From an uncultured Pelagibacteraceae bacterium (GTDB lineage: Bacteria; Pseudomonadota; Alphaproteobacteria; Pelagibacterales; Pelagibacteraceae), in assembly GCA_902588965.1 (NCBI GenBank), contig CACIRD010000004.1, positions 124,001-188,000 on the forward strand: a DNA stretch of 64,000 bases, written 5' to 3'. Shown one piece after another: positions 1 to 64,000 of the stretch. Below the pieces are notes generated by a model. The model made no database searches. It was given only the letters and a program-made list of their open reading frames with translations, and was not told the origin of the DNA. A program made the position numbers and the translations under genes. Position 1 is the stretch's first letter, and the number at the start of each line of letters is the position of its first letter.

Positions 1-1
1 T

Positions 2-781
2 TGTGTTGATACATGTGGAACTGGTGGAGATGGAATGAATACACTAAATATCTCTACAGCTTCAGCATTATTATTATCAAGTATGGGTGTTAAAATAGCC
101 AAACATGGAAATAAAGCTGTTTCATCTAAATGTGGCTCTGGTGATGTTTTGGAAGCTTTAAATATTCAAATTGATTTAGAACCAAATGATATTGAAAATC
201 AAATAAATAAAAATAATTTTGGTTTTATGTTTGCTCCCAACTATCATAGTGCTATGAAATTTGTAGGTCCAATAAGAAAAAAAATAGGTAAGAGAACTAT
301 ATTTAATATGATTGGACCTTTAAGTAGTCCCGCTTTGGTTAAAAGACAAGTTGTAGGAGTTTTTGATAAAAAATTATTAAAAATATTTGCAAATGCCTTA
401 ATAAATTTAGATATTAAATTTGCATGGATTGTAAATAGTGAGGATGGTTTAGATGAAATATCTCCTTATAAAAAAACGAACATATATCAAATTAAAAATA
501 AAAAAATATCTGAAATTATAATAGATCCTAAAAAGTTGAATATTAATGCAGATAAATTTCAAAATCTTGTGGGTGATGATGCTAAGTTTAATGCAATGAA
601 GATAATAAATATATTAAAAGGTGAAGATAATGATTTTTCTAAAGCAGTTTGCTTAAATGCGGCAGCAGGTTTAATTGTTTCAGAAAAATATGATAATTTT
701 GAGTTAGCCTACAACCATGCAAGAGATTTCATAAAATCAGGATTGCCATATAAACATTTGGGAAAAATACAAAATGTCTGA
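2..781 (+). CDS. trpD: anthranilate phosphoribosyltransferase, 5'-truncated by window edge
   Basis: Second step of tryptophan synthesis: transfers phosphoribose from PRPP to anthranilate in the cytosol. The reading frame is open upstream of the ATG at 35; the codons before it encode DTCGTGGDG, the PRPP-binding loop of the family, so the true start lies before the window and roughly the first quarter of the protein is missing. The visible part continues with NTLNIST, KHGN and a GSGDVLEALN stretch, all in the usual family order. It overlaps trpC by 8 bp, indicating one operon. The ATG at 35 in the ORF track is internal, not a start. Confidence 0.95.
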   Translation, partial: CVDTCGTGGDGMNTLNISTASALLLSSMGVKIAKHGNKAVSSKCGSGDVLEALNIQIDLEPNDIENQINKNNFGFMFAPNYHSAMKFVGPIRKKIGKRTIFNMIGPLSSPALVKRQVVGVFDKKLLKIFANALINLDIKFAWIVNSEDGLDEISPYKKTNIYQIKNKKISEIIIDPKKLNINADKFQNLVGDDAKFNAMKIINILKGEDNDFSKAVCLNAAAGLIVSEKYDNFELAYNHARDFIKSGLPYKHLGKIQNV

Positions 782-1568
782 AAATATTCTTCAAAAAATA
801 ATAAAAAAAAAGAGAGATAAAATAGATGATTTAAAAAAAACTATATCAATAGATTTATATAAAGATAAAATATCCCAAAACAATAATTTTTTGAATTTCA
901 AAGAAAAAATCTTAAATAATTGTAACAATAATAAAATATCTATCATTGCTGAAATTAAAAAAGCTAGTCCATCTGCTGGAATTATATTCGATGATTACAA
1001 TCCAGTAAAAATTGCAAATATATATGAATCAAATAATGCTACATGTTTGTCTGTATTAACCGAAGAAGATTATTTTTATGGTAATTTAAAACATATAGAA
1101 CAAATTAAAAAAAATGTTAATTTGCCTGTATTATGCAAAGACTTTTTCATTGATTCATTTCAAATTTACCAAGCAAAAAGTTTTGGAGCTGACGCAATAT
1201 TAATCATACTATCGGCTTTAGATTCTGATACTGCTCATATTTTATATGAGGAAGCATTAAAACTTAAGATGTCTGTAATAATTGAGGTACACACAATAAA
1301 CGAAGCTAAAGATGCCTTAAGTTTTTCAAATGCTCTCGTTGGTATTAATAATAGAAATTTAAAAACACTGAAAACTGATATAAATACAACTTATGATATT
1401 TACGAAATTTTAAAAAACCACCCTTCTCCCTTGATTTCAGAAAGTGGTATAAAAACAAAAGATGAACTTTTGGAATTGAATAAAAAAACTAAAATTAAAA
1501 CTTTTTTAATTGGTGAATCACTTTTAAAAAATCTCGATAAAAATCCTATATTCACCTTGCTTGGTTAA
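774..1568 (+). CDS. trpC: indole-3-glycerol phosphate synthase
   Basis: Fourth step of the tryptophan pathway, closing the indole ring on CdRP. The 264-residue length is normal for a stand-alone TrpC. Diagnostic (beta/alpha)8-barrel motifs are visible in order: AEIKKASPSAG, LSVLTEEDYFYG, LPVLCKDFFID with the catalytic Lys, GINNRNLKT, and SESGI near the C-terminus. It is not fused to TrpF. The start overlaps the end of trpD by 8 bp, so translation is probably coupled. A gap of about 80 bp then separates it from lexA. Confidence 0.96.
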   Translation: MSENILQKIIKKKRDKIDDLKKTISIDLYKDKISQNNNFLNFKEKILNNCNNNKISIIAEIKKASPSAGIIFDDYNPVKIANIYESNNATCLSVLTEEDYFYGNLKHIEQIKKNVNLPVLCKDFFIDSFQIYQAKSFGADAILIILSALDSDTAHILYEEALKLKMSVIIEVHTINEAKDALSFSNALVGINNRNLKTLKTDINTTYDIYEILKNHPSPLISESGIKTKDELLELNKKTKIKTFLIGESLLKNLDKNPIFTLLG

Positions 1569-1613
1569 AATATGCAAGTAATTATTGGGTTTTTTACTAT
1601 TGTTAAACACAAA

Positions 1614-1628
1614 GAACTTTTGTAGAAC
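1614..1628 (+). promoter_or_regulatory. LexA-binding SOS box (GAAC-N7-GAAC)
   Basis: The sequence GAACTTTTGTAGAAC is an exact direct repeat GAAC-N7-GAAC; on the other strand it reads GTTC-N7-GTTC, the established alphaproteobacterial LexA operator. It lies 22 bp upstream of the preferred lexA start (1651), where an autoregulatory operator would be expected. No second copy was seen in this intergenic region. Confidence 0.8.
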
Positions 1629-1650
1629 ATAAATGTACGTAATTTGTTCT

Positions 1651-2328
1651 ATGTTAACTAAAAAACAAAAAAATCTTCTAATTTTTATCAACAAAAAGTT
1701 GAGATCTACAGGTATATCTCCATCGTATGAGGAAATGAAGCATTCATTAAATTTAAAATCGAAATCTGGAATTCACAGATTAATAAGCGCTTTAGAAGAA
1801 AGAGGATTTATAAAGCGATTAGCTCATAAAGCAAGAGCTTTAGAAGTTGTAAAATTGCCAGAAACAGCTTCTGCAAACGATATATATAATAGTTTCTCAC
1901 CTAGTGTAATTAAGGGTGGACTAGATGAAACTTCTGATAGTAATCAAGGTTCAGAAATTCCTGTACTGGGGAAAATAGCAGCTGGAACACCAGTTGAAGC
2001 AATTCAAAACGAAGTTGCAAGAGTTCCGTTGCCAGAAAACATTGAGAAAAAAGGTGAATACTTTGGCTTAAAAGTACAAGGAGATTCAATGATAGAAGCG
2101 GGTATTAATGATGGCGATACTGTAATTGTTAGAAAAACAGACATTGCAGATAATGGAAAAATTGTTGTTGCACTAATAGATGATCATGAAGCAATGCTTA
2201 AGAGAATACGGAGAAAAGGAAAAACTGTTGCTTTAGAGAGTGCAAATAAAAATTACGAAACTAAAATTTTTGGTCCTGATAGAGTAAAAGTTCAGGGTGT
2301 CTTGGTATCTTTATATAGAAACTTCTAA
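1651..2328 (+). CDS. lexA: SOS response repressor and autoprotease LexA
   Basis: Transcriptional repressor of the DNA damage regulon that self-cleaves when stimulated by RecA. The N-terminal winged helix-turn-helix covers roughly residues 1-65 (SPSYEEMKHSLNLKSKSGIH). A linker leads to the Ala-Gly cleavage site in GKIAAGTPVEA. The S24 peptidase domain has the catalytic Ser in GDSMIEAG and the Lys in AMLKRIRR. The start at 1651 (MLTKKQKN) matches the usual LexA N-terminus; the ORF track start at 1633 adds six unusual residues (MYVICS). A consensus SOS box just upstream indicates autoregulation. In many alphaproteobacteria moaC and moeA lie between trpC and lexA; here they are absent. Confidence 0.95.
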   Translation: MLTKKQKNLLIFINKKLRSTGISPSYEEMKHSLNLKSKSGIHRLISALEERGFIKRLAHKARALEVVKLPETASANDIYNSFSPSVIKGGLDETSDSNQGSEIPVLGKIAAGTPVEAIQNEVARVPLPENIEKKGEYFGLKVQGDSMIEAGINDGDTVIVRKTDIADNGKIVVALIDDHEAMLKRIRRKGKTVALESANKNYETKIFGPDRVKVQGVLVSLYRNF

Positions 2329-2350
2329 TAAAATATAATAAATAAATAGG

Positions 2351-3751
2351 ATGAAAAAAGTAGCAACTAGATTTGCTCCATCACCTACTGGACCTTTGCA
2401 TATTGGTGGTGTGAGAACAGCTTTATTTAATTGGTTATACTCTAAAAACCAAAAAGGTAATTTTTATCTAAGAATTGAAGATACTGATAAAGAAAGATCA
2501 AAAGACGAATATAAAGATCAAATAGTTAAATCTCTTCAATGGATTGGTATTAACTACGATGGAGAAGAATATATTCAATCAAAAAAAATTGAAGATCACA
2601 TAAAAGTCGCAAATGAATTACTTAAAAAGGGTCATGCGTATAAATGTTATTGTTCAAGTGAAGAAATAGAGGAACAAAAAAAAAGAGCAAGACAAAAAAA
2701 AATTCCTTATATCTATGATAGAAAATGGAGAGATAAGAAAGAGACTGATGCGCCAAAAGATATTAAACCAGTTATCAGATTTAAAAGTAAAATAGACGGG
2801 ACTTCCATATTAAAAGATTTAGTTCAAGGGAATGTTGAGATTGACAATAATACGATTGAAGATTTTATTATCTTAAGAAATGATGGGACTCCAACTTACA
2901 ACTTATCAGCATCTGTAGATGACCACCAAATGAATATGACACACATAATTAGAGGTGATGATCATAAGATCAATGCTTTTAAACAAATTCAAATTTATCA
3001 AGCCATGAAATGGGTGCTACCTTCGTTTGCTCATATACCATTAATACATACAATAGAAGGAAAGAAATTATCAAAGAGGGATAAAGCATCTACGTTAGAT
3101 GATTATTCCAAAATTGGTATTATGCCAGATGCTCTGAGAAATTATCTTCTTAGATTAGGATGGTCTTATAAAGATAAAGAAATATTTACTCTAGATGAAA
3201 GTATCAAATATTTTAATCTTGAAGGAATTGGTAAATCTCCCTCAAAACTAGATATGAGTAGAATTTTATCAATGAATGAACACTATATTAAGAATATCGA
3301 TGAAAATTATTTATTTGATCAACTAACTGAGTATTGTAAATTTTATAAAAATGAAATCAAATCAGATAAAAAAGATAAAATTAAAAAATCCCTTACCTTC
3401 CTAAAAAATAAAGCCAAAACGCTTGAGGATATATTTAATAATGGGCAATATATTATATTAGATGAGGTTAATTTTAATCAAGATGATATAAAGTTAATTG
3501 ATGATAAAGCCAAAAAAGTTATTTCTGATTTCAGTACTCAATTTGGTAGTGTCGATAAACTGAGCAAAGAAACAATAGAACCAATAGTAAACGCTTTGAT
3601 TAAATCAAACGATACCAATTTTAAAGGTGTTGGGCAGCCTTTAAGAATAGCCTTAACAGGTTCAAAATTTGGACCTGGGATATATGATATAATTATTTCA
3701 CTTGGAAAAGAAGAAGTAACAAAAAGATTAACCAATAAGAAACTTAGTTAG
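2351..3751 (+). CDS. gltX: glutamyl-tRNA synthetase
   Basis: Class I aminoacyl-tRNA synthetase that charges tRNA-Glu in the cytosol. The Rossmann catalytic core begins at the N-terminus with FAPSPTGPLHIGG (HIGH-type motif around residue 17), and the KMSKS-type loop is KLSKRDKA around residue 239. The 466-residue length is normal. The C-terminal anticodon-binding part is Lys-rich and ends with the conserved-looking GVGQPLRIALTG region. It starts 22 bp after lexA, an order common in alphaproteobacteria. Whether it is discriminating or also charges tRNA-Gln cannot be told from sequence alone. Its 3' end overlaps convergent lpxB by 24 bp. Confidence 0.95.
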   Translation: MKKVATRFAPSPTGPLHIGGVRTALFNWLYSKNQKGNFYLRIEDTDKERSKDEYKDQIVKSLQWIGINYDGEEYIQSKKIEDHIKVANELLKKGHAYKCYCSSEEIEEQKKRARQKKIPYIYDRKWRDKKETDAPKDIKPVIRFKSKIDGTSILKDLVQGNVEIDNNTIEDFIILRNDGTPTYNLSASVDDHQMNMTHIIRGDDHKINAFKQIQIYQAMKWVLPSFAHIPLIHTIEGKKLSKRDKASTLDDYSKIGIMPDALRNYLLRLGWSYKDKEIFTLDESIKYFNLEGIGKSPSKLDMSRILSMNEHYIKNIDENYLFDQLTEYCKFYKNEIKSDKKDKIKKSLTFLKNKAKTLEDIFNNGQYIILDEVNFNQDDIKLIDDKAKKVISDFSTQFGSVDKLSKETIEPIVNALIKSNDTNFKGVGQPLRIALTGSKFGPGIYDIIISLGKEEVTKRLTNKKLS

Positions 3752-4870
3752 TACAGCAGAAGCTTCATCAGAGGAAGAACTTTTTGATCTGATTTTAGTT
3801 AAAGTTTCCTCACAATCAATAATTTGCTTTTTCATCAATTCTGGATTTTTTAAAAAATAAACAACTGAATTATAAATCTCTTTTGCATTACATTCTTTTT
3901 GTATTAACTCAGGAATTATTTCTTTATTATTAATAATATTAATAATGTTAGCAAATTTTATTTTGACCAACATTTTGACAATTAAAAAATTCAAAAAATT
4001 CATTTTGTAGATAATTATAGAAGGAACTTTTGCGCTACATATTTCAAGAGAAACTGTTCCAGATTTAGAAACTGCAAAAATAGATTTATCTAGTATTTGT
4101 TTTTTAATATTTTCTTCAGAAATGACTTCAACATTTTCAACATTTGTATTATTTATTTTTTCGCTTATTAAATTCTTATTCGCATCAGTTGCGTGAAAAA
4201 CAAAAGTGAAATTATCAGATTTTGCATTCATCATATTAATAAAATCAATTAGGATAGGTAAAAGTAAATTTACCTCAGATGATCTACTTCCACAAAAAAG
4301 CGAAATAATTTTTTTATCACTTGAAACAATATTAGATATATCTATTTTATTTTTTATTTCTTGTTCTAATAAAGGATGACCTACAAAAGTATTTGGAATA
4401 TTTTCTTTATCAAAATATTTTTTTTCAAAATCAAATAATAACAAAATATGATCTAAATAATTTTTAAACTTTTTTACTCTGCCCTCTCGCCATACCCATA
4501 CTTGTGGAGCTACATAATGAACAGTTTTAATCTTATTATTTAATTTTTTAACTTTTTCAGCAACTCTTAATGTGAAATCAGGACTATCTACGCTGAACAA
4601 AATATCTGGATTAAATTTTATTACCTCTTCTACAGTTTTGTTTATTTTATTCTTTATTTTGAAAATATTTAACAAAACACTTGTGAAACCAATGTAAGTG
4701 ATTTCTTCTAGATCAAAAATAGATTTTATTCCTAATGAATTTAAATGTTTTCCACCAACGCAAGAATACTCAATATTAGGATTAGGACTGTTCTTTTTAA
4801 GTTTAGATATGACTTTATAAGCAAGTTTATCTCCAGACGGTTCACCAGTTAATATAAAAATTTTTTTCAT
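3728..4870 (-). CDS. lpxB: lipid-A-disaccharide synthase
   Basis: GT19 glycosyltransferase that joins UDP-2,3-diacylglucosamine and lipid X to form the tetraacyl disaccharide of lipid A at the inner face of the inner membrane. The 380-residue length fits the family. Visible motifs are the N-terminal GEPSGD, PQVWVWREGR, VGHPLLEQE, CGSRSSEVNLLLP and the donor-site SGTVSLEI. It is the last gene of the long leftward string and shares a 4-bp overlap with lpxI. Its end overlaps the convergent gltX coding sequence, so no room remains for a separate terminator between the two. Confidence 0.95.
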   Translation of the reverse strand: MKKIFILTGEPSGDKLAYKVISKLKKNSPNPNIEYSCVGGKHLNSLGIKSIFDLEEITYIGFTSVLLNIFKIKNKINKTVEEVIKFNPDILFSVDSPDFTLRVAEKVKKLNNKIKTVHYVAPQVWVWREGRVKKFKNYLDHILLLFDFEKKYFDKENIPNTFVGHPLLEQEIKNKIDISNIVSSDKKIISLFCGSRSSEVNLLLPILIDFINMMNAKSDNFTFVFHATDANKNLISEKINNTNVENVEVISEENIKKQILDKSIFAVSKSGTVSLEICSAKVPSIIIYKMNFLNFLIVKMLVKIKFANIINIINNKEIIPELIQKECNAKEIYNSVVYFLKNPELMKKQIIDCEETLTKIRSKSSSSDEASAVLTKFLIG

Positions 4871-5661
4871 TTTACTGAGATAAACATCCTATTCTTATTA
4901 GCAAATTTAATGCATTTGCTTTTATCTAAAAAAACGTGTTGTTTATTTTTTATAACTATACCTTTTAATCCTGCGGTCTTACTTTGTTTTATAGTTTTTA
5001 CTCCAATAGTAGGCAAATCAACTCTTAGATCTTGTTTCTTTTTTGGAAATTTAACTAAAACTCCATGATTTCTAAATTTTTTGCTTCTACTTTTTTCGAG
5101 CATTTTTTTAGTTCCACCTTTTCCTTCTATAGAAACTACTTTTTTATTTCTAACTACAACACCCTGGCTAAAATTATATTGTCTTAAATTATTTAGAGTT
5201 TTTAATGCTTTTTTAATATCTAATTGATCTTCTTTATTTGGCTTAATCTTTGAATAATTACCCCTTTTAAGGGTAAGCTCAGGATTAAATTTTAGAGAGT
5301 TTTCAGTTTTTATGTTATTTTGAGCTAGTATTTTTATTATTTCTTTCAAAATTGCAGCATCTCCTAGTTTAGATGCTTTAATTATTCTAGAGATATAATA
5401 AATACCTTTAAAATCTAATTTTAATTTAGAAAAGTTTGGTTTACTTACTTTTCCAGCAAATAAGACTCTCTTACAGTTATTTTCTTTAAGAATATTAATA
5501 ATTTTACCGAATTGACCTATTGAAACTGAATAAGATTTTTTATCCTTTTTAAATTTTTTTGATTTTGACAAATCAATTATTAGGTATTTTATCTTCTTTT
5601 TTTTAATAGTTTTAAGAATTTCCTTAGGAAAATCAGTATCACCAAAAATTAATCCTATCAT
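4867..5661 (-). CDS. lpxI: UDP-2,3-diacylglucosamine pyrophosphatase, LpxI type
   Basis: Hydrolyses UDP-2,3-diacylglucosamine to lipid X for lipid A synthesis. This is the LpxI (former DUF1009) enzyme, which replaces LpxH in alphaproteobacteria, not a metallophosphatase. Support: 264 residues, an N-terminal MIGLIFGDTDFP segment, the central GGTKKMLEKS region, and the C-terminal DLPTIGVKTIKQSKTAGLKG motif typical of LpxI. It sits between lpxA and lpxB, where LpxI is normally found, with 1-bp and 4-bp junctions. The middle is unusually Lys-rich, in line with the genome's base bias. Confidence 0.9.
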   Translation of the reverse strand: MIGLIFGDTDFPKEILKTIKKKKIKYLIIDLSKSKKFKKDKKSYSVSIGQFGKIINILKENNCKRVLFAGKVSKPNFSKLKLDFKGIYYISRIIKASKLGDAAILKEIIKILAQNNIKTENSLKFNPELTLKRGNYSKIKPNKEDQLDIKKALKTLNNLRQYNFSQGVVVRNKKVVSIEGKGGTKKMLEKSRSKKFRNHGVLVKFPKKKQDLRVDLPTIGVKTIKQSKTAGLKGIVIKNKQHVFLDKSKCIKFANKNRMFISVK

Positions 5662-5662
5662 T

Positions 5663-6439
5663 TTACGAAAATGGTGTGCAAATAGATCTTTTTTTATCTT
5701 TAGTTATAAAGTCAATTACATTTTTAACTAACTGATTCTGTTGGAAAGAACCATTTAATTTACTTATATTTTCATTGATATTTTTAGTAGCAAAAATTTC
5801 CTTATAAGCTTCACTTAAGCCTAAAATATCCTTGTTTTCGAACTTAGCTCTTCTTAACCCTATTAGATTTAACCCTTGTAATGAGTTTCTATTACCTGTT
5901 GATAGACCATAAGGAATAACATCGTGTAAAACTCCTGTCATTCCACCAATCATTGCCATTTTTCCAATTCTTGTGAATTGTTGAACTGCAGAGTTTCCCC
6001 CTATTACAACATTATCTTCAATGATTGCATGACCACCTAGTGGAACATTGTTAGCGATTATTACATTATTTCCTACCTGACAATCATGAGCGATATGAGA
6101 TGAAATCATAAATAAACAGTTGTTTCCAATAACTGTTTTGCCGCCACCGCCAACTGTTCCTGGATTTATTGTTACGTATTCTCTGATTTTATTATTATCT
6201 CCAATTATCAGATTAGTTGGTTCTCCAGCATATTTTAAATCTTGTGGATCATTAATAGAAACAAAGGGGTATATCTTGTTCCCTTTACCAATTTTAACAT
6301 TTCCAGAAATATTTACATGTGATTTAATAACAGTGTTTTCTCCAATCTCAACGTTAGGGCCTATTACGCAATAAGGACCTACTTCAACGTTTTTTTCTAA
6401 TTTTGCTTTTGAATCTATGATTGCAGTTTTATCTATCAT
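5663..6439 (-). CDS. lpxA: UDP-N-acetylglucosamine acyltransferase
   Basis: First step of lipid A synthesis: acyl-ACP-dependent 3-O-acylation of UDP-GlcNAc. The protein is a left-handed beta helix of hexapeptide repeats over about residues 1-190 (for example VEVGPYCVIGPNVEIG), followed by a short alpha-helical C-terminal domain; 258 residues is normal. The catalytic His lies in SHIAHDCQVGNN, and GGNSAVQQFTRIG and NRNSLQGLNLIGLRR match LpxA rather than LpxD. It overlaps lpxD by 4 bp. Acyl chain length preference cannot be read from the sequence. Confidence 0.95.
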   Translation of the reverse strand: MIDKTAIIDSKAKLEKNVEVGPYCVIGPNVEIGENTVIKSHVNISGNVKIGKGNKIYPFVSINDPQDLKYAGEPTNLIIGDNNKIREYVTINPGTVGGGGKTVIGNNCLFMISSHIAHDCQVGNNVIIANNVPLGGHAIIEDNVVIGGNSAVQQFTRIGKMAMIGGMTGVLHDVIPYGLSTGNRNSLQGLNLIGLRRAKFENKDILGLSEAYKEIFATKNINENISKLNGSFQQNQLVKNVIDFITKDKKRSICTPFS

Positions 6440-7416
6440 CTATTGTCTTTTATAAATTCTCTTAAATTTTTTGCTGGATATCCCATAACTTTCGTATTAT
6501 CAGGTATATCATTTATAACTCCACTACCGCCTCCAATTTGTACATTGTTTCCAACTTTTAAATGACCTGAAACACCAGCCTGCCCTCCAATCATAACATT
6601 ATTACCTAATGTAGAACTACCAGCGAAACCAACTTGACCAGCAATAATACAGTTATCTCCAATTTTATTATTGTGGGCAATATGTACCTGATTATCTAAA
6701 TATGTATTTTTGCCAATTATAGTATTTGATAATGAACCCCTATCAATTGTAGAACCACATCCAATTTCACAATTTTCATTTATTATAACAATTCCGATGT
6801 GGGGGTATCTTATATTTTTTTCTTGATTTGGAAAAAATCCAAAACCTTTTTTTCCTATTACGCATCCATCTAAAATATTTACATTATCTTTGATAATTGT
6901 ATTTCTTAAAATAACATTTGCACCAATAGAGCAATTTGATCCAATTACTACATTTTTTTCAATAATTGTATTATGACCAACTAAACAATTTTTTCCTATT
7001 TTAACATTTTTACCTATTAAAACATTTTTTCCAAATTTAACTTTTTTATTGAAGGAGGTTTTAGAAATATCTTTTACAGAGTCATCAAAATCATCAACGA
7101 TAGATTTTGGATAAAATTCTTTAGTAATTTTTGCCATTGTTAATAATACATTTTTAACAATAATTTTTTTACATGAGTTTGGTAAAAAATGAGAAAGATT
7201 ATCTAAAGTAACACAGTAAGAAGCATTAGTTTTTGATGCTAATTCAGAATATTTTTTTGAATGAAAAAAAGTTAAATCTTTATTTGTTGCAGAATCTAAA
7301 TCTGCAACATTATAAATTTTACTATTCTTAAATTTTTCTTTGTTTTCGATACCAGTATTTTTTAGCAATTTCTGTATATCAAATGGTCCTGCATTTTTAA
7401 AAAAAGGATTGAACAT
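6436..7416 (-). CDS. lpxD: UDP-3-O-acylglucosamine N-acyltransferase
   Basis: Third step of lipid A synthesis: adds the N-linked acyl chain. A uridine-binding N-terminal domain (about residues 1-105, including ADLDSATNKDLTFFHS) precedes a hexapeptide-repeat left-handed beta helix. The catalytic His is in HIAHNNKIGDNCIIAGQVG, which is diagnostic for LpxD. The 326-residue length is slightly short but within family range. It lies 53 bp after fabZ, the largest gap in the lipid A part of the string, and overlaps lpxA by 4 bp. Confidence 0.95.
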   Translation of the reverse strand: MFNPFFKNAGPFDIQKLLKNTGIENKEKFKNSKIYNVADLDSATNKDLTFFHSKKYSELASKTNASYCVTLDNLSHFLPNSCKKIIVKNVLLTMAKITKEFYPKSIVDDFDDSVKDISKTSFNKKVKFGKNVLIGKNVKIGKNCLVGHNTIIEKNVVIGSNCSIGANVILRNTIIKDNVNILDGCVIGKKGFGFFPNQEKNIRYPHIGIVIINENCEIGCGSTIDRGSLSNTIIGKNTYLDNQVHIAHNNKIGDNCIIAGQVGFAGSSTLGNNVMIGGQAGVSGHLKVGNNVQIGGGSGVINDIPDNTKVMGYPAKNLREFIKDNR

Positions 7417-7469
7417 AATTTAGTTATTATCAAAACTAATATTTATTACTTATCAATAATTGTTACTAA

Positions 7470-7919
7470 TTATTTTCTATCAACTATAGTAGCTGACCAT
7501 TGAGCATCTGCCATTTTTTTTTGATCAACTAGTGCAACACCTTTATATTTCCAAACTCTTCCATGAGATCTTATAGCTTCAATTTTCAATTCTAGTCTGC
7601 AGTCTGGGACAACTGGATTTCGAAATCTTGCTTTTTCAACACTCATTAAAAAAACCAATTTATTTTCGTAAGTGCTTTTATCAAGTCCATGAGCGGTAAG
7701 TGCTGCAGCTGCTTGTCCAAATGCTTCGACGATTAAAACCCCAGGCATTACAGGTTGTCCGGGGAAATGTCCTTGAACATAAAAACTATTTTTTTTAACA
7801 TTTACTATAGCTATAGCGGATTTGAGTTTTTGTATATTTATAAGTTCATCTATCAAAAGCATAGGTTCTCTATGAGGTAATAAATTTATTATGTCGTTTT
7901 TGTTTAGTGAAGTAGTCAT
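7470..7919 (-). CDS. fabZ: 3-hydroxyacyl-ACP dehydratase FabZ
   Basis: Dehydrates 3-hydroxyacyl-ACP in type II fatty acid elongation, competing with LpxA and LpxD for the same substrates. It is a single hot-dog domain of 149 residues. The family signature LLPHREPMLLIDE is followed by GHFPGQPVMPGVLIVEAFGQ, which carries the catalytic His and Glu. It sits between skp and lpxD, unlike the lpxD-fabZ-lpxA order of enterics. The gap to skp is 3 bp. Confidence 0.95.
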   Translation of the reverse strand: MTTSLNKNDIINLLPHREPMLLIDELINIQKLKSAIAIVNVKKNSFYVQGHFPGQPVMPGVLIVEAFGQAAAALTAHGLDKSTYENKLVFLMSVEKARFRNPVVPDCRLELKIEAIRSHGRVWKYKGVALVDQKKMADAQWSATIVDRK

Positions 7920-7922
7920 TTA

Positions 7923-8444
7923 TTAAAATTTAATTTTTGAAATTTCTTTATCTACAATCTTCATAATATCATTAGTTATATCGAGCTCGGTTTTACCCAT
8001 AAGAATATTTTTTTTTTGTAAAATAAAAGAAATATTATTTTCTGCAGCATAATCGCTCAATATTGGATTTATTTTACTAAAAAATTCTTTGCTTGCATTT
8101 AAGCGTTTTTTTGTAATGTCACCAATAGTTTTTTGTCTTAATGATCTATAATCATTAATTTTTTTTTTCAAAGAATTAAACTTTTTTTGGAACTCTTCTT
8201 CACTTAAAACATTTTTTTTTGAAATTAGATCTTTTTCCTCTTTTTGAAGTTCTTCCTCTATCTGTTTGAATTTTTTTAAATTTGACTCATTAGTTTTATT
8301 TATTTTATCAATTATAGCCTTTCCAGCTTTTGACCCTTTCATGATTTTTTCAATATTAATGTAAACTATTTTTTCTGAGTAAGCATTTGGTAATTGAAAA
8401 AAAAACAAAAAAAATATAACTAAAAAAAATCTTATAAATATCAT
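7923..8444 (-). CDS. skp: OmpH/Skp family periplasmic chaperone
   Basis: Small periplasmic holdase that carries unfolded outer-membrane proteins to the BAM complex. A hydrophobic signal peptide covers about residues 1-23 (FFLVIFFLFFFQLPNAYS). It is followed by the family's EKIVYINIEKIMKGSKAGK strand-helix start. A long charged stretch with heptad character (about residues 50-115, rich in Lys and Glu) is the coiled-coil tentacle. Length 173 fits. Its start shares one base with the bamA stop, so it is probably translated with bamA. Confidence 0.88.
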   Translation of the reverse strand: MIFIRFFLVIFFLFFFQLPNAYSEKIVYINIEKIMKGSKAGKAIIDKINKTNESNLKKFKQIEEELQKEEKDLISKKNVLSEEEFQKKFNSLKKKINDYRSLRQKTIGDITKKRLNASKEFFSKINPILSDYAAENNISFILQKKNILMGKTELDITNDIMKIVDKEISKIKF

Positions 8445-10672
8445 TAAAAAGTTGTGCCTATATTAAAACGGAAAGTTTCTGTTTTATCTGTTTCTGCTTT
8501 TGAAAGTGGTTGTGCAATAGAAAAATTAAGTGGTCCTATAACTGTAAACCAATCAACACTTATGCCTGCAGAAGTCCTTAATTGTGATTTATCTAAAGAA
8601 CTATCGTAATCAACACCCCATACATTGGCAGCATCAAAGAATAATTGAAAATCTATTTGTTCAAGATTAGCACCAAACTCGGGCAATGTTGTTGATGCGT
8701 TAAAAACAGCTGTATGATTTCCTCCTATAAAATCTCCAGTATCCATTGGCCCAACTTTTCCAACTTGAAAACCTCTTAGTTTTTTTGATGGAATATAAAG
8801 TCGCTGTGAAATCCTAACATCGTCTCCTGATAGAGAATTTATTGTTCTGCCTGTAAAAGATAATCTTGTGACTACATCGCTGATTTGATTAAAAGTTGTA
8901 TATTCATAACCATTTACAAATGCATAATCATCAGAAATTAGTGGAATTCTTTGGTTAAATTTACTTTTAAAACCATCGGTAGTTTGAAATCTTTGATTTC
9001 TTTTATCTAACTCTAAACCATATGAAAAACTTGTATCAAAATATGATCCCTCTTGTTTTTTTAATTTGGCAGATGCGTCCTGATTTGTATCCAGGGATTC
9101 AAAAAAGCTTGAGATTCTTGGGCTGAAATAAATATCATCATATTGTTCCCATGCTGATCCTAATGAAAAACCTGTTTTTTTGGTCTCATATCCATAGTTA
9201 GTCATTCTATCAGTCACGCTACTTTCAACGCTTGCGGATAATGCTTTATCTGTATAATTCCAATTAGGGTTCGTTACAGAAAATAATCCTCTAACAACCT
9301 CTTCGTTAATTCTAATATTGGTATCTAACTGGATATTTTTACCCATAAAATTATTTTCTTTTACGCCGAAACCAATCGTTCCTCCTTGGGTACCTGCGCC
9401 TGCCGCAGCACTAATTTCACCTGTTGGTTTTTCTTCTACAGTTATGTCTAAAACCTTCTTATTATCCTCAATAGTACTCAATTCATAATCAACAGACGAA
9501 AATATGTTTAATGCCTTCAAATTATTTATGGACTTAGCTAGTAGTAATTTATTGAAAGGATCACCTTCATCAACTACCACATTGTCTCTTATGACTTTTT
9601 CTTCGGTAATATTATTTCCAAATACATTTATTCTAGTTAAATATTGTTTATCAAACTCTTTTATTTCAAAAACTAATTCTAATTTGTTATCATCTTCAAT
9701 TTTCTCTTTAAACGATGCATCAATAAATTCATAATCATTTCTTAATGATAATTTTTCAACTTCTTTTGCTATCTTTTTTAATTTATTTAATGAATATAGT
9801 TCACCTTCAATTTTTTTTAATCTTTTTATAATAGGTTCAAAATCTTTCTGGTCATAATCAATAGGCAAATCTAACTTAGCACTGTCAACTACAAATTTAG
9901 GTCCTGCGGTGATATTATAAGTCAACTTAAAGTCGTTTTTATCTGTATACTCAATAAAATTATCTATTATGTTTACTTGGTAATGACCTTTGTTTAAATA
10001 GTAATTTCTTAACAGTCTTTTATCAAGATTGATAGTTTCTGGATTTATATATTTTCTCCTACTAAGAAATTTCCAAAATCGAGACTCCTCACTTGCTATT
10101 ATATTTCTAAGGATTCTAGCCTTGTAATATTTATCACCAATAAATTCAATTTCTCTTATATATGCTCTTTTTCCTATAGTAATATCAAAAATTAATTCAA
10201 CAGTATTGTTGTTATTTTCAATTATTTTATTACTTACGTCTGAAAAATAATATCCTGAGTTTTTAAGAATTTTTTTTATTCTATTTACATCTGATCTTAA
10301 ATTATTTTCTACAAATGGATTTTTTTCTTTCGACAACAAATGTTTTTTTAATTTTTCAACAAGTTCATTTTTTTTTATTCCATTTACTGTTATTTCTTGG
10401 ATTATTTTATTTTCAATAACGTCTATAATTAAAATTCCATTTTCTACTTCTAATGAAACATTTGAAAAGAAATTTGTATTATAAAGTTCTTTAATTATTT
10501 CATTCAAATCGTTTTGGGAATAGTCTTTACCTTTTTCAATATTAGAAAAAACTAATATTGCTTCTTTTGAAATTCTGTCATTATTAATTACTTTTATATC
10601 ATTTATAACCTCTCCATATGTTTTAAATGATGAAATTAAAAGAAATATTATGGTTAAAAGAATTTTACGCAT
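8444..10672 (-). CDS. bamA: outer membrane protein assembly factor BamA
   Basis: Essential Omp85 protein that inserts beta-barrel proteins into the outer membrane. There is a cleavable signal peptide (about residues 1-20), then POTRA domains over about residues 22-400. The C-terminal beta barrel includes AAAGAGTQGGTIGFGVKENN, a GFQVGKVGPMDTGDFIGGN stretch, and ends in Phe (FRFNIGTTF) as expected for BAM substrates. The 742-residue length is typical. It overlaps dxr by 8 bp; the rseP gene that usually lies between dxr and bamA is absent. Confidence 0.95.
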   Translation of the reverse strand: MRKILLTIIFLLISSFKTYGEVINDIKVINNDRISKEAILVFSNIEKGKDYSQNDLNEIIKELYNTNFFSNVSLEVENGILIIDVIENKIIQEITVNGIKKNELVEKLKKHLLSKEKNPFVENNLRSDVNRIKKILKNSGYYFSDVSNKIIENNNNTVELIFDITIGKRAYIREIEFIGDKYYKARILRNIIASEESRFWKFLSRRKYINPETINLDKRLLRNYYLNKGHYQVNIIDNFIEYTDKNDFKLTYNITAGPKFVVDSAKLDLPIDYDQKDFEPIIKRLKKIEGELYSLNKLKKIAKEVEKLSLRNDYEFIDASFKEKIEDDNKLELVFEIKEFDKQYLTRINVFGNNITEEKVIRDNVVVDEGDPFNKLLLAKSINNLKALNIFSSVDYELSTIEDNKKVLDITVEEKPTGEISAAAGAGTQGGTIGFGVKENNFMGKNIQLDTNIRINEEVVRGLFSVTNPNWNYTDKALSASVESSVTDRMTNYGYETKKTGFSLGSAWEQYDDIYFSPRISSFFESLDTNQDASAKLKKQEGSYFDTSFSYGLELDKRNQRFQTTDGFKSKFNQRIPLISDDYAFVNGYEYTTFNQISDVVTRLSFTGRTINSLSGDDVRISQRLYIPSKKLRGFQVGKVGPMDTGDFIGGNHTAVFNASTTLPEFGANLEQIDFQLFFDAANVWGVDYDSSLDKSQLRTSAGISVDWFTVIGPLNFSIAQPLSKAETDKTETFRFNIGTTF

Positions 10673-11846
10673 TGTGAACGGATCTTACACATAAAGTCCT
10701 AGTTTTCAATCTCACATATTTATTTAGATTTGATATTTGATTGAAATTTAAAGGTTTTCTGGATCTCAACTTTTTAAATTCTTCCAATTTCATAATCATA
10801 ATGAGTTTTTTTGATATATCTAAAAAATTAATTTTTTTGTTTAAAAATAAGTCAACTAATTCGTCATTTGCACTGACCAGGACTGTTTCATACAACGTGT
10901 CTTTATCGTTTGATAAATATTTAAGAATATCAATTGTTTCGAACTGCTTTATGTTAACATTTGACAATTTTAAATTATTAATTTTTTTAAAATTAAGTGG
11001 GGAACTTGGTATGGTCTTATTAGTATTATAATAAATAGAGTTAAAAATAGGTATCTTCATATCTGTGTCGTGAATCAGTATTTTTGTTAAACCATTTTTA
11101 AACTTTACTATTGCATGCACATAAGAATCTGGATGAAGTAAAATTTCAAAATCATTCATATTTAAATTAAATATTTTTTTAGCCTCAATAACTTCAAAAA
11201 TTTTATTAACTAAGGTTGCCGAATCTATAGAGATTTTTTTTCCCATGCTCCAATTGGGGTGTTTGATTGCATCTCTAGGTTTAATTTTATTTAGTCTACT
11301 TTTTTTAATATTTAAAAAAGGTCCACCCGAAGCTGTTATATAAATTTTATCAATTTTATTAGTATTATTTTTTATTAATGACCATATTGAGAAGTGCTCA
11401 GAATCGACAGGTATAAAGTTAGTTTTATATTTTGTTAAATTTTTTTTTATTAAATTCCAACCACATATTATTGCTTCTTTGTTCGCTATAGCAATAACCT
11501 TGGTAAACTTAATGATATCTAATGTGGGTTGTAATCCATTAAAACTGCTCAAAGCACTCATTGTGTAATCAATTTTACCTTTAAAAATTTTATTAAAATT
11601 TTTGTAATTATTAAAAATTTTTATTTTTTTATTTTTATTTATTTTTAAAAACTTTAAATATTTATTATGACTAGTAATAATTAAATTTTTTGGTTTTAGT
11701 AATTTAATTTGTTTTGATATTTCTTTTATGTTTTTATTGGTTGATAGCAAAATAACATTAAAGTCTTTTTTATTTTTTTTAATAACCGAAACTGTAGATC
11801 TGCCTATAGACCCTGTTGAACCTAATATAGCAATTTTTTTTTTCAT
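10665..11846 (-). CDS. dxr: 1-deoxy-D-xylulose 5-phosphate reductoisomerase
   Basis: Committed step of the non-mevalonate (MEP) isoprenoid pathway: converts DXP to MEP with NADPH. The N-terminal dinucleotide fold begins KKIAILGSTGSIGRST. The substrate and metal site is visible as IPVDSEHFSIW, and TASGGPFLN and HPNWSMGKKISIDSATLVNK are family-diagnostic. The 393-residue length is normal. The sequence is very Lys/Asn/Ile-rich. It overlaps cdsA by 4 bp upstream and bamA by 8 bp downstream; the pathway link to adjacent uppS (undecaprenyl carrier) makes biological sense. Confidence 0.95.
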   Translation of the reverse strand: MKKKIAILGSTGSIGRSTVSVIKKNKKDFNVILLSTNKNIKEISKQIKLLKPKNLIITSHNKYLKFLKINKNKKIKIFNNYKNFNKIFKGKIDYTMSALSSFNGLQPTLDIIKFTKVIAIANKEAIICGWNLIKKNLTKYKTNFIPVDSEHFSIWSLIKNNTNKIDKIYITASGGPFLNIKKSRLNKIKPRDAIKHPNWSMGKKISIDSATLVNKIFEVIEAKKIFNLNMNDFEILLHPDSYVHAIVKFKNGLTKILIHDTDMKIPIFNSIYYNTNKTIPSSPLNFKKINNLKLSNVNIKQFETIDILKYLSNDKDTLYETVLVSANDELVDLFLNKKINFLDISKKLIMIMKLEEFKKLRSRKPLNFNQISNLNKYVRLKTRTLCVRSVHNA

Positions 11847-12496
11847 AAATTTAAATACAAGTATGCAAAAGGTACTGCTAAAATCATACCATCTAACCTA
11901 TCAAGCAAACCGCCATGGCCAGGAATTATTTTACCAGTATTCTTAACTTTAGCTATTCTTTTAAAAAATGAAATTGATATGTCGCCTAATTGACTTGATA
12001 TAGAAACTAAAATTATAAAAATATAATTTTCCAAAGAGTAAATATTTGTTTCAAATACATAAAAATTTTTATTTAAAAGATTCTGATTAAAAAAAATTAC
12101 CAAAATAATCGACAATAAAACACCACCAAAGAATCCGGAATAAGTTTTATTTGGACTTATTTTGGTTAATTTTGGTCCTTTAAGTAATTTTCCAATAGAA
12201 TAACCGCCTATATCGGTTGAGACACATATTAGAATTACAATCAAAAACTCTATTAATCCATTCTCTAAATTTCCTCTTAGTAGATAAGCTGAAAAAAAAG
12301 ATAATTTTATAAATATCAAACCTGGTATTAAAAATAAACTATTGCTTGTTAGCTTTACCCATTCATAAAGACAAATTAATAAAACAAAAATTATAAAAAA
12401 AGTAAAATAGTATGAGCCTTTGATAATAAAAAATAAAAATAATGGTATAATAATAATTGAACTTAACAGTCGTTTTAAAAATTCTGATTTAATCAT
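11843..12496 (-). CDS. cdsA: phosphatidate cytidylyltransferase (CDP-diacylglycerol synthase)
   Basis: Integral inner-membrane enzyme making CDP-diacylglycerol from phosphatidic acid and CTP for all phospholipids. Several hydrophobic segments span the protein. The family signature near the C-terminus is IIPGHGGLLDRLDGMILAVP, and DIGGYSIGKLLKGPKLTKISPNKT is the preceding conserved loop. At 217 residues it is shorter than the typical 260-280, having lost N-terminal membrane segments, as is common in compact alphaproteobacteria. It overlaps both uppS and dxr by 4 bp. Confidence 0.92.
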   Translation of the reverse strand: MIKSEFLKRLLSSIIIIPLFLFFIIKGSYYFTFFIIFVLLICLYEWVKLTSNSLFLIPGLIFIKLSFFSAYLLRGNLENGLIEFLIVILICVSTDIGGYSIGKLLKGPKLTKISPNKTYSGFFGGVLLSIILVIFFNQNLLNKNFYVFETNIYSLENYIFIILVSISSQLGDISISFFKRIAKVKNTGKIIPGHGGLLDRLDGMILAVPFAYLYLNL

Positions 12497-13167
12497 ATTT
12501 TACCAAAATTTCTTTTTATTTTTTTAAATTCTCTTAATATACGATTATAATCTTTTCCATTAAAATCAGGCCATAGTTTTTTTTCAAAAAATAGCTCGGT
12601 ATATGCCATTTGCCACAATAAAAAATTACTAAGTCTTTTAGTATCTCCAGTTCTTATAAGAATTTCTGGATCGGGTATATTTTTGGTGAATAAATTATCT
12701 TCTAAATTTTTAATGCTTATTTTTAGTCTTTTTTTTTTAAGTTTTTTGATTGAGTAAATTAATTCACTTTTCGACCCATAATTTAAGGCTAAATTTACTT
12801 GTAGTTTTTTATTATTTGAAGTTTTTGCTTCTGCTTTTTTTAGTTCGCTATTTAATTTATTTGAAAAAACTTTTGTTCCCAATATTTTAAGTTTAATTTC
12901 ATTTTTATCAAATTCATTTATTTTACTTAATAAAAATTTTTGAAGTAAACTTAATAAAAAGTTAATCTCTTTTTTGGGCCTTCTCCAGTTTTCAGTAGAA
13001 AATGCAAATAAAGTTAAATACTTAATTTTGTTTTTAATAGTTTCAGCAATAATTTTTTCTACCGTTCTAAGTCCAGCCTCATGACCTAAGTTTCTTGATT
13101 TTTTGTTTTTCAAACCCCAACGGCCATTTCCATCCATTATTATGGCCACATGTTTAATTGGGTTCAT
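12493..13167 (-). CDS. uppS: undecaprenyl diphosphate synthase
   Basis: Cis-prenyltransferase that builds the C55 lipid carrier for peptidoglycan and surface glycans. The N-terminus has HVAIIMDGNGRWG with the catalytic Asp; FSTENWRRP and, near the C-terminus, RTGDTKRLSNFLLWQMAYTE complete the family signature. The 224-residue length is on the short side but complete. Junctions with frr and cdsA are both 4-bp overlaps, so coupled translation is likely. Confidence 0.95.
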   Translation of the reverse strand: MNPIKHVAIIMDGNGRWGLKNKKSRNLGHEAGLRTVEKIIAETIKNKIKYLTLFAFSTENWRRPKKEINFLLSLLQKFLLSKINEFDKNEIKLKILGTKVFSNKLNSELKKAEAKTSNNKKLQVNLALNYGSKSELIYSIKKLKKKRLKISIKNLEDNLFTKNIPDPEILIRTGDTKRLSNFLLWQMAYTELFFEKKLWPDFNGKDYNRILREFKKIKRNFGKI

Positions 13168-13715
13168 ATTGTCATTATTTCTTTTTCTTTTGATGTCACT
13201 TTTTCATCAATAATTTTTATATGTTGGTCTGTAAAATTTTGAATATTTTTCTCCTGTTTCTTCTCCTCATCTTCACTTAACTCTTTTTTTTTAAGTAAAT
13301 TTTTCAAATCCTCATTCGCCTCTCTTCTTATATTTCTTATTGAAATTTTACATTTTTCACCCATAGATTTTATCATTTTTTTCATTTCATTTCTTCTTTC
13401 TTCGCTTAAATTTGGCACAGGCAGTCTAACAAGTTGTCCGTCTATTTGTGGATTTAGTCCTAATTCTGATTTTTTAATTGCTGAGTCTATTAATGTAACA
13501 TTGTTAAGATCCCAAACTTGAATATTTATCATTCGGGGTTCGGGTGTAGTTATTGTGCCTAGTTGATTTATTGGCATTTTTTGCCCATAAACATCTACCT
13601 TAACTAAATCCAACATATTTGCATTAGCCCTGCCTGTTCTTAATGATCCTAATTCTTTGTTGAACACTTCGATAGTTTTATCCATTTTCTGAGCATATAT
13701 TTTTTGGTTAAACAT
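13164..13715 (-). CDS. frr: ribosome recycling factor
   Basis: Splits post-termination ribosomes together with EF-G. The 183-residue length and features fit RRF: the helix bearing ELGSLRTGRANANMLD, the VDVYGQKMPINQLGTI hinge region, and the RREANEDLKNLLKKKELSED helix in the C-terminal half. It follows tsf directly with no spacer; pyrH, which lies between tsf and frr in most bacteria, is missing from this position. Confidence 0.96.
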   Translation of the reverse strand: MFNQKIYAQKMDKTIEVFNKELGSLRTGRANANMLDLVKVDVYGQKMPINQLGTITTPEPRMINIQVWDLNNVTLIDSAIKKSELGLNPQIDGQLVRLPVPNLSEERRNEMKKMIKSMGEKCKISIRNIRREANEDLKNLLKKKELSEDEEKKQEKNIQNFTDQHIKIIDEKVTSKEKEIMTI

Positions 13716-14567
13716 TTATTCCCCAATTTTTAATCTGTAAAAATCTTTTATTTTTAAATCTGGTATATTTAGTTCTTTTAAAATTTCATTAACTTTCTTT
13801 TTTGGCTCCATTACCCAGGGTTGGTTTAATAGGCTATTATCTTCTTTGAATTTATTTATTTTACCGAAAGATATTTTTTTTACAATTTCATCAGGCTTAC
13901 CAGAATTCTTTAATTCCTCAGTAATAAGTTCTTGTTCTTTTTTTAATATTTCACTATCTATACCTGAACTTTCAAGAGCTATTGGGCTTGAAGCAGCTAC
14001 ATGCATCGCTAACTGTTTACCAAATGAATTTAGATTTTCAGAATTATTTTTTGTTTGTAAAGAAATAATAACTGCTAATTTTGATAAATTATCTTTAACT
14101 ACAGTATGTAAATATGTAAAATTTTCTGAATCTTTATGTGAAATAGTTTTTGATCTACCAATGGTTATTTTCTCTCCAATTTTTGCAATTATAGATACAA
14201 TATTTTCATCAACAGTTTTTGAATTTTTCATTTTTGTTTTTTTAAGTTTTTCATTATCAGAGTCGCAATGATTATTAAGCTCGCTTATTTCTTTAACAAA
14301 ATTTATAAAATCTTCATTTTTGGCTACAAAATCTGTTTCACAATTTACTTCTATTACAGATGTTTTTTTATTATCTCCACTTATTGCTACTACTCCTTCG
14401 TTAGCCACTCTAGACATTTTTTTTGAAGCCTTAGAAATACCTTTAACTCTTAAATTTTCTACAGCTTTATCAAGATCACCGTTTGACTCTTGTATTGCTG
14501 AATTGCAGTCTTTAAAACCTGCTCCAGTGAGCTTTCTTAATTTCTTTATTTTTTCTACGTCACTCAT
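13716..14567 (-). CDS. tsf: translation elongation factor Ts
   Basis: Guanine nucleotide exchange factor for EF-Tu. The N-terminal UBA-like domain starts [18 protein letters not shown], continues through [16 protein letters not shown], and is followed by [17 protein letters not shown], the EF-Ts signature that contacts EF-Tu. The 283-residue length is normal, with a dimerisation region in the C-terminal half. It starts 3 bp after rpsB and abuts frr. Control probably comes from the structured leader in front of rpsB. Confidence 0.96.
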
Positions 14568-14570
14568 GAT

Positions 14571-15350
14571 TTAGTTTTTTTTTTGAGCTGACTCTTCTTT
14601 ATCTGGGCTTTTTTCTACTTGGGTTTTTGGTTTATCTTTATTCTCATTTTCAACGGAAATATTTGAATCTTTCTTAGCATTTTCAATAGTTTCTTTAATG
14701 AGCGTACAATAAAGATCTATTGATCTTCTAGCATCATCATTGCCCGGTATTGGAAAATCTATACCCTCCGGATCTGAATTTGTATCAAGTATTGCTATAA
14801 TTGGAATTCCAAGTTTTAATGACTCTTTTATAGCTAATGACTCATAATTTGTATCAATTACAAAAACTAAATCAGGTATTTTTTTCATTTGAGAAATACC
14901 ACCTAATGATCTTTGCAATTTATCTCTTTGTATACCCATTTTTAAAAGTTCTTTTTTTGTAAAACCACGATTTTCTGAAACTAAATCTATATTTAGTCTT
15001 TCTAATTTTTTAATTGAATTTGATATTGTGCCCCAATTGGTCAGCATACCTCCTAACCACCTATAATTTACAAAATACTGATCTGTCTCTTTTGCTAGTT
15101 CAGCAATAGCTTCTGATGCTTGTTTCTTTGTAGATATAAATAAAATTTTACCATTACTTGCTATAGTTTGGTAAATTTTTTGAAGTGCCATGTTCGCTAA
15201 TTCTAATGTTTGTGTAAGGTCTATAATGTGTATTGCGTCTCTTTTTCCAAAAATATATTTCTTCATTTTTGGATTCCATCTAAGTGTTTTATGTCCAAGA
15301 TGGACACCTGCTTCTAATAATTGTTGAATTGTTATATTTGGTATCTTCAT
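14571..15350 (-). CDS. rpsB: 30S ribosomal protein S2
   Basis: Component of the small ribosomal subunit. The signature stretches IQQLLEAGVHLGHKTLRWNP and the RWLGGMLTNWGTI and PDLVFVIDTNYESLAIKE blocks are all present. At 259 residues it carries a hydrophilic Lys/Glu-rich C-terminal tail of about 30 residues. It is preceded by a 125-bp leader with relatively high GC and long-range base pairing, annotated separately, and followed 3 bp later by tsf, the standard S2-EF-Ts pair. Confidence 0.97.
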   Translation of the reverse strand: MKIPNITIQQLLEAGVHLGHKTLRWNPKMKKYIFGKRDAIHIIDLTQTLELANMALQKIYQTIASNGKILFISTKKQASEAIAELAKETDQYFVNYRWLGGMLTNWGTISNSIKKLERLNIDLVSENRGFTKKELLKMGIQRDKLQRSLGGISQMKKIPDLVFVIDTNYESLAIKESLKLGIPIIAILDTNSDPEGIDFPIPGNDDARRSIDLYCTLIKETIENAKKDSNISVENENKDKPKTQVEKSPDKEESAQKKN

Positions 15351-15353
15351 ATT

Positions 15354-15424
15354 TTTTCCCGGTTATGCCACCACAATTATTTCCATTTAAGGACCGGAGG
15401 TATAAAACCACAAATTGTGTGCGT
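15354..15424 (-). ncRNA. candidate structured rpsB leader RNA (possible pseudoknot)
   Basis: The intergenic stretch before rpsB is clearly richer in GC than its surroundings. On the sense strand two long-range pairings can be drawn: CACAATT (15119 series, plus-strand 15413-15419) with AATTGTG (15372-15378), 7 bp; and CCGGT (15393-15397) with ACCGG (15359-15363), 5 bp, ending only a few bases before the rpsB start. The order is interleaved, so together they would form an H-type pseudoknot covering the translation initiation region. From memory, a comparative survey of Candidatus Pelagibacter reported a cis-regulatory RNA ahead of the S2 gene; this is probably that element. Exact boundaries and folding are inference. 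Confidence 0.65.
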
Positions 15425-15475
15425 ATTAATTTACGGGATATTTACAATTATATAGAAATTTAAACAAGTATTTTT

Positions 15476-18400
15476 TTAAGAAATATATGTGGAAATACCT
15501 TGGTTTTTTAGTAAATTTAAGTGTTTACGGTCAACAAATCTCTTATTTTTTAAATTAAAAATATATTTATTCTTTTCATCTTTTATTTTAATCTTCACCT
15601 CAGTATTGCCTGATTTAGATAAAATTTTCTCAATCATTTCTATTGATTTTTGATTGTCTATAAAAATCTCTACATTAGAAATTGGTTTATTTAACAAATT
15701 TTTTAATGATGCGATTTTTTTAACATTTATTCTCTTAAATCGATTATTTTCATCTGAAATATTTTTTGTGAGAGTTAATATTAATGAATTTCCATCTTTT
15801 AAAATTTCTCTATTAATTTCTAGCAAATCTGAAAAGATAAATATCTCGAAAACAGAACTTAAATCTGTAAGTTTGACTATAGCATATGAGTTGCCTTTTT
15901 GTGTTTTTTTTTCCTGAATTTTTAAGATTGTTCCTGAAACATTGGTATCCTTTGAGTTTTTTAAATGAATAAATTCATTAAAGTTAACAATTTTATAGTC
16001 TTCAAAAATTTCTTTATACTGATTCAGTGGATGGTCTGAAATAAAAAAACCCACTGACTCAAATTCTTTTGCCAATCTTTCTTCTATTTCCCAATCTTTG
16101 TCAATTTTGATTATATCTTCATCATTTTCTTCATTTAATTCAAATAAATCTTCTTGGTTAGCAATTTTATTTTCAAAAATTTTTTTCGATTTTGTAATCA
16201 AATTTGGTATCGACTCAAAAACTGATTTTCTATTATTGTTAATTTGATCAAATGCTCCTGCCTTTACTAATCCCTCTAGTTGAAGTTTATTTATGTCTTT
16301 TGGGTCAACTCTTTTAATAAAATTCAAAATTGATGTGTATTTTCCGTTTTTAACACGTTCTTTTACTATATTTGATACTGCTTCATAACCCACGTTTTTT
16401 ATACCGCCCAGAGCATAATAAAAATTTTTATCATCTGATTTAAAATCTGCGAAAGAACTATTAATATCAGGTCTGATAATATTGATATTCAGTCTTTTAA
16501 TTTCTTCATAGAACTCGCTTAATTTATTTTGGCTTGAAATATCCATTGTCATTGATGCTGAAAAGAATTCATTTGAATAGTAAGTTTTTAAATAAGCAGT
16601 TTGGTAAGCGATTATTGCATATGCTGCTGCATGACTTTTGTTAAACCCATATTCAGCAAATGGCTCTATTTTTAAAAAAATGCTTGCTGCTACGTCTTTT
16701 TTTATTCCATTTTTAACAGCTCCATCAATAAATCTCATTTTTTGTTTTTCTAGTTCAGATCTCTTTTTTTTACCCATAGCTCTTCTTAAAATGTCAGCCT
16801 CACCTGCTGAAAACCCAGATAGTCTTTGGGCTATTTGCATTACTTGTTCTTGATAAATAATTACTCCATAGGTTGGTTTTAATATTTCCTCTAAAAGCGG
16901 ATGAAGATAATCCGGTTGCTGTCTTCCATGCTTGCAATCATTATAAATGGGTATGTTCGCCATGGGTCCTGGTCTGTACAAAGCTACTAATGCTATAATA
17001 TCTTCTAAATGATTTGGTTTCATTTGCATCAATGCTTCTTTCATTCCAGCGCTTTCAAGCTGAAATAAACCTACAGTATGTCCCTTTGAAAGTAATTCAA
17101 AAACTTTTTGATCTTCATAGCTTATTTGATCTAAAGAAAATTTTTTATTTTTTTGGTTTACCAATTTTTCAGTCTTATCAATAACTGTGAGGGTTTTTAA
17201 ACCTAGAAAATCAAATTTGATTAAACCTGCATTTTCTGCTGAATACATATCAAATTGAGTAGAAGGTAGTATTAAGTTTGCTGAAGAGTCTTTGTATAAA
17301 GGCACCGTGTCGGTAAGTTTTTTATCAGAAATAACAACTCCAGCAGCATGTGTAGCAAAATTTCTATTTAGTCCTTCAAGTTTAAGAGATAGTTCTGCTA
17401 ATTTTTTAACTCTTGTGTCTTCTTTAATTAGTTTTTGTAATCTTGGTTCGTTATTTATACAATCTGTTAAACTTTGTGGTCTTGAAGGGTCGAAAGGTAT
17501 CATTTTAGATATACTGTCGACAAATCCATAAGGAAGACCCAAAACTCTTCCAACATCTCTAATAACCATTCTTGCTTTTAATTTTCCAAATGTGTTGATG
17601 TGAGCTACGCTATTTTTGTACTTTTTTGTGAGATAGTTAAATACTAAGTCTCTTTTTTCTTCACAAAAATCAATATCAAAGTCTGGCATTGAAATTCTAT
17701 CTGGATTCAAAAATCTTTCGAATATTAAGTTAAATTTAATTGGATCAACATCAGTTATTAATAAAGACCATGCCACAAGAGATCCTGCTCCCGACCCTCT
17801 TCCTGGTCCAACAGGAATTTGATTATTTTTTGCCCATTTAATATAGTCAGAAACAATTAAAAAATAACTTGAATACTTCATTTCGATTATAATTTTTAAC
17901 TCATGCTCTAATCTATCTTTATATTTTTTAAATTTTACGCTTTTATCTAATTCAGAAAGATTAATTTTAAATAATTTACTAAATTTTTCTTTTAATCCTG
18001 ATACAGACTCATTAATTAAAGTTTGATCAGCATTTCCATATTTATCTGAGCTGATATTTGGAAGAACTGGTTTAGAGTATTTAGGTCTAAAATTTAGTCT
18101 ATAAATAATATTATAGTTATTTTCAAGTGCTTCTGGTAAATCAAAAAATAATTTTTTCATTTCATCATCAGATTTAAGATAGTGTTGATTAGAAAATTTT
18201 ATCCTATTCTTTTCATTGACGTATGTTTTGTTACCAATGCAAATTAACGCATCGTGTGCTTCATGCATATCTTTATTTATATAAAAAACTTCATTACTTG
18301 CGATGATTGGTATAGAAAGCTCTTTTGATATGTTTAAATTAAATTTTTCAAAACTTTTTTCATTTGGGTCTCCATGTCGTTGGATCTCTATATAAAAATT

Positions 18401-18886
18401 ATCTAAAAATTTTTCTTTTAATAAATTATAAATATCTTTTATTTCTGATAATTTTCCTTTGTTAAACAAATTGCCATTTAAACCAGTAATTTGTCCTGAT
18501 AGCACAATTATACCTTTTCCTAATTTAACAAGATCTTCAATTTTACAATGTGGGCTAGTCAAGTTGTCATTGCCTAAATAAGATTTTGAGGATAGTTCAA
18601 TTATACTTTTATAACCAAGTTCTGATTTAGCAATTAGAGGAATAAGACCAATTTCGTCTCCATATTTAAAATTTATTTGTGTACCAATTATGGGCTGTGA
18701 ACCTGATTTAGAAATATTTTCTGAAAATTCTAGTGCACCACATAAATTTAATGTATCTGATATACCAGCAGAAATTACTTTATTTTTTTTACAAAATTCA
18801 GATATTTGATCTATTTTAGCTGCACCTTCGCAAATTGAATACTGGGTGTGAATTTTAATATGATTAAATTTTTCAAATTTTTCCAT
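15476..18886 (-). CDS. dnaE: DNA polymerase III alpha subunit
   Basis: Replicative polymerase catalytic subunit. From the chosen start it has 1136 residues, the usual DnaE1 length. Domains in order: N-terminal PHP domain beginning FNHIKIHTQYSICEG, polymerase core with GPGRGSGAGSLVAW and the metal-binding PDFDIDFCEE, a helix-hairpin-helix/clamp-binding region, and a C-terminal OB fold (VSGTILKIQEKKTQKGN). The ATG at 18886 (MEKFEKFN) fits the family; the track start at 18910 is a TTG adding MMVVLGPS inside lolD. It overlaps lolD by 14 bp, with a possible AGG ribosome site in lolD. It is the last gene before the rpsB leader. Confidence 0.95.
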   Translation of the reverse strand: MEKFEKFNHIKIHTQYSICEGAAKIDQISEFCKKNKVISAGISDTLNLCGALEFSENISKSGSQPIIGTQINFKYGDEIGLIPLIAKSELGYKSIIELSSKSYLGNDNLTSPHCKIEDLVKLGKGIIVLSGQITGLNGNLFNKGKLSEIKDIYNLLKEKFLDNFYIEIQRHGDPNEKSFEKFNLNISKELSIPIIASNEVFYINKDMHEAHDALICIGNKTYVNEKNRIKFSNQHYLKSDDEMKKLFFDLPEALENNYNIIYRLNFRPKYSKPVLPNISSDKYGNADQTLINESVSGLKEKFSKLFKINLSELDKSVKFKKYKDRLEHELKIIIEMKYSSYFLIVSDYIKWAKNNQIPVGPGRGSGAGSLVAWSLLITDVDPIKFNLIFERFLNPDRISMPDFDIDFCEEKRDLVFNYLTKKYKNSVAHINTFGKLKARMVIRDVGRVLGLPYGFVDSISKMIPFDPSRPQSLTDCINNEPRLQKLIKEDTRVKKLAELSLKLEGLNRNFATHAAGVVISDKKLTDTVPLYKDSSANLILPSTQFDMYSAENAGLIKFDFLGLKTLTVIDKTEKLVNQKNKKFSLDQISYEDQKVFELLSKGHTVGLFQLESAGMKEALMQMKPNHLEDIIALVALYRPGPMANIPIYNDCKHGRQQPDYLHPLLEEILKPTYGVIIYQEQVMQIAQRLSGFSAGEADILRRAMGKKKRSELEKQKMRFIDGAVKNGIKKDVAASIFLKIEPFAEYGFNKSHAAAYAIIAYQTAYLKTYYSNEFFSASMTMDISSQNKLSEFYEEIKRLNINIIRPDINSSFADFKSDDKNFYYALGGIKNVGYEAVSNIVKERVKNGKYTSILNFIKRVDPKDINKLQLEGLVKAGAFDQINNNRKSVFESIPNLITKSKKIFENKIANQEDLFELNEENDEDIIKIDKDWEIEERLAKEFESVGFFISDHPLNQYKEIFEDYKIVNFNEFIHLKNSKDTNVSGTILKIQEKKTQKGNSYAIVKLTDLSSVFEIFIFSDLLEINREILKDGNSLILTLTKNISDENNRFKRINVKKIASLKNLLNKPISNVEIFIDNQKSIEMIEKILSKSGNTEVKIKIKDEKNKYIFNLKNKRFVDRKHLNLLKNQGISTYIS

Positions 18887-19556
18887 TGATGGACCTAATA
18901 CTACCATCAATCATTTCTATTTTACAATCCGACATGCTGGCAAATTCTCTATTGTGAGTTGCAAAAATAACTAATCTATTATTTTTCTTAAGATTTAATA
19001 AAATTTTAAAAACCTTTTTTGCAGATTTATAGTCAAGATTTCCTGTGGGTTCATCTGCTAAAATTATTTTTGGTTTATTTATTAAAGCTCTTGCGATTGC
19101 GATTCTTTGGTTTTCACCTCCTGATAATTGTGATGGAAAGTGATCGAATCTTTCCTTTAACCCAAGGTTGGCTATTATTTTTTTAGCTTCTGAAACTGAA
19201 ATATTTTTATTATTGTTCAATGCTAATCCGGCTAGACTTACATTTTCTAAAGCTGTAAAATCTGGTAACAAATTATAACTCTGATAAATTATGCCGATAT
19301 TACTTGCTCTTATTTTATCATTATTATTTTTGTTAGAAAAATTAATTGTTTCATTATTGATTTTAACTATGCCAGAGGAAGGTTGATCTATTAAAGATAA
19401 AATGTTTAATAAGGTTGATTTTCCTGATCCAGATGGACCTACAATCGAGTAGGATCTTCCTAGAGAAAAACTTAATGTCACTTTCTTTAAAGCATTTACA
19501 TTTATGTTTGATAAATATTTTTTTGACACATTCTTTAATGAAATAAAATTACTCAT
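18873..19556 (-). CDS. lolD: lipoprotein-releasing ABC transporter ATPase LolD
   Basis: ATPase of the LolCDE-type system that extracts outer-membrane lipoproteins from the inner membrane. Walker A is GPSGSGKST (about residue 38), the ABC signature is LSGGENQRIAIARAL, and Walker B is KIILADEPTGNLD, the last also typical of the LolD/MacB subfamily. The 227-residue length is normal. It overlaps its permease partner upstream by 8 bp and dnaE downstream by 14 bp. Assignment to Lol rather than another MacB-like exporter rests on the permease and on the conserved proS-lolC-lolD-dnaE order. Confidence 0.92.
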   Translation of the reverse strand: MSNFISLKNVSKKYLSNINVNALKKVTLSFSLGRSYSIVGPSGSGKSTLLNILSLIDQPSSGIVKINNETINFSNKNNNDKIRASNIGIIYQSYNLLPDFTALENVSLAGLALNNNKNISVSEAKKIIANLGLKERFDHFPSQLSGGENQRIAIARALINKPKIILADEPTGNLDYKSAKKVFKILLNLKKNNRLVIFATHNREFASMSDCKIEMIDGSIRSINGKI

Positions 19557-20811
19557 ATTTAAGTGCTTTTATTGGGTCAAGTTTTGAAGCTTTAAGTGCA
19601 GGAAAAATTGACACTATTGATGTAATAAGTATAGAGCAAACTGCTATTAAAATAATTGAATTTAAATTAATTTCTGATGGCATTTTGCTTAGAAAATAAA
19701 TTTCCTCAGGAAAAATAGGAATATTGAATGTATTGCTTAGAATTTTTCTAAAACTCTCGATATATACAGAGAACAAAACTCCTATCGCTATACCGAAAAA
19801 TGTAGCTGTAGTACCTATATAAAAACCAATTAAAAAAAAAATTTTGGTAATTGAAATATTCAAAACACCTATTGATTTTAATATTGCTATATCTCTTGTT
19901 TTGTTTTTTACTAAAATTGTTAATCCAGATATAATGTTAAAAGCAGCAACAATAATAATTAAAGATAATATAATAAACATAACATTTCTCTCTACTTTAA
20001 GTGCTGAAAACAATGATCTATTAATATCAGCCCAAGTATAAATTAAATAATTTTGAAAAATATTTTGAATTTCAATTTTTGTATTTTCTATATTTAAAGG
20101 ATTTTTCAAGTAAATTTCTACATTTCTAGTTGATTTATCTAAATTTAAAAGGCTTTCCATTTTTTTTAGGTTTATAAAAGCAACATTCTGGTCAAACTCA
20201 AGAAGGCCACTGTCAAAAATAGATGTTATTTTATAGCTTTCTTGTTTTGGTAAATTACCTATAATAGTTTCTTCTCCTCCAGGGGACATAAGAAGAACTG
20301 TGTCGCCAATACTTAAATTTAAATCAAAACTTAATTCTTTACCTATAGATATAGAATTGCCAGAAAAAAAATTTTTTTTATTATTAGTTTCCAATCTCTT
20401 AAAAATTTCTAACTTTTTGAAATCTTCAAAAATGTAAGCTCTTAACAACAGACCTTTAGAAATATTTTTATTTATTAAAACTACTTCTCCGGAGTTACTA
20501 TAAACTAAATTATTTGATAGTTCTTGAAGTCTTTGATTGTTCAAAATTTCATCATTCTTTAAAAATTCATAAGATTGAATAACTACATGTGGGTTAAACC
20601 CTACAATCTTATTTACTAGTTCGGATCTAAATCCATTCATTACTGACATTACGATTATAAGAACTGCCACGCCTAAGGATATTCCAATAAATGAAAAAAT
20701 AGATATAATATTTAAAAAACCATCTTTTTTTCTGGTCTTTAAATATCTAAAAACAATTTTTTTTTCTAAATTAGAAATCAATTTAAACTTTTTTTTTTTT
20801 AATAATTTCAA
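19549..20811 (-). CDS. lolC: lipoprotein-releasing ABC transporter permease LolC/E
   Basis: Membrane subunit of the lipoprotein-releasing system. An N-terminal membrane segment (about residues 30-60, GVAVLIIVMSVMNGFRSEL) is followed by a periplasmic MacB-type domain of about 200 residues and three C-terminal membrane segments (VAAFNIISGLTILVKNKTRD precedes the cytosolic coupling helix). The 420-residue length fits. Only one permease gene is present, as is typical of alphaproteobacteria, where it likely works as a homodimer. The annotated ATG overlaps proS by 29 bp; a later non-ATG start near the LISNLEKK region is possible. Confidence 0.9.
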   Translation of the reverse strand: MKLLKKKKFKLISNLEKKIVFRYLKTRKKDGFLNIISIFSFIGISLGVAVLIIVMSVMNGFRSELVNKIVGFNPHVVIQSYEFLKNDEILNNQRLQELSNNLVYSNSGEVVLINKNISKGLLLRAYIFEDFKKLEIFKRLETNNKKNFFSGNSISIGKELSFDLNLSIGDTVLLMSPGGEETIIGNLPKQESYKITSIFDSGLLEFDQNVAFINLKKMESLLNLDKSTRNVEIYLKNPLNIENTKIEIQNIFQNYLIYTWADINRSLFSALKVERNVMFIILSLIIIVAAFNIISGLTILVKNKTRDIAILKSIGVLNISITKIFFLIGFYIGTTATFFGIAIGVLFSVYIESFRKILSNTFNIPIFPEEIYFLSKMPSEINLNSIILIAVCSILITSIVSIFPALKASKLDPIKALKYE

Positions 20812-22108
20812 CTATTTCATTAATACTGATATTTTTTGACTCAATTCCAATTTCTCTAAATTCAAAAATATCACCTTCGTTTTTATTTCCGATCATAATT
20901 TGAAAAGGAATACCAAGTAAATTAAATTTTTTTATTTTTGATGAAAAATTTTCTTCTGTATCATCTATTAATACATCTAAACCATTTTTTTTAAGTAAAT
21001 TAGAAATTTTAACAGCCTTGTCTAAATTTTTAGTGTCATTTTTATTTATTAAAGGCAGTATTCCACAATCAAATGGCGCAACTGATATAGGCCATTTCAT
21101 AATTTCATTTTTATTGTCATACTTAGCTTCAATAATAGCTCCAACTAATCTTGACACTCCTACACCATAAGATCCCATTTTTACAAATTCTTTTTTTCCC
21201 TGATAATCTACAGATGCATTCATTGGTTTTGAATATTTATCTCCAAAATAAAAAATATGACCAACTTCTATACCCTTGGTGCTGAGTCTAAATTCTTCAG
21301 GCACTTTTTCATCAAAATCTTTTTTATTAAATTTTTCATCTGTAACTGCATAGTATTTATCAAATTTATTTCTCAGATCATTTAAATTTTCCTTATTTAG
21401 AATTGCTTTATCGCTTTGGACTTCAAAAATTCTTTTATCTGTATAAATTTTACTTTCCCCTGTGTCAGCTAAGATTACAAATTCATGTGAAAGATTTCCA
21501 CCTATTGGACCAGTATCAGCAGACATTGGGATGGCTGACAAATCTAATCTCTTAAATGTTCTTAAATAAGATAAAAAAAATTTATTATATGAATAAATAG
21601 CTTCATCATCATTAATATCAAAAGAATATGCATCTTTCATATAAAACTCTCTGCACCTCATTATTCCAAATCTAGGTCTTAGTTCATCTCTAAATTTCCA
21701 TTGAATATGATAAAGCAATTGAGGCAAAGATTTATAAGACTTAATACTGGATCTGAATATATCTGTAATAAGCTCTTCGTTTGTAGGTCCATATAAAATT
21801 TCTCTACCTTGTCTATCTTTAATTCTGAGCATCTCTTCACCATAATCTTCATATCTGCCACTTTCCTTCCAAATCTCGCTTGATTGTATAGTTGGCATTA
21901 AAATCTCTTGTGCACCTATTCTGTCTTGTTCTTCTCTAACAATCCTCTCTATTTTCTTCATGACTTTGAATCCTAGTGGAAGCCAAGAATAAATTCCTGC
22001 TGAAGATTGTTTAATCATTCCAACTCTAAGCATAAGCTGATGGGATTTTATTGTTGCTTCCGTTGGATTATTTTTTAATATTGGAATAAATGATTTTGAA
22101 AAGTACAT
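20783..22108 (-). CDS. proS: prolyl-tRNA synthetase (short alphaproteobacterial type)
   Basis: Class II synthetase charging tRNA-Pro. The protein of about 441 residues lacks the large YbaK-like editing insertion of E. coli ProS, as is usual in alphaproteobacteria. Visible motifs include LMLRVGMIKQSSAGIYSWLP at the N-terminus, EILYGPTNEELITDIF, KFRDELRPRFGIMRCREFYM (motif 2) and GSYGVGVSRLVGAIIE (motif 3). The ATG at 22108 is preferred over the TTG one codon upstream used by the track. It overlaps lolC and follows rnj by 34 bp. Confidence 0.95.
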   Translation of the reverse strand: MYFSKSFIPILKNNPTEATIKSHQLMLRVGMIKQSSAGIYSWLPLGFKVMKKIERIVREEQDRIGAQEILMPTIQSSEIWKESGRYEDYGEEMLRIKDRQGREILYGPTNEELITDIFRSSIKSYKSLPQLLYHIQWKFRDELRPRFGIMRCREFYMKDAYSFDINDDEAIYSYNKFFLSYLRTFKRLDLSAIPMSADTGPIGGNLSHEFVILADTGESKIYTDKRIFEVQSDKAILNKENLNDLRNKFDKYYAVTDEKFNKKDFDEKVPEEFRLSTKGIEVGHIFYFGDKYSKPMNASVDYQGKKEFVKMGSYGVGVSRLVGAIIEAKYDNKNEIMKWPISVAPFDCGILPLINKNDTKNLDKAVKISNLLKKNGLDVLIDDTEENFSSKIKKFNLLGIPFQIMIGNKNEGDIFEFREIGIESKNISINEIVEIIKKKKV

Positions 22109-22142
22109 CAATTTATTTAATTGCTTAGATGTAAATAATCAA

Positions 22143-23801
22143 TTAAATTCTTACTAAGTTAACCTGGGTAATTGGCCTTTTGCCCGTTTTTTCTTTTGAA
22201 TATTTCTTACAAATTGTTTTAAGAGTGTCTATAAGATTAGATTCTTGTTTTTTGTTCTTTAAAGAGAAGGTTCTTGTTGTTTTATCAATTTCTTCTTCCA
22301 ACCCATATCTAAAATCCTCGGTTTCATAAATTGGTAATCCTTTAAATGTTAAAATAGGTTTGTTGTGTATATTTCCTTTGTTTGTAACTAATATAGTGAC
22401 TTCCATAAATCCATTGTTTGATAAATTTTTCCTTTCTTTGATTGATTGAGCATCTTCTTCAACGCTTATATTCCCATCAACATATAGCCTGCCGCTAGGC
22501 GCTTTGTCGTATACCTCTGGTTTGCTTCCTGGAAACAACTTAACTATATCTCCATTTTCGACTTGAACTGGAAAAGGAACCTGCATTTCTTTAGCAAAAT
22601 TTATGTGTTCGATCATATGCCTATGCTCACCATGAACCGGTATCACACATTTAGGTTTTACCCAATTATACATTTCCTTCAAATCTTCTCTGTTTGGATG
22701 TCCAGAAACGTGAACAAACTCATTTTCCTCTGATATTACATTGATACCTTCTTTTACTAATTGATTATGCAGTTTGTATAATTTTTTTTCATTTCCAGGG
22801 ATTATTTTTGAAGAAAATATAACTGTATCATTATTTTCTATAAAAACATCTGGATGGACTTGAGTAGAAATTCTCATCATGGCTCCCATTGGCTCTCCTT
22901 GGCTCCCTGTACATAAATAAACAATTTTTTCTCTTGAAATATTTTTCGCTTCTCTAGGATCAATAGGTTCTATTATATCCGATAAATATCCACATTTTCT
23001 AGCTGCTTTATAAATTCTATGCATAGATCTTCCAATCAAAGATATTTGTCTACCACATTTTTCAGCACAATAAAAAACTGATTCCATTCTTGCTACATTA
23101 GATGCAAAAGATGTAACAATAATTCTTTTTTTTAAACCCATCATAATATTAAGCAAACTTTTCCTGACATCTAGTTCTGAACCAGATTTTCCAATGCTAA
23201 AAACATTGGTAGAGTCGCATATCATGGCTAACACGCCATCTTGACCAATTTGTTTTAGTCTTTCCGAATTGATTGTATTTCCAATTAGTGGATTTGGATC
23301 TACTTTCCAATCTCCAGTATGTAAAATATTTCCTACTGGCGTTCCAATTCTTAATCCATTTGGTTCTAAAATAGAATGAGTGAGAGTTATAAATTCGATT
23401 TTGAATGGATCAAGCTCTAAGGTGCTATTTAGTTCTACAACTTTTAAATAAGGTGAAATATCAATTTTTTTTTCTTTAAATTTTTCAGAAATTAAAATAC
23501 TTGTAAAAGGAGTAGCAAATATTTTACATTTTAATTTAGGCCAAATATGAGCTATTGCACCTATATGATCCTCGTGAGCATGAGTTAATATTATACCTAA
23601 CAAGTCATCTTTTTTATCAACTATAAAACCTGGGTCAGGATATATTAAATCGATGCCTGGGATAGTATCATCCGCAAAAGTGACGCCTATATCAACTATG
23701 ATCCATTTTTGGTTATCCGGTTTACCGTATGCAAATAGATTCATATTCATTCCTATTTCGCCAGAGCCACCAAGTGGACAGAATAAAAGTTCTTCTTTCA
23801 T
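22143..23801 (-). CDS. rnj: ribonuclease J family exo/endoribonuclease
   Basis: Metallo-beta-lactamase/beta-CASP nuclease acting in RNA decay and maturation. The N-terminal FCPLGGSGEIGMNMNLFAYG is typical of RNase J, followed by the metal ligands in LTHAHEDHIGA and a later HTGDWKVD. The beta-CASP region includes YLCTGSQGEPMGAMMRIS and VSGHPNREDLKEMYNWVKP, and a C-terminal domain completes 552 residues. The position between coaX and proS after the nuo genes is the conserved alphaproteobacterial arrangement. The 3-bp gap to coaX indicates co-transcription. Confidence 0.93.
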   Translation of the reverse strand: MKEELLFCPLGGSGEIGMNMNLFAYGKPDNQKWIIVDIGVTFADDTIPGIDLIYPDPGFIVDKKDDLLGIILTHAHEDHIGAIAHIWPKLKCKIFATPFTSILISEKFKEKKIDISPYLKVVELNSTLELDPFKIEFITLTHSILEPNGLRIGTPVGNILHTGDWKVDPNPLIGNTINSERLKQIGQDGVLAMICDSTNVFSIGKSGSELDVRKSLLNIMMGLKKRIIVTSFASNVARMESVFYCAEKCGRQISLIGRSMHRIYKAARKCGYLSDIIEPIDPREAKNISREKIVYLCTGSQGEPMGAMMRISTQVHPDVFIENNDTVIFSSKIIPGNEKKLYKLHNQLVKEGINVISEENEFVHVSGHPNREDLKEMYNWVKPKCVIPVHGEHRHMIEHINFAKEMQVPFPVQVENGDIVKLFPGSKPEVYDKAPSGRLYVDGNISVEEDAQSIKERKNLSNNGFMEVTILVTNKGNIHNKPILTFKGLPIYETEDFRYGLEEEIDKTTRTFSLKNKKQESNLIDTLKTICKKYSKEKTGKRPITQVNLVRI

Positions 23802-23804
23802 AAT

Positions 23805-24548
23805 TTATAAATTTTTAATAATTTTTAATAATCCTTCAATGGTTAAGTCTTTCTTGACAATTGTTTTTCCTATAATCATATTTTTAAATAAATAAGAAAA
23901 TCCCCCAGTAAGAACTATTTTATATTTTTTTTTGGTTTGTTTCGATATTAGCTTTATTACATTTTCAATTAAACCAGTATAACCCCAATAAAAACCAGAT
24001 TTAACAGCAGTATCTGTATTTGTGCCTATAACTTTTGATGTTTTTGATAAAGTTATCGGAGGTATCAATGAAGCTTTAGATATTAGAGTTTGCAAAGATA
24101 GACTTACACCAGGAGCAATTACACCTCCTAAATATTTATTTTTAATAACCACATCAAATGTAGTAGCTGTACCAAAATCTAGTACAATATAATTAAATTT
24201 GTTATCAATAACTGCAATTGCATTTGCTATTCTATCAGAACCGACTTGTTTTTTATTAACTGTTATATTAATAAATTTTTTTAAAATAACCGACTTAAGC
24301 TCAATAATAGATAAGCAATATTTAAATTTCAAAAATTTTTTAATTATTTTAAATGAACTAGGAACAACACTACTGAATAAAATTTTATTTATTTTTTTTT
24401 TATAGAATTTTAAAAAACTTAGTTTTTGTGAAAGATATTTATTGTTAATAAGTTTAGTTTTTAAAATAACCCTTTTTTTAATATAAAACTTTTCGTTGTA
24501 TAAAAAAATTTTAATTTCAGTGTTGCCTATATCGCCAATTAAATACAT
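23805..24548 (-). CDS. coaX: type III pantothenate kinase
   Basis: First step of coenzyme A synthesis, phosphorylating pantothenate. CoaX belongs to the ASKHA fold and needs a monovalent cation. The N-terminal phosphate loop is GDIGNTEIKI; the substrate region has GSDRIANAIAV, and DFGTATTFDVV with LGGVIAPGVSLSLQTL are diagnostic. The 247-residue length is normal. It lies between birA (9-bp gap) and rnj (3-bp gap), the conserved neighbourhood in alphaproteobacteria. Confidence 0.93.
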   Translation of the reverse strand: MYLIGDIGNTEIKIFLYNEKFYIKKRVILKTKLINNKYLSQKLSFLKFYKKKINKILFSSVVPSSFKIIKKFLKFKYCLSIIELKSVILKKFINITVNKKQVGSDRIANAIAVIDNKFNYIVLDFGTATTFDVVIKNKYLGGVIAPGVSLSLQTLISKASLIPPITLSKTSKVIGTNTDTAVKSGFYWGYTGLIENVIKLISKQTKKKYKIVLTGGFSYLFKNMIIGKTIVKKDLTIEGLLKIIKNL

Positions 24549-24557
24549 ACAATAAAT

Positions 24558-25079
24558 CTATTTAAAATACTTGATTTCTTTTTCATATATCTTTTTAATT
24601 TTTTTAAAAATACTTAATTTATTTATTTTGTTATTAGTATAACTTTTTAAGTGATTTGTTTGATAATTTTTTATATTAGGACTTTTTTCTAGATTTAAAC
24701 CTATCCCCACAATTAAAAACTTTTTTTTATTAAAGAATGTAATCTCCTGTAATATTCCACAAATTTTATTTTTATTAATTAGTAAGTCGTTTGGTTTTTT
24801 AATTTGAATTTTGTATTTTGTTAAGTTTTGTATTGATTTTTTTACTAATTGGCAGTTTTTAAATGTCAAATTATTTAAAGGTATATTATTTTTTATTTTA
24901 AAAAAAATGCTTATTAATAAGTTACCCTTCATTGATATCCATTTATTTCCATGTCTACCTCGACCTTTCGACTGTTTTTCAGTTATTATTACACCTTGGT
25001 CTATCCCTAACTTTATCTTTTTTAAAGCTACATCGTTTGTACTTTTTATTTTTTTATATTTATATACTTTTAGTTTCAT
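24558..25079 (-). CDS. birA: biotin-protein ligase, catalytic domain only
   Basis: Attaches biotin to the carboxyl carrier protein of acetyl-CoA carboxylase and similar enzymes. Only the catalytic domain is present: the biotinyl-AMP loop GRGRHGNKW is clear, and KKPNDLLINKNKICGILQE aligns to the usual KWPND...KlaGiL region, with Trp replaced by Lys. There is no N-terminal DNA-binding domain, so it cannot repress, and at 173 residues it also lacks most of the small C-terminal domain seen in typical ligases. It shares one base with nuoN. A degraded enzyme is possible but the intact active-site loop argues for function. Confidence 0.85.
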   Translation of the reverse strand: MKLKVYKYKKIKSTNDVALKKIKLGIDQGVIITEKQSKGRGRHGNKWISMKGNLLISIFFKIKNNIPLNNLTFKNCQLVKKSIQNLTKYKIQIKKPNDLLINKNKICGILQEITFFNKKKFLIVGIGLNLEKSPNIKNYQTNHLKSYTNNKINKLSIFKKIKKIYEKEIKYFK

Positions 25080-26494
25080 TAAATAATATTTATTTTTGAA
25101 ACTAAATTAATAAGACTGTTAGGATAAATAAAATACATAAGTATGAAAATTGTTGAAATTAATAAAGTTATTTTCAATCCTAGATGATGGTCTGTATCAT
25201 ATTTTTCTTTTTCCGAATCAAAATATATAACTTTAATTATTCTTAAATAATAGAATGAACCTACAACTGCCGACATCAAACCTATTATTGCAAGAAAATA
25301 CATAGATCGTTCCAATACTGCCATAAATACGTAAAATTTTGCAAAAAATCCTGCTAATGGAGGTATCCCTGCCAAAGAAAAAAGAATAATCAACATTGAA
25401 AAAGATAGTATTGGATGATGTTTTGATAAGCCCGACAAATCGTTTATATTTTCCAAATATTTATTATTTTTTCTAATCATAAATAAACAGCTGAAAAAAG
25501 CTAAGTTCATAAACAAATATATTGTCATATACAAGATGGAACTTTGAATACCATCATTTGTTCCTGTTGTTAGACCAGCTAGTGCATATCCCATATGACT
25601 TATTGAACTGTAAGCTATAAGCCTTTTTAAATTTTTTTGACCAATGGCTGCAACAGCACCAAACAACATCGAAGCAATTGATAAAAAAATAATTATCATC
25701 TGCCATTGATCTATTATGTTTATAAATGGCACATACAAAAATCTTATAAAGATAGTTAACGCTGCTATTTTGGGAAGAATTGCAAAAATAATAGTTACAG
25801 AAGTTGGCGATCCTTGATAAACATCCGGAGCCCACATGTGAAAAGGTACAGCCGAAATTTTAAATGCTAAACCTACAAGAATAAAAACAATACCAAAAGT
25901 GAGACCGTATTGAAAATCTGAAATACTTAATGAAATTTCGTTAAAATTTGTTGAATTTGAAAATCCATAAATAAGTGAACATCCGTAAAGTAGTAAACCG
26001 GATGACAGAGCGCTTAAAACAAAATATTTAAGTCCTGACTCAGATGATAGAAGATTATCCCTATTAAAAGATGCGAGAACATAGAGTGCCAATGACTGAA
26101 GTTCTAGACCCATATAAAATACTATAAGATCATTTGAACCTATCATTACCATCATACCTAAAATTGAACTCAATATAAGTATTGGATACTCTATTTGTAA
26201 AATTTTTGATATTTTTACATATTTTGAAGATGTAAGCATAACAAAGATTGCTGAAACTATAGTCAAAATTTTCATAAAAGTTGATAAGTTATCTACTCTG
26301 TAACTTTGAGCGAAAACATATTCTTCTTGAACATTTGACAAATTTAAAACTAAGGTTAATAAAATAAACAATGATAGAATAGTTAAATTATAAACTAGGT
26401 TAGAACTATTTTTTTTAAAAACACCAAGCAGAAGTAAAAACATTATTGTTAAACAAGCAAAAATTTCAGGTATTATTAAATTTAAATTAATCAT
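25079..26494 (-). CDS. nuoN: NADH-quinone oxidoreductase subunit N
   Basis: Antiporter-like proton-pumping membrane subunit of Complex I. It has about 13-14 hydrophobic segments in 471 residues. GMELQSLALYVLASF carries the conserved Glu of TM5, and VPFHMWAPDVYQGSPTSVT and KRLIAYSSISHMGYALAG hold the TM7/TM8 lysine and channel motifs. It is the last gene of the nuo operon; the junction with nuoM is a 4-bp overlap and it shares a base with birA. Confidence 0.96.
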   Translation of the reverse strand: MINLNLIIPEIFACLTIMFLLLLGVFKKNSSNLVYNLTILSLFILLTLVLNLSNVQEEYVFAQSYRVDNLSTFMKILTIVSAIFVMLTSSKYVKISKILQIEYPILILSSILGMMVMIGSNDLIVFYMGLELQSLALYVLASFNRDNLLSSESGLKYFVLSALSSGLLLYGCSLIYGFSNSTNFNEISLSISDFQYGLTFGIVFILVGLAFKISAVPFHMWAPDVYQGSPTSVTIIFAILPKIAALTIFIRFLYVPFINIIDQWQMIIIFLSIASMLFGAVAAIGQKNLKRLIAYSSISHMGYALAGLTTGTNDGIQSSILYMTIYLFMNLAFFSCLFMIRKNNKYLENINDLSGLSKHHPILSFSMLIILFSLAGIPPLAGFFAKFYVFMAVLERSMYFLAIIGLMSAVVGSFYYLRIIKVIYFDSEKEKYDTDHHLGLKITLLISTIFILMYFIYPNSLINLVSKINII

Positions 26495-27987
26495 AGGTTA
26501 TTTTTTGAATAATATTCTAAATTTGAATTATATAAGTCGATTAAGTTAGTAATAGAATTTTCTGTAGTATTTATTAATGGCTCGGGATAAAAACCAAAAA
26601 AAATAATTGGGATTGCAATCAAACATAAAATTAAAATTTCATGCTTTTTTAGATCCGTCATATTTTTAACTTGATCATTTTCTAATTTTCCAAAAATAAA
26701 TCTTTTATAGAGCCATAACATATAAGCTGCTCCTAATATAACTCCTATACTTGCAATAACTGCCACTAGAAAGTTTTCTTTAAATGCTCCAATTAAAATT
26801 AAAAATTCACCAATAAATCCACTTGTTCCAGGTAAACCAATCGAACCTAACGTAAAAATCATAAATAGTAACGCATATTTGGGCATTACACTTACAACGC
26901 CTCCGTAATTATTGATTAATCTTGTATGCATACGCTCATAAACAACTCCAATACTAAAAAATAAAGCCGCTGCTACTAGGCCGTGACTAATCATCTGAAA
27001 AATACTGCCTTCTATGGCTTGTTGGTTAACAGTAAAAATACCTAATGTTACAAATCCCATATGTGCAACAGATGAATATGCTATTAACTTTTTCATATCT
27101 TCCTGCATTAAAGCAATTAAGGATGTATAAATTATAGCTATTAGGCTTAAAGAATAAATTAACGGTACAAAATAATCAGAGGCAATTGGAAATAATCCTA
27201 AAGAAAATCTAATAAAACCATAACCAGCCATTTTTAATAATATAGCTGCTAATAAAACAGATCCGGCAGTAGGTGCTTCAACATGAGCATCTGGTAACCA
27301 TGTGTGAAAAGGCCACATAGGGGTCTTAACTGCAAATGAACTAAAAAAAGCTAACCACAACAAATTTTGGTATTTGATATCGATGCCTATTTGGTAAAGT
27401 TTTTCTACATCAGTGGTTCCTGATAACCAATAAATAGTTATGATTGCAATTAGCATCAACACTGACCCTAATAAAGTAAACAAGAAAAATTTAAAAGCAG
27501 AATAAACTCTTCGGTCTCCACCCCAAATACCAATTATGATGAACATAGGTATTAAGCCTCCTTCAAAAAAAAGATAAAAAATTATTAAATCTAAGGAACA
27601 AAAAACACCAATCATCAATGATTGCATTATCAAAATTGCAACCAAAAAATCTTTAAGTTTATATTTGATTGTGTTGTTTATAGAAATAACACATAAAGGG
27701 GTGATAAAAGTTGTTAGAATAATAAAAAGAATAGATATACCATCTACACCAACTTTATAATTAACAAAATTTGGAATCCAAATTCTTTCTTCAACAAATT
27801 GAAATTCGGCAGAAGTATTGTCGAATATATACCATAGATATACTGATAGTAAGAAATTAGCTATTGTTACAAATAAAGCTACATATTTGGTACTTTGATA
27901 TTTTTGCGAAGTAGAACTTATAAAAAAAATAAATATTGCTCCGATTATTGGTAATAATATTAGTGAAGAAAGTATTGGTATTTCCAT
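26491..27987 (-). CDS. nuoM: NADH-quinone oxidoreductase subunit M
   Basis: Antiporter-like membrane subunit of Complex I, 498 residues with about 14 membrane segments. Recognisable blocks are FFEGGLIPMFIIIGIWGG (TM5 Glu), KTPMWPFHTWLPDAHVEAPT (TM7) and KKLIAYSSVAHMGFVTLG (TM8 Lys). The distinction from NuoL and NuoN rests on length, the FEGGLIPM motif and position. It shares one base with nuoL and overlaps nuoN by 4 bp. Confidence 0.96.
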   Translation of the reverse strand: MEIPILSSLILLPIIGAIFIFFISSTSQKYQSTKYVALFVTIANFLLSVYLWYIFDNTSAEFQFVEERIWIPNFVNYKVGVDGISILFIILTTFITPLCVISINNTIKYKLKDFLVAILIMQSLMIGVFCSLDLIIFYLFFEGGLIPMFIIIGIWGGDRRVYSAFKFFLFTLLGSVLMLIAIITIYWLSGTTDVEKLYQIGIDIKYQNLLWLAFFSSFAVKTPMWPFHTWLPDAHVEAPTAGSVLLAAILLKMAGYGFIRFSLGLFPIASDYFVPLIYSLSLIAIIYTSLIALMQEDMKKLIAYSSVAHMGFVTLGIFTVNQQAIEGSIFQMISHGLVAAALFFSIGVVYERMHTRLINNYGGVVSVMPKYALLFMIFTLGSIGLPGTSGFIGEFLILIGAFKENFLVAVIASIGVILGAAYMLWLYKRFIFGKLENDQVKNMTDLKKHEILILCLIAIPIIFFGFYPEPLINTTENSITNLIDLYNSNLEYYSKNNL

Positions 27988-29900
27988 TAATTTATTATTA
28001 AGAAAGTTAACAAAATCGAAAAACCAATAAGCATAACAAATGCATATTGATATATATATCCACTTTGAAATTTAACAGCTTTTAGTGATAAATTTTTAAT
28101 TAAATTTGATATTCCATCTGGCCCAAATTTATCTATTATACCTTCATCAATTTTTTTCCAAAAAAAATAACCTATCTTTTTAAATAACTGAACAAAGATA
28201 AAATTATATAATTCATCAAAATACCATTTATTAATGAAAAAATCGTATAAAGGTTTATTTCCTTCTACTATTTTTTCTGTAAAATTTTTGTTTTTTACAA
28301 ACAAATAATATGACAGTGGGATTGAAAAAATAACGATCGATGGCGTTAAGTAAATAAACCATGTAGGTGGATGACTAGTGCTTAGAGGCTCTAAAAATTT
28401 TATAGAATTTCCCCAAAACGAATATGATGTTTCGCTTCCTATAAACAAATCTTTAAACAAATAACCAGAGCCTATTGCGCCTATAGCTAGTATTATTAAG
28501 GGCAGGATCATAACAAGGGGTGACTCGTGCATATTTTCGAATTTTATTTTCTTATTATTATAGTTTCCATGAAAGGTCTTAAAAATTAATCTCCAAGAAT
28601 ATATAGAGGTCAATAAAGCAGTAAATACACCAACTATAGCTGCATAATATCCGATCGGACTACCTTTTAAATAAGCAAACTCTATTATTGCATCCTTTGA
28701 ATAAAAACCTGAAAAAAATGGAAAACCAGTTAAAGCTAAAGTGCCAATTAGCATTAAGATATATGTGTAAGGTAAACATTTATAAATACCTCCCATATGA
28801 TTTATATCTTGTTCATTTTTAAATGAATGTATTACTGATCCAGATCCTAAAAACAAAAGAGCCTTAAAAAAAGCATGAGTAAATAAATGAAACATAGCAA
28901 CATTATAAGCGCCAACACCAACTGCAAAAAACATATATCCAAGCTGGCTACAGGTTGAGTAAGCAATTATTTTTTTGATATCGCTCTGAACTAGAGCAAC
29001 AGTAGCGGCAAACAAGGCAGTTACCATTCCGATTGTAGTAATTAAATTTAAAGCTAAATCTGAAAATTCATAAATAGGCGAACATCTAACAACTAAAAAT
29101 ACTCCAGCTGTAACCATTGTGGCAGCATGTATGAGTGCGGAAACTGGTGTTGGTCCTTCCATTGCATCAGGCAACCAAGTATGAAGAATAATTTGTGCAG
29201 ATTTTCCCATCGCACCTACAAAAAGTAAAACGCATATTATATCTACAAAATATAGATTTAAACCAACAAAATTAATTTTTTTATCAGAAATTTCTGGTAT
29301 TTGCTGGAAGACTTCATCAAAGTTAACACTTCCAAATATATAAAAAACTAAAAATATACCTAGCGCAAGACCAAAATCTCCTACTCTATTTACAAGAAAA
29401 GCTTTAATTGCTGCTGCATTTGCACTATTTTTTTTATACCAAAAACCTATAAGGAAATAAGAACACAGGCCAACACCTTCCCAGCCAAAAAATAGTTGTA
29501 AAAAGTTATCTGCAGTTACAAGTGTGAGCATTGCAAATGTGAATAAAGAAAGATATGCCATAAACCTTGATTTGTGTGGGTCACTAGACATATAACCAAT
29601 TGAATAAATGTGAACTAAAGAAGAAATTAACGTTACAACCACTAGCATTACTGAAGACAACGTATCTATCTTAATTGCCCAGTTTACATTTAATAAACCA
29701 GAATTAATCCAAGTAGCTATAATTAAATCATTCTCATAGTTTTGAGAGATAACTTTATAAAAAATTAATATCGATAAGATAGCTGCTATTGAAGTAAACA
29801 AACTTGTTATAATTTCTGAATTTCTAGCTCCAATTAAATTTCCAAAAAAACCAGAAATTATTGCAGCTATCAAAGGTAAAAATAAAATAAAATATTCCAT
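27987..29900 (-). CDS. nuoL: NADH-quinone oxidoreductase subunit L
   Basis: Distal proton-pumping subunit of Complex I. At 637 residues it has the antiporter core (GWEGVGLCSYFLIGFWYKK; LHTWLPDAMEGPTPVSALIH; KKIIAYSTCSQLGYMFFA) plus the C-terminal extension of about 130 residues forming the lateral helix HL and final membrane segment that only NuoL carries. It starts 1 bp after nuoK. No unusual residues were noticed at key Glu and Lys positions. Confidence 0.96.
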   Translation of the reverse strand: MEYFILFLPLIAAIISGFFGNLIGARNSEIITSLFTSIAAILSILIFYKVISQNYENDLIIATWINSGLLNVNWAIKIDTLSSVMLVVVTLISSLVHIYSIGYMSSDPHKSRFMAYLSLFTFAMLTLVTADNFLQLFFGWEGVGLCSYFLIGFWYKKNSANAAAIKAFLVNRVGDFGLALGIFLVFYIFGSVNFDEVFQQIPEISDKKINFVGLNLYFVDIICVLLFVGAMGKSAQIILHTWLPDAMEGPTPVSALIHAATMVTAGVFLVVRCSPIYEFSDLALNLITTIGMVTALFAATVALVQSDIKKIIAYSTCSQLGYMFFAVGVGAYNVAMFHLFTHAFFKALLFLGSGSVIHSFKNEQDINHMGGIYKCLPYTYILMLIGTLALTGFPFFSGFYSKDAIIEFAYLKGSPIGYYAAIVGVFTALLTSIYSWRLIFKTFHGNYNNKKIKFENMHESPLVMILPLIILAIGAIGSGYLFKDLFIGSETSYSFWGNSIKFLEPLSTSHPPTWFIYLTPSIVIFSIPLSYYLFVKNKNFTEKIVEGNKPLYDFFINKWYFDELYNFIFVQLFKKIGYFFWKKIDEGIIDKFGPDGISNLIKNLSLKAVKFQSGYIYQYAFVMLIGFSILLTFLIIN

Positions 29901-29901
29901 A

Positions 29902-30213
29902 TTAACCTTTAAGTTTATCTATTTCCTCTACTCTTATAGTTCCAGAGTTTCTATAATATACCACAATAATAGCGAGACCTATTGCTGCTTCTGCGGCCGC
30001 AACCGTTAAAATAAACATTGTAAAAATTTGACCAATTAAATTTTCTGTGTAAATAGAAAAAGAAACTAAGTTAATATTAACTGCAAGGAGAATTAGCTCT
30101 ATACTCATTAAAATTACAATTATGTTTTTTCGATTTAAAAAAACACCTACTACACCAATAGTAAATATAATCGCACCCAATGTTAAGTAGTGACCTAATT
30201 CAACATCAAACAT
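29902..30213 (-). CDS. nuoK: NADH-quinone oxidoreductase subunit K
   Basis: Small membrane subunit of Complex I with three transmembrane helices in 103 residues. The central block [20 protein letters not shown] contains the conserved membrane Glu of TM2, and [17 protein letters not shown] carries the second conserved Glu in TM3. It overlaps nuoJ by 8 bp and is 1 bp from nuoL. Confidence 0.97.
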
Positions 30214-30838
30214 CTATTTTAACTCCTTTTTTATTTTCAGCTTCTACAAGCTCAACTCCTTCATTTTTTTCTCTAGAAATTTGTTTAAAATAACTTTGTC
30301 TTCTCAATCCACTTCTTTGTCTAAAAGTTAGAACTATTGCTCCAATCATAGCAACAAGTAAAATCATTCCAGATAACTGAAAAAGATGAATATAGTCAGT
30401 ATAAAGTACGTATCCTAATGAATGGGTATTTGTAATTTCTGAAGATGTGTTTAAAGAAATAGAATTTAGTATGTTAGGTTTATACTTCCATCCTCCAATT
30501 ACAATGATTATCTCAAAAAAAATGACTAAACTAATTAATAAACCAATTGGTATATGAGATGAAACAGCTGATGTAGAAAACCAAGTATTTTTTTGTTTTG
30601 CTACATTTAACATCATTACTACAAATAAAAAAAGCACTGCTACAGCTCCAACATAAACAATTACCATTATCATTCCTAAAAATTCTGCACCGATCATTAT
30701 AAAAAGACAGGATATGCTTATGAAATCAAGAATTAAAAAAAAAACTGAGTGAACAGTATTTTTTGAAACCGTAACCATTAAAGCTGAAATAACTGCTATA
30801 AATGAAAATATATAAAAAAAAATTGCGTGGGCTATCAT
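30206..30838 (-). CDS. nuoJ: NADH-quinone oxidoreductase subunit J
   Basis: Membrane subunit of Complex I with five helices. The pi-bulge helix TM3 is visible in [25 protein letters not shown], the family hallmark. The 210-residue protein ends in a charged cytosolic tail ([20 protein letters not shown]). Four bases separate it from nuoI and 8 bp overlap with nuoK. Confidence 0.95.
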
Positions 30839-30842
30839 TAAA

Positions 30843-31328
30843 TTATCTATAAGGATTATCTGCTTTTATATTTGCTGCTAGAACAGTTTCCCACCTATCT
30901 CCATTTTCAAGTAATTTTTCTTTATTATAATAAAGTTCCTCTCTTGTTTCGGTAGCAAATTCAAAGTTTGGACCTTGTACTATTGCATCAACTGGACAAG
31001 ACTCTTCACATAAACCACAATAAATACACTTAAGCATATCGATGTCGTATCTTTTAGTCTTTCTACTTCCGTCAGGTCTCTCCATTGACTCGATTGTAAT
31101 TGCTTGTGCAGGGCATACGGCTTCACAAAGTTTACAAGCTATACATCTTTCCTCTCCATTTGGATATCTTCTTAAAGCATGTTCTCCTCTTGCACGTGGA
31201 CTTATTTTTCCTTTTTCAAAAGGATAATTGATAGTCTTTTTTGATTTAAATATTTCTTTGATCGCAATTGCCAGACCTTTAATAAAGTCTGCCATGAATA
31301 ATGTTTTTAAAATTCTACTTATTTTCAT
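30843..31328 (-). CDS. nuoI: NADH-quinone oxidoreductase subunit I (two 4Fe-4S)
   Basis: Peripheral-arm subunit carrying clusters N6a and N6b. Two ferredoxin motifs are present: [12 protein letters not shown] and [12 protein letters not shown]. The 161-residue length is normal, with an amphipathic N-terminal region that anchors to the membrane ([20 protein letters not shown]). It is 5 bp from nuoH. Confidence 0.97.
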
Positions 31329-31333
31329 AATTT

Positions 31334-32332
31334 TTATTTAGGTAATAAATTAAAATAGAGCAAATATCCTGATGTTAATACCACCCAAATTAGTGAAAAT
31401 GGTAAAAATATTTTCCATCCTAGCTTCATTAGCTGGTCATACCTGTATCTAGGAACAATAGCTTTTACCAAAGAAAAAAGAATAAATAATAACAAAATTT
31501 TAAATATTAGCCAGAATGGTCCAGATATAAGATTAAAAGGGTAAGTTTCTAAGGGTGGTAACCACCCACCTAAAAATAATATTGACCCTAAAGCACACAT
31601 TAAAAGTATATTTGCATATTCGCCAAGCCAAAACATTGCATACATCATTCCAGAATATTCAGTTTGATAACCAGCAACTAGTTCCGCTTCCGCTTCAGGT
31701 AGATCAAATGGTGGTCGATTTGTTTCCGCCAATGCAGATATAAAAAAAATGACAAACATTGGAAAAAGTGGAAGTATAAACCAAATATTTTTCTGGGCTG
31801 TAACTATATCGTTTAAATTCAAAGACCCTACACACAAAAGCACATTTATAATAATAATACCAATTGAAACTTCATATGATACCATCTGAGCAGCTGATCT
31901 AATTGCACCTAGAAAAGGATATTTGGAATTTGAAGCCCAGCCACCCATTATAATTCCATAAACACCTAGAGACGAGATTGCAAAAAGATATAAAATCCCA
32001 ACATTTATATCTGCTAAAACAAGAGTTTCGCTAAAAGGAATAACAGCCCATGCAACTAATGCTAATGTCATAGTTACTATTGGTGCTAAAATAAAAATCA
32101 CTTTATTAGCACTCGCGGGTATAATTATTTCTTTAAAGATATACTTCAATGCGTCTGCTAACGATTGAAGAAGACCAAAAGGTCCAACTACGTTGGGACC
32201 TTTTCTTTTTTGAACAAATGCCCATACTCTTCTATCAAGCCAAACTATTAGAGCGACAGAAGTAAGAACAGGTAATAATAAAAAAAGAATTTTATAAGTT
32301 TCTGTTAAAAATATGTTCAAGTATTCCATCAT
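31334..32332 (-). CDS. nuoH: NADH-quinone oxidoreductase subunit H
   Basis: Membrane subunit forming the quinone chamber with NuoB and NuoD. Family signatures are [20 protein letters not shown] near residue 35 and [20 protein letters not shown] with the conserved acidic cluster of the quinone-side loop. About eight hydrophobic segments in 332 residues. Two adjacent ATG codons occur at the start (MMEYL); either may be used. It lies 1 bp after nuoG. Confidence 0.96.
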
Positions 32333-32333
32333 T

Positions 32334-34364
32334 TTAATTATCTGTTCCAGTTTTTTTTAAATTAAATTTGTTATTTCTACACTCTGACATAGTTTTGGAT
32401 GCTCTAGCTATCACATTGGAATAGTAAAAATCAATTTCATCGACTTTTATATTTTCACTAAAGAATTCGTTTATTTTACTATTTGATTCATCACTGCGAT
32501 TTTTTTTCAAATTAACATAATTCATTAAACTATCTATGAGTTCTTCCTTATTTTTAAAAATATTTTTTCTTTTTATTAATGAGGATAATTCATTAATAAT
32601 TTGCCAATCCTCTTTTGCTTCTCCTGGCGGATAGGATGCTTTGTAGGTTTTTTGAATTTTACCCTCTAAATTTGTAAAATGACTTTCTTGCTCAGTATAG
32701 GCAGCTCCTGGTAAAATTATATCCGAAATTTCTGCCCCTTTGTCACCATGGCTACCAATATAAATTATAAACTCATTTTTTTTCTCAAAATTAAAATTAT
32801 CCTGTCCAAATAAAAATACAATATTGAATTTGTTATTTTTTATAGCAGATAAAGTATATTCACTACTTTCAGGTCCTACTATATCTAAATCATAAGCACC
32901 GACAGTCGAAGCATTATTCGACATTATGTTTAATGAGTTCCATTCATCATTTATTTTGTTGTTATCTTGGAGAAATTTTTTTAAGGATTCAAATATAAAC
33001 TGGCCTGATTTTAGTTTTAAAGCAGATTGTCCAATTATTAACATAGGTTTTTTTGCAGTTTTTATTTTTTCACTAATCTCATTTTTATTTTCACAAATAT
33101 CTTTAATAATTTGAGTTTTATTAGATAAAATTTTATATGGGTAAGTCAGATTTCCTAATTCACAAGTAGAGTATATTTCTGTATTATTCTTTAGATAACT
33201 TTTTCGTATTCTTGCATTTAAAATCGTTGCCTCATATCTCGGGTTAGTACCTATTAATAAAATTAAATCACTTTCTTCAATGCCGTTAATTTTTGAATTA
33301 AATATATAATTAGATCTATTTTTTATATTTACATAAAAGTTTTGTGATCTTGATTCTAAATAGGGCGACTTAATCGTTTTTTCAAAAAATTCTTTTGCAG
33401 TATATAATGTTTCCATGTCTGTTAAATCACCGGTAAGACCTGCTATTTTATCTGAGGAAGTCTGACTAATTTTTTTTACAATAATATCAAAAGCCTCTTT
33501 CCATGAAGTTTTTTTAAATTGATTTCCTATTTTAATATACGGTACATCTAATCTTTGATTTTTTAGACCATCACAAGCATATCTAGTTTTATCGGAAATC
33601 CATTCTTCATTAATATCTTCATTAACTCTTGGCAATACTCTTTTTACTTCCCATCCATATGTATCTACTCTTATGTTTGAACCAATAGCATCCATAACAT
33701 CTATTGTTTCTGTTTTTTTTAATTCCCAGGGTCTTGCTTCGAAAACGTATGGTTTCGAGGTTAAGGCGCCTACAGGACAAAGATCAATTACGTTTGCAGA
33801 TAATTCAGACTCCATAGATTTTTCCAAATAAGTCGTTATTTGCATATCTTCGCCTCTCCCTATTGCTCCCAACTCTGAAATTCCAGCCACTTCTGTGGCA
33901 AACCTTATGCATCTTGTGCAATGTATACATCTGGTCATTTGTGTTTTGATTAGTGGACCCATGTATTTTTCAGGTACAAATCTTTTGTTTTCCTTAAATC
34001 TTGATTTGTCAATTCCATAAAACATTGATTGATCTTGTAAATCACATTCGCCACCTTGATCGCATACTGGGCAATCTAAAGGATGGTTTGCTAACAAAAA
34101 TTCCATAACTCCTTTTCTAGCTTTCTCAACAAGAGGTGTATTTGTTTTAATATTCATTCCATCTGCAGCGGGCATAGCGCAGGATGCTATAGGTTTATTT
34201 GATTTTTCCATTTCAACTAGACACATTCTGCAGTTGCCAGCTATTGATAGTTTTTCATGATAGCAAAATCTTGGTATTTCAACACCAGCTTGTTCACAAG
34301 CCTGAAGAACTGTCAAACCTTCCTCAATTTCTATTTCTTTATCGTTAACTTTTATTTTAAGCAT
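32334..34364 (-). CDS. nuoG: NADH-quinone oxidoreductase subunit G
   Basis: Large iron-sulfur subunit of Complex I. The N-terminal 2Fe-2S domain has [20 protein letters not shown]; the next cluster-binding stretch is [18 protein letters not shown] (His-coordinated N5), then [11 protein letters not shown], followed by a molybdopterin-oxidoreductase-like domain that has lost its cofactor. The 676-residue length is typical of alphaproteobacteria, and the optional fourth N7 cluster motif was not seen. It overlaps nuoF by 8 bp. Confidence 0.96.
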
Positions 34365-35688
34365 TTTCCTTCTCTAAGAGATGTTGATCAACCAAATATG
34401 GAATATTTTTATTTTTATTAACAAGTGGGTTGAAATTATTTCTTTTGATAACCTCTTTTTTAAAATGTCTTAAGAGACCTTGTACTGGCCATGCAGAACC
34501 TTCTCCAAAAGCACAAATTGTGTGACCTTCAATTTGTTTAGTCACATCATACAACATATCTACTTCTTCCCTAGATGCTTCACCTTTGGTCATCCTTTCC
34601 AGCATTCTCCACATCCATCCTGATCCCTCTCTGCAAGGAGTACATTGGCCACAACTCTCATGTTTATAAAATCTTGCTATCCTAGCCATACATTTAATTA
34701 TGTCTTGATCTTTATTTATAACAACAACACCAGCTGTACCTAATCCACTTTTGTTTGCAATTAATGAGTCAAAATCCATAGATATTTTTTCACATATCTC
34801 CTTAGGCAACATGGGCATTGATGAACCACCAGGTATTACTGCTTTCAAATTTTCCCATCCTCCAATTACTCCACCAGCATGTTTTTCTATTAAATCTTTT
34901 AATGGAATACCCATTTCCTCCTCTACGTTACATGGTTTATTCACATTTCCTGATATACAAAAGATTTTTGTTCCCGTATTTTTTGGTTTTCCAATACTTG
35001 AAAACCATTTAGCTCCCTTTCTTAAAATTGTGGGAACTACAGCTATAGTTTCAACATTATTCACAATAGTTGGACATCCATACAAACCTACCAGTGCAGG
35101 AAATGGAGGTTTTAGTCTAGGTAGTCCTTTTTTTCCCTCAATACTTTCTAATAATGCAGTTTCTTCACCACATATATATGCACCAGCTCCGTAATGAATA
35201 TAAATATCAAGATCCCAACCAGTGCCGGAAGCATTATGACCTATTAAATTTTTTTCATAAGCTTCGTCTATGGCTTTTTGAAGTTTTAGACCTTCGCTAA
35301 AATATTCGCCTCTTACGTATATATAACATTTGTGCGCATTTACAGCATATGAAGCTATTAAACATCCCTCTATTAACTTATGTGGTTCAAATCTTAAAAT
35401 ATCTCTGTCTTTGCAAGTTCCAGGCTCTGACTCATCAGCATTGATTACTAAATAATGTGGTCTGGAACCAACCTCTTTAGGGGCGAATGACCATTTTAAT
35501 CCAGTTGGAAAACCTGCTCCACCTCGGCCACGAAGTTCTGAAGATTTAATCTCATTAATAATCCAATCTTTTCCTTTAGAAAAAATTTCTTTTGTTTCAG
35601 CCCAGTCTCCTCTATTTTTAGAAGACAAGACATCAACACCCATATCATTATACAAGTTTTTGAAAATTCTATCTTTGTCTTCAAGCAT
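34357..35688 (-). CDS. nuoF: NADH-quinone oxidoreductase subunit F
   Basis: NADH- and FMN-binding subunit where hydride enters Complex I. The NADH-binding [13 protein letters not shown] and FMN loop [19 protein letters not shown] are present, and cluster N3 ligands are in [11 protein letters not shown] with a further Cys in [10 protein letters not shown]. The 443-residue length is normal. It overlaps both nuoE and nuoG by 8 bp. Confidence 0.97.
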
Positions 35689-36289
35689 TTTTTACTTCCA
35701 TTAATGTTGTTCTTTTATTTTCAGGTTCTGAATTTATTCGGCCTCTATATGAACCAGGTCTAGGTTTTTCACCCTTGGTAGATTGGTCTATTATTTTTTC
35801 TAGTTTTTCTTTATCTAAATCTTCATAATATTCATCATTAATTTGTATCATGGGACCATTTACACATGCTCCTAGACACTCTACTTCAGTCCAAGATGAA
35901 TTGCTGTGACTTGATATATTGTTTTCCTTTTTTGAAATTTTTGATTTACAAACACTTACTAAATCATTCGCTCCTCTTAACATGCAAGGAGTAGTGGTAC
36001 ATATTTGATAAAAAAACTTCCCTACTGGAGCCAAATTGTACATTGAGTAAAAAGTGGCGACTTCGTAAACTTTGATATAAGGCATGTTTAAAAATTTCGC
36101 TATATATTTCATCGCAGATAGAGGTATCCAATTTTCATTTTGTCTTTGCGCTAAATAAAGTAAAGTCATCACGGCACTTTGTTGTTTGTCCTTTGGATAA
36201 TTTGATATTGTTTTTTTTGCAATATCAATATTCTCTGCATTAAATTCAAAATTTTCTGGCTGGTCCTTTCCTATTTTTTTAAAACTCAT
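35681..36289 (-). CDS. nuoE: NADH-quinone oxidoreductase subunit E
   Basis: Thioredoxin-like 2Fe-2S subunit (N1a) paired with NuoF. The cluster ligands are visible as [10 protein letters not shown] and [17 protein letters not shown]. At 202 residues it has a C-terminal extension of about 30 residues rich in Lys, Arg and Pro, as in other alphaproteobacteria. It overlaps nuoD by 4 bp and nuoF by 8 bp. Confidence 0.96.
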
Positions 36290-37461
36290 CTATCTATCTC
36301 TCCAAATACAATATCTAAAGAACCTAAAACAGCCGGAACATCAGCAAGCATATGACCCTTAATAAGATAATCCATAGCTTGCAAATGTGAAAATCCAGGG
36401 GCTCTTATTTTACATTTATAAGGTTTGCTTGAACCATCAGAAATTAAATAAACTCCAAATTCACCCTTTGGAGCCTCAACAGCAGTATATATTTCGTCTT
36501 TATCAACTCTATATCCTTCTGTAAATAATTTAAAGTGATGTATTAAAGCTTCCATAGATTCTTTAAGTTCTTTTTTTGGTGGCGGTGTAATTTTCCCATC
36601 GAAGGATTTAATTGGTCCCTTTGGCATTTTGTCTATACATTGTTTTATAATTTTAACACTTTCTCTCATTTCTTCTATTCTGCAGAGATACCTATCATAA
36701 CAATCGCCATTTTTTCCAACTGGAATTTTGAACTCCATTTGTTCATAACAGTCGTAAGGTTGGGATTTTCTTAAATCCCAAGGAATATTTGATCCTCTTA
36801 ACATTACACCAGAGAAAGAATAATCAAGAGCGTCTTGTTTGGATACAATCCCTATATCAACATTTCTTTGTTTAAATATTCTGTTATCTGTTAGAAGTGT
36901 TTCTAAGTCGTCTATAATTTTTGGAAATTTATTTGCAAATTCAGAAATATCTTCAAGTAATCCTCTAGGCAAATCTTTGTGCACACCGCCAGCTCTAAAG
37001 TAGTTTGCATGTAATCTTGATCCAGATACTCTTTCATAGAATGTCATTAAGGTTTCTCTTTCTTCAAAACCCCATAAAGAAGGTGTCAAAGCACCAACAT
37101 CTAAAGCATGAGTTGTGATGTTTAGTAAATGACTTAATATTCTTCCAATTTCGCAAAACATAACTCTTATAAATTGAGCTCTTATAGGAACTTGAATTTT
37201 TAATATTTTTTCGATTGCTAAGGCAAAAGCATGTTCTTGGTTCATAGGAGCAACATAATCCAACCTATCAAAATATGGCACCGCCTGAATGTAAGTTTTA
37301 TTTTCAATAAGTTTTTCAGTACCCCTGTGAAGCAAACCTATATGTGGATCTGCTTTTTCAACAACTTCTCCATCTAGTTCTAAAATTAGTCTCAAAACAC
37401 CATGTGCAGCAGGATGTTGTGGTCCAAAATTCAAATTTAATTTTTTAGTTTGTTTGACCAT
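36286..37461 (-). CDS. nuoD: NADH-quinone oxidoreductase subunit D
   Basis: 49-kDa type subunit forming the quinone-binding pocket with NuoB. The N-terminal [15 protein letters not shown] carries the His residue near quinone, and [14 protein letters not shown] and VFGEIDR (C-terminus) are diagnostic. The 391-residue length shows it is not fused to NuoC. It lies 2 bp after nuoC. Confidence 0.97.
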
Positions 37462-37463
37462 AA

Positions 37464-38054
37464 TTATTTTTTTGTTTGCTCTTTAATATATTTAGTTCCC
37501 TCCCATGGACTTTCATAATCAAAATTTCTATAATTTTGTTCTAATTTAACTGGTTCATAAGAAACTTTTTTGGTCTCTTCATTATATCTTACTTCAGTGT
37601 GTCCTGTTAGTGGAAAATCTTTTCTTAATGGAAAGCCATCAAAATTATAATCTGTTAAAATTCTTCTAAGATCGGGGTGATCTTTAAATGATATACCGTA
37701 CATATCAAAAACTTCCCTCTCCATCCAATTAGCCGATGGAAAAATTTTTGTTATCGATGGTATAATCTCAGAATCGTTAATATAGCTATCAACTAAAACC
37801 CTCATGTTTAACTCATGACTTAACAATAAGTAAACTATTTTAAATCTTTTTTCATTTTCAAGAAAATCAACTGCAGTAATATCTATTAACTGTTTAAATT
37901 TTGTAGCTTGGTTTGTTTTTAAAAATAACAAAACATCTATTATGTCTTCGCTATCAATATTTAAATAAAGTTGCTCGTGTTTAACCTTAGAAGAATTAAT
38001 TTTTGTAGTTAACTGTGAGTTAATTTTCTTCTCAAGATTTATTAAGTTATTCAT
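37464..38054 (-). CDS. nuoC: NADH-quinone oxidoreductase subunit C
   Basis: 30-kDa type peripheral subunit. The family signature [20 protein letters not shown] is followed by [17 protein letters not shown]. At 196 residues it is a stand-alone NuoC with a short C-terminal tail. Gaps to nuoB and nuoD are 3 and 2 bp. Confidence 0.96.
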
Positions 38055-38057
38055 TTT

Positions 38058-38579
38058 TTATCGTTCTAATGAACCATTATTACGAATTTTTTTTTGCAAT
38101 TGTAATATTCCATACAATAAAGCCTCAGCCGATGGTGGGCATCCAGGGACATAAACATCAACTGGAACAATCCTATCACAACCTCTTACAACAGAATATG
38201 AGTAGTGATAATATCCTCCTCCATTGGCGCAACTTCCCATCGATATAACATATCTGGGCTCTGGCATTTGATCATAAACCTTCCTTAGTGCTGGTGCCAT
38301 TTTATTTGTTAAAGTTCCCGCAACAATCATGACATCTGATTGTCTGGGCGAAGCTCTTGGTGCTGCACCAAATCTTTCAAGATCATATCTTGGCATAGAT
38401 GTTTGCATCATTTCAACCGCACAACACGCTAGTCCAAAAGTCATCCAATGCAAAGAACCAGTTCTTGCCCAGTTTACAAGATTATCAAATGATGTTGTTA
38501 TAAAACCTTTTTCTGCAAAATCTTTTGCGAGTTGTTTAAATTCATCTGGTATTTTTTTTTCTGGATTTTCGAGTTTCAT
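38058..38579 (-). CDS. nuoB: NADH-quinone oxidoreductase subunit B
   Basis: Carries the terminal cluster N2 that reduces quinone. Cluster ligands are in [18 protein letters not shown] and [14 protein letters not shown]. The track start (38615) overlaps nuoA by 31 bp; the ATG at 38579 (MKLENPEKK) falls 5 bp after the nuoA stop, in keeping with the tight junctions elsewhere in the operon, and gives about 173 residues, so I prefer it. Confidence 0.95.
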
Positions 38580-38584
38580 ACTTT

Positions 38585-38953
38585 CTATTCCCAATCTAAG
38601 GCTCCTTTTTTCCATTCATAAATAAAACCAACTGTTAAAATAGATAAGAAAATCATCATAGAAACAAAACCAAAGACACCTATTTTTCCTAATGATATTG
38701 CCCATGGAAACAAAAAGGCTATTTCTAAATCAAATATAATAAATAATATCGCTACCAAATAAAACCTTACATCAAACTCCATTCTTGAATCTTCAAAAGG
38801 TTCAAAACCACATTCATATGCTGACAACTTTTCCGGGTCAGGGTTTTTTGGAGAAAATATAAAATTTACTAGTATAAAAGATACACTTAGCCCAAAGGCA
38901 ATTATTATAAATAATATTATCGGCAAATATTCTTTTAAAAAATCAGTAAACAT
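38585..38953 (-). CDS. nuoA: NADH-quinone oxidoreductase subunit A
   Basis: First gene of the Complex I operon; a small three-helix membrane subunit of 122 residues. The cytosolic loop [20 protein letters not shown] carries the conserved Cys that switches in the active/deactive transition, followed by [21 protein letters not shown]. The AT-rich region upstream (to tRNA-Asp) should contain the nuo promoter, but I could not choose a convincing -35/-10 pair. Confidence 0.96.
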
Positions 38954-39050
38954 ATAATTATATATAGTTTTTTTTGATGTAATTGTAAGCTATGTTTAAG
39001 TCACACTTATCAACATTATTATCCTAAAATGAGAACTATTATCAGTTAAA

Positions 39051-39127
39051 TGGCGGGAGTGACGGGACTCGAACCCGCGACCTATCGCGTGACAGGCGAT
39101 CGCTCTAACCAACTGAGCTACACCCCC
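39051..39127 (-). tRNA. tRNA-Asp (GTC)
   Basis: A complete cloverleaf can be drawn on the minus strand: 7-bp acceptor stem (one G-U pair), D arm with AGCTCAGTTGGTTAGAGC, anticodon stem ATCGC/GCGAT with loop CTGTCAC giving anticodon GTC, and T arm with GGTTCGAGTCC. CCA is encoded. The ORF at 38996-39214 in the track is a translation artefact of this and the next tRNA. Confidence 0.96.
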
Positions 39128-39131
39128 ATTT

Positions 39132-39207
39132 TGGTGGGCAGTAAAGGACTCGAACCTTTGACCCCCTCGGTGTAAACGAGATGCTCTACCAACTGAGCTA
39201 ACCGCCC
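39132..39207 (-). tRNA. tRNA-Val (TAC)
   Basis: Cloverleaf on the minus strand with acceptor GGGCGGT/ACTGCCC, D arm AGCTCAGTTGGTAGAGC, anticodon loop TTTACAC (anticodon TAC) and T arm GGTTCGAGTCC; CCA is encoded. It lies 4 bp upstream of tRNA-Asp in transcription order and about 50 bp downstream of lon, so the two tRNAs are probably one transcript. Confidence 0.96.
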
Positions 39208-39256
39208 AAAACAATGGGTACTAATACATCAACGTTTCCTTAAAGTAAATTATTAA

Positions 39257-41644
39257 TTATTGAATACTAGCTTGAGATTTATCTACTTTTTTTCCATCAG
39301 ATAATTTGTCAACTTCAACCCATTCCACTCGTTTAAGATCTTTTGTTAGAGCATATTTAATTACATCATCTACGATATCGACCGTAGTAATTTTAATATC
39401 CTCTTTAACTTTTTTTGGAATGTCGATTAGGTCTTTTTCATTGTCTTTTGGTATAAGCACTTCTTTTATACCAGCTCTGTGAGCAGCAAGCATTTTTTCT
39501 TTTAGTCCACCTATTGGCAATACTTGTCCGGTAATTGTTACCTCACCTGTCATTGCTATATCTTTTCTAACAGGCACTTTTGTTATTGATGAAACAATAG
39601 AAGTTACCATTGCAATTCCTGCTGAAGGACCATCTTTTGGTGTCGCTCCTTCAGGAACATGGATGTGAAAATCTTTCTTCTCAAAAATTGGAGGTATTAT
39701 TCCAAAGTCCAAGCTCTTAGACCTAACATATGACTTGGCTGCTTTAACTGACTCTTGCATAACATCTCCTAACTTTCCAGTAATTTGCATTCTTCCCTTA
39801 CCCGGCATATTAACTGTTTCAATTTTTAATATTTCTCCACCAAATTCAGTCCATGCTAGACCGGTTACAACTCCAACTTTATCTTGATTTTCAAGTTCTC
39901 CAAATTTGTATTTTTTAACACCCAAAAAATCATTCAAATTTTTTTCATTTATTTTTACTTTAGTTTCTTCTTTATTAACAACTTTTTTTACAACTTTTCT
40001 AGTTATTTTAGAAATTTCTCTTTCTAAATTTCTAACACCTGACTCTCTTGTGTAATTACGTATTACTTCTTTTATAGTTCCATCTGATAAATCCATCTCG
40101 CCTTCTTTTACTCCATTTTCTTTAATAGTTTTTGGTAAAAGAAATTTATTTGCAATATTAATTTTTTCATCTTCTGTATATCCAGGAATTCTTATTACTT
40201 CCATTCTGTCCAACAAAGGAGGTAATATATTTAATGTGTTAGCTGTTGTTACAAACATTACATCAGAAAGATCGTAATCAACTTCTAGGTAATGATCATT
40301 AAAAGTTGTATTTTGTTCTGGATCTAAAGCCTCTAGTAAAGCAGATGAAGGATCACCACGATAATCGTTTCCAACTTTATCTATTTCATCAAGTAGAAAA
40401 AGTGGATTTTTTGTTCCAGCTTTTTTCATCATTTGAATAATTTTACCTGGCAAAGATCCAATATAAGTTCTTCTATGACCTCTAACTTCCGCCTCATCTC
40501 TTATTCCACCTAAAGACATTCTTACAAATTGTCTGTTAGTAGCTTTCGCAATTGATTTACCAAGAGATGTTTTTCCAACACCTGGTGGACCAACCAAGCA
40601 AAGTATAGGTCCTTTAATTTTTTCCATTCTTTTTTGAACAGCTAAAAATTCTATAATTCTCTCTTTAACCTTTTCTAAACCAAAATGATCCTCATCCAAA
40701 GTTTTAAGAGCTTTATTTAAATCAATATCAACCTTATCTTTTTTGTACCAAGGTATGTCAATCATCCAGTCAAGATAATTTCTTACAACTGTAGCTTCGG
40801 CTGACATTGGACTCATGTTTCTAAGTTTTTTTAATTCTGACATACATTTTTTCTGTACCTCTTTTGGCATTTTTGCTTTCAATATAGCTTTATTTAAATT
40901 TGATGTTTCATCCTTACCATCTTCTATCTCACCAAGTTCTTTTTGAATCGCCTTTAATTGCTCATTCAAATAATATTCTCTTTGGGTTTTTTCCATTTGA
41001 GTTTTAACTCTGCCTCTTATTCTTTTTTCAACTCCTATGATGCTTGTTTCATTTTCCATTATTTTTATTACAGCATTTAATCTTTTTTTAATGTCTGAAA
41101 GTTCAAAAATTTGTTGTTTTTCAGAAATACTAGTATTTAAATGAGATGCAATATTGTCGGCTATTTGAGAGGCGTCTTTTAGTTGTTTGATGCTATTTAT
41201 TGTTTCGCTCGGTATTTTTTTATTTACAGATGTTAGTTTTTCTAATCTTCTAATTGCAGTATTAGCCAAAGGCATTAAATCTTCATCTTTGTTTTTTTGA
41301 TCTTCAAAGTTTTCAAAACTTGAAGTAATGAATTTTTCATTATCTTTAAAATCTATTATTTTAACTCTTTTACCTCCTTCAACCAAAACTTTTACAGTTC
41401 CATCTGGTAGTTTCAAAAGTTGAAGAATATTACTTTCACAACCATAAATAAAAACATCATTTTTTTTTGGATCATCAACTTCTGAATTTTTTTGGGTAAC
41501 AAGTACAATTTTTTTATCTTGTTTCATTGCTTCATTAAGAGCATTAATCGATTTATCTCTTCCGACAAAAAGTGGGATCACCATACTAGGAAATACAACT
41601 ATGTCTCTTAATGGTAAGAGTGGTAATGTAACTTTAACTTCCAT
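39257..41644 (-). CDS. lon: ATP-dependent protease Lon
   Basis: AAA+ serine protease degrading misfolded and regulatory proteins in the cytosol. The N-terminal substrate-binding domain starts LPLLPLRDIVVFPSMVIPLF. Walker A is GPPGVGKTS (about residue 355), Walker B FLLDEIDKV, and the protease domain has PKDGPSAGIAM with the catalytic Ser and a downstream catalytic Lys in GGLKEKMLAA. The 795-residue length is standard. It follows clpX by about 60 bp, the conserved tig-clpP-clpX-lon order. The hupA/HU gene that often follows lon is absent here. Confidence 0.97.
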   Translation of the reverse strand: MEVKVTLPLLPLRDIVVFPSMVIPLFVGRDKSINALNEAMKQDKKIVLVTQKNSEVDDPKKNDVFIYGCESNILQLLKLPDGTVKVLVEGGKRVKIIDFKDNEKFITSSFENFEDQKNKDEDLMPLANTAIRRLEKLTSVNKKIPSETINSIKQLKDASQIADNIASHLNTSISEKQQIFELSDIKKRLNAVIKIMENETSIIGVEKRIRGRVKTQMEKTQREYYLNEQLKAIQKELGEIEDGKDETSNLNKAILKAKMPKEVQKKCMSELKKLRNMSPMSAEATVVRNYLDWMIDIPWYKKDKVDIDLNKALKTLDEDHFGLEKVKERIIEFLAVQKRMEKIKGPILCLVGPPGVGKTSLGKSIAKATNRQFVRMSLGGIRDEAEVRGHRRTYIGSLPGKIIQMMKKAGTKNPLFLLDEIDKVGNDYRGDPSSALLEALDPEQNTTFNDHYLEVDYDLSDVMFVTTANTLNILPPLLDRMEVIRIPGYTEDEKINIANKFLLPKTIKENGVKEGEMDLSDGTIKEVIRNYTRESGVRNLEREISKITRKVVKKVVNKEETKVKINEKNLNDFLGVKKYKFGELENQDKVGVVTGLAWTEFGGEILKIETVNMPGKGRMQITGKLGDVMQESVKAAKSYVRSKSLDFGIIPPIFEKKDFHIHVPEGATPKDGPSAGIAMVTSIVSSITKVPVRKDIAMTGEVTITGQVLPIGGLKEKMLAAHRAGIKEVLIPKDNEKDLIDIPKKVKEDIKITTVDIVDDVIKYALTKDLKRVEWVEVDKLSDGKKVDKSQASIQ

Positions 41645-41706
41645 ACCCTAAATATGGTTATAATTATAAATAATGCAATAGATATTTCAAATTTATTAAC
41701 TGATTT

Positions 41707-42978
41707 CTAAGCAGCTGTGGTTTTGGTTGACTTATTCTTTTGATTTGAGCTTTTAGAATGTACTATGATTGGTTGTGAGTGTCCTTTAACCGCACCTATG
41801 TCGACGATTACTTCTTGCACATTCTCTAAGCTTGGTAATTCAAACATTGTTTTTAATAGTATATTTTCTAATATTGACCTTAAACCCCTTGCGCCGGTTT
41901 TTTTTGAAATAGCTTTTAATGCTATTTCCTTAATTGAATTTTCTTTAAAAATAAGTTTAGCACCCTCTAGTTTAAATAATTCTTGATATTGTTTTATTAG
42001 TGAATTTTTTGGCTCTTGTAATATCTTGACTAAAGATTTTTCATCTAAATCCTCTAAAGTAGATATTATTGGAAGTCTTCCAATAAATTCTGGAATTAAA
42101 CCATATTTAAGTAAATCCTCTGGTTCAAGTGTCTTCATCCATTCACCTACTTTCTTGTCATCACTGCTTTTTACTTCTGCACTAAAACCTATGGAAGTGC
42201 CTTTATCTCTCTGGGAAATTATTTTGTCTAGTCCTGCAAAAGCCCCTCCACATATAAATAAGATGTTCGTCGTATCTACCTGTAAGAACTCCTGTTGAGG
42301 ATGTTTTCTTCCTCCTTGTGGCGGAACACTTGCAACGGTTCCTTCCATAATTTTCAATAAAGCTTGCTGCACTCCTTCACCAGATACATCTCTTGTAATT
42401 GAAGGGTTTTCAGATTTTCTACTTATCTTATCGACTTCGTCTATGTAGACTATGCCTCTTTGAGCTTTTTCAACGTTATAATCTGCTGCTTGTAATAATT
42501 TTAAAATAATATTTTCAACATCTTCACCAACATATCCAGCCTCTGTTAATGTTGTTGCATCAGCCATTGTAAAAGGCACATCTAATATTCTTGCTAAAGT
42601 TTGTGCTAATAATGTTTTTCCGCACCCAGTTGGTCCAACCAACAAGATATTTGATTTTGCTAACTCAACAGATTTACTAGTTTTATTTTCATAGTTTAAT
42701 CTTTTATAATGATTGTGTACTGCTACAGATAGAACTTCTTTTGCATATTTTTGTCCTATAACATAATCGTCAAGAACTGAACAAATCTCTTTTGGAGATG
42801 GTAGTCCATCCTGATGTTTTACCAGTGTATCTTTGTTTTCTTCTTTAATAATATCCATGCAAAGTTCAACACATTCATCACAGATAAATACAGTTGGTCC
42901 TGCAATTAACTTTCTTACCTCATGCTGGCTTTTGCCACAAAAAGAACAGTAAAGAATATTTTTATTATTGTTACTCAT
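41707..42978 (-). CDS. clpX: ATP-dependent Clp protease ATP-binding subunit ClpX
   Basis: Unfoldase partner of ClpP. The N-terminal zinc-binding domain is [18 protein letters not shown] and ICDECVELC. The AAA+ module has Walker [13 protein letters not shown], Walker [11 protein letters not shown], a pore loop in [11 protein letters not shown], and the ClpP-docking IGF-type loop appears as IGFSAEV. The 423-residue length is normal. It lies 88 bp after clpP. Confidence 0.97.
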
Positions 42979-43066
42979 AATTTTTAAAACGAATCAATTA
43001 GATACTTTATTATAGTTAACTTATAGTAATCAAGCATAGGTTGAGCTTTATTCTATATGTTGTGAA

Positions 43067-43675
43067 TTATTCTCTTTTTTCTACAACTTCATCTATTAAA
43101 CCAAAATCTTTTGCATTTTCTGGTGTCATAAAATTATCTCTCTCCAGTGCAATTTTTATTTCCTCAACAGACTTTCCAGTATGTTTTGAGTAGATTTCAT
43201 TTAATCTTTTTTTTAAGGATAAAACTTCATTAGCATGAATTTCAATATCTGTTGCTTGGCCTTGGAAACCCGCAGAAGGTTGGTGGACCATAATCCTCGA
43301 ATTAGGTAAGGAAAATCTTTTTCCTTTTTTTCCAGCAGATAGTAAAAAAGAACCCATAGAAGCTGCTTGGCCAATACACAAAGTTGAGACATCAGGTTTT
43401 ATATACTGCATTGTATCATAAATTCCCAAACCAGCAGTTACCAATCCTCCAGGGCTATTTATATAAAAGTATATTTCTTTTTTTGGATTTTCTGACTCTA
43501 AAAACAAAAGTTGGGCTGTTGCTAAAGATGCAACTTGATCATTAATTGGACCAGTCAAAAAAACTATTCTTTCTTTTAAAAGCCTTGAGTAAATATCATA
43601 TGCCCTTTCTCCTCTGCTCGATTGCTCCACAACCATTGGGATAAGAGTATTAAGATGTTCAGGTATTTTATTCAT
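43067..43675 (-). CDS. clpP: ATP-dependent Clp protease proteolytic subunit
   Basis: Barrel-forming serine protease working with ClpX. The catalytic Ser is in [14 protein letters not shown], the His in [13 protein letters not shown], and the Asp lies in the later [17 protein letters not shown] region. The 202-residue length is typical, with the propeptide-like N-terminus [20 protein letters not shown]. It lies 32 bp after tig and is co-directional with it. Confidence 0.97.
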
Positions 43676-43707
43676 AACTTGATTCGTTATACTTATACAA
43701 CTTGTGA

Positions 43708-45123
43708 TTACTTTTTGCTAACTTTTTTTGTTTTTATAGACTTCTTTTTTGGGGTTTTTGATTTTTTTGAAGTTTCTTTGTTTGCATCTGGTAGATTATT
43801 ATCCTCATGATTATGATGTTCTTTTAAATGTTTATCGTTTTCATCCTTTAAAAGTTTTTCTGCTTCTTTTTTATCAATACTTTTTTTTGTTATTTTTGCT
43901 TTTGATTTTATTAATTTCAAAATTTTTTCTTCATAAATAGTACCCCTTAAACTTGCTACTGCACCAGGATTTTTTTTAAAATATTCCATTAAAAATTTTT
44001 CTTGTCCAGGCATAGATCTTATCTGTTTTTGGATTTCATTTTGAATTTCGCTTTCTTCAACTTTAATTTTATTTTGTTCTCCAAATTCATTTAAAATTAA
44101 TCCCACTTTAATTCTATCTTTAGCTTTTCTTTCAAAAAATTTTCTTTTTGATTTTATTTCATTTTCTTTAAGTCCTTGAGAAAGTATCTTAATTTCCTCT
44201 TCTAATAGATTTTCTGGTATCTCTTCTAATTTATATTTTTCTATTTGATTTAAAATTTGCTTTTTAGACAACATGGCTAGAGAGTTATTATATTCCTCAT
44301 TAATTTGTTTTTCTAATAGAGTTTTTAAATCATTTAAATCTTTTGCACCTAAACCTTTTGCAAATTCATCGTCAATTTCAATTTCTTTAGGTTTTTTGAC
44401 TGAATTAATTTTGCAAACAAAAATAGCTTCTTTTTTTACTAATTCTTTTTCTGGAAAATTTTCTGGTAAATTTACTTTAACATTTACAACTTCATTTTTT
44501 TTACATTTCAATAATTGTTTATCAAAACCTTTTATAAATAAATCTCTACCGATTTCTAATTGAGTATTTTTACCTTCGCTTCCTTTAAAATCTTTACCAT
44601 CTACGGTAGCTTTATAATCAAATATTACAAGATCACCTTCGTTGGCAACTTTTGCTGCATCAACATCGATAAAATTTTTTTGATTTTTTGCAATTTCAGT
44701 TATTCTTTTATCAACTTCTTTTTTATCAATCGTAACTTCATATTCGTCTACTTTCAAATTATTTAAAGATTTAAGATCTATTTTTGGAAGTTCTGTAACT
44801 GAAATTATATATTCTAAATCTTTATCTTCACCAAAGGTTTTTAAATCAATTTTAGGCTGACCAGCAGGCTTTATTTTATTTTCAGTTAATGCTTTAGTAG
44901 TTGTGTCTTTTAATATTTTATCTAGCACTTCTCCAAAAATAGCTTGGCCAAATTGCCTTCTCAGTACTTCTTTTGGAACCTTGCCTGGTCTAAAACCTTT
45001 TATTTGAACATTTTTTGAAATTTCTTCATACTTTTCATTTATATGCCCACTTAAAGTTTTTTTATCTACAAATACTTTAAGATCTTTGTTTAGGCCTTTT
45101 TTATTTTGAATAGTTACTTTCAT
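43708..45123 (-). CDS. tig: trigger factor (ribosome-associated chaperone, prolyl isomerase)
   Basis: Binds nascent chains at the ribosome exit. The ribosome-binding N-terminal domain includes [17 protein letters not shown]. The FKBP-type isomerase domain follows around residues 150-235 ([16 protein letters not shown]), and a long helical C-terminal chaperone domain covers the rest. At 471 residues it is a little longer than most because of a very basic, His- and Lys-rich tail (from about residue 425, [12 protein letters not shown] then runs of KK). tRNA-Leu lies directly upstream. Confidence 0.95.
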
Positions 45124-45139
45124 TTTTTTTATATCTATT

Positions 45140-45224
45140 TGGTGGGCGAGAAGAGACTCGAACTCTTAAGCCTTGCGGCACTAGTTCCTAAGACTAGCGC
45201 GTATACCAATTCCGCCACTCGCCC
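45140..45224 (-). tRNA. tRNA-Leu (TAG)
   Basis: Class II tRNA on the minus strand: acceptor GGGCGAG/CTCGCCC, D arm with GGCGGAATTGGTATACGC, anticodon stem CTAGT/ACTAG with loop CTTAGGA (anticodon TAG), a variable arm TGCCGCAAGGC, and T arm GAGTTCGAGTCTC. CCA is encoded. It sits 16 bp upstream of tig, an arrangement also common in other alphaproteobacteria. Confidence 0.96.
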
Positions 45225-45288
45225 ACAATTATTGGGGTTTTATATATTATAGAACAAATTTGTCCAATCTGAATAATAGTGTTAAATA

Positions 45289-45558
45289 ATGTTTATGACT
45301 ACTTCTCCTTGTATAAGTATATGTAAAATGGATCCTAAAACAGGCCATTGCACTGGGTGTGCTAGGTCAAGTATAGAAAAAATAACTTGGAAGGAAAAAA
45401 ATACCTCTAAAGAGTGGAAATTAAATAATTTGAGAAATATTCAGAGCAGAATGTCAATTCAACAGTTGAAAACTTTTAAAGAATCTTATGCATATAAATG
45501 TAAAAATGGTATTTCATTAATTAAGAAAAAAAAACTCGAAGAAAATAAAATAAAATGA
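45289..45558 (+). CDS. DUF1289 family cysteine-motif protein
   Basis: An 89-residue protein of the DUF1289 family, recognised from PCISICKMDPKTGHCTGCARS: the C-x3-C-x8-C-x2-C arrangement near the N-terminus, followed by a W and a Lys-rich helix. The cysteine spacing suggests metal or Fe-S binding, but the function is not established. Two in-frame ATGs lie at 45289 and 45295; the second (MTTSPC) would fit the family equally well. Its stop overlaps the start of the next small membrane protein (ATGA). Confidence 0.8.
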   Translation: MFMTTSPCISICKMDPKTGHCTGCARSSIEKITWKEKNTSKEWKLNNLRNIQSRMSIQQLKTFKESYAYKCKNGISLIKKKKLEENKIK

Positions 45559-45728
45559 GTCAAATAACGTTAGTTGTAGTTATATATATATTGGGAATTA
45601 TTTTAGGAGCCTTTTTTCTAGATATTTGGAGTATTGATACTAGTGTCAAAAAAGGCCTGATTGGACTTGGATGGACAGCTTTATTTTTAATCGGTATTTT
45701 TTACGCAGACCGAGATAAAGAAAACTAA
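45555..45728 (+). CDS. small two-helix membrane protein (57 aa)
   Basis: Too short for the ORF track. The frame begins ATGAGTCAAATA, overlapping the stop of the DUF1289 gene by 4 bp (ATGA), which suggests coupled translation. The 57 residues contain two hydrophobic stretches, LVVVIYILGIILGAFFLDIW and IGLGWTALFLIGIFYA, joined by a short polar loop, and end in a charged tail DRDKEN. I do not recognise a family. The next gene starts 11 bp later, so the three genes are likely one operon. Confidence 0.6.
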   Translation: MSQITLVVVIYILGIILGAFFLDIWSIDTSVKKGLIGLGWTALFLIGIFYADRDKEN

Positions 45729-45739
45729 ACAATAATTTA

Positions 45740-46414
45740 ATGAATACTGGTCTTTTAAATCTTAACAAGAAAATTGTTAAATGTACAAAGTGTATTAGGC
45801 TAAGAACTTTTAGAAAAAAAATAGCTAAAATTAAAAGGAAGCAATATATTAATGAAACTTATTGGGGAAAACCGATAACAGGTTTTGGAGATACAAATGG
45901 TAAAATATTATTTGTGGGGCTGGCTCCAGCTGCGCATGGTGGAAATAGAACTGGAAGAGTTTTTACTGGTGATAAATCTTCAGATTTTTTATATAAGTGC
46001 TTATTTAATGCAAAAATATCAAATCAGCCTACATCAAAACATTTAAATGATGGTTTAAAATTAAAAAAAGCCTTTATTACAACTGCTTTGAAATGTGTTC
46101 CACCAGGAGATAAGCCTTTAAAAAAAGAATTAAATAATTGTTTTTATTATTTTAATAAGGAAATTAATCACTTAGAAAAATTGAAAGTTATAGTAGCTCT
46201 TGGAAAAATAGCTTTTGATGCTTGTGTTTATTTTTATAAACAAAACTATAATTTTTTTGATAAAATTAAATTTGGTCATAACAAAATTTATAAATTACCA
46301 AATAACATTTTACTAGTCGGTTGTTATCATCCAAGTCCCCGTAATGTTAATACTGGAAGAATTAATGAAAAAAAAATGACTAGACTATTTAAAAAAGTTT
46401 TAAAATTAAGCTGA
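45740..46414 (+). CDS. family 5 uracil-DNA glycosylase (UDGb type)
   Basis: Removes uracil and possibly other deaminated bases from DNA. Family 5 signatures are clear: VGLAPAAHGGNRTGRVFTGD as the water-activating motif, and VGCYHPSPRNVNTGR as the DNA-intercalation motif. The N-terminal CxxC (KCTKCIRLR) with later cysteines is consistent with the 4Fe-4S cluster of this family. The 224-residue length fits. The enzyme may matter in a genome with heavy AT bias, but that is inference. It is convergent with ybgC, 5 bp away. Confidence 0.88.
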   Translation: MNTGLLNLNKKIVKCTKCIRLRTFRKKIAKIKRKQYINETYWGKPITGFGDTNGKILFVGLAPAAHGGNRTGRVFTGDKSSDFLYKCLFNAKISNQPTSKHLNDGLKLKKAFITTALKCVPPGDKPLKKELNNCFYYFNKEINHLEKLKVIVALGKIAFDACVYFYKQNYNFFDKIKFGHNKIYKLPNNILLVGCYHPSPRNVNTGRINEKKMTRLFKKVLKLS

Positions 46415-46419
46415 GTAAT

Positions 46420-46815
46420 CTAATTTAAAAATTTTTCAAGAATATCTGGTATTTTTATAGGTTTTCCTTTTTCATTAACTGTAACTATTAAAACCTCAGC
46501 ATCTGTTATGATTTGATCATTTTTTTTTACAATTTGTTCCATTAGAAAAGATGATCTTGTACGCGATATTATCTTAGAAAAAATTTCTAATGTGTCCTCA
46601 AGTTTTGCTGGCATTAAGTATTCAATTTTACATGATTTTACAATTAATAATGTTTGGTATTTTTTTAATAAAATTTGATTACTTAAACCGTCAGAATTTA
46701 AAGCCTCAGTTCGTGCTCTTTCTAAAAATTTCAAGTAATTTGCGTAATAAACAACTCCACCTGAATCAGTATCCTCATAGTATACTTTTAACTTAAATTT
46801 AAATTCCTTCGACAT
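46420..46815 (-). CDS. ybgC: YbgC/4-hydroxybenzoyl-CoA thioesterase family acyl-CoA thioesterase
   Basis: Single hot-dog domain thioesterase of 131 residues. The signature YYEDTDSGGVVYYANYLKFLERAR is the classic YbgC active-site segment with the catalytic Asp. In many proteobacteria ybgC heads the tol-pal cell envelope operon; no tolQRAB genes adjoin it here, so its link to Tol-Pal cannot be inferred from context. Substrate is unknown; short or medium acyl-CoA is the family norm. Confidence 0.87.
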   Translation of the reverse strand: MSKEFKFKLKVYYEDTDSGGVVYYANYLKFLERARTEALNSDGLSNQILLKKYQTLLIVKSCKIEYLMPAKLEDTLEIFSKIISRTRSSFLMEQIVKKNDQIITDAEVLIVTVNEKGKPIKIPDILEKFLN

Positions 46816-46873
46816 AATTTAATGATATCAAAATATATTTAAATTTAATACTAATGAAATATAAAAACTATTT

Positions 46874-47014
46874 ATGAAAATTTATATTATTTGGTTGGTT
46901 GGTGTAATTTTATGGAATTTTGGTGTGCCAAATGCATCTCCACTAGAAGACGTTTTGGTGGCAATTCTCCTATCTTTTTTTTCTTTAATTTTAAAGAAAT
47001 ATACTCGTATTTAA
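46874..47014 (+). CDS. small hydrophobic protein (46 aa), hypothetical
   Basis: Absent from the ORF track because of its size. The frame runs ATG at 46874 to TAA at 47014 and encodes MKIYIIWLVGVILWNFGVPN followed by ASPLEDVLVAILLSFFSLIL and a basic end KKYTRI: two hydrophobic segments with a Pro/Asn turn and a basic C-terminus, a pattern typical of a real small membrane protein. It fills exactly the space between ybgC and the convergent DUF3047 gene. The 46891-47091 track ORF is in another frame. No known function. Confidence 0.55.
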   Translation: MKIYIIWLVGVILWNFGVPNASPLEDVLVAILLSFFSLILKKYTRI

Positions 47015-47656
47015 TTACTCAGATGAAAAATAAATATTTTGATAATATGATATCGCTAATAACTTTGAATTATCTGTGTCTGTCATTATAGCTACACCAT
47101 TAAGCTCATCTACTTCAAGGTTATGAAGTAATTTAAAGTCTTCTTTTACATTTGTTTTTACAGTAACCCATTCATTTAGATTTATTTTTGTAGTTGATAG
47201 CACAAAATCAATAGATTTTTTTGTGTAAGGACTTGGCCAATTTTTGTCTATTGATGAGTTGCTAGAAAAAACATAATTAATAGCTCTATTTGATAAAACT
47301 GTGGCACCTGTTTTTTTCACAACAAAGACTCTTGCAGCAAAATCATGGCCTTTTTTGCTATTTTCAACTATTCCAGAAAGATCTTTTTCAACCTTCCAAG
47401 TTATATTAATAAATGGAGTTTTGTTAAGGTCTATCAATATTTCTTTACCCAAACCTGAGCCTGTCCCTTTAGCTTCGGCTCTTATGAAGTTCCCTTTTTC
47501 ATTTGAACCAAAAGACCATTTAGTTTTGCCTTTAACTTTACGTTCTTTTAAATTTTTAAGTTCTGACTTTGTAAATTCAAATATTTTGACAACTTCAGAG
47601 TTTGCATAAGATGAAAGTATGAGAATAAAAAGGATAATTTTACAGAAAAATTTCAT
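47015..47656 (-). CDS. DUF3047 family exported protein
   Basis: A 213-residue protein with an N-terminal signal peptide (about residues 1-20, FCKIILFILILSSYANS). The mature part resembles DUF3047 proteins: PFINITWKVEK, GHDFAARVFVVKKTG and a C-terminal VAIMTDTDNSKLLAISYYQNIYF, suggesting a secreted beta-sandwich of unknown role. It stands alone on the minus strand between two short plus-strand genes. Confidence 0.72.
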   Translation of the reverse strand: MKFFCKIILFILILSSYANSEVVKIFEFTKSELKNLKERKVKGKTKWSFGSNEKGNFIRAEAKGTGSGLGKEILIDLNKTPFINITWKVEKDLSGIVENSKKGHDFAARVFVVKKTGATVLSNRAINYVFSSNSSIDKNWPSPYTKKSIDFVLSTTKINLNEWVTVKTNVKEDFKLLHNLEVDELNGVAIMTDTDNSKLLAISYYQNIYFSSE

Positions 47657-47765
47657 GTGTATGTAATATCTTAAGATAAAAATGATACAATAATAAAATT
47701 AAAATTTCACAGTTTAGACATTTTTAAGCCAATCAAAGATCTTATTTCTTGTATAAATTAGTCTT

Positions 47766-47972
47766 ATGAAAACACTTATATTATCCTTAATTTTAATTTT
47801 TTTGACAAATTGTAGCACTCACTCTGTAAAACTTGGAAAAAGATGCACTCAAATGGCTGAAGATAATACATATGAGAAATCTTTAATATGGTTTATTGAT
47901 AAAAGTAATTTAGATAATTTCGATCAAAAAATTAATAAAAAAAACTGTGAAATGAATGGAGAAAAAAGTTGA
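47766..47972 (+). CDS. small putative lipoprotein (68 aa)
   Basis: Begins with MKTLILSLILIFLTNCSTHS: a short signal sequence ending in a lipobox-like LTNC, so the mature protein would be lipid-anchored at Cys16. The rest is polar, with further cysteines at CTQ and KKNC. I recognise no family. Its stop overlaps a possible TTG start of the next small frame (TTGA), suggesting a two-gene unit. Confidence 0.55.
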   Translation: MKTLILSLILIFLTNCSTHSVKLGKRCTQMAEDNTYEKSLIWFIDKSNLDNFDQKINKKNCEMNGEKS

Positions 47973-48100
47973 AAGTAATATCAATTTTTTTCTTACTGGT
48001 ATATTGGTCAATTATAATTTTAGCACCAGTTTTAGCAAAAGAAACTGTGTTTAATAAAGGCAATAAATTAATTTATCCTATGAAAAAGCCTAATAAGTAG
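47969..48100 (+). CDS. possible small secreted peptide (43 aa, TTG start)
   Basis: A frame starting with TTG that overlaps the preceding stop codon (TTGA) and ends at TAG 48100. It encodes a signal-like N-terminus (VISIFFLLVYWSIIILAPVLA) followed by only about 20 residues, KETVFNKGNKLIYPMKKPNK. The signal-peptide look and the coupled start support it; the non-ATG start, tiny mature part and the 11-bp overlap with the convergent SDR gene argue for caution. Confidence 0.4.
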   Translation: MKVISIFFLLVYWSIIILAPVLAKETVFNKGNKLIYPMKKPNK

Positions 48101-48836
48101 ATCTGCCACCGCTAATATCAAACACTGCTGCGGTAGAAAAAGAATTTTCCTCTGATGAAAGCCAGCTTACAAGAGAAGATAACTCATCAAGTTCTAAAAA
48201 CCTTCCTCTCGGTACTTTAGAAAGCATATTTTGAACATGTTGTTTTGACATTTGGTCTAGTATTCTTGTTTTAGCGCCTGCTGGTGTTACTGCATTCACT
48301 GCAATATTAAATTCAGCCAATTCTTTGCCTAATGATTTTGTGAGCCCAATAACTCCAGCCTTAGCCGAACTATAGGCGCTAGCATTCGCATTGCCATCTT
48401 TTCCTGAAACTGAAGATATGTTTACTATTCTGCCGTAATTATTTTTAATCATTAAAGGAACAATAGATTTACAACAGTTAAATGTGCCATTTAGATTGAT
48501 ATCTATAACTTTGTTCCACTCTTTAATATCATATTTCCACAATTGAGCAGTGGCACCAGTTATACCTGCATTATTTATTAAAATATCAATTTTTGAATTT
48601 TTGGATAACTTTTTAACGGTTGCATCAACATTTTTAAAATTTGTAACATCAACTACACTATAACCCAAATTAGGGTTATTAATATCTTTTAAAGCTTTAT
48701 TTATTTCTTTTTCATCAATGTCCCAAATAAAAACTTTTGCTCCAAATTGTAAAAATTTTTTTGTTATATCCAAACCAAAACCTTGTGCGCCGCCTGTTAT
48801 AATTGCTGTTTTGTTGTTTAGATCAAAATGATTCAT
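48090..48836 (-). CDS. short-chain dehydrogenase/reductase (SDR) family oxidoreductase
   Basis: NAD(P)-dependent oxidoreductase of the classical SDR type, 248 residues from the preferred start. The cofactor loop is TGGAQGFG, followed by NNAG, and the catalytic set is ISSVSG plus AYSSAK (Y-x3-K). The C-terminus has the usual GG preceding the end. The track start (48893) adds residues inside the NCS1 gene; ATG 48836 overlaps the NCS1 stop as ATGA, so coupling is likely. The substrate is unknown; being last in the TRAP/NCS1 operon suggests a catabolic step on the imported compound. Confidence 0.85.
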   Translation of the reverse strand: MNHFDLNNKTAIITGGAQGFGLDITKKFLQFGAKVFIWDIDEKEINKALKDINNPNLGYSVVDVTNFKNVDATVKKLSKNSKIDILINNAGITGATAQLWKYDIKEWNKVIDINLNGTFNCCKSIVPLMIKNNYGRIVNISSVSGKDGNANASAYSSAKAGVIGLTKSLGKELAEFNIAVNAVTPAGAKTRILDQMSKQHVQNMLSKVPRGRFLELDELSSLVSWLSSEENSFSTAAVFDISGGRSTY

Positions 48837-50293
48837 TTTTTCGATGATATCAGATAGTAAGTTACATAAGTCATAAAGGCTCCTATCACCCATGAGAAAG
48901 ATTGTAAAAATCTAAGATCTAAATTCCATATTGTTGATGCGGAAAAAATAAAACCTATAAATACTGAATATATAGCCTTCCAGTGCCATCCATTTGAATA
49001 AACATACGAACCATCAGATTTAGGTGAAAAAATATCCTTATTTATGATTTTTTTATTTTTTACTATATAATAATCTGCGATCATTAATCCAAACAATGGA
49101 CCAAATAAAGCTCCAAGTGTATCGAGGATTGATAATATACCAATTTGGCTTAAAACTGTTAGCCATGACGAACCAATTAAGAAACCGATTATGATTATCA
49201 CAAATCCAGAACTTCTTAAACCCAGTTGCTTTGGCAAAAAATTTAGCAAACTATTTTGAGAAGGAATATAATTCGCAATTAAATTTGTGGAAGTTGAAGC
49301 TACTAAAATAAATATTAGAGCTGTTATAGTAAGGTAAGTATTATTAAATTTTCCTATTATATCAGTAGGATTTGTTAAAATTTTTTCAGCATTTGTAATA
49401 TTATTATTTAGTATAAGATCTGCACCCATTGTAATAAATAATGAAAAAAAAGAAAAAATAATTAAGTTTAAAACAAGACTAAAATTTCCCTTGCTAAGTT
49501 CATTTTCATTCTTTGCGTATCTAGAATAATCTCCAAAATTTAAAATAACAATTGAAAAGTAGGCAAAAAATGTTCCTGTAATTGATAGTAAAGGCAATAT
49601 ATTATTTTTTTGAAAAATATTATTTACATCAATTAAATCTTTGAAACGATAAATCACATCTTTGCCATAATCTGAAATGATAATTATTAGAAATAAAATC
49701 AATCCAAAATAAACAAATGTACCTGAAAATTTTATAAGTAATCTTATAAATTTTTGTCCTTTGGTAAATAGTAAGTACTGTATCAGTAAAGTAAATATAA
49801 AAGCAACCCAATCAATTATATTTAAAGACATAAAAAAATTAAGAAAAATTTCTTTTTCTAAAAAACTTTCATCATATGAGAACAAGCTAATACGAATTAA
49901 ATAAACGATCGATTTAGAGATAAAAAAGGTTTGAACTCCAAAAAAAAATATCCCAACCAGACCTCTAACTAGTCCAAAATATTTAGCTGCACTTACGCCT
50001 ATAGAAGTTCTTAAAAAAACTACAAAAGGAATACCATGTCTTTGAGAAGGTTTTCCTATAAGATTGCTAAAGAAAAATACCAACAGTCCTGCAATTAAAG
50101 ATCCGATAAGAACAACAAAAAAATTAAGATCGTATAAAATGTAAAGGGAAGCAATTAAAGAAAAACCAATTATACTTTGTATATTGATTGCCCAAAAGCA
50201 AAAATAATCTTTCCAGTCCCAATTTTTTTCCGCAGGATTTACTGAAACAATCTCCCAGTTGGTTAAATTATATCTATCTTTTTGTTGAATCAC
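48833..50293 (-). CDS. NCS1 family nucleobase:cation symporter-like permease
   Basis: Integral membrane transporter of 486 residues with about twelve hydrophobic segments. The N-terminal NPAEKNWDWKDYFCFWAINIQS and the following GKPSQRHGIPFVVFLRTSIG segment are typical of NCS1 (cytosine, allantoin, hydantoin, thiamine) permeases. Near the C-terminus, GALFGPLFGLMIADYYIVKNKK is also a strong family feature. The substrate cannot be assigned. It follows dctM by 24 bp in the same direction, an unusual pairing of a TRAP and an NCS1 importer. Confidence 0.85.
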   Translation of the reverse strand: MIQQKDRYNLTNWEIVSVNPAEKNWDWKDYFCFWAINIQSIIGFSLIASLYILYDLNFFVVLIGSLIAGLLVFFFSNLIGKPSQRHGIPFVVFLRTSIGVSAAKYFGLVRGLVGIFFFGVQTFFISKSIVYLIRISLFSYDESFLEKEIFLNFFMSLNIIDWVAFIFTLLIQYLLFTKGQKFIRLLIKFSGTFVYFGLILFLIIIISDYGKDVIYRFKDLIDVNNIFQKNNILPLLSITGTFFAYFSIVILNFGDYSRYAKNENELSKGNFSLVLNLIIFSFFSLFITMGADLILNNNITNAEKILTNPTDIIGKFNNTYLTITALIFILVASTSTNLIANYIPSQNSLLNFLPKQLGLRSSGFVIIIIGFLIGSSWLTVLSQIGILSILDTLGALFGPLFGLMIADYYIVKNKKIINKDIFSPKSDGSYVYSNGWHWKAIYSVFIGFIFSASTIWNLDLRFLQSFSWVIGAFMTYVTYYLISSKK

Positions 50294-50317
50294 GCTATTA
50301 TATTAAACGAAAAATAT

Positions 50318-51652
50318 CTACTGTCCATACAAGAGAGAAGGTAGCCATAAAGCTATTTTTGGAAATACAATAATTAGCACCAATCCTATTATTTGAATAA
50401 CCATAAATTGCATCATACCAATATAAATATCTTTTAAATCCCACTCTGGTACAACACCTTTTAAAAAATATGCAGATAAAGCAACGGGCGGTGAAAGCCA
50501 GGCTGTTTGAAGGTTTACAGCAACAAGAATTGCGAACCATGTAAGATTAAAACCTAACGCCTCTACTAATGGTAAAATTATAGGAATTATTATCATTACT
50601 ATAGGCACCCACTCTAATGGCCAACCTAAAAGAAATATCATTATCATTATCATTCCTAAAATAAGATATTTATTCATCTCTAGGCCTAATAAAAATTCAG
50701 TTAATAAAGTTGGTGTTCCTAATCTAGCAAAAACTGCTCCAAAAAAATTTGAAGCAGCAACTAAAACCATTATTAAAGCGGTAATTTCTAAAGTTTTTAC
50801 TAGAGCTTCCTGTAATTTTGATAAAGTTAACTTTTTATAAGCTAAAGATAAAATTAAAGCTCCCATCGCACCACATCCTGCAGCTTCTGTTGGTGTAGCA
50901 AATCCAAATAAAATGCTTCCAAGTGCTGCAAATACTAGAGCTGCGGGTGGAACTAGTCCAAGGAAAAACTCAACCCATACTTCTTTCATACTTGAAGCTC
51001 TCATATCTTCTGGTAACACAGGTCCTAACTTGGGATTAATCATACATCTAATTGTCGTGTAGGCTGCATATAAAGAAGCTAATAAAATTCCAGGAAAAAT
51101 AGCTGCTGCAAATAAATCGATAACTGGTATCTCCATGATTGGTCCCATAACGACCAGCATAATACTTGGTGGAATTAAAATACCCAAAGTACCTCCTGCG
51201 GTAATTGTTCCTGCTGCTAGTCTTACATCGTATCCAGATCTGTTCATAGATTTTGCTGCCATTATTCCAAGTATAGTTACTGAAGCACCTACTATTCCTG
51301 TGGCAGCTGCAAATATTACAGAAACAAATAAAACTGCATAATATAAAGATCCTCTTACTCTAGATAACATTAATTGAAATGCTGAAAATAATCTTTCCAT
51401 TAATCCAGCTTGTTCCATCATTATTCCCATAAATACAAAGAGTGGCACAGCTGCAAGCGTCTGTTCTGTCATTACCATGGAAAATTGGAGTGTCATTAAA
51501 TAAAAAACTAATTTTCCAAATCCTAGATATCCAAAAACAAAACCAAGAAATATCAAAGTAAACGAAATTGGAAACCCTACAAATATTGCAAAGAGCATTA
51601 CCCCAACTAAAATAAATCCTAAAATTGCCGGGTCTATTAATTCTGCAATCAT
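50318..51652 (-). CDS. dctM: TRAP transporter large permease subunit (DctM family)
   Basis: Elevator-type 12-helix subunit of a sodium-driven TRAP importer, about 444 residues. Features include VPLFVFMGIMMEQAGL, GGTLGILIPPSIMLVVMGP and GWPLEWVPIVMIIIPIILP, all characteristic of DctM. The ATG at 51652 overlaps the dctQ stop as ATGA; the track start (51670) lies inside dctQ. It is separate from, not fused to, dctQ. Confidence 0.93.
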   Translation of the reverse strand: MIAELIDPAILGFILVGVMLFAIFVGFPISFTLIFLGFVFGYLGFGKLVFYLMTLQFSMVMTEQTLAAVPLFVFMGIMMEQAGLMERLFSAFQLMLSRVRGSLYYAVLFVSVIFAAATGIVGASVTILGIMAAKSMNRSGYDVRLAAGTITAGGTLGILIPPSIMLVVMGPIMEIPVIDLFAAAIFPGILLASLYAAYTTIRCMINPKLGPVLPEDMRASSMKEVWVEFFLGLVPPAALVFAALGSILFGFATPTEAAGCGAMGALILSLAYKKLTLSKLQEALVKTLEITALIMVLVAASNFFGAVFARLGTPTLLTEFLLGLEMNKYLILGMIMIMIFLLGWPLEWVPIVMIIIPIILPLVEALGFNLTWFAILVAVNLQTAWLSPPVALSAYFLKGVVPEWDLKDIYIGMMQFMVIQIIGLVLIIVFPKIALWLPSLLYGQ

Positions 51653-52263
51653 TTTTTTCCTCCAGGCCACTCACCTTTTTTTGCAGCCCAGTAACTTTTC
51701 AACAGTTCAGAAAAACCTTGAACAAGTAAAAATATTATTCCTATTAAGAGACAAGTTTTAATCGGCCACATGTATGGCATCCACGTAGTGTCCATTCCTC
51801 TCTCCCCTCTTCTAATGGACTCCTCAACAAATCCTATAGTCATATATAAAAAGACTATTAGTCCTGGAAAATAAAATAAAATATATAACCAAAAATCTAT
51901 TAAACCTTGTGTTTTGGTTTTAAAATTTCTGTATAAAAAATCTGCTCTTATATGAACCCCTTTAGAAAGAGCATAACCTGCTCCTAACATAAATAAAGCA
52001 CCATAGAGAAATCGACTTATATCATATGCCCAAATAGTAGGTGCTAAAAATAATTTTCTTGCAAGCACTTCGTATGTCATTGCAAATATCAAAGGCATTA
52101 ATATCCAACAGACAATACTTCCGATAAGTCTACTGAACTTATCAATCTTGATAATAGTTTTAGACATCCAAGATGGCATATCATCTGGCATCTTATCTGA
52201 GCCACCTCTTCTTTCTGCTATCAATTCGTCTGAAATATCTAATTTTGATGGTTCGTCTGACAT
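51649..52263 (-). CDS. dctQ: TRAP transporter small permease subunit (DctQ family)
   Basis: Four-helix DctQ subunit, 204 residues. A hydrophilic N-terminus of about 35 residues precedes the first helix (IGSIVCWILMPLIFAMTYEVLARK). The central YDISRFLYGALFMLGAGYALSKGVHIRADF is a family hallmark. It is separated from dctP by about 70 bp containing a hairpin, and overlaps dctM by 4 bp. Confidence 0.9.
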   Translation of the reverse strand: MSDEPSKLDISDELIAERRGGSDKMPDDMPSWMSKTIIKIDKFSRLIGSIVCWILMPLIFAMTYEVLARKLFLAPTIWAYDISRFLYGALFMLGAGYALSKGVHIRADFLYRNFKTKTQGLIDFWLYILFYFPGLIVFLYMTIGFVEESIRRGERGMDTTWMPYMWPIKTCLLIGIIFLLVQGFSELLKSYWAAKKGEWPGGKK

Positions 52264-52286
52264 AAAATTTTTTGTTATAAAAACTT

Positions 52287-52310
52287 AGAGCGGACTGTAA
52301 AGTCCGCTCT
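52287..52310 (-). terminator. intercistronic hairpin between dctP and dctQ (attenuator or partial terminator)
   Basis: A perfect 10-bp inverted repeat AGAGCGGACT/AGTCCGCTCT with a 4-base loop lies just after the dctP stop. On the transcribed strand the stem is followed by TAAGTTTTTATAAC, a weak T-tract. Its GC content stands out in this genome. In TRAP operons such hairpins let the binding protein be made in excess over the membrane subunits, either by partial termination or by protecting the dctP mRNA 3' end; which applies here is inference. Confidence 0.75.
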
Positions 52311-52334
52311 AATTAAATCAAGATTAATTACTGA

Positions 52335-53426
52335 TTACTTTAATGTCGCTGCGTGAGCCATTCCTAGCTTAGCATTTGACATTTGAGCACCTGCCCAGAA
52401 AGGTACAGCAACATCAGCAAACTCTTTCATAGAGTCATAAACTTTTTTGAAAAATGCATTTTTCTCAGCATTTTTATTTAAAGTTGCTTTAGCTGCAGCC
52501 ATATATTCTGTGAAGTAGTCTGAAGGAGTATCTTCTAAAATAACTCCATGCTTAGTAGTTAATTCTCTTAAAGCTTTTCCATTTTCATAGATTCTGTAGC
52601 TTAAAGATTTAGCTAATGAAGCATTTGCTGCCACCTCAAGAGATTTTTTCTCATGGGCACTCATAGCGTTATATGTTTTTCCAGTAATATAAAAGTCAGC
52701 ATTTACCACTACTTGGTGAAGTCCTTGTAGATAGTAATGTTTTAAAACTTTTTGGAAACCAAATGTTAAATCTGGTTTAGGGCAGCACCATTCAGCTGCA
52801 TCAATTGTACCCGCTTCCAGTGCTGGTAGAATATCTCCACCACCCATAGCTACAGATGCAATTCCAATATCTTTATACGTTTGACCTGGAATTCCTGGAG
52901 GAGTTCTGAATTTATATTTTCTAAAGTCGGCCATATTTTTAATTGGCTTAGGAAACCATCCTAAAGCCTCTGGTCCAACTGGTTGAAGCATAAATCCTTT
53001 TATGTCTCTTCCCATTTCTTTCCAAAGTTGATCGTAAAGCTCTTTACCACCACCATATTGAAACCATGATAAAAATGCTAAATTGTCTATACCTACTCCA
53101 CCGCCTGCAACTGGCGAACCAAATAACATGGCAGCTGGGTGATCACCTGACCAATAGTGTGTCCAAGCAAATCCACAGTCGATAAGACCTTTGTCAACCG
53201 CATCTAAAGTTTCTTTTACTCCTACAACAGCACCTGCTGGTAAAATTTCAAATTTTAAAGAACCATCAGTTAGTGTTGTAACTGTATCAGTAAAGTCTTT
53301 TAACATTTTAACTTCGTCAGCCTTAGTGTTAAGGACAGTCTGACACTTTAATGTTTTTGCGTTAGCATTTGATATAAAACCAAGAACTAAAAACGCAGCA
53401 AACATAAGTGAAATGATTTTTTTCAT
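52335..53426 (-). CDS. dctP: TRAP transporter substrate-binding protein (DctP family)
   Basis: Periplasmic binding protein of about 363 residues for a TRAP importer. The ATG at 53426 (MKKIISLMFAAFLVLG) gives a clean signal peptide ending ANA-K and has a strong AGAGGG ribosome site a few bases upstream; the track start at 53528 adds 34 non-homologous residues. The mature protein shows EILPAGAVVGVKETLDAVDKG, GIPGQTYKDIGIASVAMGGG and LEAGTIDAAEWCCPKPD, which place it with the alpha-keto acid/organic acid type (TakP-like) subgroup. The ligand itself is not readable. Confidence 0.9.
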   Translation of the reverse strand: MKKIISLMFAAFLVLGFISNANAKTLKCQTVLNTKADEVKMLKDFTDTVTTLTDGSLKFEILPAGAVVGVKETLDAVDKGLIDCGFAWTHYWSGDHPAAMLFGSPVAGGGVGIDNLAFLSWFQYGGGKELYDQLWKEMGRDIKGFMLQPVGPEALGWFPKPIKNMADFRKYKFRTPPGIPGQTYKDIGIASVAMGGGDILPALEAGTIDAAEWCCPKPDLTFGFQKVLKHYYLQGLHQVVVNADFYITGKTYNAMSAHEKKSLEVAANASLAKSLSYRIYENGKALRELTTKHGVILEDTPSDYFTEYMAAAKATLNKNAEKNAFFKKVYDSMKEFADVAVPFWAGAQMSNAKLGMAHAATLK

Positions 53427-53573
53427 TATTTTCCCTCTTTGTTTAGTTAAATTTAACGAACGGCATCCTCTCAGATAAATAAAGTCGACACAAGTGACAA
53501 TTTGTAGATATAGGTGTAAAAAAAACAATTAAATTGGATATATTTTGAACAAAAAAATATATAACAACTACAG

Positions 53574-55193
53574 ATGGAAAATTTTGATTATATTATAATT
53601 GGCGCAGGTTCGGCAGGATGTGTTTTAGCTAATCGACTTTCTGCAAATCCAAAAAATAAAGTTTTACTACTTGAGGCAGGAGGTAAAGATAATTACCCCT
53701 GGATACATATTCCTGTTGGCTATTACAAAACCATGCACAATCCTAAAGTAGATTGGTGCTTTAAGACAGAAAAAGATAAATCAATGAACAATCGCTCTAT
53801 TAGATATCCAAGAGGAAAAACTCTAGGTGGTAGTTCATCAATAAATGGTCTCCTTTGGATAAGAGGGCAAAGTAACGACTACGATAACTGGAGACAACAA
53901 GGAAACAAAGGTTGGGGTTGGAAAGATGTATTACCTTATTTTATTAAATCCGAAAACAATGAATTGGGTAAAGGAAAATATCATAGTGATAGCGGACCTA
54001 TTATGGTTGCTAACAAAAAAATCAAACTAAAAATGCTAGATGAATTTATTAATGCAGCTGAAGAAAAAGGAATTCCAAAAACTCATGATTTTAATACTGG
54101 TGATAATTTTGGGGTAGGATTTTATCAATTTACAACAAGTCATAGTCACTTTGGTCTAAAATTAAGATATAGTGCAGCAAAAGGATACCTTAATCCAGCC
54201 AAAAAAAGATCAAATCTAAAAATCGTTACCGATGCACATGTTCAAAAAATAAATTTTGAAAATAAAAAAGCAACAAGTATTACATACGAAAATAAAAGTA
54301 AAATAATAGAAGTGAAAGCAAATAAAGAAATTATTCTATCTGCTGGATCAATTGGATCTCCACATCTATTACAAATTTCAGGTTTAGGGGATGGTGATAA
54401 ACTTAAAAATAATGGAATTAATGTAATTAACGGACTGAAAGGTGTGGGAAAAAACTTACAGGATCATTTGATGTTCAGGCCAGTTTATAAAGTTAAAGGT
54501 CTAAAATCTCTTAATAAAAAAATTAACAGCTTACTCGGAAATTTATTGATAGGTTTAGAGTATATTTTTAATCAAAGTGGTCCTATGACAATGGGAGCAA
54601 GTCAAGTATGTGGTTTTGCTAAAAGTGATAGTTCTAGGGAAACACCAAACTTACAATTTCATGTTCAACCAATTAGCACTGATATACTAGGTGCAACCAA
54701 ACTACATGATTTTGAAGGTATTACTCCTACGGTAGCGAATATCAGGCCTACAAGTAGAGGGGAAATAAATATAATAAGTAACAATATAAAAGATTATCCA
54801 AAGATAAAAATGAATTATCTTTCAACTGAGGATGATAGGTATGTTGCTGCTCAAGGATTAAAGCTTGTAAGAAGAATCATGTTGGAAACAAATACTTTTA
54901 GAAAATATCAGCCTGAAGAATATAGACCTGGTATTCATATTCAAGATGATGAGGAATTAGTTAAGGCAGGTAGCGATTACACGCAAACTATATTTCATCC
55001 TGTAGGCACTTGTAAAATGGGGCAAGATGAAAATGCTGTAGTAAATGATAGACTTATAGTTCATGGAATTGAAAATTTAAGAGTTGTAGATGCTTCTATA
55101 ATGCCAAATATAACTTCTGGAAATACGAATGCCCCAACTATTATGATTGCAGAAAAAGCCTCTGACATGATATTAGAAGATAACTCAAAATGA
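53574..55193 (+). CDS. GMC family FAD-dependent oxidoreductase (choline dehydrogenase-like)
   Basis: FAD enzyme oxidising an alcohol group to an aldehyde. The N-terminal FAD-binding fold is YIIIGAGSAGCVLANRLS, followed by the GMC signature RGKTLGGSSSINGLLWIRG and, mid-protein, the second signature LSAGSIGSPHLLQISGLG. The active-site His region near the C-terminus is HPVGTCKMG, with the final FAD-contact GNTNAPTIMIAEKASD. The 539-residue length is typical for BetA-like enzymes, but GMC substrates vary widely, so choline is only one candidate. It is divergent from dctP, across about 150 bp. Confidence 0.9.
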   Translation: MENFDYIIIGAGSAGCVLANRLSANPKNKVLLLEAGGKDNYPWIHIPVGYYKTMHNPKVDWCFKTEKDKSMNNRSIRYPRGKTLGGSSSINGLLWIRGQSNDYDNWRQQGNKGWGWKDVLPYFIKSENNELGKGKYHSDSGPIMVANKKIKLKMLDEFINAAEEKGIPKTHDFNTGDNFGVGFYQFTTSHSHFGLKLRYSAAKGYLNPAKKRSNLKIVTDAHVQKINFENKKATSITYENKSKIIEVKANKEIILSAGSIGSPHLLQISGLGDGDKLKNNGINVINGLKGVGKNLQDHLMFRPVYKVKGLKSLNKKINSLLGNLLIGLEYIFNQSGPMTMGASQVCGFAKSDSSRETPNLQFHVQPISTDILGATKLHDFEGITPTVANIRPTSRGEINIISNNIKDYPKIKMNYLSTEDDRYVAAQGLKLVRRIMLETNTFRKYQPEEYRPGIHIQDDEELVKAGSDYTQTIFHPVGTCKMGQDENAVVNDRLIVHGIENLRVVDASIMPNITSGNTNAPTIMIAEKASDMILEDNSK

Positions 55194-55765
55194 ATGATCA
55201 AATAATAATTTTTTCTCAAATAGTTTTTATTGATTTAGTTCTTGCAGGAGACAATGCAATTATAATTGGAATGGTTGCTTCTCAATTCCCTGCTGAACAA
55301 AGAAGAAAAATTATATTTTGGGGTATCGGTGGGGCAGTTATTTTAAGAATAATTTTGACCTTACTAACTGCATATTTGTTACAAATAAAGGGTTTAAGAT
55401 TAATTGGAGGATTAGCACTTCTTTATATTTGTTATAAACTTTATAAGGATGTTATTAATAATTCGGTTTCAAAAAAAGATAATTTAAAAATTAATGATTC
55501 AAGTTTTATAAAGGCTATTTCAACTGTTCTTATTGCAGATTTTACTATGAGTTTAGATAATGTTTTGGGTGTAGCTGGAGCTGCAAAAGATCATTATGGT
55601 TTGCTTATATTTGGTTTAGTTTTATCTATAATTTTAATGGCAACTGCCGCTACTTTAATATCTGGTTGGATAAAAAAATATAAATGGATTGGATGGTTGG
55701 GTATTATTGCAATACTGGCTGTTGCTATTGATTTGATTTATAGTGATATAAAGATATTTATATAA
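55190..55765 (+). CDS. TerC/YjbE family integral membrane protein
   Basis: A 191-residue membrane protein of the TerC superfamily. Two copies of the acidic membrane motif are visible: FIDLVLAGDNAIIIG at the N-terminus and ADFTMSLDNVLGVAGAA mid-protein, each expected in helices that may bind metal ions. About six or seven hydrophobic segments. Members are implicated in metal (manganese) export or tolerance, but the role here is not clear. The start overlaps the GMC stop by 4 bp. Confidence 0.85.
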   Translation: MNDQIIIFSQIVFIDLVLAGDNAIIIGMVASQFPAEQRRKIIFWGIGGAVILRIILTLLTAYLLQIKGLRLIGGLALLYICYKLYKDVINNSVSKKDNLKINDSSFIKAISTVLIADFTMSLDNVLGVAGAAKDHYGLLIFGLVLSIILMATAATLISGWIKKYKWIGWLGIIAILAVAIDLIYSDIKIFI

Positions 55766-55766
55766 A

Positions 55767-56534
55767 ATGTACTTAAAAAAATACAATTTAAAAAATAAGA
55801 CAGCATTAGTATCTGGTGCAGGAAAAGGTTTGGGAAGAGCTTGCGCAATAGCTCTTGCTGAAGCGGGTGCTAATTTAATCATTATAAGTAGAACCAAAAA
55901 AGATTTGAATGAAGTTTCAAAAAAAATAAAAAAATTTAAAGTGAAATGTAAATCATTTGTTTGTGATATAACAAATTATTCCGAACTTAAAAAAATTATC
56001 AATAAGCAATCTCGAATTGATATATTAATTAATAACGCTGGTAATAATATTCCTGCACATTTTACTAAAGTAAAAACTAAAAATATGGAATATATGGTTA
56101 AAATTAATACTATAGCGGCATTTAATCTTGCGCAATTATGTACGCTTAAAATGATCAGTTTAAAAAACAGAAAAAGAGTTGGAGGAGCAATAGTGAATAT
56201 GTCTTCTCAAATGGGTCATGTGGGTGGACCTATAAGAAGTGTTTATAATATGAACAAATGGGGAATAGAAGGTTTAACTAAAGGTATGGCTGTTGATCTG
56301 GCAAAATACAATATTAGAGTAAATACGGTGGCACCAACTTTTGTTGTAACTCCAATGACTAAAGTATTTTTGAAAAGTAAAAAATTTAAAAAAGAAGTTT
56401 TAAATAATATACCGTTAGGAAGGTTTGCTGAACTTTCTGATGTTGCCACTGCTGCTGTATTTTTAGCTTCTGATGCTGCATCCATGATAAATGGAACGTC
56501 TTTACTGGTAGATGGTGGATGGACTGCAAAATAA
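55767..56534 (+). CDS. SDR family oxidoreductase (second in locus)
   Basis: Classical SDR of 255 residues with cofactor loop SGAGKGLGRACA, NNAGNN, and catalytic MSSQMG plus VYNMNKWG (Y-x3-K). The tail has ASMINGTSLLVDGGWTAK, typical of the 3-oxoacyl-ACP reductase/gluconate 5-dehydrogenase-like subfamilies. In this operon after a GMC alcohol oxidase it may handle a hydroxy or keto intermediate, but this is inference. It begins 1 bp after the TerC gene. Confidence 0.88.
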   Translation: MYLKKYNLKNKTALVSGAGKGLGRACAIALAEAGANLIIISRTKKDLNEVSKKIKKFKVKCKSFVCDITNYSELKKIINKQSRIDILINNAGNNIPAHFTKVKTKNMEYMVKINTIAAFNLAQLCTLKMISLKNRKRVGGAIVNMSSQMGHVGGPIRSVYNMNKWGIEGLTKGMAVDLAKYNIRVNTVAPTFVVTPMTKVFLKSKKFKKEVLNNIPLGRFAELSDVATAAVFLASDAASMINGTSLLVDGGWTAK

Positions 56535-57328
56535 TTAAATTTATTTCTATTATAATATTTTTTTGTACAGAAGTTTCGGCGCTTGAATTCAGCGGTAAAT
56601 TCATTCAAGGTCACTTTATTTTAGGCAAAACCGAAATTGGCTCTAAAATAACTATCGATAAAAGACAGGTTAAAGTTTCAAAAAAGGGTTTTTTTGTATT
56701 TGGCTTAGGTAGAGATAGAAAAAATGATATAATAATAACTAAAGATCTTGATGGTACAAAAGAGGTAATTGTAAAAAAAATTTTAAAAAGAAAGTATAAT
56801 ATTCAAAGAATCGACGGACTGCCTAAAAAAAAAGTAACTCCTCCTGAAGAAGTTTATGAAAGAATAAAAAATGAAAATAGACTTATAGGTAAAGCAAGAT
56901 CGATTAATAGTGATCTAACTTTTTTTAAAGATAAATTCATTCTTCCTTTAGATAACGCAATTATAACTGGCGTATATGGAAGTCAAAGAATATTAAATGG
57001 TAAACCTCGTTGGCCACATTATGGTATTGATTTTGCAGGTGATCTTGGAACTCCTATAAAAGCAATGGCTGATGGAGTCGTTACACTAGCAGAAAAAGAT
57101 TTGTATTTTACTGGTGCAACACTAATTTTTGATCATGGCCATGGTGTTTCAACTTTATATATGCATATGGACAAAATATTTGTTGAAAAAGATGATATAG
57201 TTTCAAAAGGAGATATAGTAGGAACTGTTGGATCAAGTGGAAGATCAACAGGGCCACATTTAGATATTAGACTAAATTGGTTTGATGTAAGATTAGATCC
57301 AGCCACTGTATTAGATATAAAGCAATAA
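56519..57328 (+). CDS. M23 family metallopeptidase (LytM-type murein endopeptidase)
   Basis: Putative peptidoglycan endopeptidase exported through an N-terminal signal-like segment (about residues 5-22, IIKFISIIIFFCTEVSA). The C-terminal LytM domain has the zinc ligands in HYGIDFAGDLGTPIKAMADG and HGHGVSTLYMHMD with a GRSTGPHLDIRL end; all four ligand positions appear intact, so it should be active. The ATG at 56519 overlaps the SDR end by 16 bp; no better start is in view. It is unrelated in function to its operon neighbours. Confidence 0.88.
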   Translation: MDCKIIKFISIIIFFCTEVSALEFSGKFIQGHFILGKTEIGSKITIDKRQVKVSKKGFFVFGLGRDRKNDIIITKDLDGTKEVIVKKILKRKYNIQRIDGLPKKKVTPPEEVYERIKNENRLIGKARSINSDLTFFKDKFILPLDNAIITGVYGSQRILNGKPRWPHYGIDFAGDLGTPIKAMADGVVTLAEKDLYFTGATLIFDHGHGVSTLYMHMDKIFVEKDDIVSKGDIVGTVGSSGRSTGPHLDIRLNWFDVRLDPATVLDIKQ

Positions 57329-57388
57329 AAAAATTAAGGTATATGTGTAATACTTTTGATTTATTTTTTTTGAAAAATCGTTTTTGAT

Positions 57389-58600
57389 TTAATTTTTTTT
57401 AAAAATAGTAAATTTTATATTTAGATAATTATTTAAGATTTCTCCAAAATAATAACAATTTAATGTTAAGATTATTAATTTAAAAAAATAAATTATTGAT
57501 GCTTTAATAAAATATATAAATGAGTAACTGTTTCCACCTTCAAATATAAGGCTGTTAAAACACAAAATTAAAGAAAGACAGTACAATTTAATTACATTTT
57601 TTTGGTTTTTTTCAAATATATAAGGAACTGTAAAAATTAAAAACAACAATCTATAGTCTATATTGGCTGAAGTGCAAAATGTACCTATATAGATACCCGC
57701 ACCCGCTAAAAAAAATTTTTCTTTAAATGAAATATATTTGTTAATTTTATTTTTTTTAAATTTAAATTTAATTAAAAAAATCGATGTAGCATATATAAAA
57801 GCCAATAGAATCATAATATTTCTAAAAACAAAATAATTGTTATCATTTATAAAATAATTAAATTCTGTAGAATAATGATATATAGCTTTTGATATTGATC
57901 CAACTCCATAAGCAAAAATCAAAGCATACTCGATCATGTTACTTCTCATTATTAGAATTTCGTCTTTTGAAATATAAAAGTAAATTAAAGATATTAATAA
58001 AGTTATTATAAAACTTTTTTTTTTATCAATAAGAGAAAACGCTGAAAAAATTGGAAATAATTTAAGAATTATACTCAAAAGAAAAAGGAAAGATTTAAGA
58101 AAAATATTTTTATTGATAAGTGAAAAGTATAATAAGATAAAAATTATTATTTCAATATTAAGTCTCTCCAAAATCAAAAAGTTTGATGTTGATAGAAAAA
58201 ATAAAGTTATTATTAAAAGAAAATTTTTAGAATTAATTTTCTCAGTTAAGTCAATTAGTACATAGATATATAAATAAATTATTATAAAATTAGCTACTTT
58301 TAAATATAAAATATTCTTTAAATTTAAAATTTCAAATATATTTAACCAAATAGATGGATACATATACTTTGGATTCTGGATATCGTTTGGGTTCTCTATG
58401 TATGGATCAAAACCCTGTTGTTTACTTAACAATGCTTTATTAATAGCATCAAAATCTGCAAATGGCGGGTATTGTGCTGGTATGTTTAAAAAATTCCAAA
58501 AATTTATCCATTCGTTACTGTAAAAAGATAATATTAATATAAAAGTAGATACTATAAACGGAATTAAATACTTTATGAAATTTTTATTAATTATAGACAC
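57389..58600 (-). CDS. multi-spanning membrane protein, GT87/DUF2029-like glycosyltransferase
   Basis: A 403-residue protein with about ten hydrophobic segments. The first periplasmic loop contains DFDAINKALLSKQQGFDPYI and YMYPSIW, a layout seen in GT-C fold polyprenyl-linked mannosyl- and arabinosyl-transferases of the GT87 (DUF2029) group, where the Asp in the loop is thought to be catalytic. Assignment is by pattern only. It is the last of three co-directional glycan-type genes and is unusually rich in Ile, Phe, Asn and Lys. Confidence 0.6.
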   Translation of the reverse strand: MSIINKNFIKYLIPFIVSTFILILSFYSNEWINFWNFLNIPAQYPPFADFDAINKALLSKQQGFDPYIENPNDIQNPKYMYPSIWLNIFEILNLKNILYLKVANFIIIYLYIYVLIDLTEKINSKNFLLIITLFFLSTSNFLILERLNIEIIIFILLYFSLINKNIFLKSFLFLLSIILKLFPIFSAFSLIDKKKSFIITLLISLIYFYISKDEILIMRSNMIEYALIFAYGVGSISKAIYHYSTEFNYFINDNNYFVFRNIMILLAFIYATSIFLIKFKFKKNKINKYISFKEKFFLAGAGIYIGTFCTSANIDYRLLFLIFTVPYIFEKNQKNVIKLYCLSLILCFNSLIFEGGNSYSFIYFIKASIIYFFKLIILTLNCYYFGEILNNYLNIKFTIFKKN

Positions 58601-58609
58601 AATTTATTT

Positions 58610-59323
58610 TTATTTAATTTTCTGTTTTATAAAAAAAAGTTTAATCAAACCCATGAAAGATTGTATAATTAATTTAAAATTGACAGAACTTTCTCCTCTT
58701 TTTCTGTTAACAAAAATAGACGGAACTTCATCAATTTTTAAATTGAAAATTTTAATTATAAGCAATATTTCAGATAAAACTATAAATCCATCTCCAATAT
58801 TTCCACATTTTTTTGTAATTAACTCTACAGATTTTCTAGAGTAAATTCTAAAACCATTTGTATAGTCACTAACACCTATATTAAGTAAAATTTTTGCTAA
58901 AAAATTTGCTAGAAAAGAGAATATTCTTCTGGAAAAACTCCAGTTGAATATTTTACTTTCTTTAAGATACCTGCTTGAAATTAATAAATCTAAATTATTT
59001 TTCTTAAAAAAATTGAGATTTTTTTTTATTTCGCTTGGATTGTGAGAAAAGTCTGCATCCATTTCTATAAAAATCTTACACTTTTTATTTTTTTTTGATT
59101 TTTTTAAACCATAAAGGACAGCAGAACCTCTACCTCTTTTTCCTTTTCTCAAAATATACTTAACTTTAGAATTTTTTTTAAAAAATTTTTCAACTGTGGT
59201 TTCTTTTGTATCGTCAATAATATAAATTAAAGCTTGTGGTATATACTTCAATATTTTTTTTGATAGCCTAACAATATTTTCATCTTCATTGTATGCAGGT
59301 ATAATAACTACAATTTTACTCAT
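58610..59323 (-). CDS. family 2 glycosyltransferase (polyprenol-phosphate mannosyltransferase-like)
   Basis: A 237-residue GT-A enzyme. The N-terminal VVIIPAYNEDENIVRLSKKI and the metal-binding DADFSHNPSEI resemble dolichol/polyprenyl-phosphate mannosyl- or glucosyl-transferases, which make the lipid-linked sugar used by GT-C enzymes such as the adjacent membrane protein. A hydrophobic segment around IFSFLANFLAKILLNIGVSD may contact the membrane. It abuts the epimerase gene (1-bp gap) and lies 9 bp before the GT87-like gene. Confidence 0.85.
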   Translation of the reverse strand: MSKIVVIIPAYNEDENIVRLSKKILKYIPQALIYIIDDTKETTVEKFFKKNSKVKYILRKGKRGRGSAVLYGLKKSKKNKKCKIFIEMDADFSHNPSEIKKNLNFFKKNNLDLLISSRYLKESKIFNWSFSRRIFSFLANFLAKILLNIGVSDYTNGFRIYSRKSVELITKKCGNIGDGFIVLSEILLIIKIFNLKIDEVPSIFVNRKRGESSVNFKLIIQSFMGLIKLFFIKQKIK

Positions 59324-60145
59324 TTAATAAAAATATTTTAAATTATTAACAAATTTTTTTGGTTTCCAACCTAATTTAGTTATTTTTTTATTATCTGATA
59401 TTAAGTAAGAAAGTTTTTTATTTTTTTTAAAATTAATTTTTTTATTATATTTTTTTGCAATTAACTCGGCTATATTTTTTAGCAAGAATTTTTTTCCACT
59501 TCCTATGTTAAATATTCCAGTTGCTTTTTTTTTATAAAGAATTTTTATAGCTTTGCATATATCTGCTGTGGACAAAAAGTCTCTATAATGATTTAAATTT
59601 TCCATATTAAGTTTCTTATTTCCATTTTTAATTTTTTTATTTAGGCTTGGTATTACAAATGGATCCTTTTGATTTTTATCTGTAAAGCTAAAAATTCTAC
59701 CTATACAAAAATTTATTTTACTTTTTTTTAGATTTTTAATAACTTTTTTTTCTGCCATTTTTTTTGAATGACCATATTTAGTACTTGGTTTTGCTTTAGA
59801 TTTTTCACTTATTTTTTTAAACCTCGAAGTCAAACCATAAACATGAGATGTTGATGCTAGAAAAAACCATTTTGGCTTTTTTTTCTTTTTTAATAATGCC
59901 TTTAGTAAATATTCTGTGCCTTTGACATTAACTTTTTTTGCATTTTCAAAATTCTTATTTACTAAATTAGTAGGAACTATGGCTGCTAAATGTATTACTA
60001 GGTCAAAATTTTTTGCATTTACCCACTTTTCAACCTCTTTTTTATTGGTTATGTTTTTTTTAAAATTATAAAATTTAAAAGGTAGTGTTTTTCTTATTCT
60101 TTTTCCTAATACTCCATCAGAACCTGTGATTGCACAAACATTCAT
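59324..60145 (-). CDS. NAD-dependent epimerase/dehydratase family protein
   Basis: Extended SDR of 273 residues. The cofactor loop is CAITGSDGVLGKRI, followed by VIHLAAIVPTNLV, and the catalytic ASTSHVYG with KYGHSKKMAEK (Y-x3-K). The C-terminal half has GIFNIGSGKKFLLKNIAELI, typical of nucleotide-sugar epimerases and reductases. The substrate cannot be told. It is first of the three-gene glycan-like unit and is extremely Lys-rich. Confidence 0.82.
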   Translation of the reverse strand: MNVCAITGSDGVLGKRIRKTLPFKFYNFKKNITNKKEVEKWVNAKNFDLVIHLAAIVPTNLVNKNFENAKKVNVKGTEYLLKALLKKKKKPKWFFLASTSHVYGLTSRFKKISEKSKAKPSTKYGHSKKMAEKKVIKNLKKSKINFCIGRIFSFTDKNQKDPFVIPSLNKKIKNGNKKLNMENLNHYRDFLSTADICKAIKILYKKKATGIFNIGSGKKFLLKNIAELIAKKYNKKINFKKNKKLSYLISDNKKITKLGWKPKKFVNNLKYFY

Positions 60146-60208
60146 TGGTAAACTATTAACATTATGAAATAAGTTTGTAATCTATTAATTTTAAAGACTT
60201 TTAAAATT

Positions 60209-61990
60209 TTACTTGGTCAAACTTTGGGGTTTCATGTCCTCTTTTTTAATACCAGCAACTTTAACAGGTTTTTTCATTGCATCTCTTCTAAATGGCTCCC
60301 CTAATTCCTGATTCAAAATTACTTCTATAAAAGTTGTTATTCCTTTTTTTTGATCTTCACATGATTGTTTAATTGCTTGTGATGTTTCAGACATAGTTTT
60401 TACTGTAATTCCTTTTAACCCGCAGGCAGTTGCTACTTTTGCAAAACTTAATTCTGGATCTAACTCTGTTCCAACAAAGTTATCATCAAACCATAAAATA
60501 GAATTTCTTTTTTCAGCACCCCATTGATAATTTCTAAAAATTACCATTGTGATTGATGGCCATTCTTTTCTAGCGCAGGAACTCATTTCATTCATACTTA
60601 TTCCAAATGCACCATCCCCGGCAAAACCAATAACAGGTGTGTCTGGACATCCAATTTTAGCACCTAATATGGATGGAAAACCATATCCGCACGGGCCAAA
60701 TAAACCTGGTGCTAAATATTTTCTACCTTTATCAAAAGTTGGATAGGCATTTCCTATTGCACAGTTATTTCCAATATCGCTAGATATAATTGCATCATTG
60801 GGGATAGCTTCTTGAATTGCTCTCCACGCTTGTCTTGGTGACATCCTATCTTTGTCTCTTTCTCTTGCTTCTTTGTTCCATACTGTTCCTGGATCATCTT
60901 CCTCATGATCTAATCCTGTCAAAGTTTGCAACCATGCTGATTTGGTTTTATGAATTAAATTTTTTCTTTCTTCTCTTCTACTGTCCCCAGCTTTTTTTGA
61001 TAACTTTTCTAAAATTTGTTGAGCTACCATTTTTGCATCGCCACAAATTCCTACTGTTACTTTTTTTGTTAAACCAATTCTATCAGGATTCATATCTACT
61101 TGAATTATCTTCGCATTTTTTGGCCAGTAATCGATTCCGTAACCTGGTAAGGTTGAAAAAGGATTTAATCTTGTACCGAGAGCTAGGACAACATCAGCTT
61201 TTGATATTAACTGCATTGCAGCTTTTGATCCATTATAGCCCAAAGGTCCAACTGATAATGGATGACTACCAGGAAAACTATCGTTATGTTGATATCCATT
61301 ACACACTGGTGCGTCTAACTTTTCAGCAAGTTTTTGGCAATCCTTTATAGCGTCGCCAATCACTACCCCGGCTCCGGATAAAATTACGGGAAAATTTGAA
61401 TCAGATAATAATTTAGCTGCACGGTCAATTGCTTCCTTTCCCCCACCTTGTCTCTCAAATCTTACTATAGGAGGGAGTTCAACATCAATTACTTGTGTCC
61501 AATAATCTCTAGGAACATTTATTTGTGCAGGAGCAGATCCTCTAAATGCTTTTTCTATAACCCTGTTAAGCACCTCTGCCATACGAGATGGATCTCTTAC
61601 CTCTTCTTGATAACAAACCATATCTTTAAATAAATTCATTTGTTCTACTTCTTGAAAACCACCTTGGCCCATTGTTTTGTTTGCAGCCTGGGGTGTTACT
61701 AGCAATAGCGGTGTATGATTCCAATACGCAGTTTTAATTGGAGTTACCAAACCGGTTATACCTGGTCCATTTTGTGCAATAACCATAGACATTTTTCCTG
61801 TTGCTCGTGTATATCCATCGGCAATTAAGCCACCATTAGTCTCATGTGCAACATCCCAAAATGTTATTCCGGCTTTCGGAAATAAATCTGAAATAGGCAT
61901 AAACGCTGATCCTATAATTCCAAAAGAATGTTCAATACCATGCATTTGTAGCACTTTTACAAAAGCCTCTTCTGTAGTCATTTTGGTCAT
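60209..61990 (-). CDS. xsc: sulfoacetaldehyde acetyltransferase
   Basis: Thiamine diphosphate enzyme converting sulfoacetaldehyde and phosphate to acetyl phosphate and sulfite, the hub of taurine and related C2 sulfonate breakdown. The N-terminus TTEEAFVKVLQMHGIEHSFG with IIGSAFMPISDLFPKAGITF, the QNGPGITGLVTPIKTAYWNH segment, and the ThDP-binding GFAGDGAFGISMNEM with RNYQWGAEKRNS are all close to characterised Xsc proteins. The 593-residue length and the C-terminal ELGEPFRRDAMKKPV also match. It stands divergent from suyAB. No pta, tauXY or tpa gene is nearby in this window. Confidence 0.95.
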   Translation of the reverse strand: MTKMTTEEAFVKVLQMHGIEHSFGIIGSAFMPISDLFPKAGITFWDVAHETNGGLIADGYTRATGKMSMVIAQNGPGITGLVTPIKTAYWNHTPLLLVTPQAANKTMGQGGFQEVEQMNLFKDMVCYQEEVRDPSRMAEVLNRVIEKAFRGSAPAQINVPRDYWTQVIDVELPPIVRFERQGGGKEAIDRAAKLLSDSNFPVILSGAGVVIGDAIKDCQKLAEKLDAPVCNGYQHNDSFPGSHPLSVGPLGYNGSKAAMQLISKADVVLALGTRLNPFSTLPGYGIDYWPKNAKIIQVDMNPDRIGLTKKVTVGICGDAKMVAQQILEKLSKKAGDSRREERKNLIHKTKSAWLQTLTGLDHEEDDPGTVWNKEARERDKDRMSPRQAWRAIQEAIPNDAIISSDIGNNCAIGNAYPTFDKGRKYLAPGLFGPCGYGFPSILGAKIGCPDTPVIGFAGDGAFGISMNEMSSCARKEWPSITMVIFRNYQWGAEKRNSILWFDDNFVGTELDPELSFAKVATACGLKGITVKTMSETSQAIKQSCEDQKKGITTFIEVILNQELGEPFRRDAMKKPVKVAGIKKEDMKPQSLTK

Positions 61991-62075
61991 AATGAGTTCT
62001 TTTAATTTTTTAATTTGTTAATGCAATTGATTAATATATAAGATCTAGAGAATTTCAAATAAGAAAATAGTCACA

Positions 62076-62363
62076 ATGGGTAGTACAGAAGTCATAATAC
62101 ACGACGAAAAAGACAACGTAGGTGTTGTTGTTATTGAAAAAATCAGCCCAAACCAAGAATGTAACTGCTGGATTATGGAAAATGATAAATCTGCAAAAAT
62201 AAAATCTATCAGCGAAATACCTTTGGGGCATAAAATAGCAATGGCCGATATGAAAGAGGGAGATACTATATTAAAGTATGGACACGATATTGGTAAAGTT
62301 GTTAAAAATATTAAAAAGGGCGAGCATGTTCATGTCCATAATGTAAAAACAAAAAAGTGGTAA
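62076..62363 (+). CDS. suyA: (2R)-sulfolactate sulfo-lyase subunit alpha-like (SAF domain)
   Basis: A 95-residue SAF-domain protein related to the N-terminal part of UxaA-type dehydratases. The sequence [20 protein letters not shown] and the [20 protein letters not shown] and [21 protein letters not shown] blocks fit the small subunit of this family. It lies 1 bp before the large subunit and beside xsc, which favours sulfolactate sulfo-lyase (SuyA) over altronate or galactarate dehydratase. Neighbours, not the small subunit alone, decide the call. Confidence 0.8.
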
Positions 62364-62364
62364 A

Positions 62365-63531
62365 ATGAAAATTCCAAAAAGTTTTTTAGGATATAAAAGA
62401 GAAAATGGGAGAGTTGGAACAAGAAACCACGTTATAATCTTACCTGTTGATGATATCTCAAATGCTTGTGCAGAAGCTGTTGCAAATAATATAAAAGGAA
62501 CAATTGCACTTCCTCATTCATATGGAAGACTTCAGTTTGGTGCTGACTTAGAGTTGCATTTTAGAACAATGATTGGAACTGGAAAAAATCCGAATGTTGC
62601 TGCTGTCATTGTTATTGGGATAGAACCTAAATGGACAAAAAGAATTGTAGACGCGATAGCGAAAACAGGAAAGCCTGTTGAAGGATTTAGTATAGAAGGT
62701 GTTGGTGACATAGATACTATTGCGAAAGTTTCTAAAAAGGCTCAAGAGTTTTCTATGTGGGCATCTGAAAAACAAAGAGAAGAGTGTCCTTTAAGTGATT
62801 TATGGATTTCTGTCAAATGTGGTGAATCTGATACAACATCAGGATTGGCTTCAAATCCTACAGTTGGAAATCTTATGGATAAATTAGAACCTCTTGGAGT
62901 TTATTTGTGTTTTGGAGAAACTTCTGAATTAACAGGTGCAGAAACAGTCTGTGCTAAAAGAGGAAAAACACCAGAAGCTCAAAAAAAATTTATGAAGACC
63001 TGGAGCGATTACAATGATTTTATTTTAAAAGAAGCAACAGATGATCTTTCAGAAAGTCAACCAACCGCTGGAAATATAGCTGGAGGTCTTACAACAATTG
63101 AAGAGAAAGCATTTGGGAACTTTCAAAAAATTGGATCAAGACAATTCATAGATGTCCTGGAACCTGCAGAAGAGCCACAAAAGGGTAAAGGTTTATATTT
63201 TATGGATACTTCATCAGCTGCAGCAGAATGTGTCACGTTGCAAGCCGCTGGTGGATTTAACATACATCTTTTTCCAACTGGACAAGGCAATATTATCGGA
63301 AACCCAATTGAACCTGTTATCAAACTAACAGCTAACCCACTAACAGCAAAAACAATGAGTGAACATATAGATGTTGATGTTTCTAAAATACTCTCTCGTC
63401 AAATGAATTTAGATCAAGCTGGAGATGAATTAATCAAAGCAACTATTAAGGTTGCAAATGGAAGACTAACTTGTGCTGAAGCGTTAGGTCATAAAGAATT
63501 TGTTATGACTAAGCTTTATAGAAGTGCATAG
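62365..63531 (+). CDS. suyB: (2R)-sulfolactate sulfo-lyase subunit beta-like
   Basis: Large subunit of the UxaA-type lyase, 388 residues. It splits 3-sulfolactate into pyruvate and sulfite in family members placed next to xsc. Features: [22 protein letters not shown] at the N-terminus, [33 protein letters not shown] (with the conserved Cys likely binding the iron site) and [21 protein letters not shown]. The length and these motifs recall SuyB. A different hydroxy-acid dehydratase is possible, but the xsc and suyA context supports the sulfo-lyase role. The SuyB product could feed pyruvate into central metabolism. Confidence 0.82.
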
Positions 63532-63572
63532 TTTATATTTATTTCAATTAAATTATTTGGTAATAATTGAAA

Positions 63573-64000
63573 ATGTCCAAAAATAAAAAACTGATGGTAT
63601 GTACACCTGTTCATTCAACAGTTTCTATTTTTTATTCCAAATCTTGTTTAGATCTTCAAAAAAAATTTTTATCTGATGGTATTGAAATTGAGTTCCAACA
63701 AATAAGAAGTAGTTTGGTTACAGAAGGTCGAAACTTATGTGTATCTACTTTTTTAAATTCTGATTTTAGTCATATGTTATTTGTAGACTCTGATATAGAG
63801 TTTTCTACTAGATCTGCATTAAAATTATTTAAATCCGACCATGAAATTTCATTAATTCCTTATCCTAAAAAAGCAATATCTGAGGAAAAGTTTAAAAAAG
63901 ATTTAATTAAAAGACCAAGTGATAACATAAAAACTTTAGGTCTGAACTATTCAGTTTCAGTTTTAGATCCAAATAATATTAATCCGAAGGATGGATTTAT
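63573..64000 (+). CDS. glycosyltransferase-like protein, 3'-truncated by window edge
   Basis: An open frame from ATG 63573 runs off the window, so it is missing from the ORF track. The N-terminal 142 residues read KLMVCTPVHSTVSIFY then QQIRSSLVTEGRNLCVSTFL and SHMLFVDSDIEFSTRSALKL. The FVDSDIEF strand looks like the Asp-x-Asp metal site of a GT-A fold, and the VTEGRN stretch is seen in similar glycosyltransferase-like proteins. Function is unknown. It lies about 40 bp after suyB in the same direction, so it may or may not belong to that unit. Confidence 0.6.
   Translation, partial: MSKNKKLMVCTPVHSTVSIFYSKSCLDLQKKFLSDGIEIEFQQIRSSLVTEGRNLCVSTFLNSDFSHMLFVDSDIEFSTRSALKLFKSDHEISLIPYPKKAISEEKFKKDLIKRPSDNIKTLGLNYSVSVLDPNNINPKDGF

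Follow-up and report, generated by a model that had tools for sequence, protein, structure and literature searches.

The rpsB motif was described from Candidatus Pelagibacter ubique by Meyer et al. (2009, BMC Genomics 10:268; PMC2704228), and consists there of a stem P1, a junction with a short P2 (3 bp) and P3 (2 bp), and a pseudoknot of five pairs between the junction segment J2-3 and the 3′ extension. In one of the genomes in our set, G066, rpsB starts at 873284, the base right after the intergenic region 873155-873283 published in that work; by this match G066 is very probably HTCC1062. In Escherichia coli, ribosomal protein S2 represses the rpsB-tsf operon via its 5′ UTR (Aseev et al. 2008, reviewed in PMC10931766); the ribosome binding site is reported to lie outside the S2 operator, and S1 assists and is needed for effective repression (reviewed in PMC10931766). 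The DNA treated here is a stretch of 64,000 nucleotides from an uncultured Pelagibacteraceae bacterium (‘the window’ from here on), whose first-pass annotation had suspected a link between the leader of its rpsB gene and the published Pelagibacter S2 leader. The suspicion was right: the same motif, pseudoknot included, is the one reported in PMC2704228.

On the minus strand of the window dnaE (ending at 15476), rpsB and tsf follow each other in an operon, and the 125 nt separating dnaE from rpsB hold both of the pairings that had been proposed for this leader, CACAATT (15419-15413) with AATTGTG (15378-15372) and CCGGT (15397-15393) with ACCGG (15363-15359), all on the minus strand. They do cross, the second opening within the loop of the first and closing beyond that stem. 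The set of pairings is larger than first noted, however, as P1 is 10 bp long when the pairs below the first 7, beyond a bulged A, are counted, and encloses the short hairpins P2 and P3. From 5′ to 3′ on the minus strand, the parts of the locus are:

15439 to 15467, minus strand: likely rpsB promoter, TTGTTT (15467-15462), a 17-nt spacer and TAAATA (15444-15439) preceded by TG
15413 to 15423, minus strand: 5′ strand of P1, CGC-A-CACAATT, with the bulged A at 15420 (RF01815 alignment; covariation with 15369-15378 in 54 leaders)
15399 to 15409, minus strand: P2, short hairpin GGU...ACC of 3 bp (75% of cells across the order are paired; PMC2704228 likewise gives P2 3 bp in Cand. P. ubique)
15393 to 15397, minus strand: 5′ strand of the pseudoknot, CCGGU, in junction J2-3 (CCGGU in 138 of 140 leaders, CCUGU in 2)
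15383 to 15392, minus strand: P3, short hairpin CC...GG of 2 bp, weak (68.5% of cells paired; PMC2704228 likewise gives P3 2 bp in Cand. P. ubique)
15369 to 15378, minus strand: 3′ strand of P1, AAUUGUGGUG (covariation with the 5′ strand of P1)
15359 to 15363, minus strand: 3′ strand of the pseudoknot, ACCGG, followed by 8 nt up to the rpsB AUG (ACCGG in 137 of 140 leaders, the compensated ACAGG in 2, ACCGA in 1)
14571 to 15350, minus strand: rpsB, ribosomal protein S2, 259 aa (Pfam PF00318 Ribosomal_S2, 288 bits, E = 4.1e-86)
13716 to 14567, minus strand: tsf, elongation factor Ts, the next gene of the operon (Pfam PF00889, 204 bits)

The rpsB leader is therefore a three-stem junction whose J2-3 pairs with the 3′ extension, and not a bare H-type knot. 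The annotation had predicted an H-type pseudoknot ending just before the rpsB start; the pseudoknot and its position stand, whilst the type does not, since an H-type has two stems only and loops free of further helices, and here P2 and, weakly, P3 form inside P1. As an observation apart, the stretch UACCUCC at J2-3 (15396-15402, minus strand) equals seven bases of the 3′ tail of the same genome's 16S rRNA, and is common in the genus. We set mimicry of the 16S aside as its explanation, because other genera carry CCCCCGG or CUACCGG at that J2-3 site.

A sensitive Rfam scan matches the leader to RF01815 (‘rpsB’) at 15341-15423 on the minus strand, over positions 1-132 of the 132 of the model, with 35.4 bits and E = 1.6e-5. 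This lies below the RF01815 gathering score of 40 bits, which is the curators' cut-off and not a structural feature, so that a default Rfam scan omits the leader. RF01815 matches occur in 22 of the 61 relatives searched within the order and in 88 of 142 alphaproteobacterial genomes, but none of those 61 genomes has one at 40 bits or more, even though this lineage is the one in which the motif was first found, and standard annotation consequently leaves these leaders unlabelled. The low score is probably due to the model expecting a longer P2 and P3. The leader has these features of the family: it sits in the rpsB 5′ UTR, with the rpsB start (15350) directly downstream, its P1 carries the bulged A and the conserved CACA...UGUGG, the 5-bp pseudoknot joins J2-3 to the 3′ extension, and P2 (3 bp) and P3 (2 bp), weakly supported as they are, have the sizes known from Cand. 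P. ubique. The Rfam matches to ar15 (E = 3.6) and Histone3 (E = 2) were set aside as chance.

Starting from rpsB starts found by protein search, independently of any RNA, 140 leaders were gathered from Pelagibacterales, 118 of them of the window's family and 22 of a sister family (L159-L180). Both strands of the pseudoknot are present in all 140, and fully pairable in 139. In an alignment of 54 diverse leaders from across the order, in which 20 pairs were scored, 89.6% of cells are standard pairs, compared to 81.5% after shuffling and no more than 48.1% with the partners slid; two-sided changes occur at 12 of the 20 pairs, and the covariation score of the whole structure is 0.248, against 0.118 for shuffled alignments (0 of 500 reach the observed value) and at most 0.087 for slid ones. 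P1 varies on both sides, one pair being GC in 36 leaders and AU in 17, and another UA in 35, CG in 14 and AU in 3; its forms include CACAATT/AATTGTG, CACAGTT/AACTGTG, CATAGTA/TACTATG, CGAAGAA/TTCTTCG, CAGAGAA/TTCTCTG and CGCAGTT/AACTGCG. P2 is supported within the window's family and takes another register in the sister family. One rpsB leader (L187:155-253) has a much longer P2 region, with some 20 extra bases compared to other SAR11 leaders. A model was also built from the alignment, the window's leader being among its training sequences; across the window it has one real match, the rpsB leader described here, at 97.1 bits.

The pseudoknot, by contrast with P1, is nearly invariant: CCGGU/ACCGG is found in 137 of the 140 leaders, and there is one single mismatch, CCGGU/ACCGA. 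One SAR11 lineage has exchanged both sides, to CCUGU/ACAGG (L079 and L088, and also L225); since L079 and L088 are mutually nearest by rpsB DNA, the two are taken as a single event. Outside SAR11, another alphaproteobacterium (L209, CUGGU/ACCAG) has compensated independently, and at a different pair. Two pattern scans of 397 genomes revealed no further compensated SAR11 lineage, the sole true rpsB leader among their hits being L225, of the known CCUGU/ACAGG lineage; L223, L224 and L226 lacked a CCGGU-like partner or an rpsB start and were discarded. Judged from the sequences at hand, covariation of the pseudoknot in SAR11 thus rests on few events, since it is nearly invariant, and direct contacts with protein, besides pairing, could account for such strict conservation. 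The comparison of SAR11 leaders that had been suggested as a check has therefore come out in favor of the fold, as P1 covaries, the pseudoknot is compensated in two lineages, and uncompensated variation of the stems, which would have spoken against them, is not what the leaders display.

Upstream of the element, a block of the type CTTGTT, 16 nt, TGTAAAT recurs among relatives, TGTAAAT being found in 45 of 140, more than 90% of which have CTTGT at a fixed offset of −22. A generic sigma-70 promoter scan made no call at this block. From it we infer a transcription start, which is predicted near 15432, about 10 nt upstream of P1, so that the 5′ UTR would be essentially the element itself.

What, then, could such a leader be doing? 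With high confidence, we regard it as the SAR11 form of the known S2 leader, in which S2 would stabilise the pseudoknotted fold and thereby repress rpsB and tsf; by analogy to the E. coli work, translational autorepression by S2 is the most likely function. P1 closes the junction with the short P2 and P3, whilst the 5-bp pseudoknot joins J2-3 to the 3′ tail, and up to the rpsB start the transcript probably consists almost wholly of the element. Free S2, when in excess over 16S rRNA, would bind and stabilise this fold, lowering the translation of rpsB and, along with it, of tsf, and the closed 3′ strand of the pseudoknot may directly occupy the landing place of the 30S subunit. Since regulation by S2 has been shown only in E. 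coli, with a ribosome binding site outside the operator and with help from S1, the mechanism in SAR11 may differ.

The spacing to the start codon is where such a difference might lie. ACCGG ends 8 nt before the AUG in 91 of the 118 leaders of the window's family (range 4-10), and 8-10 nt before it in the 22 of the sister family, which read ACCGGAG, so that a GGAG Shine-Dalgarno overlaps the pseudoknot strand. In other alphaproteobacteria the distance, in the readable cases (about a third of loci could not be parsed), is mostly 13-23 nt, in an interval that usually contains AAGGA or AAGGAG, the exceptions being L205 (9 nt) and L219 (where an ATG within the spacer was picked up). Counted from the AUG, the SAR11 3′ strand lies at about −13 to −9, where a Shine-Dalgarno usually sits. 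The genome's 16S keeps the anti-Shine-Dalgarno CCTCC, but only 6 of the 51 genes in the 64-kb window have a match of at least four bases within the 20 nt upstream of their start. We therefore dropped the notion that the loss of the Shine-Dalgarno is special to rpsB, as the motifs are rare throughout the window and their scarcity looks like a genome-wide trait. The tight spacing, which as a lineage feature may be undescribed so far, hints at direct occlusion of initiation. A bolder reading, which we put forward tentatively and hold somewhat less probable than its opposite, is that the SAR11 S2 operator has been compacted, the pseudoknot serving as a ribosome-entry switch and the Shine-Dalgarno-bearing spacer of other alphaproteobacteria being gone, so that S2 would block initiation by direct occlusion, and not from a distance as in E. 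coli.

Two other functions have to be weighed against autorepression by S2. The element might sense another ligand, such as S1 or an S2-S1 complex, instead of free S2 alone; the dependence of E. coli S2 on S1 (PMC10931766) lends this some weight, but the tie of the motif to rpsB, seen in PMC2704228 and again in all leaders of this study, speaks for S2 as the principal sensor, and we hold the alternative unlikely. Less likely still, with little chance of being correct, is a constitutive role, in which the element would enhance translation or stabilise the mRNA of a highly expressed gene by keeping the initiation region open or shielding the 5′ end, S2 exerting no feedback. An mRNA starting at the predicted site would indeed be capped by the element, and where Shine-Dalgarno motifs are this rare other features of initiation may count; S2-dependent repression, however, has been demonstrated for the family in E. 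coli (PMC10931766), and a pseudoknot strand beside the AUG more naturally hinders than helps. The view that the two pairings cross by chance, or reflect a feature at the level of DNA, as a folding energy no better than that of shuffled sequence might suggest (MFE −18.5 kcal/mol, z = 0.00; 90 of 200 shuffles fold as well), is refuted by the covariation, besides the conservation in 140 of 140 leaders and the match to a curated family, and has next to no probability left.

The folding energy, which gives no support of its own, is in fact uninformative here, because a short A+T-rich pseudoknot is not representable by the folding program. The UCCCG (15438-15434)/CGGGA pairing of the MFE structure, a rival to the pseudoknot, is an artefact of folding a single genome, as CCCG occurs within 30 nt upstream of the element in 1 of 140 leaders. 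The leader had also been called GC-rich for its surroundings; it is (40.8% G+C against 28.8% in the window), but as 6.6% of all 71-nt windows are equally G+C-rich, only as a modest outlier. Among 20,000 dinucleotide shuffles of the leader, 154 (0.8%) produce a 7-bp stem that a G+C-rich stem of 5 bp crosses; none of 6,394 71-mers sampled from the window has such an arrangement. The decisive evidence for structure is the observed conservation and covariation, which, with the RF01815 match, bear out the first-pass reading of the rpsB leader as structured.

With this larger SAR11 set, a regulatory RNA known from the literature is confirmed for bacteria that rank among the most abundant in the ocean. 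Added to it are covariation throughout SAR11, pseudoknot lineages with compensation, the close spacing of 8 nt and the finding that none of the 61 genomes searched in the order reaches the Rfam cut-off. The spacing offers a simple, testable idea of how S2 might block initiation where Shine-Dalgarno sites are scarce.

In comparison with known systems, the window's leader is an ordinary member of a known, already published family, and not a new one. It shares with the rpsB motif RF01815 (PMC2704228) the gene, strand, position, the junction of P1, P2 and P3 and the CCGGU/ACCGG pseudoknot between J2-3 and the 3′ tail, and nothing essential differs, P2 and P3 being here at the short end. The SAM-V riboswitch of SAR11 (PMC2704228) is likewise a pseudoknotted Pelagibacter leader near a start codon, but with another fold, other genes and another ligand. 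With the S2 operator of E. coli it has in common the leader position in the rpsB-tsf operon and, according to Meyer et al. (PMC2704228), the motif family; whereas the ribosome binding site of E. coli is reported to be no part of the operator, the SAR11 pseudoknot strand stops 8 nt short of an AUG that usually has no Shine-Dalgarno.
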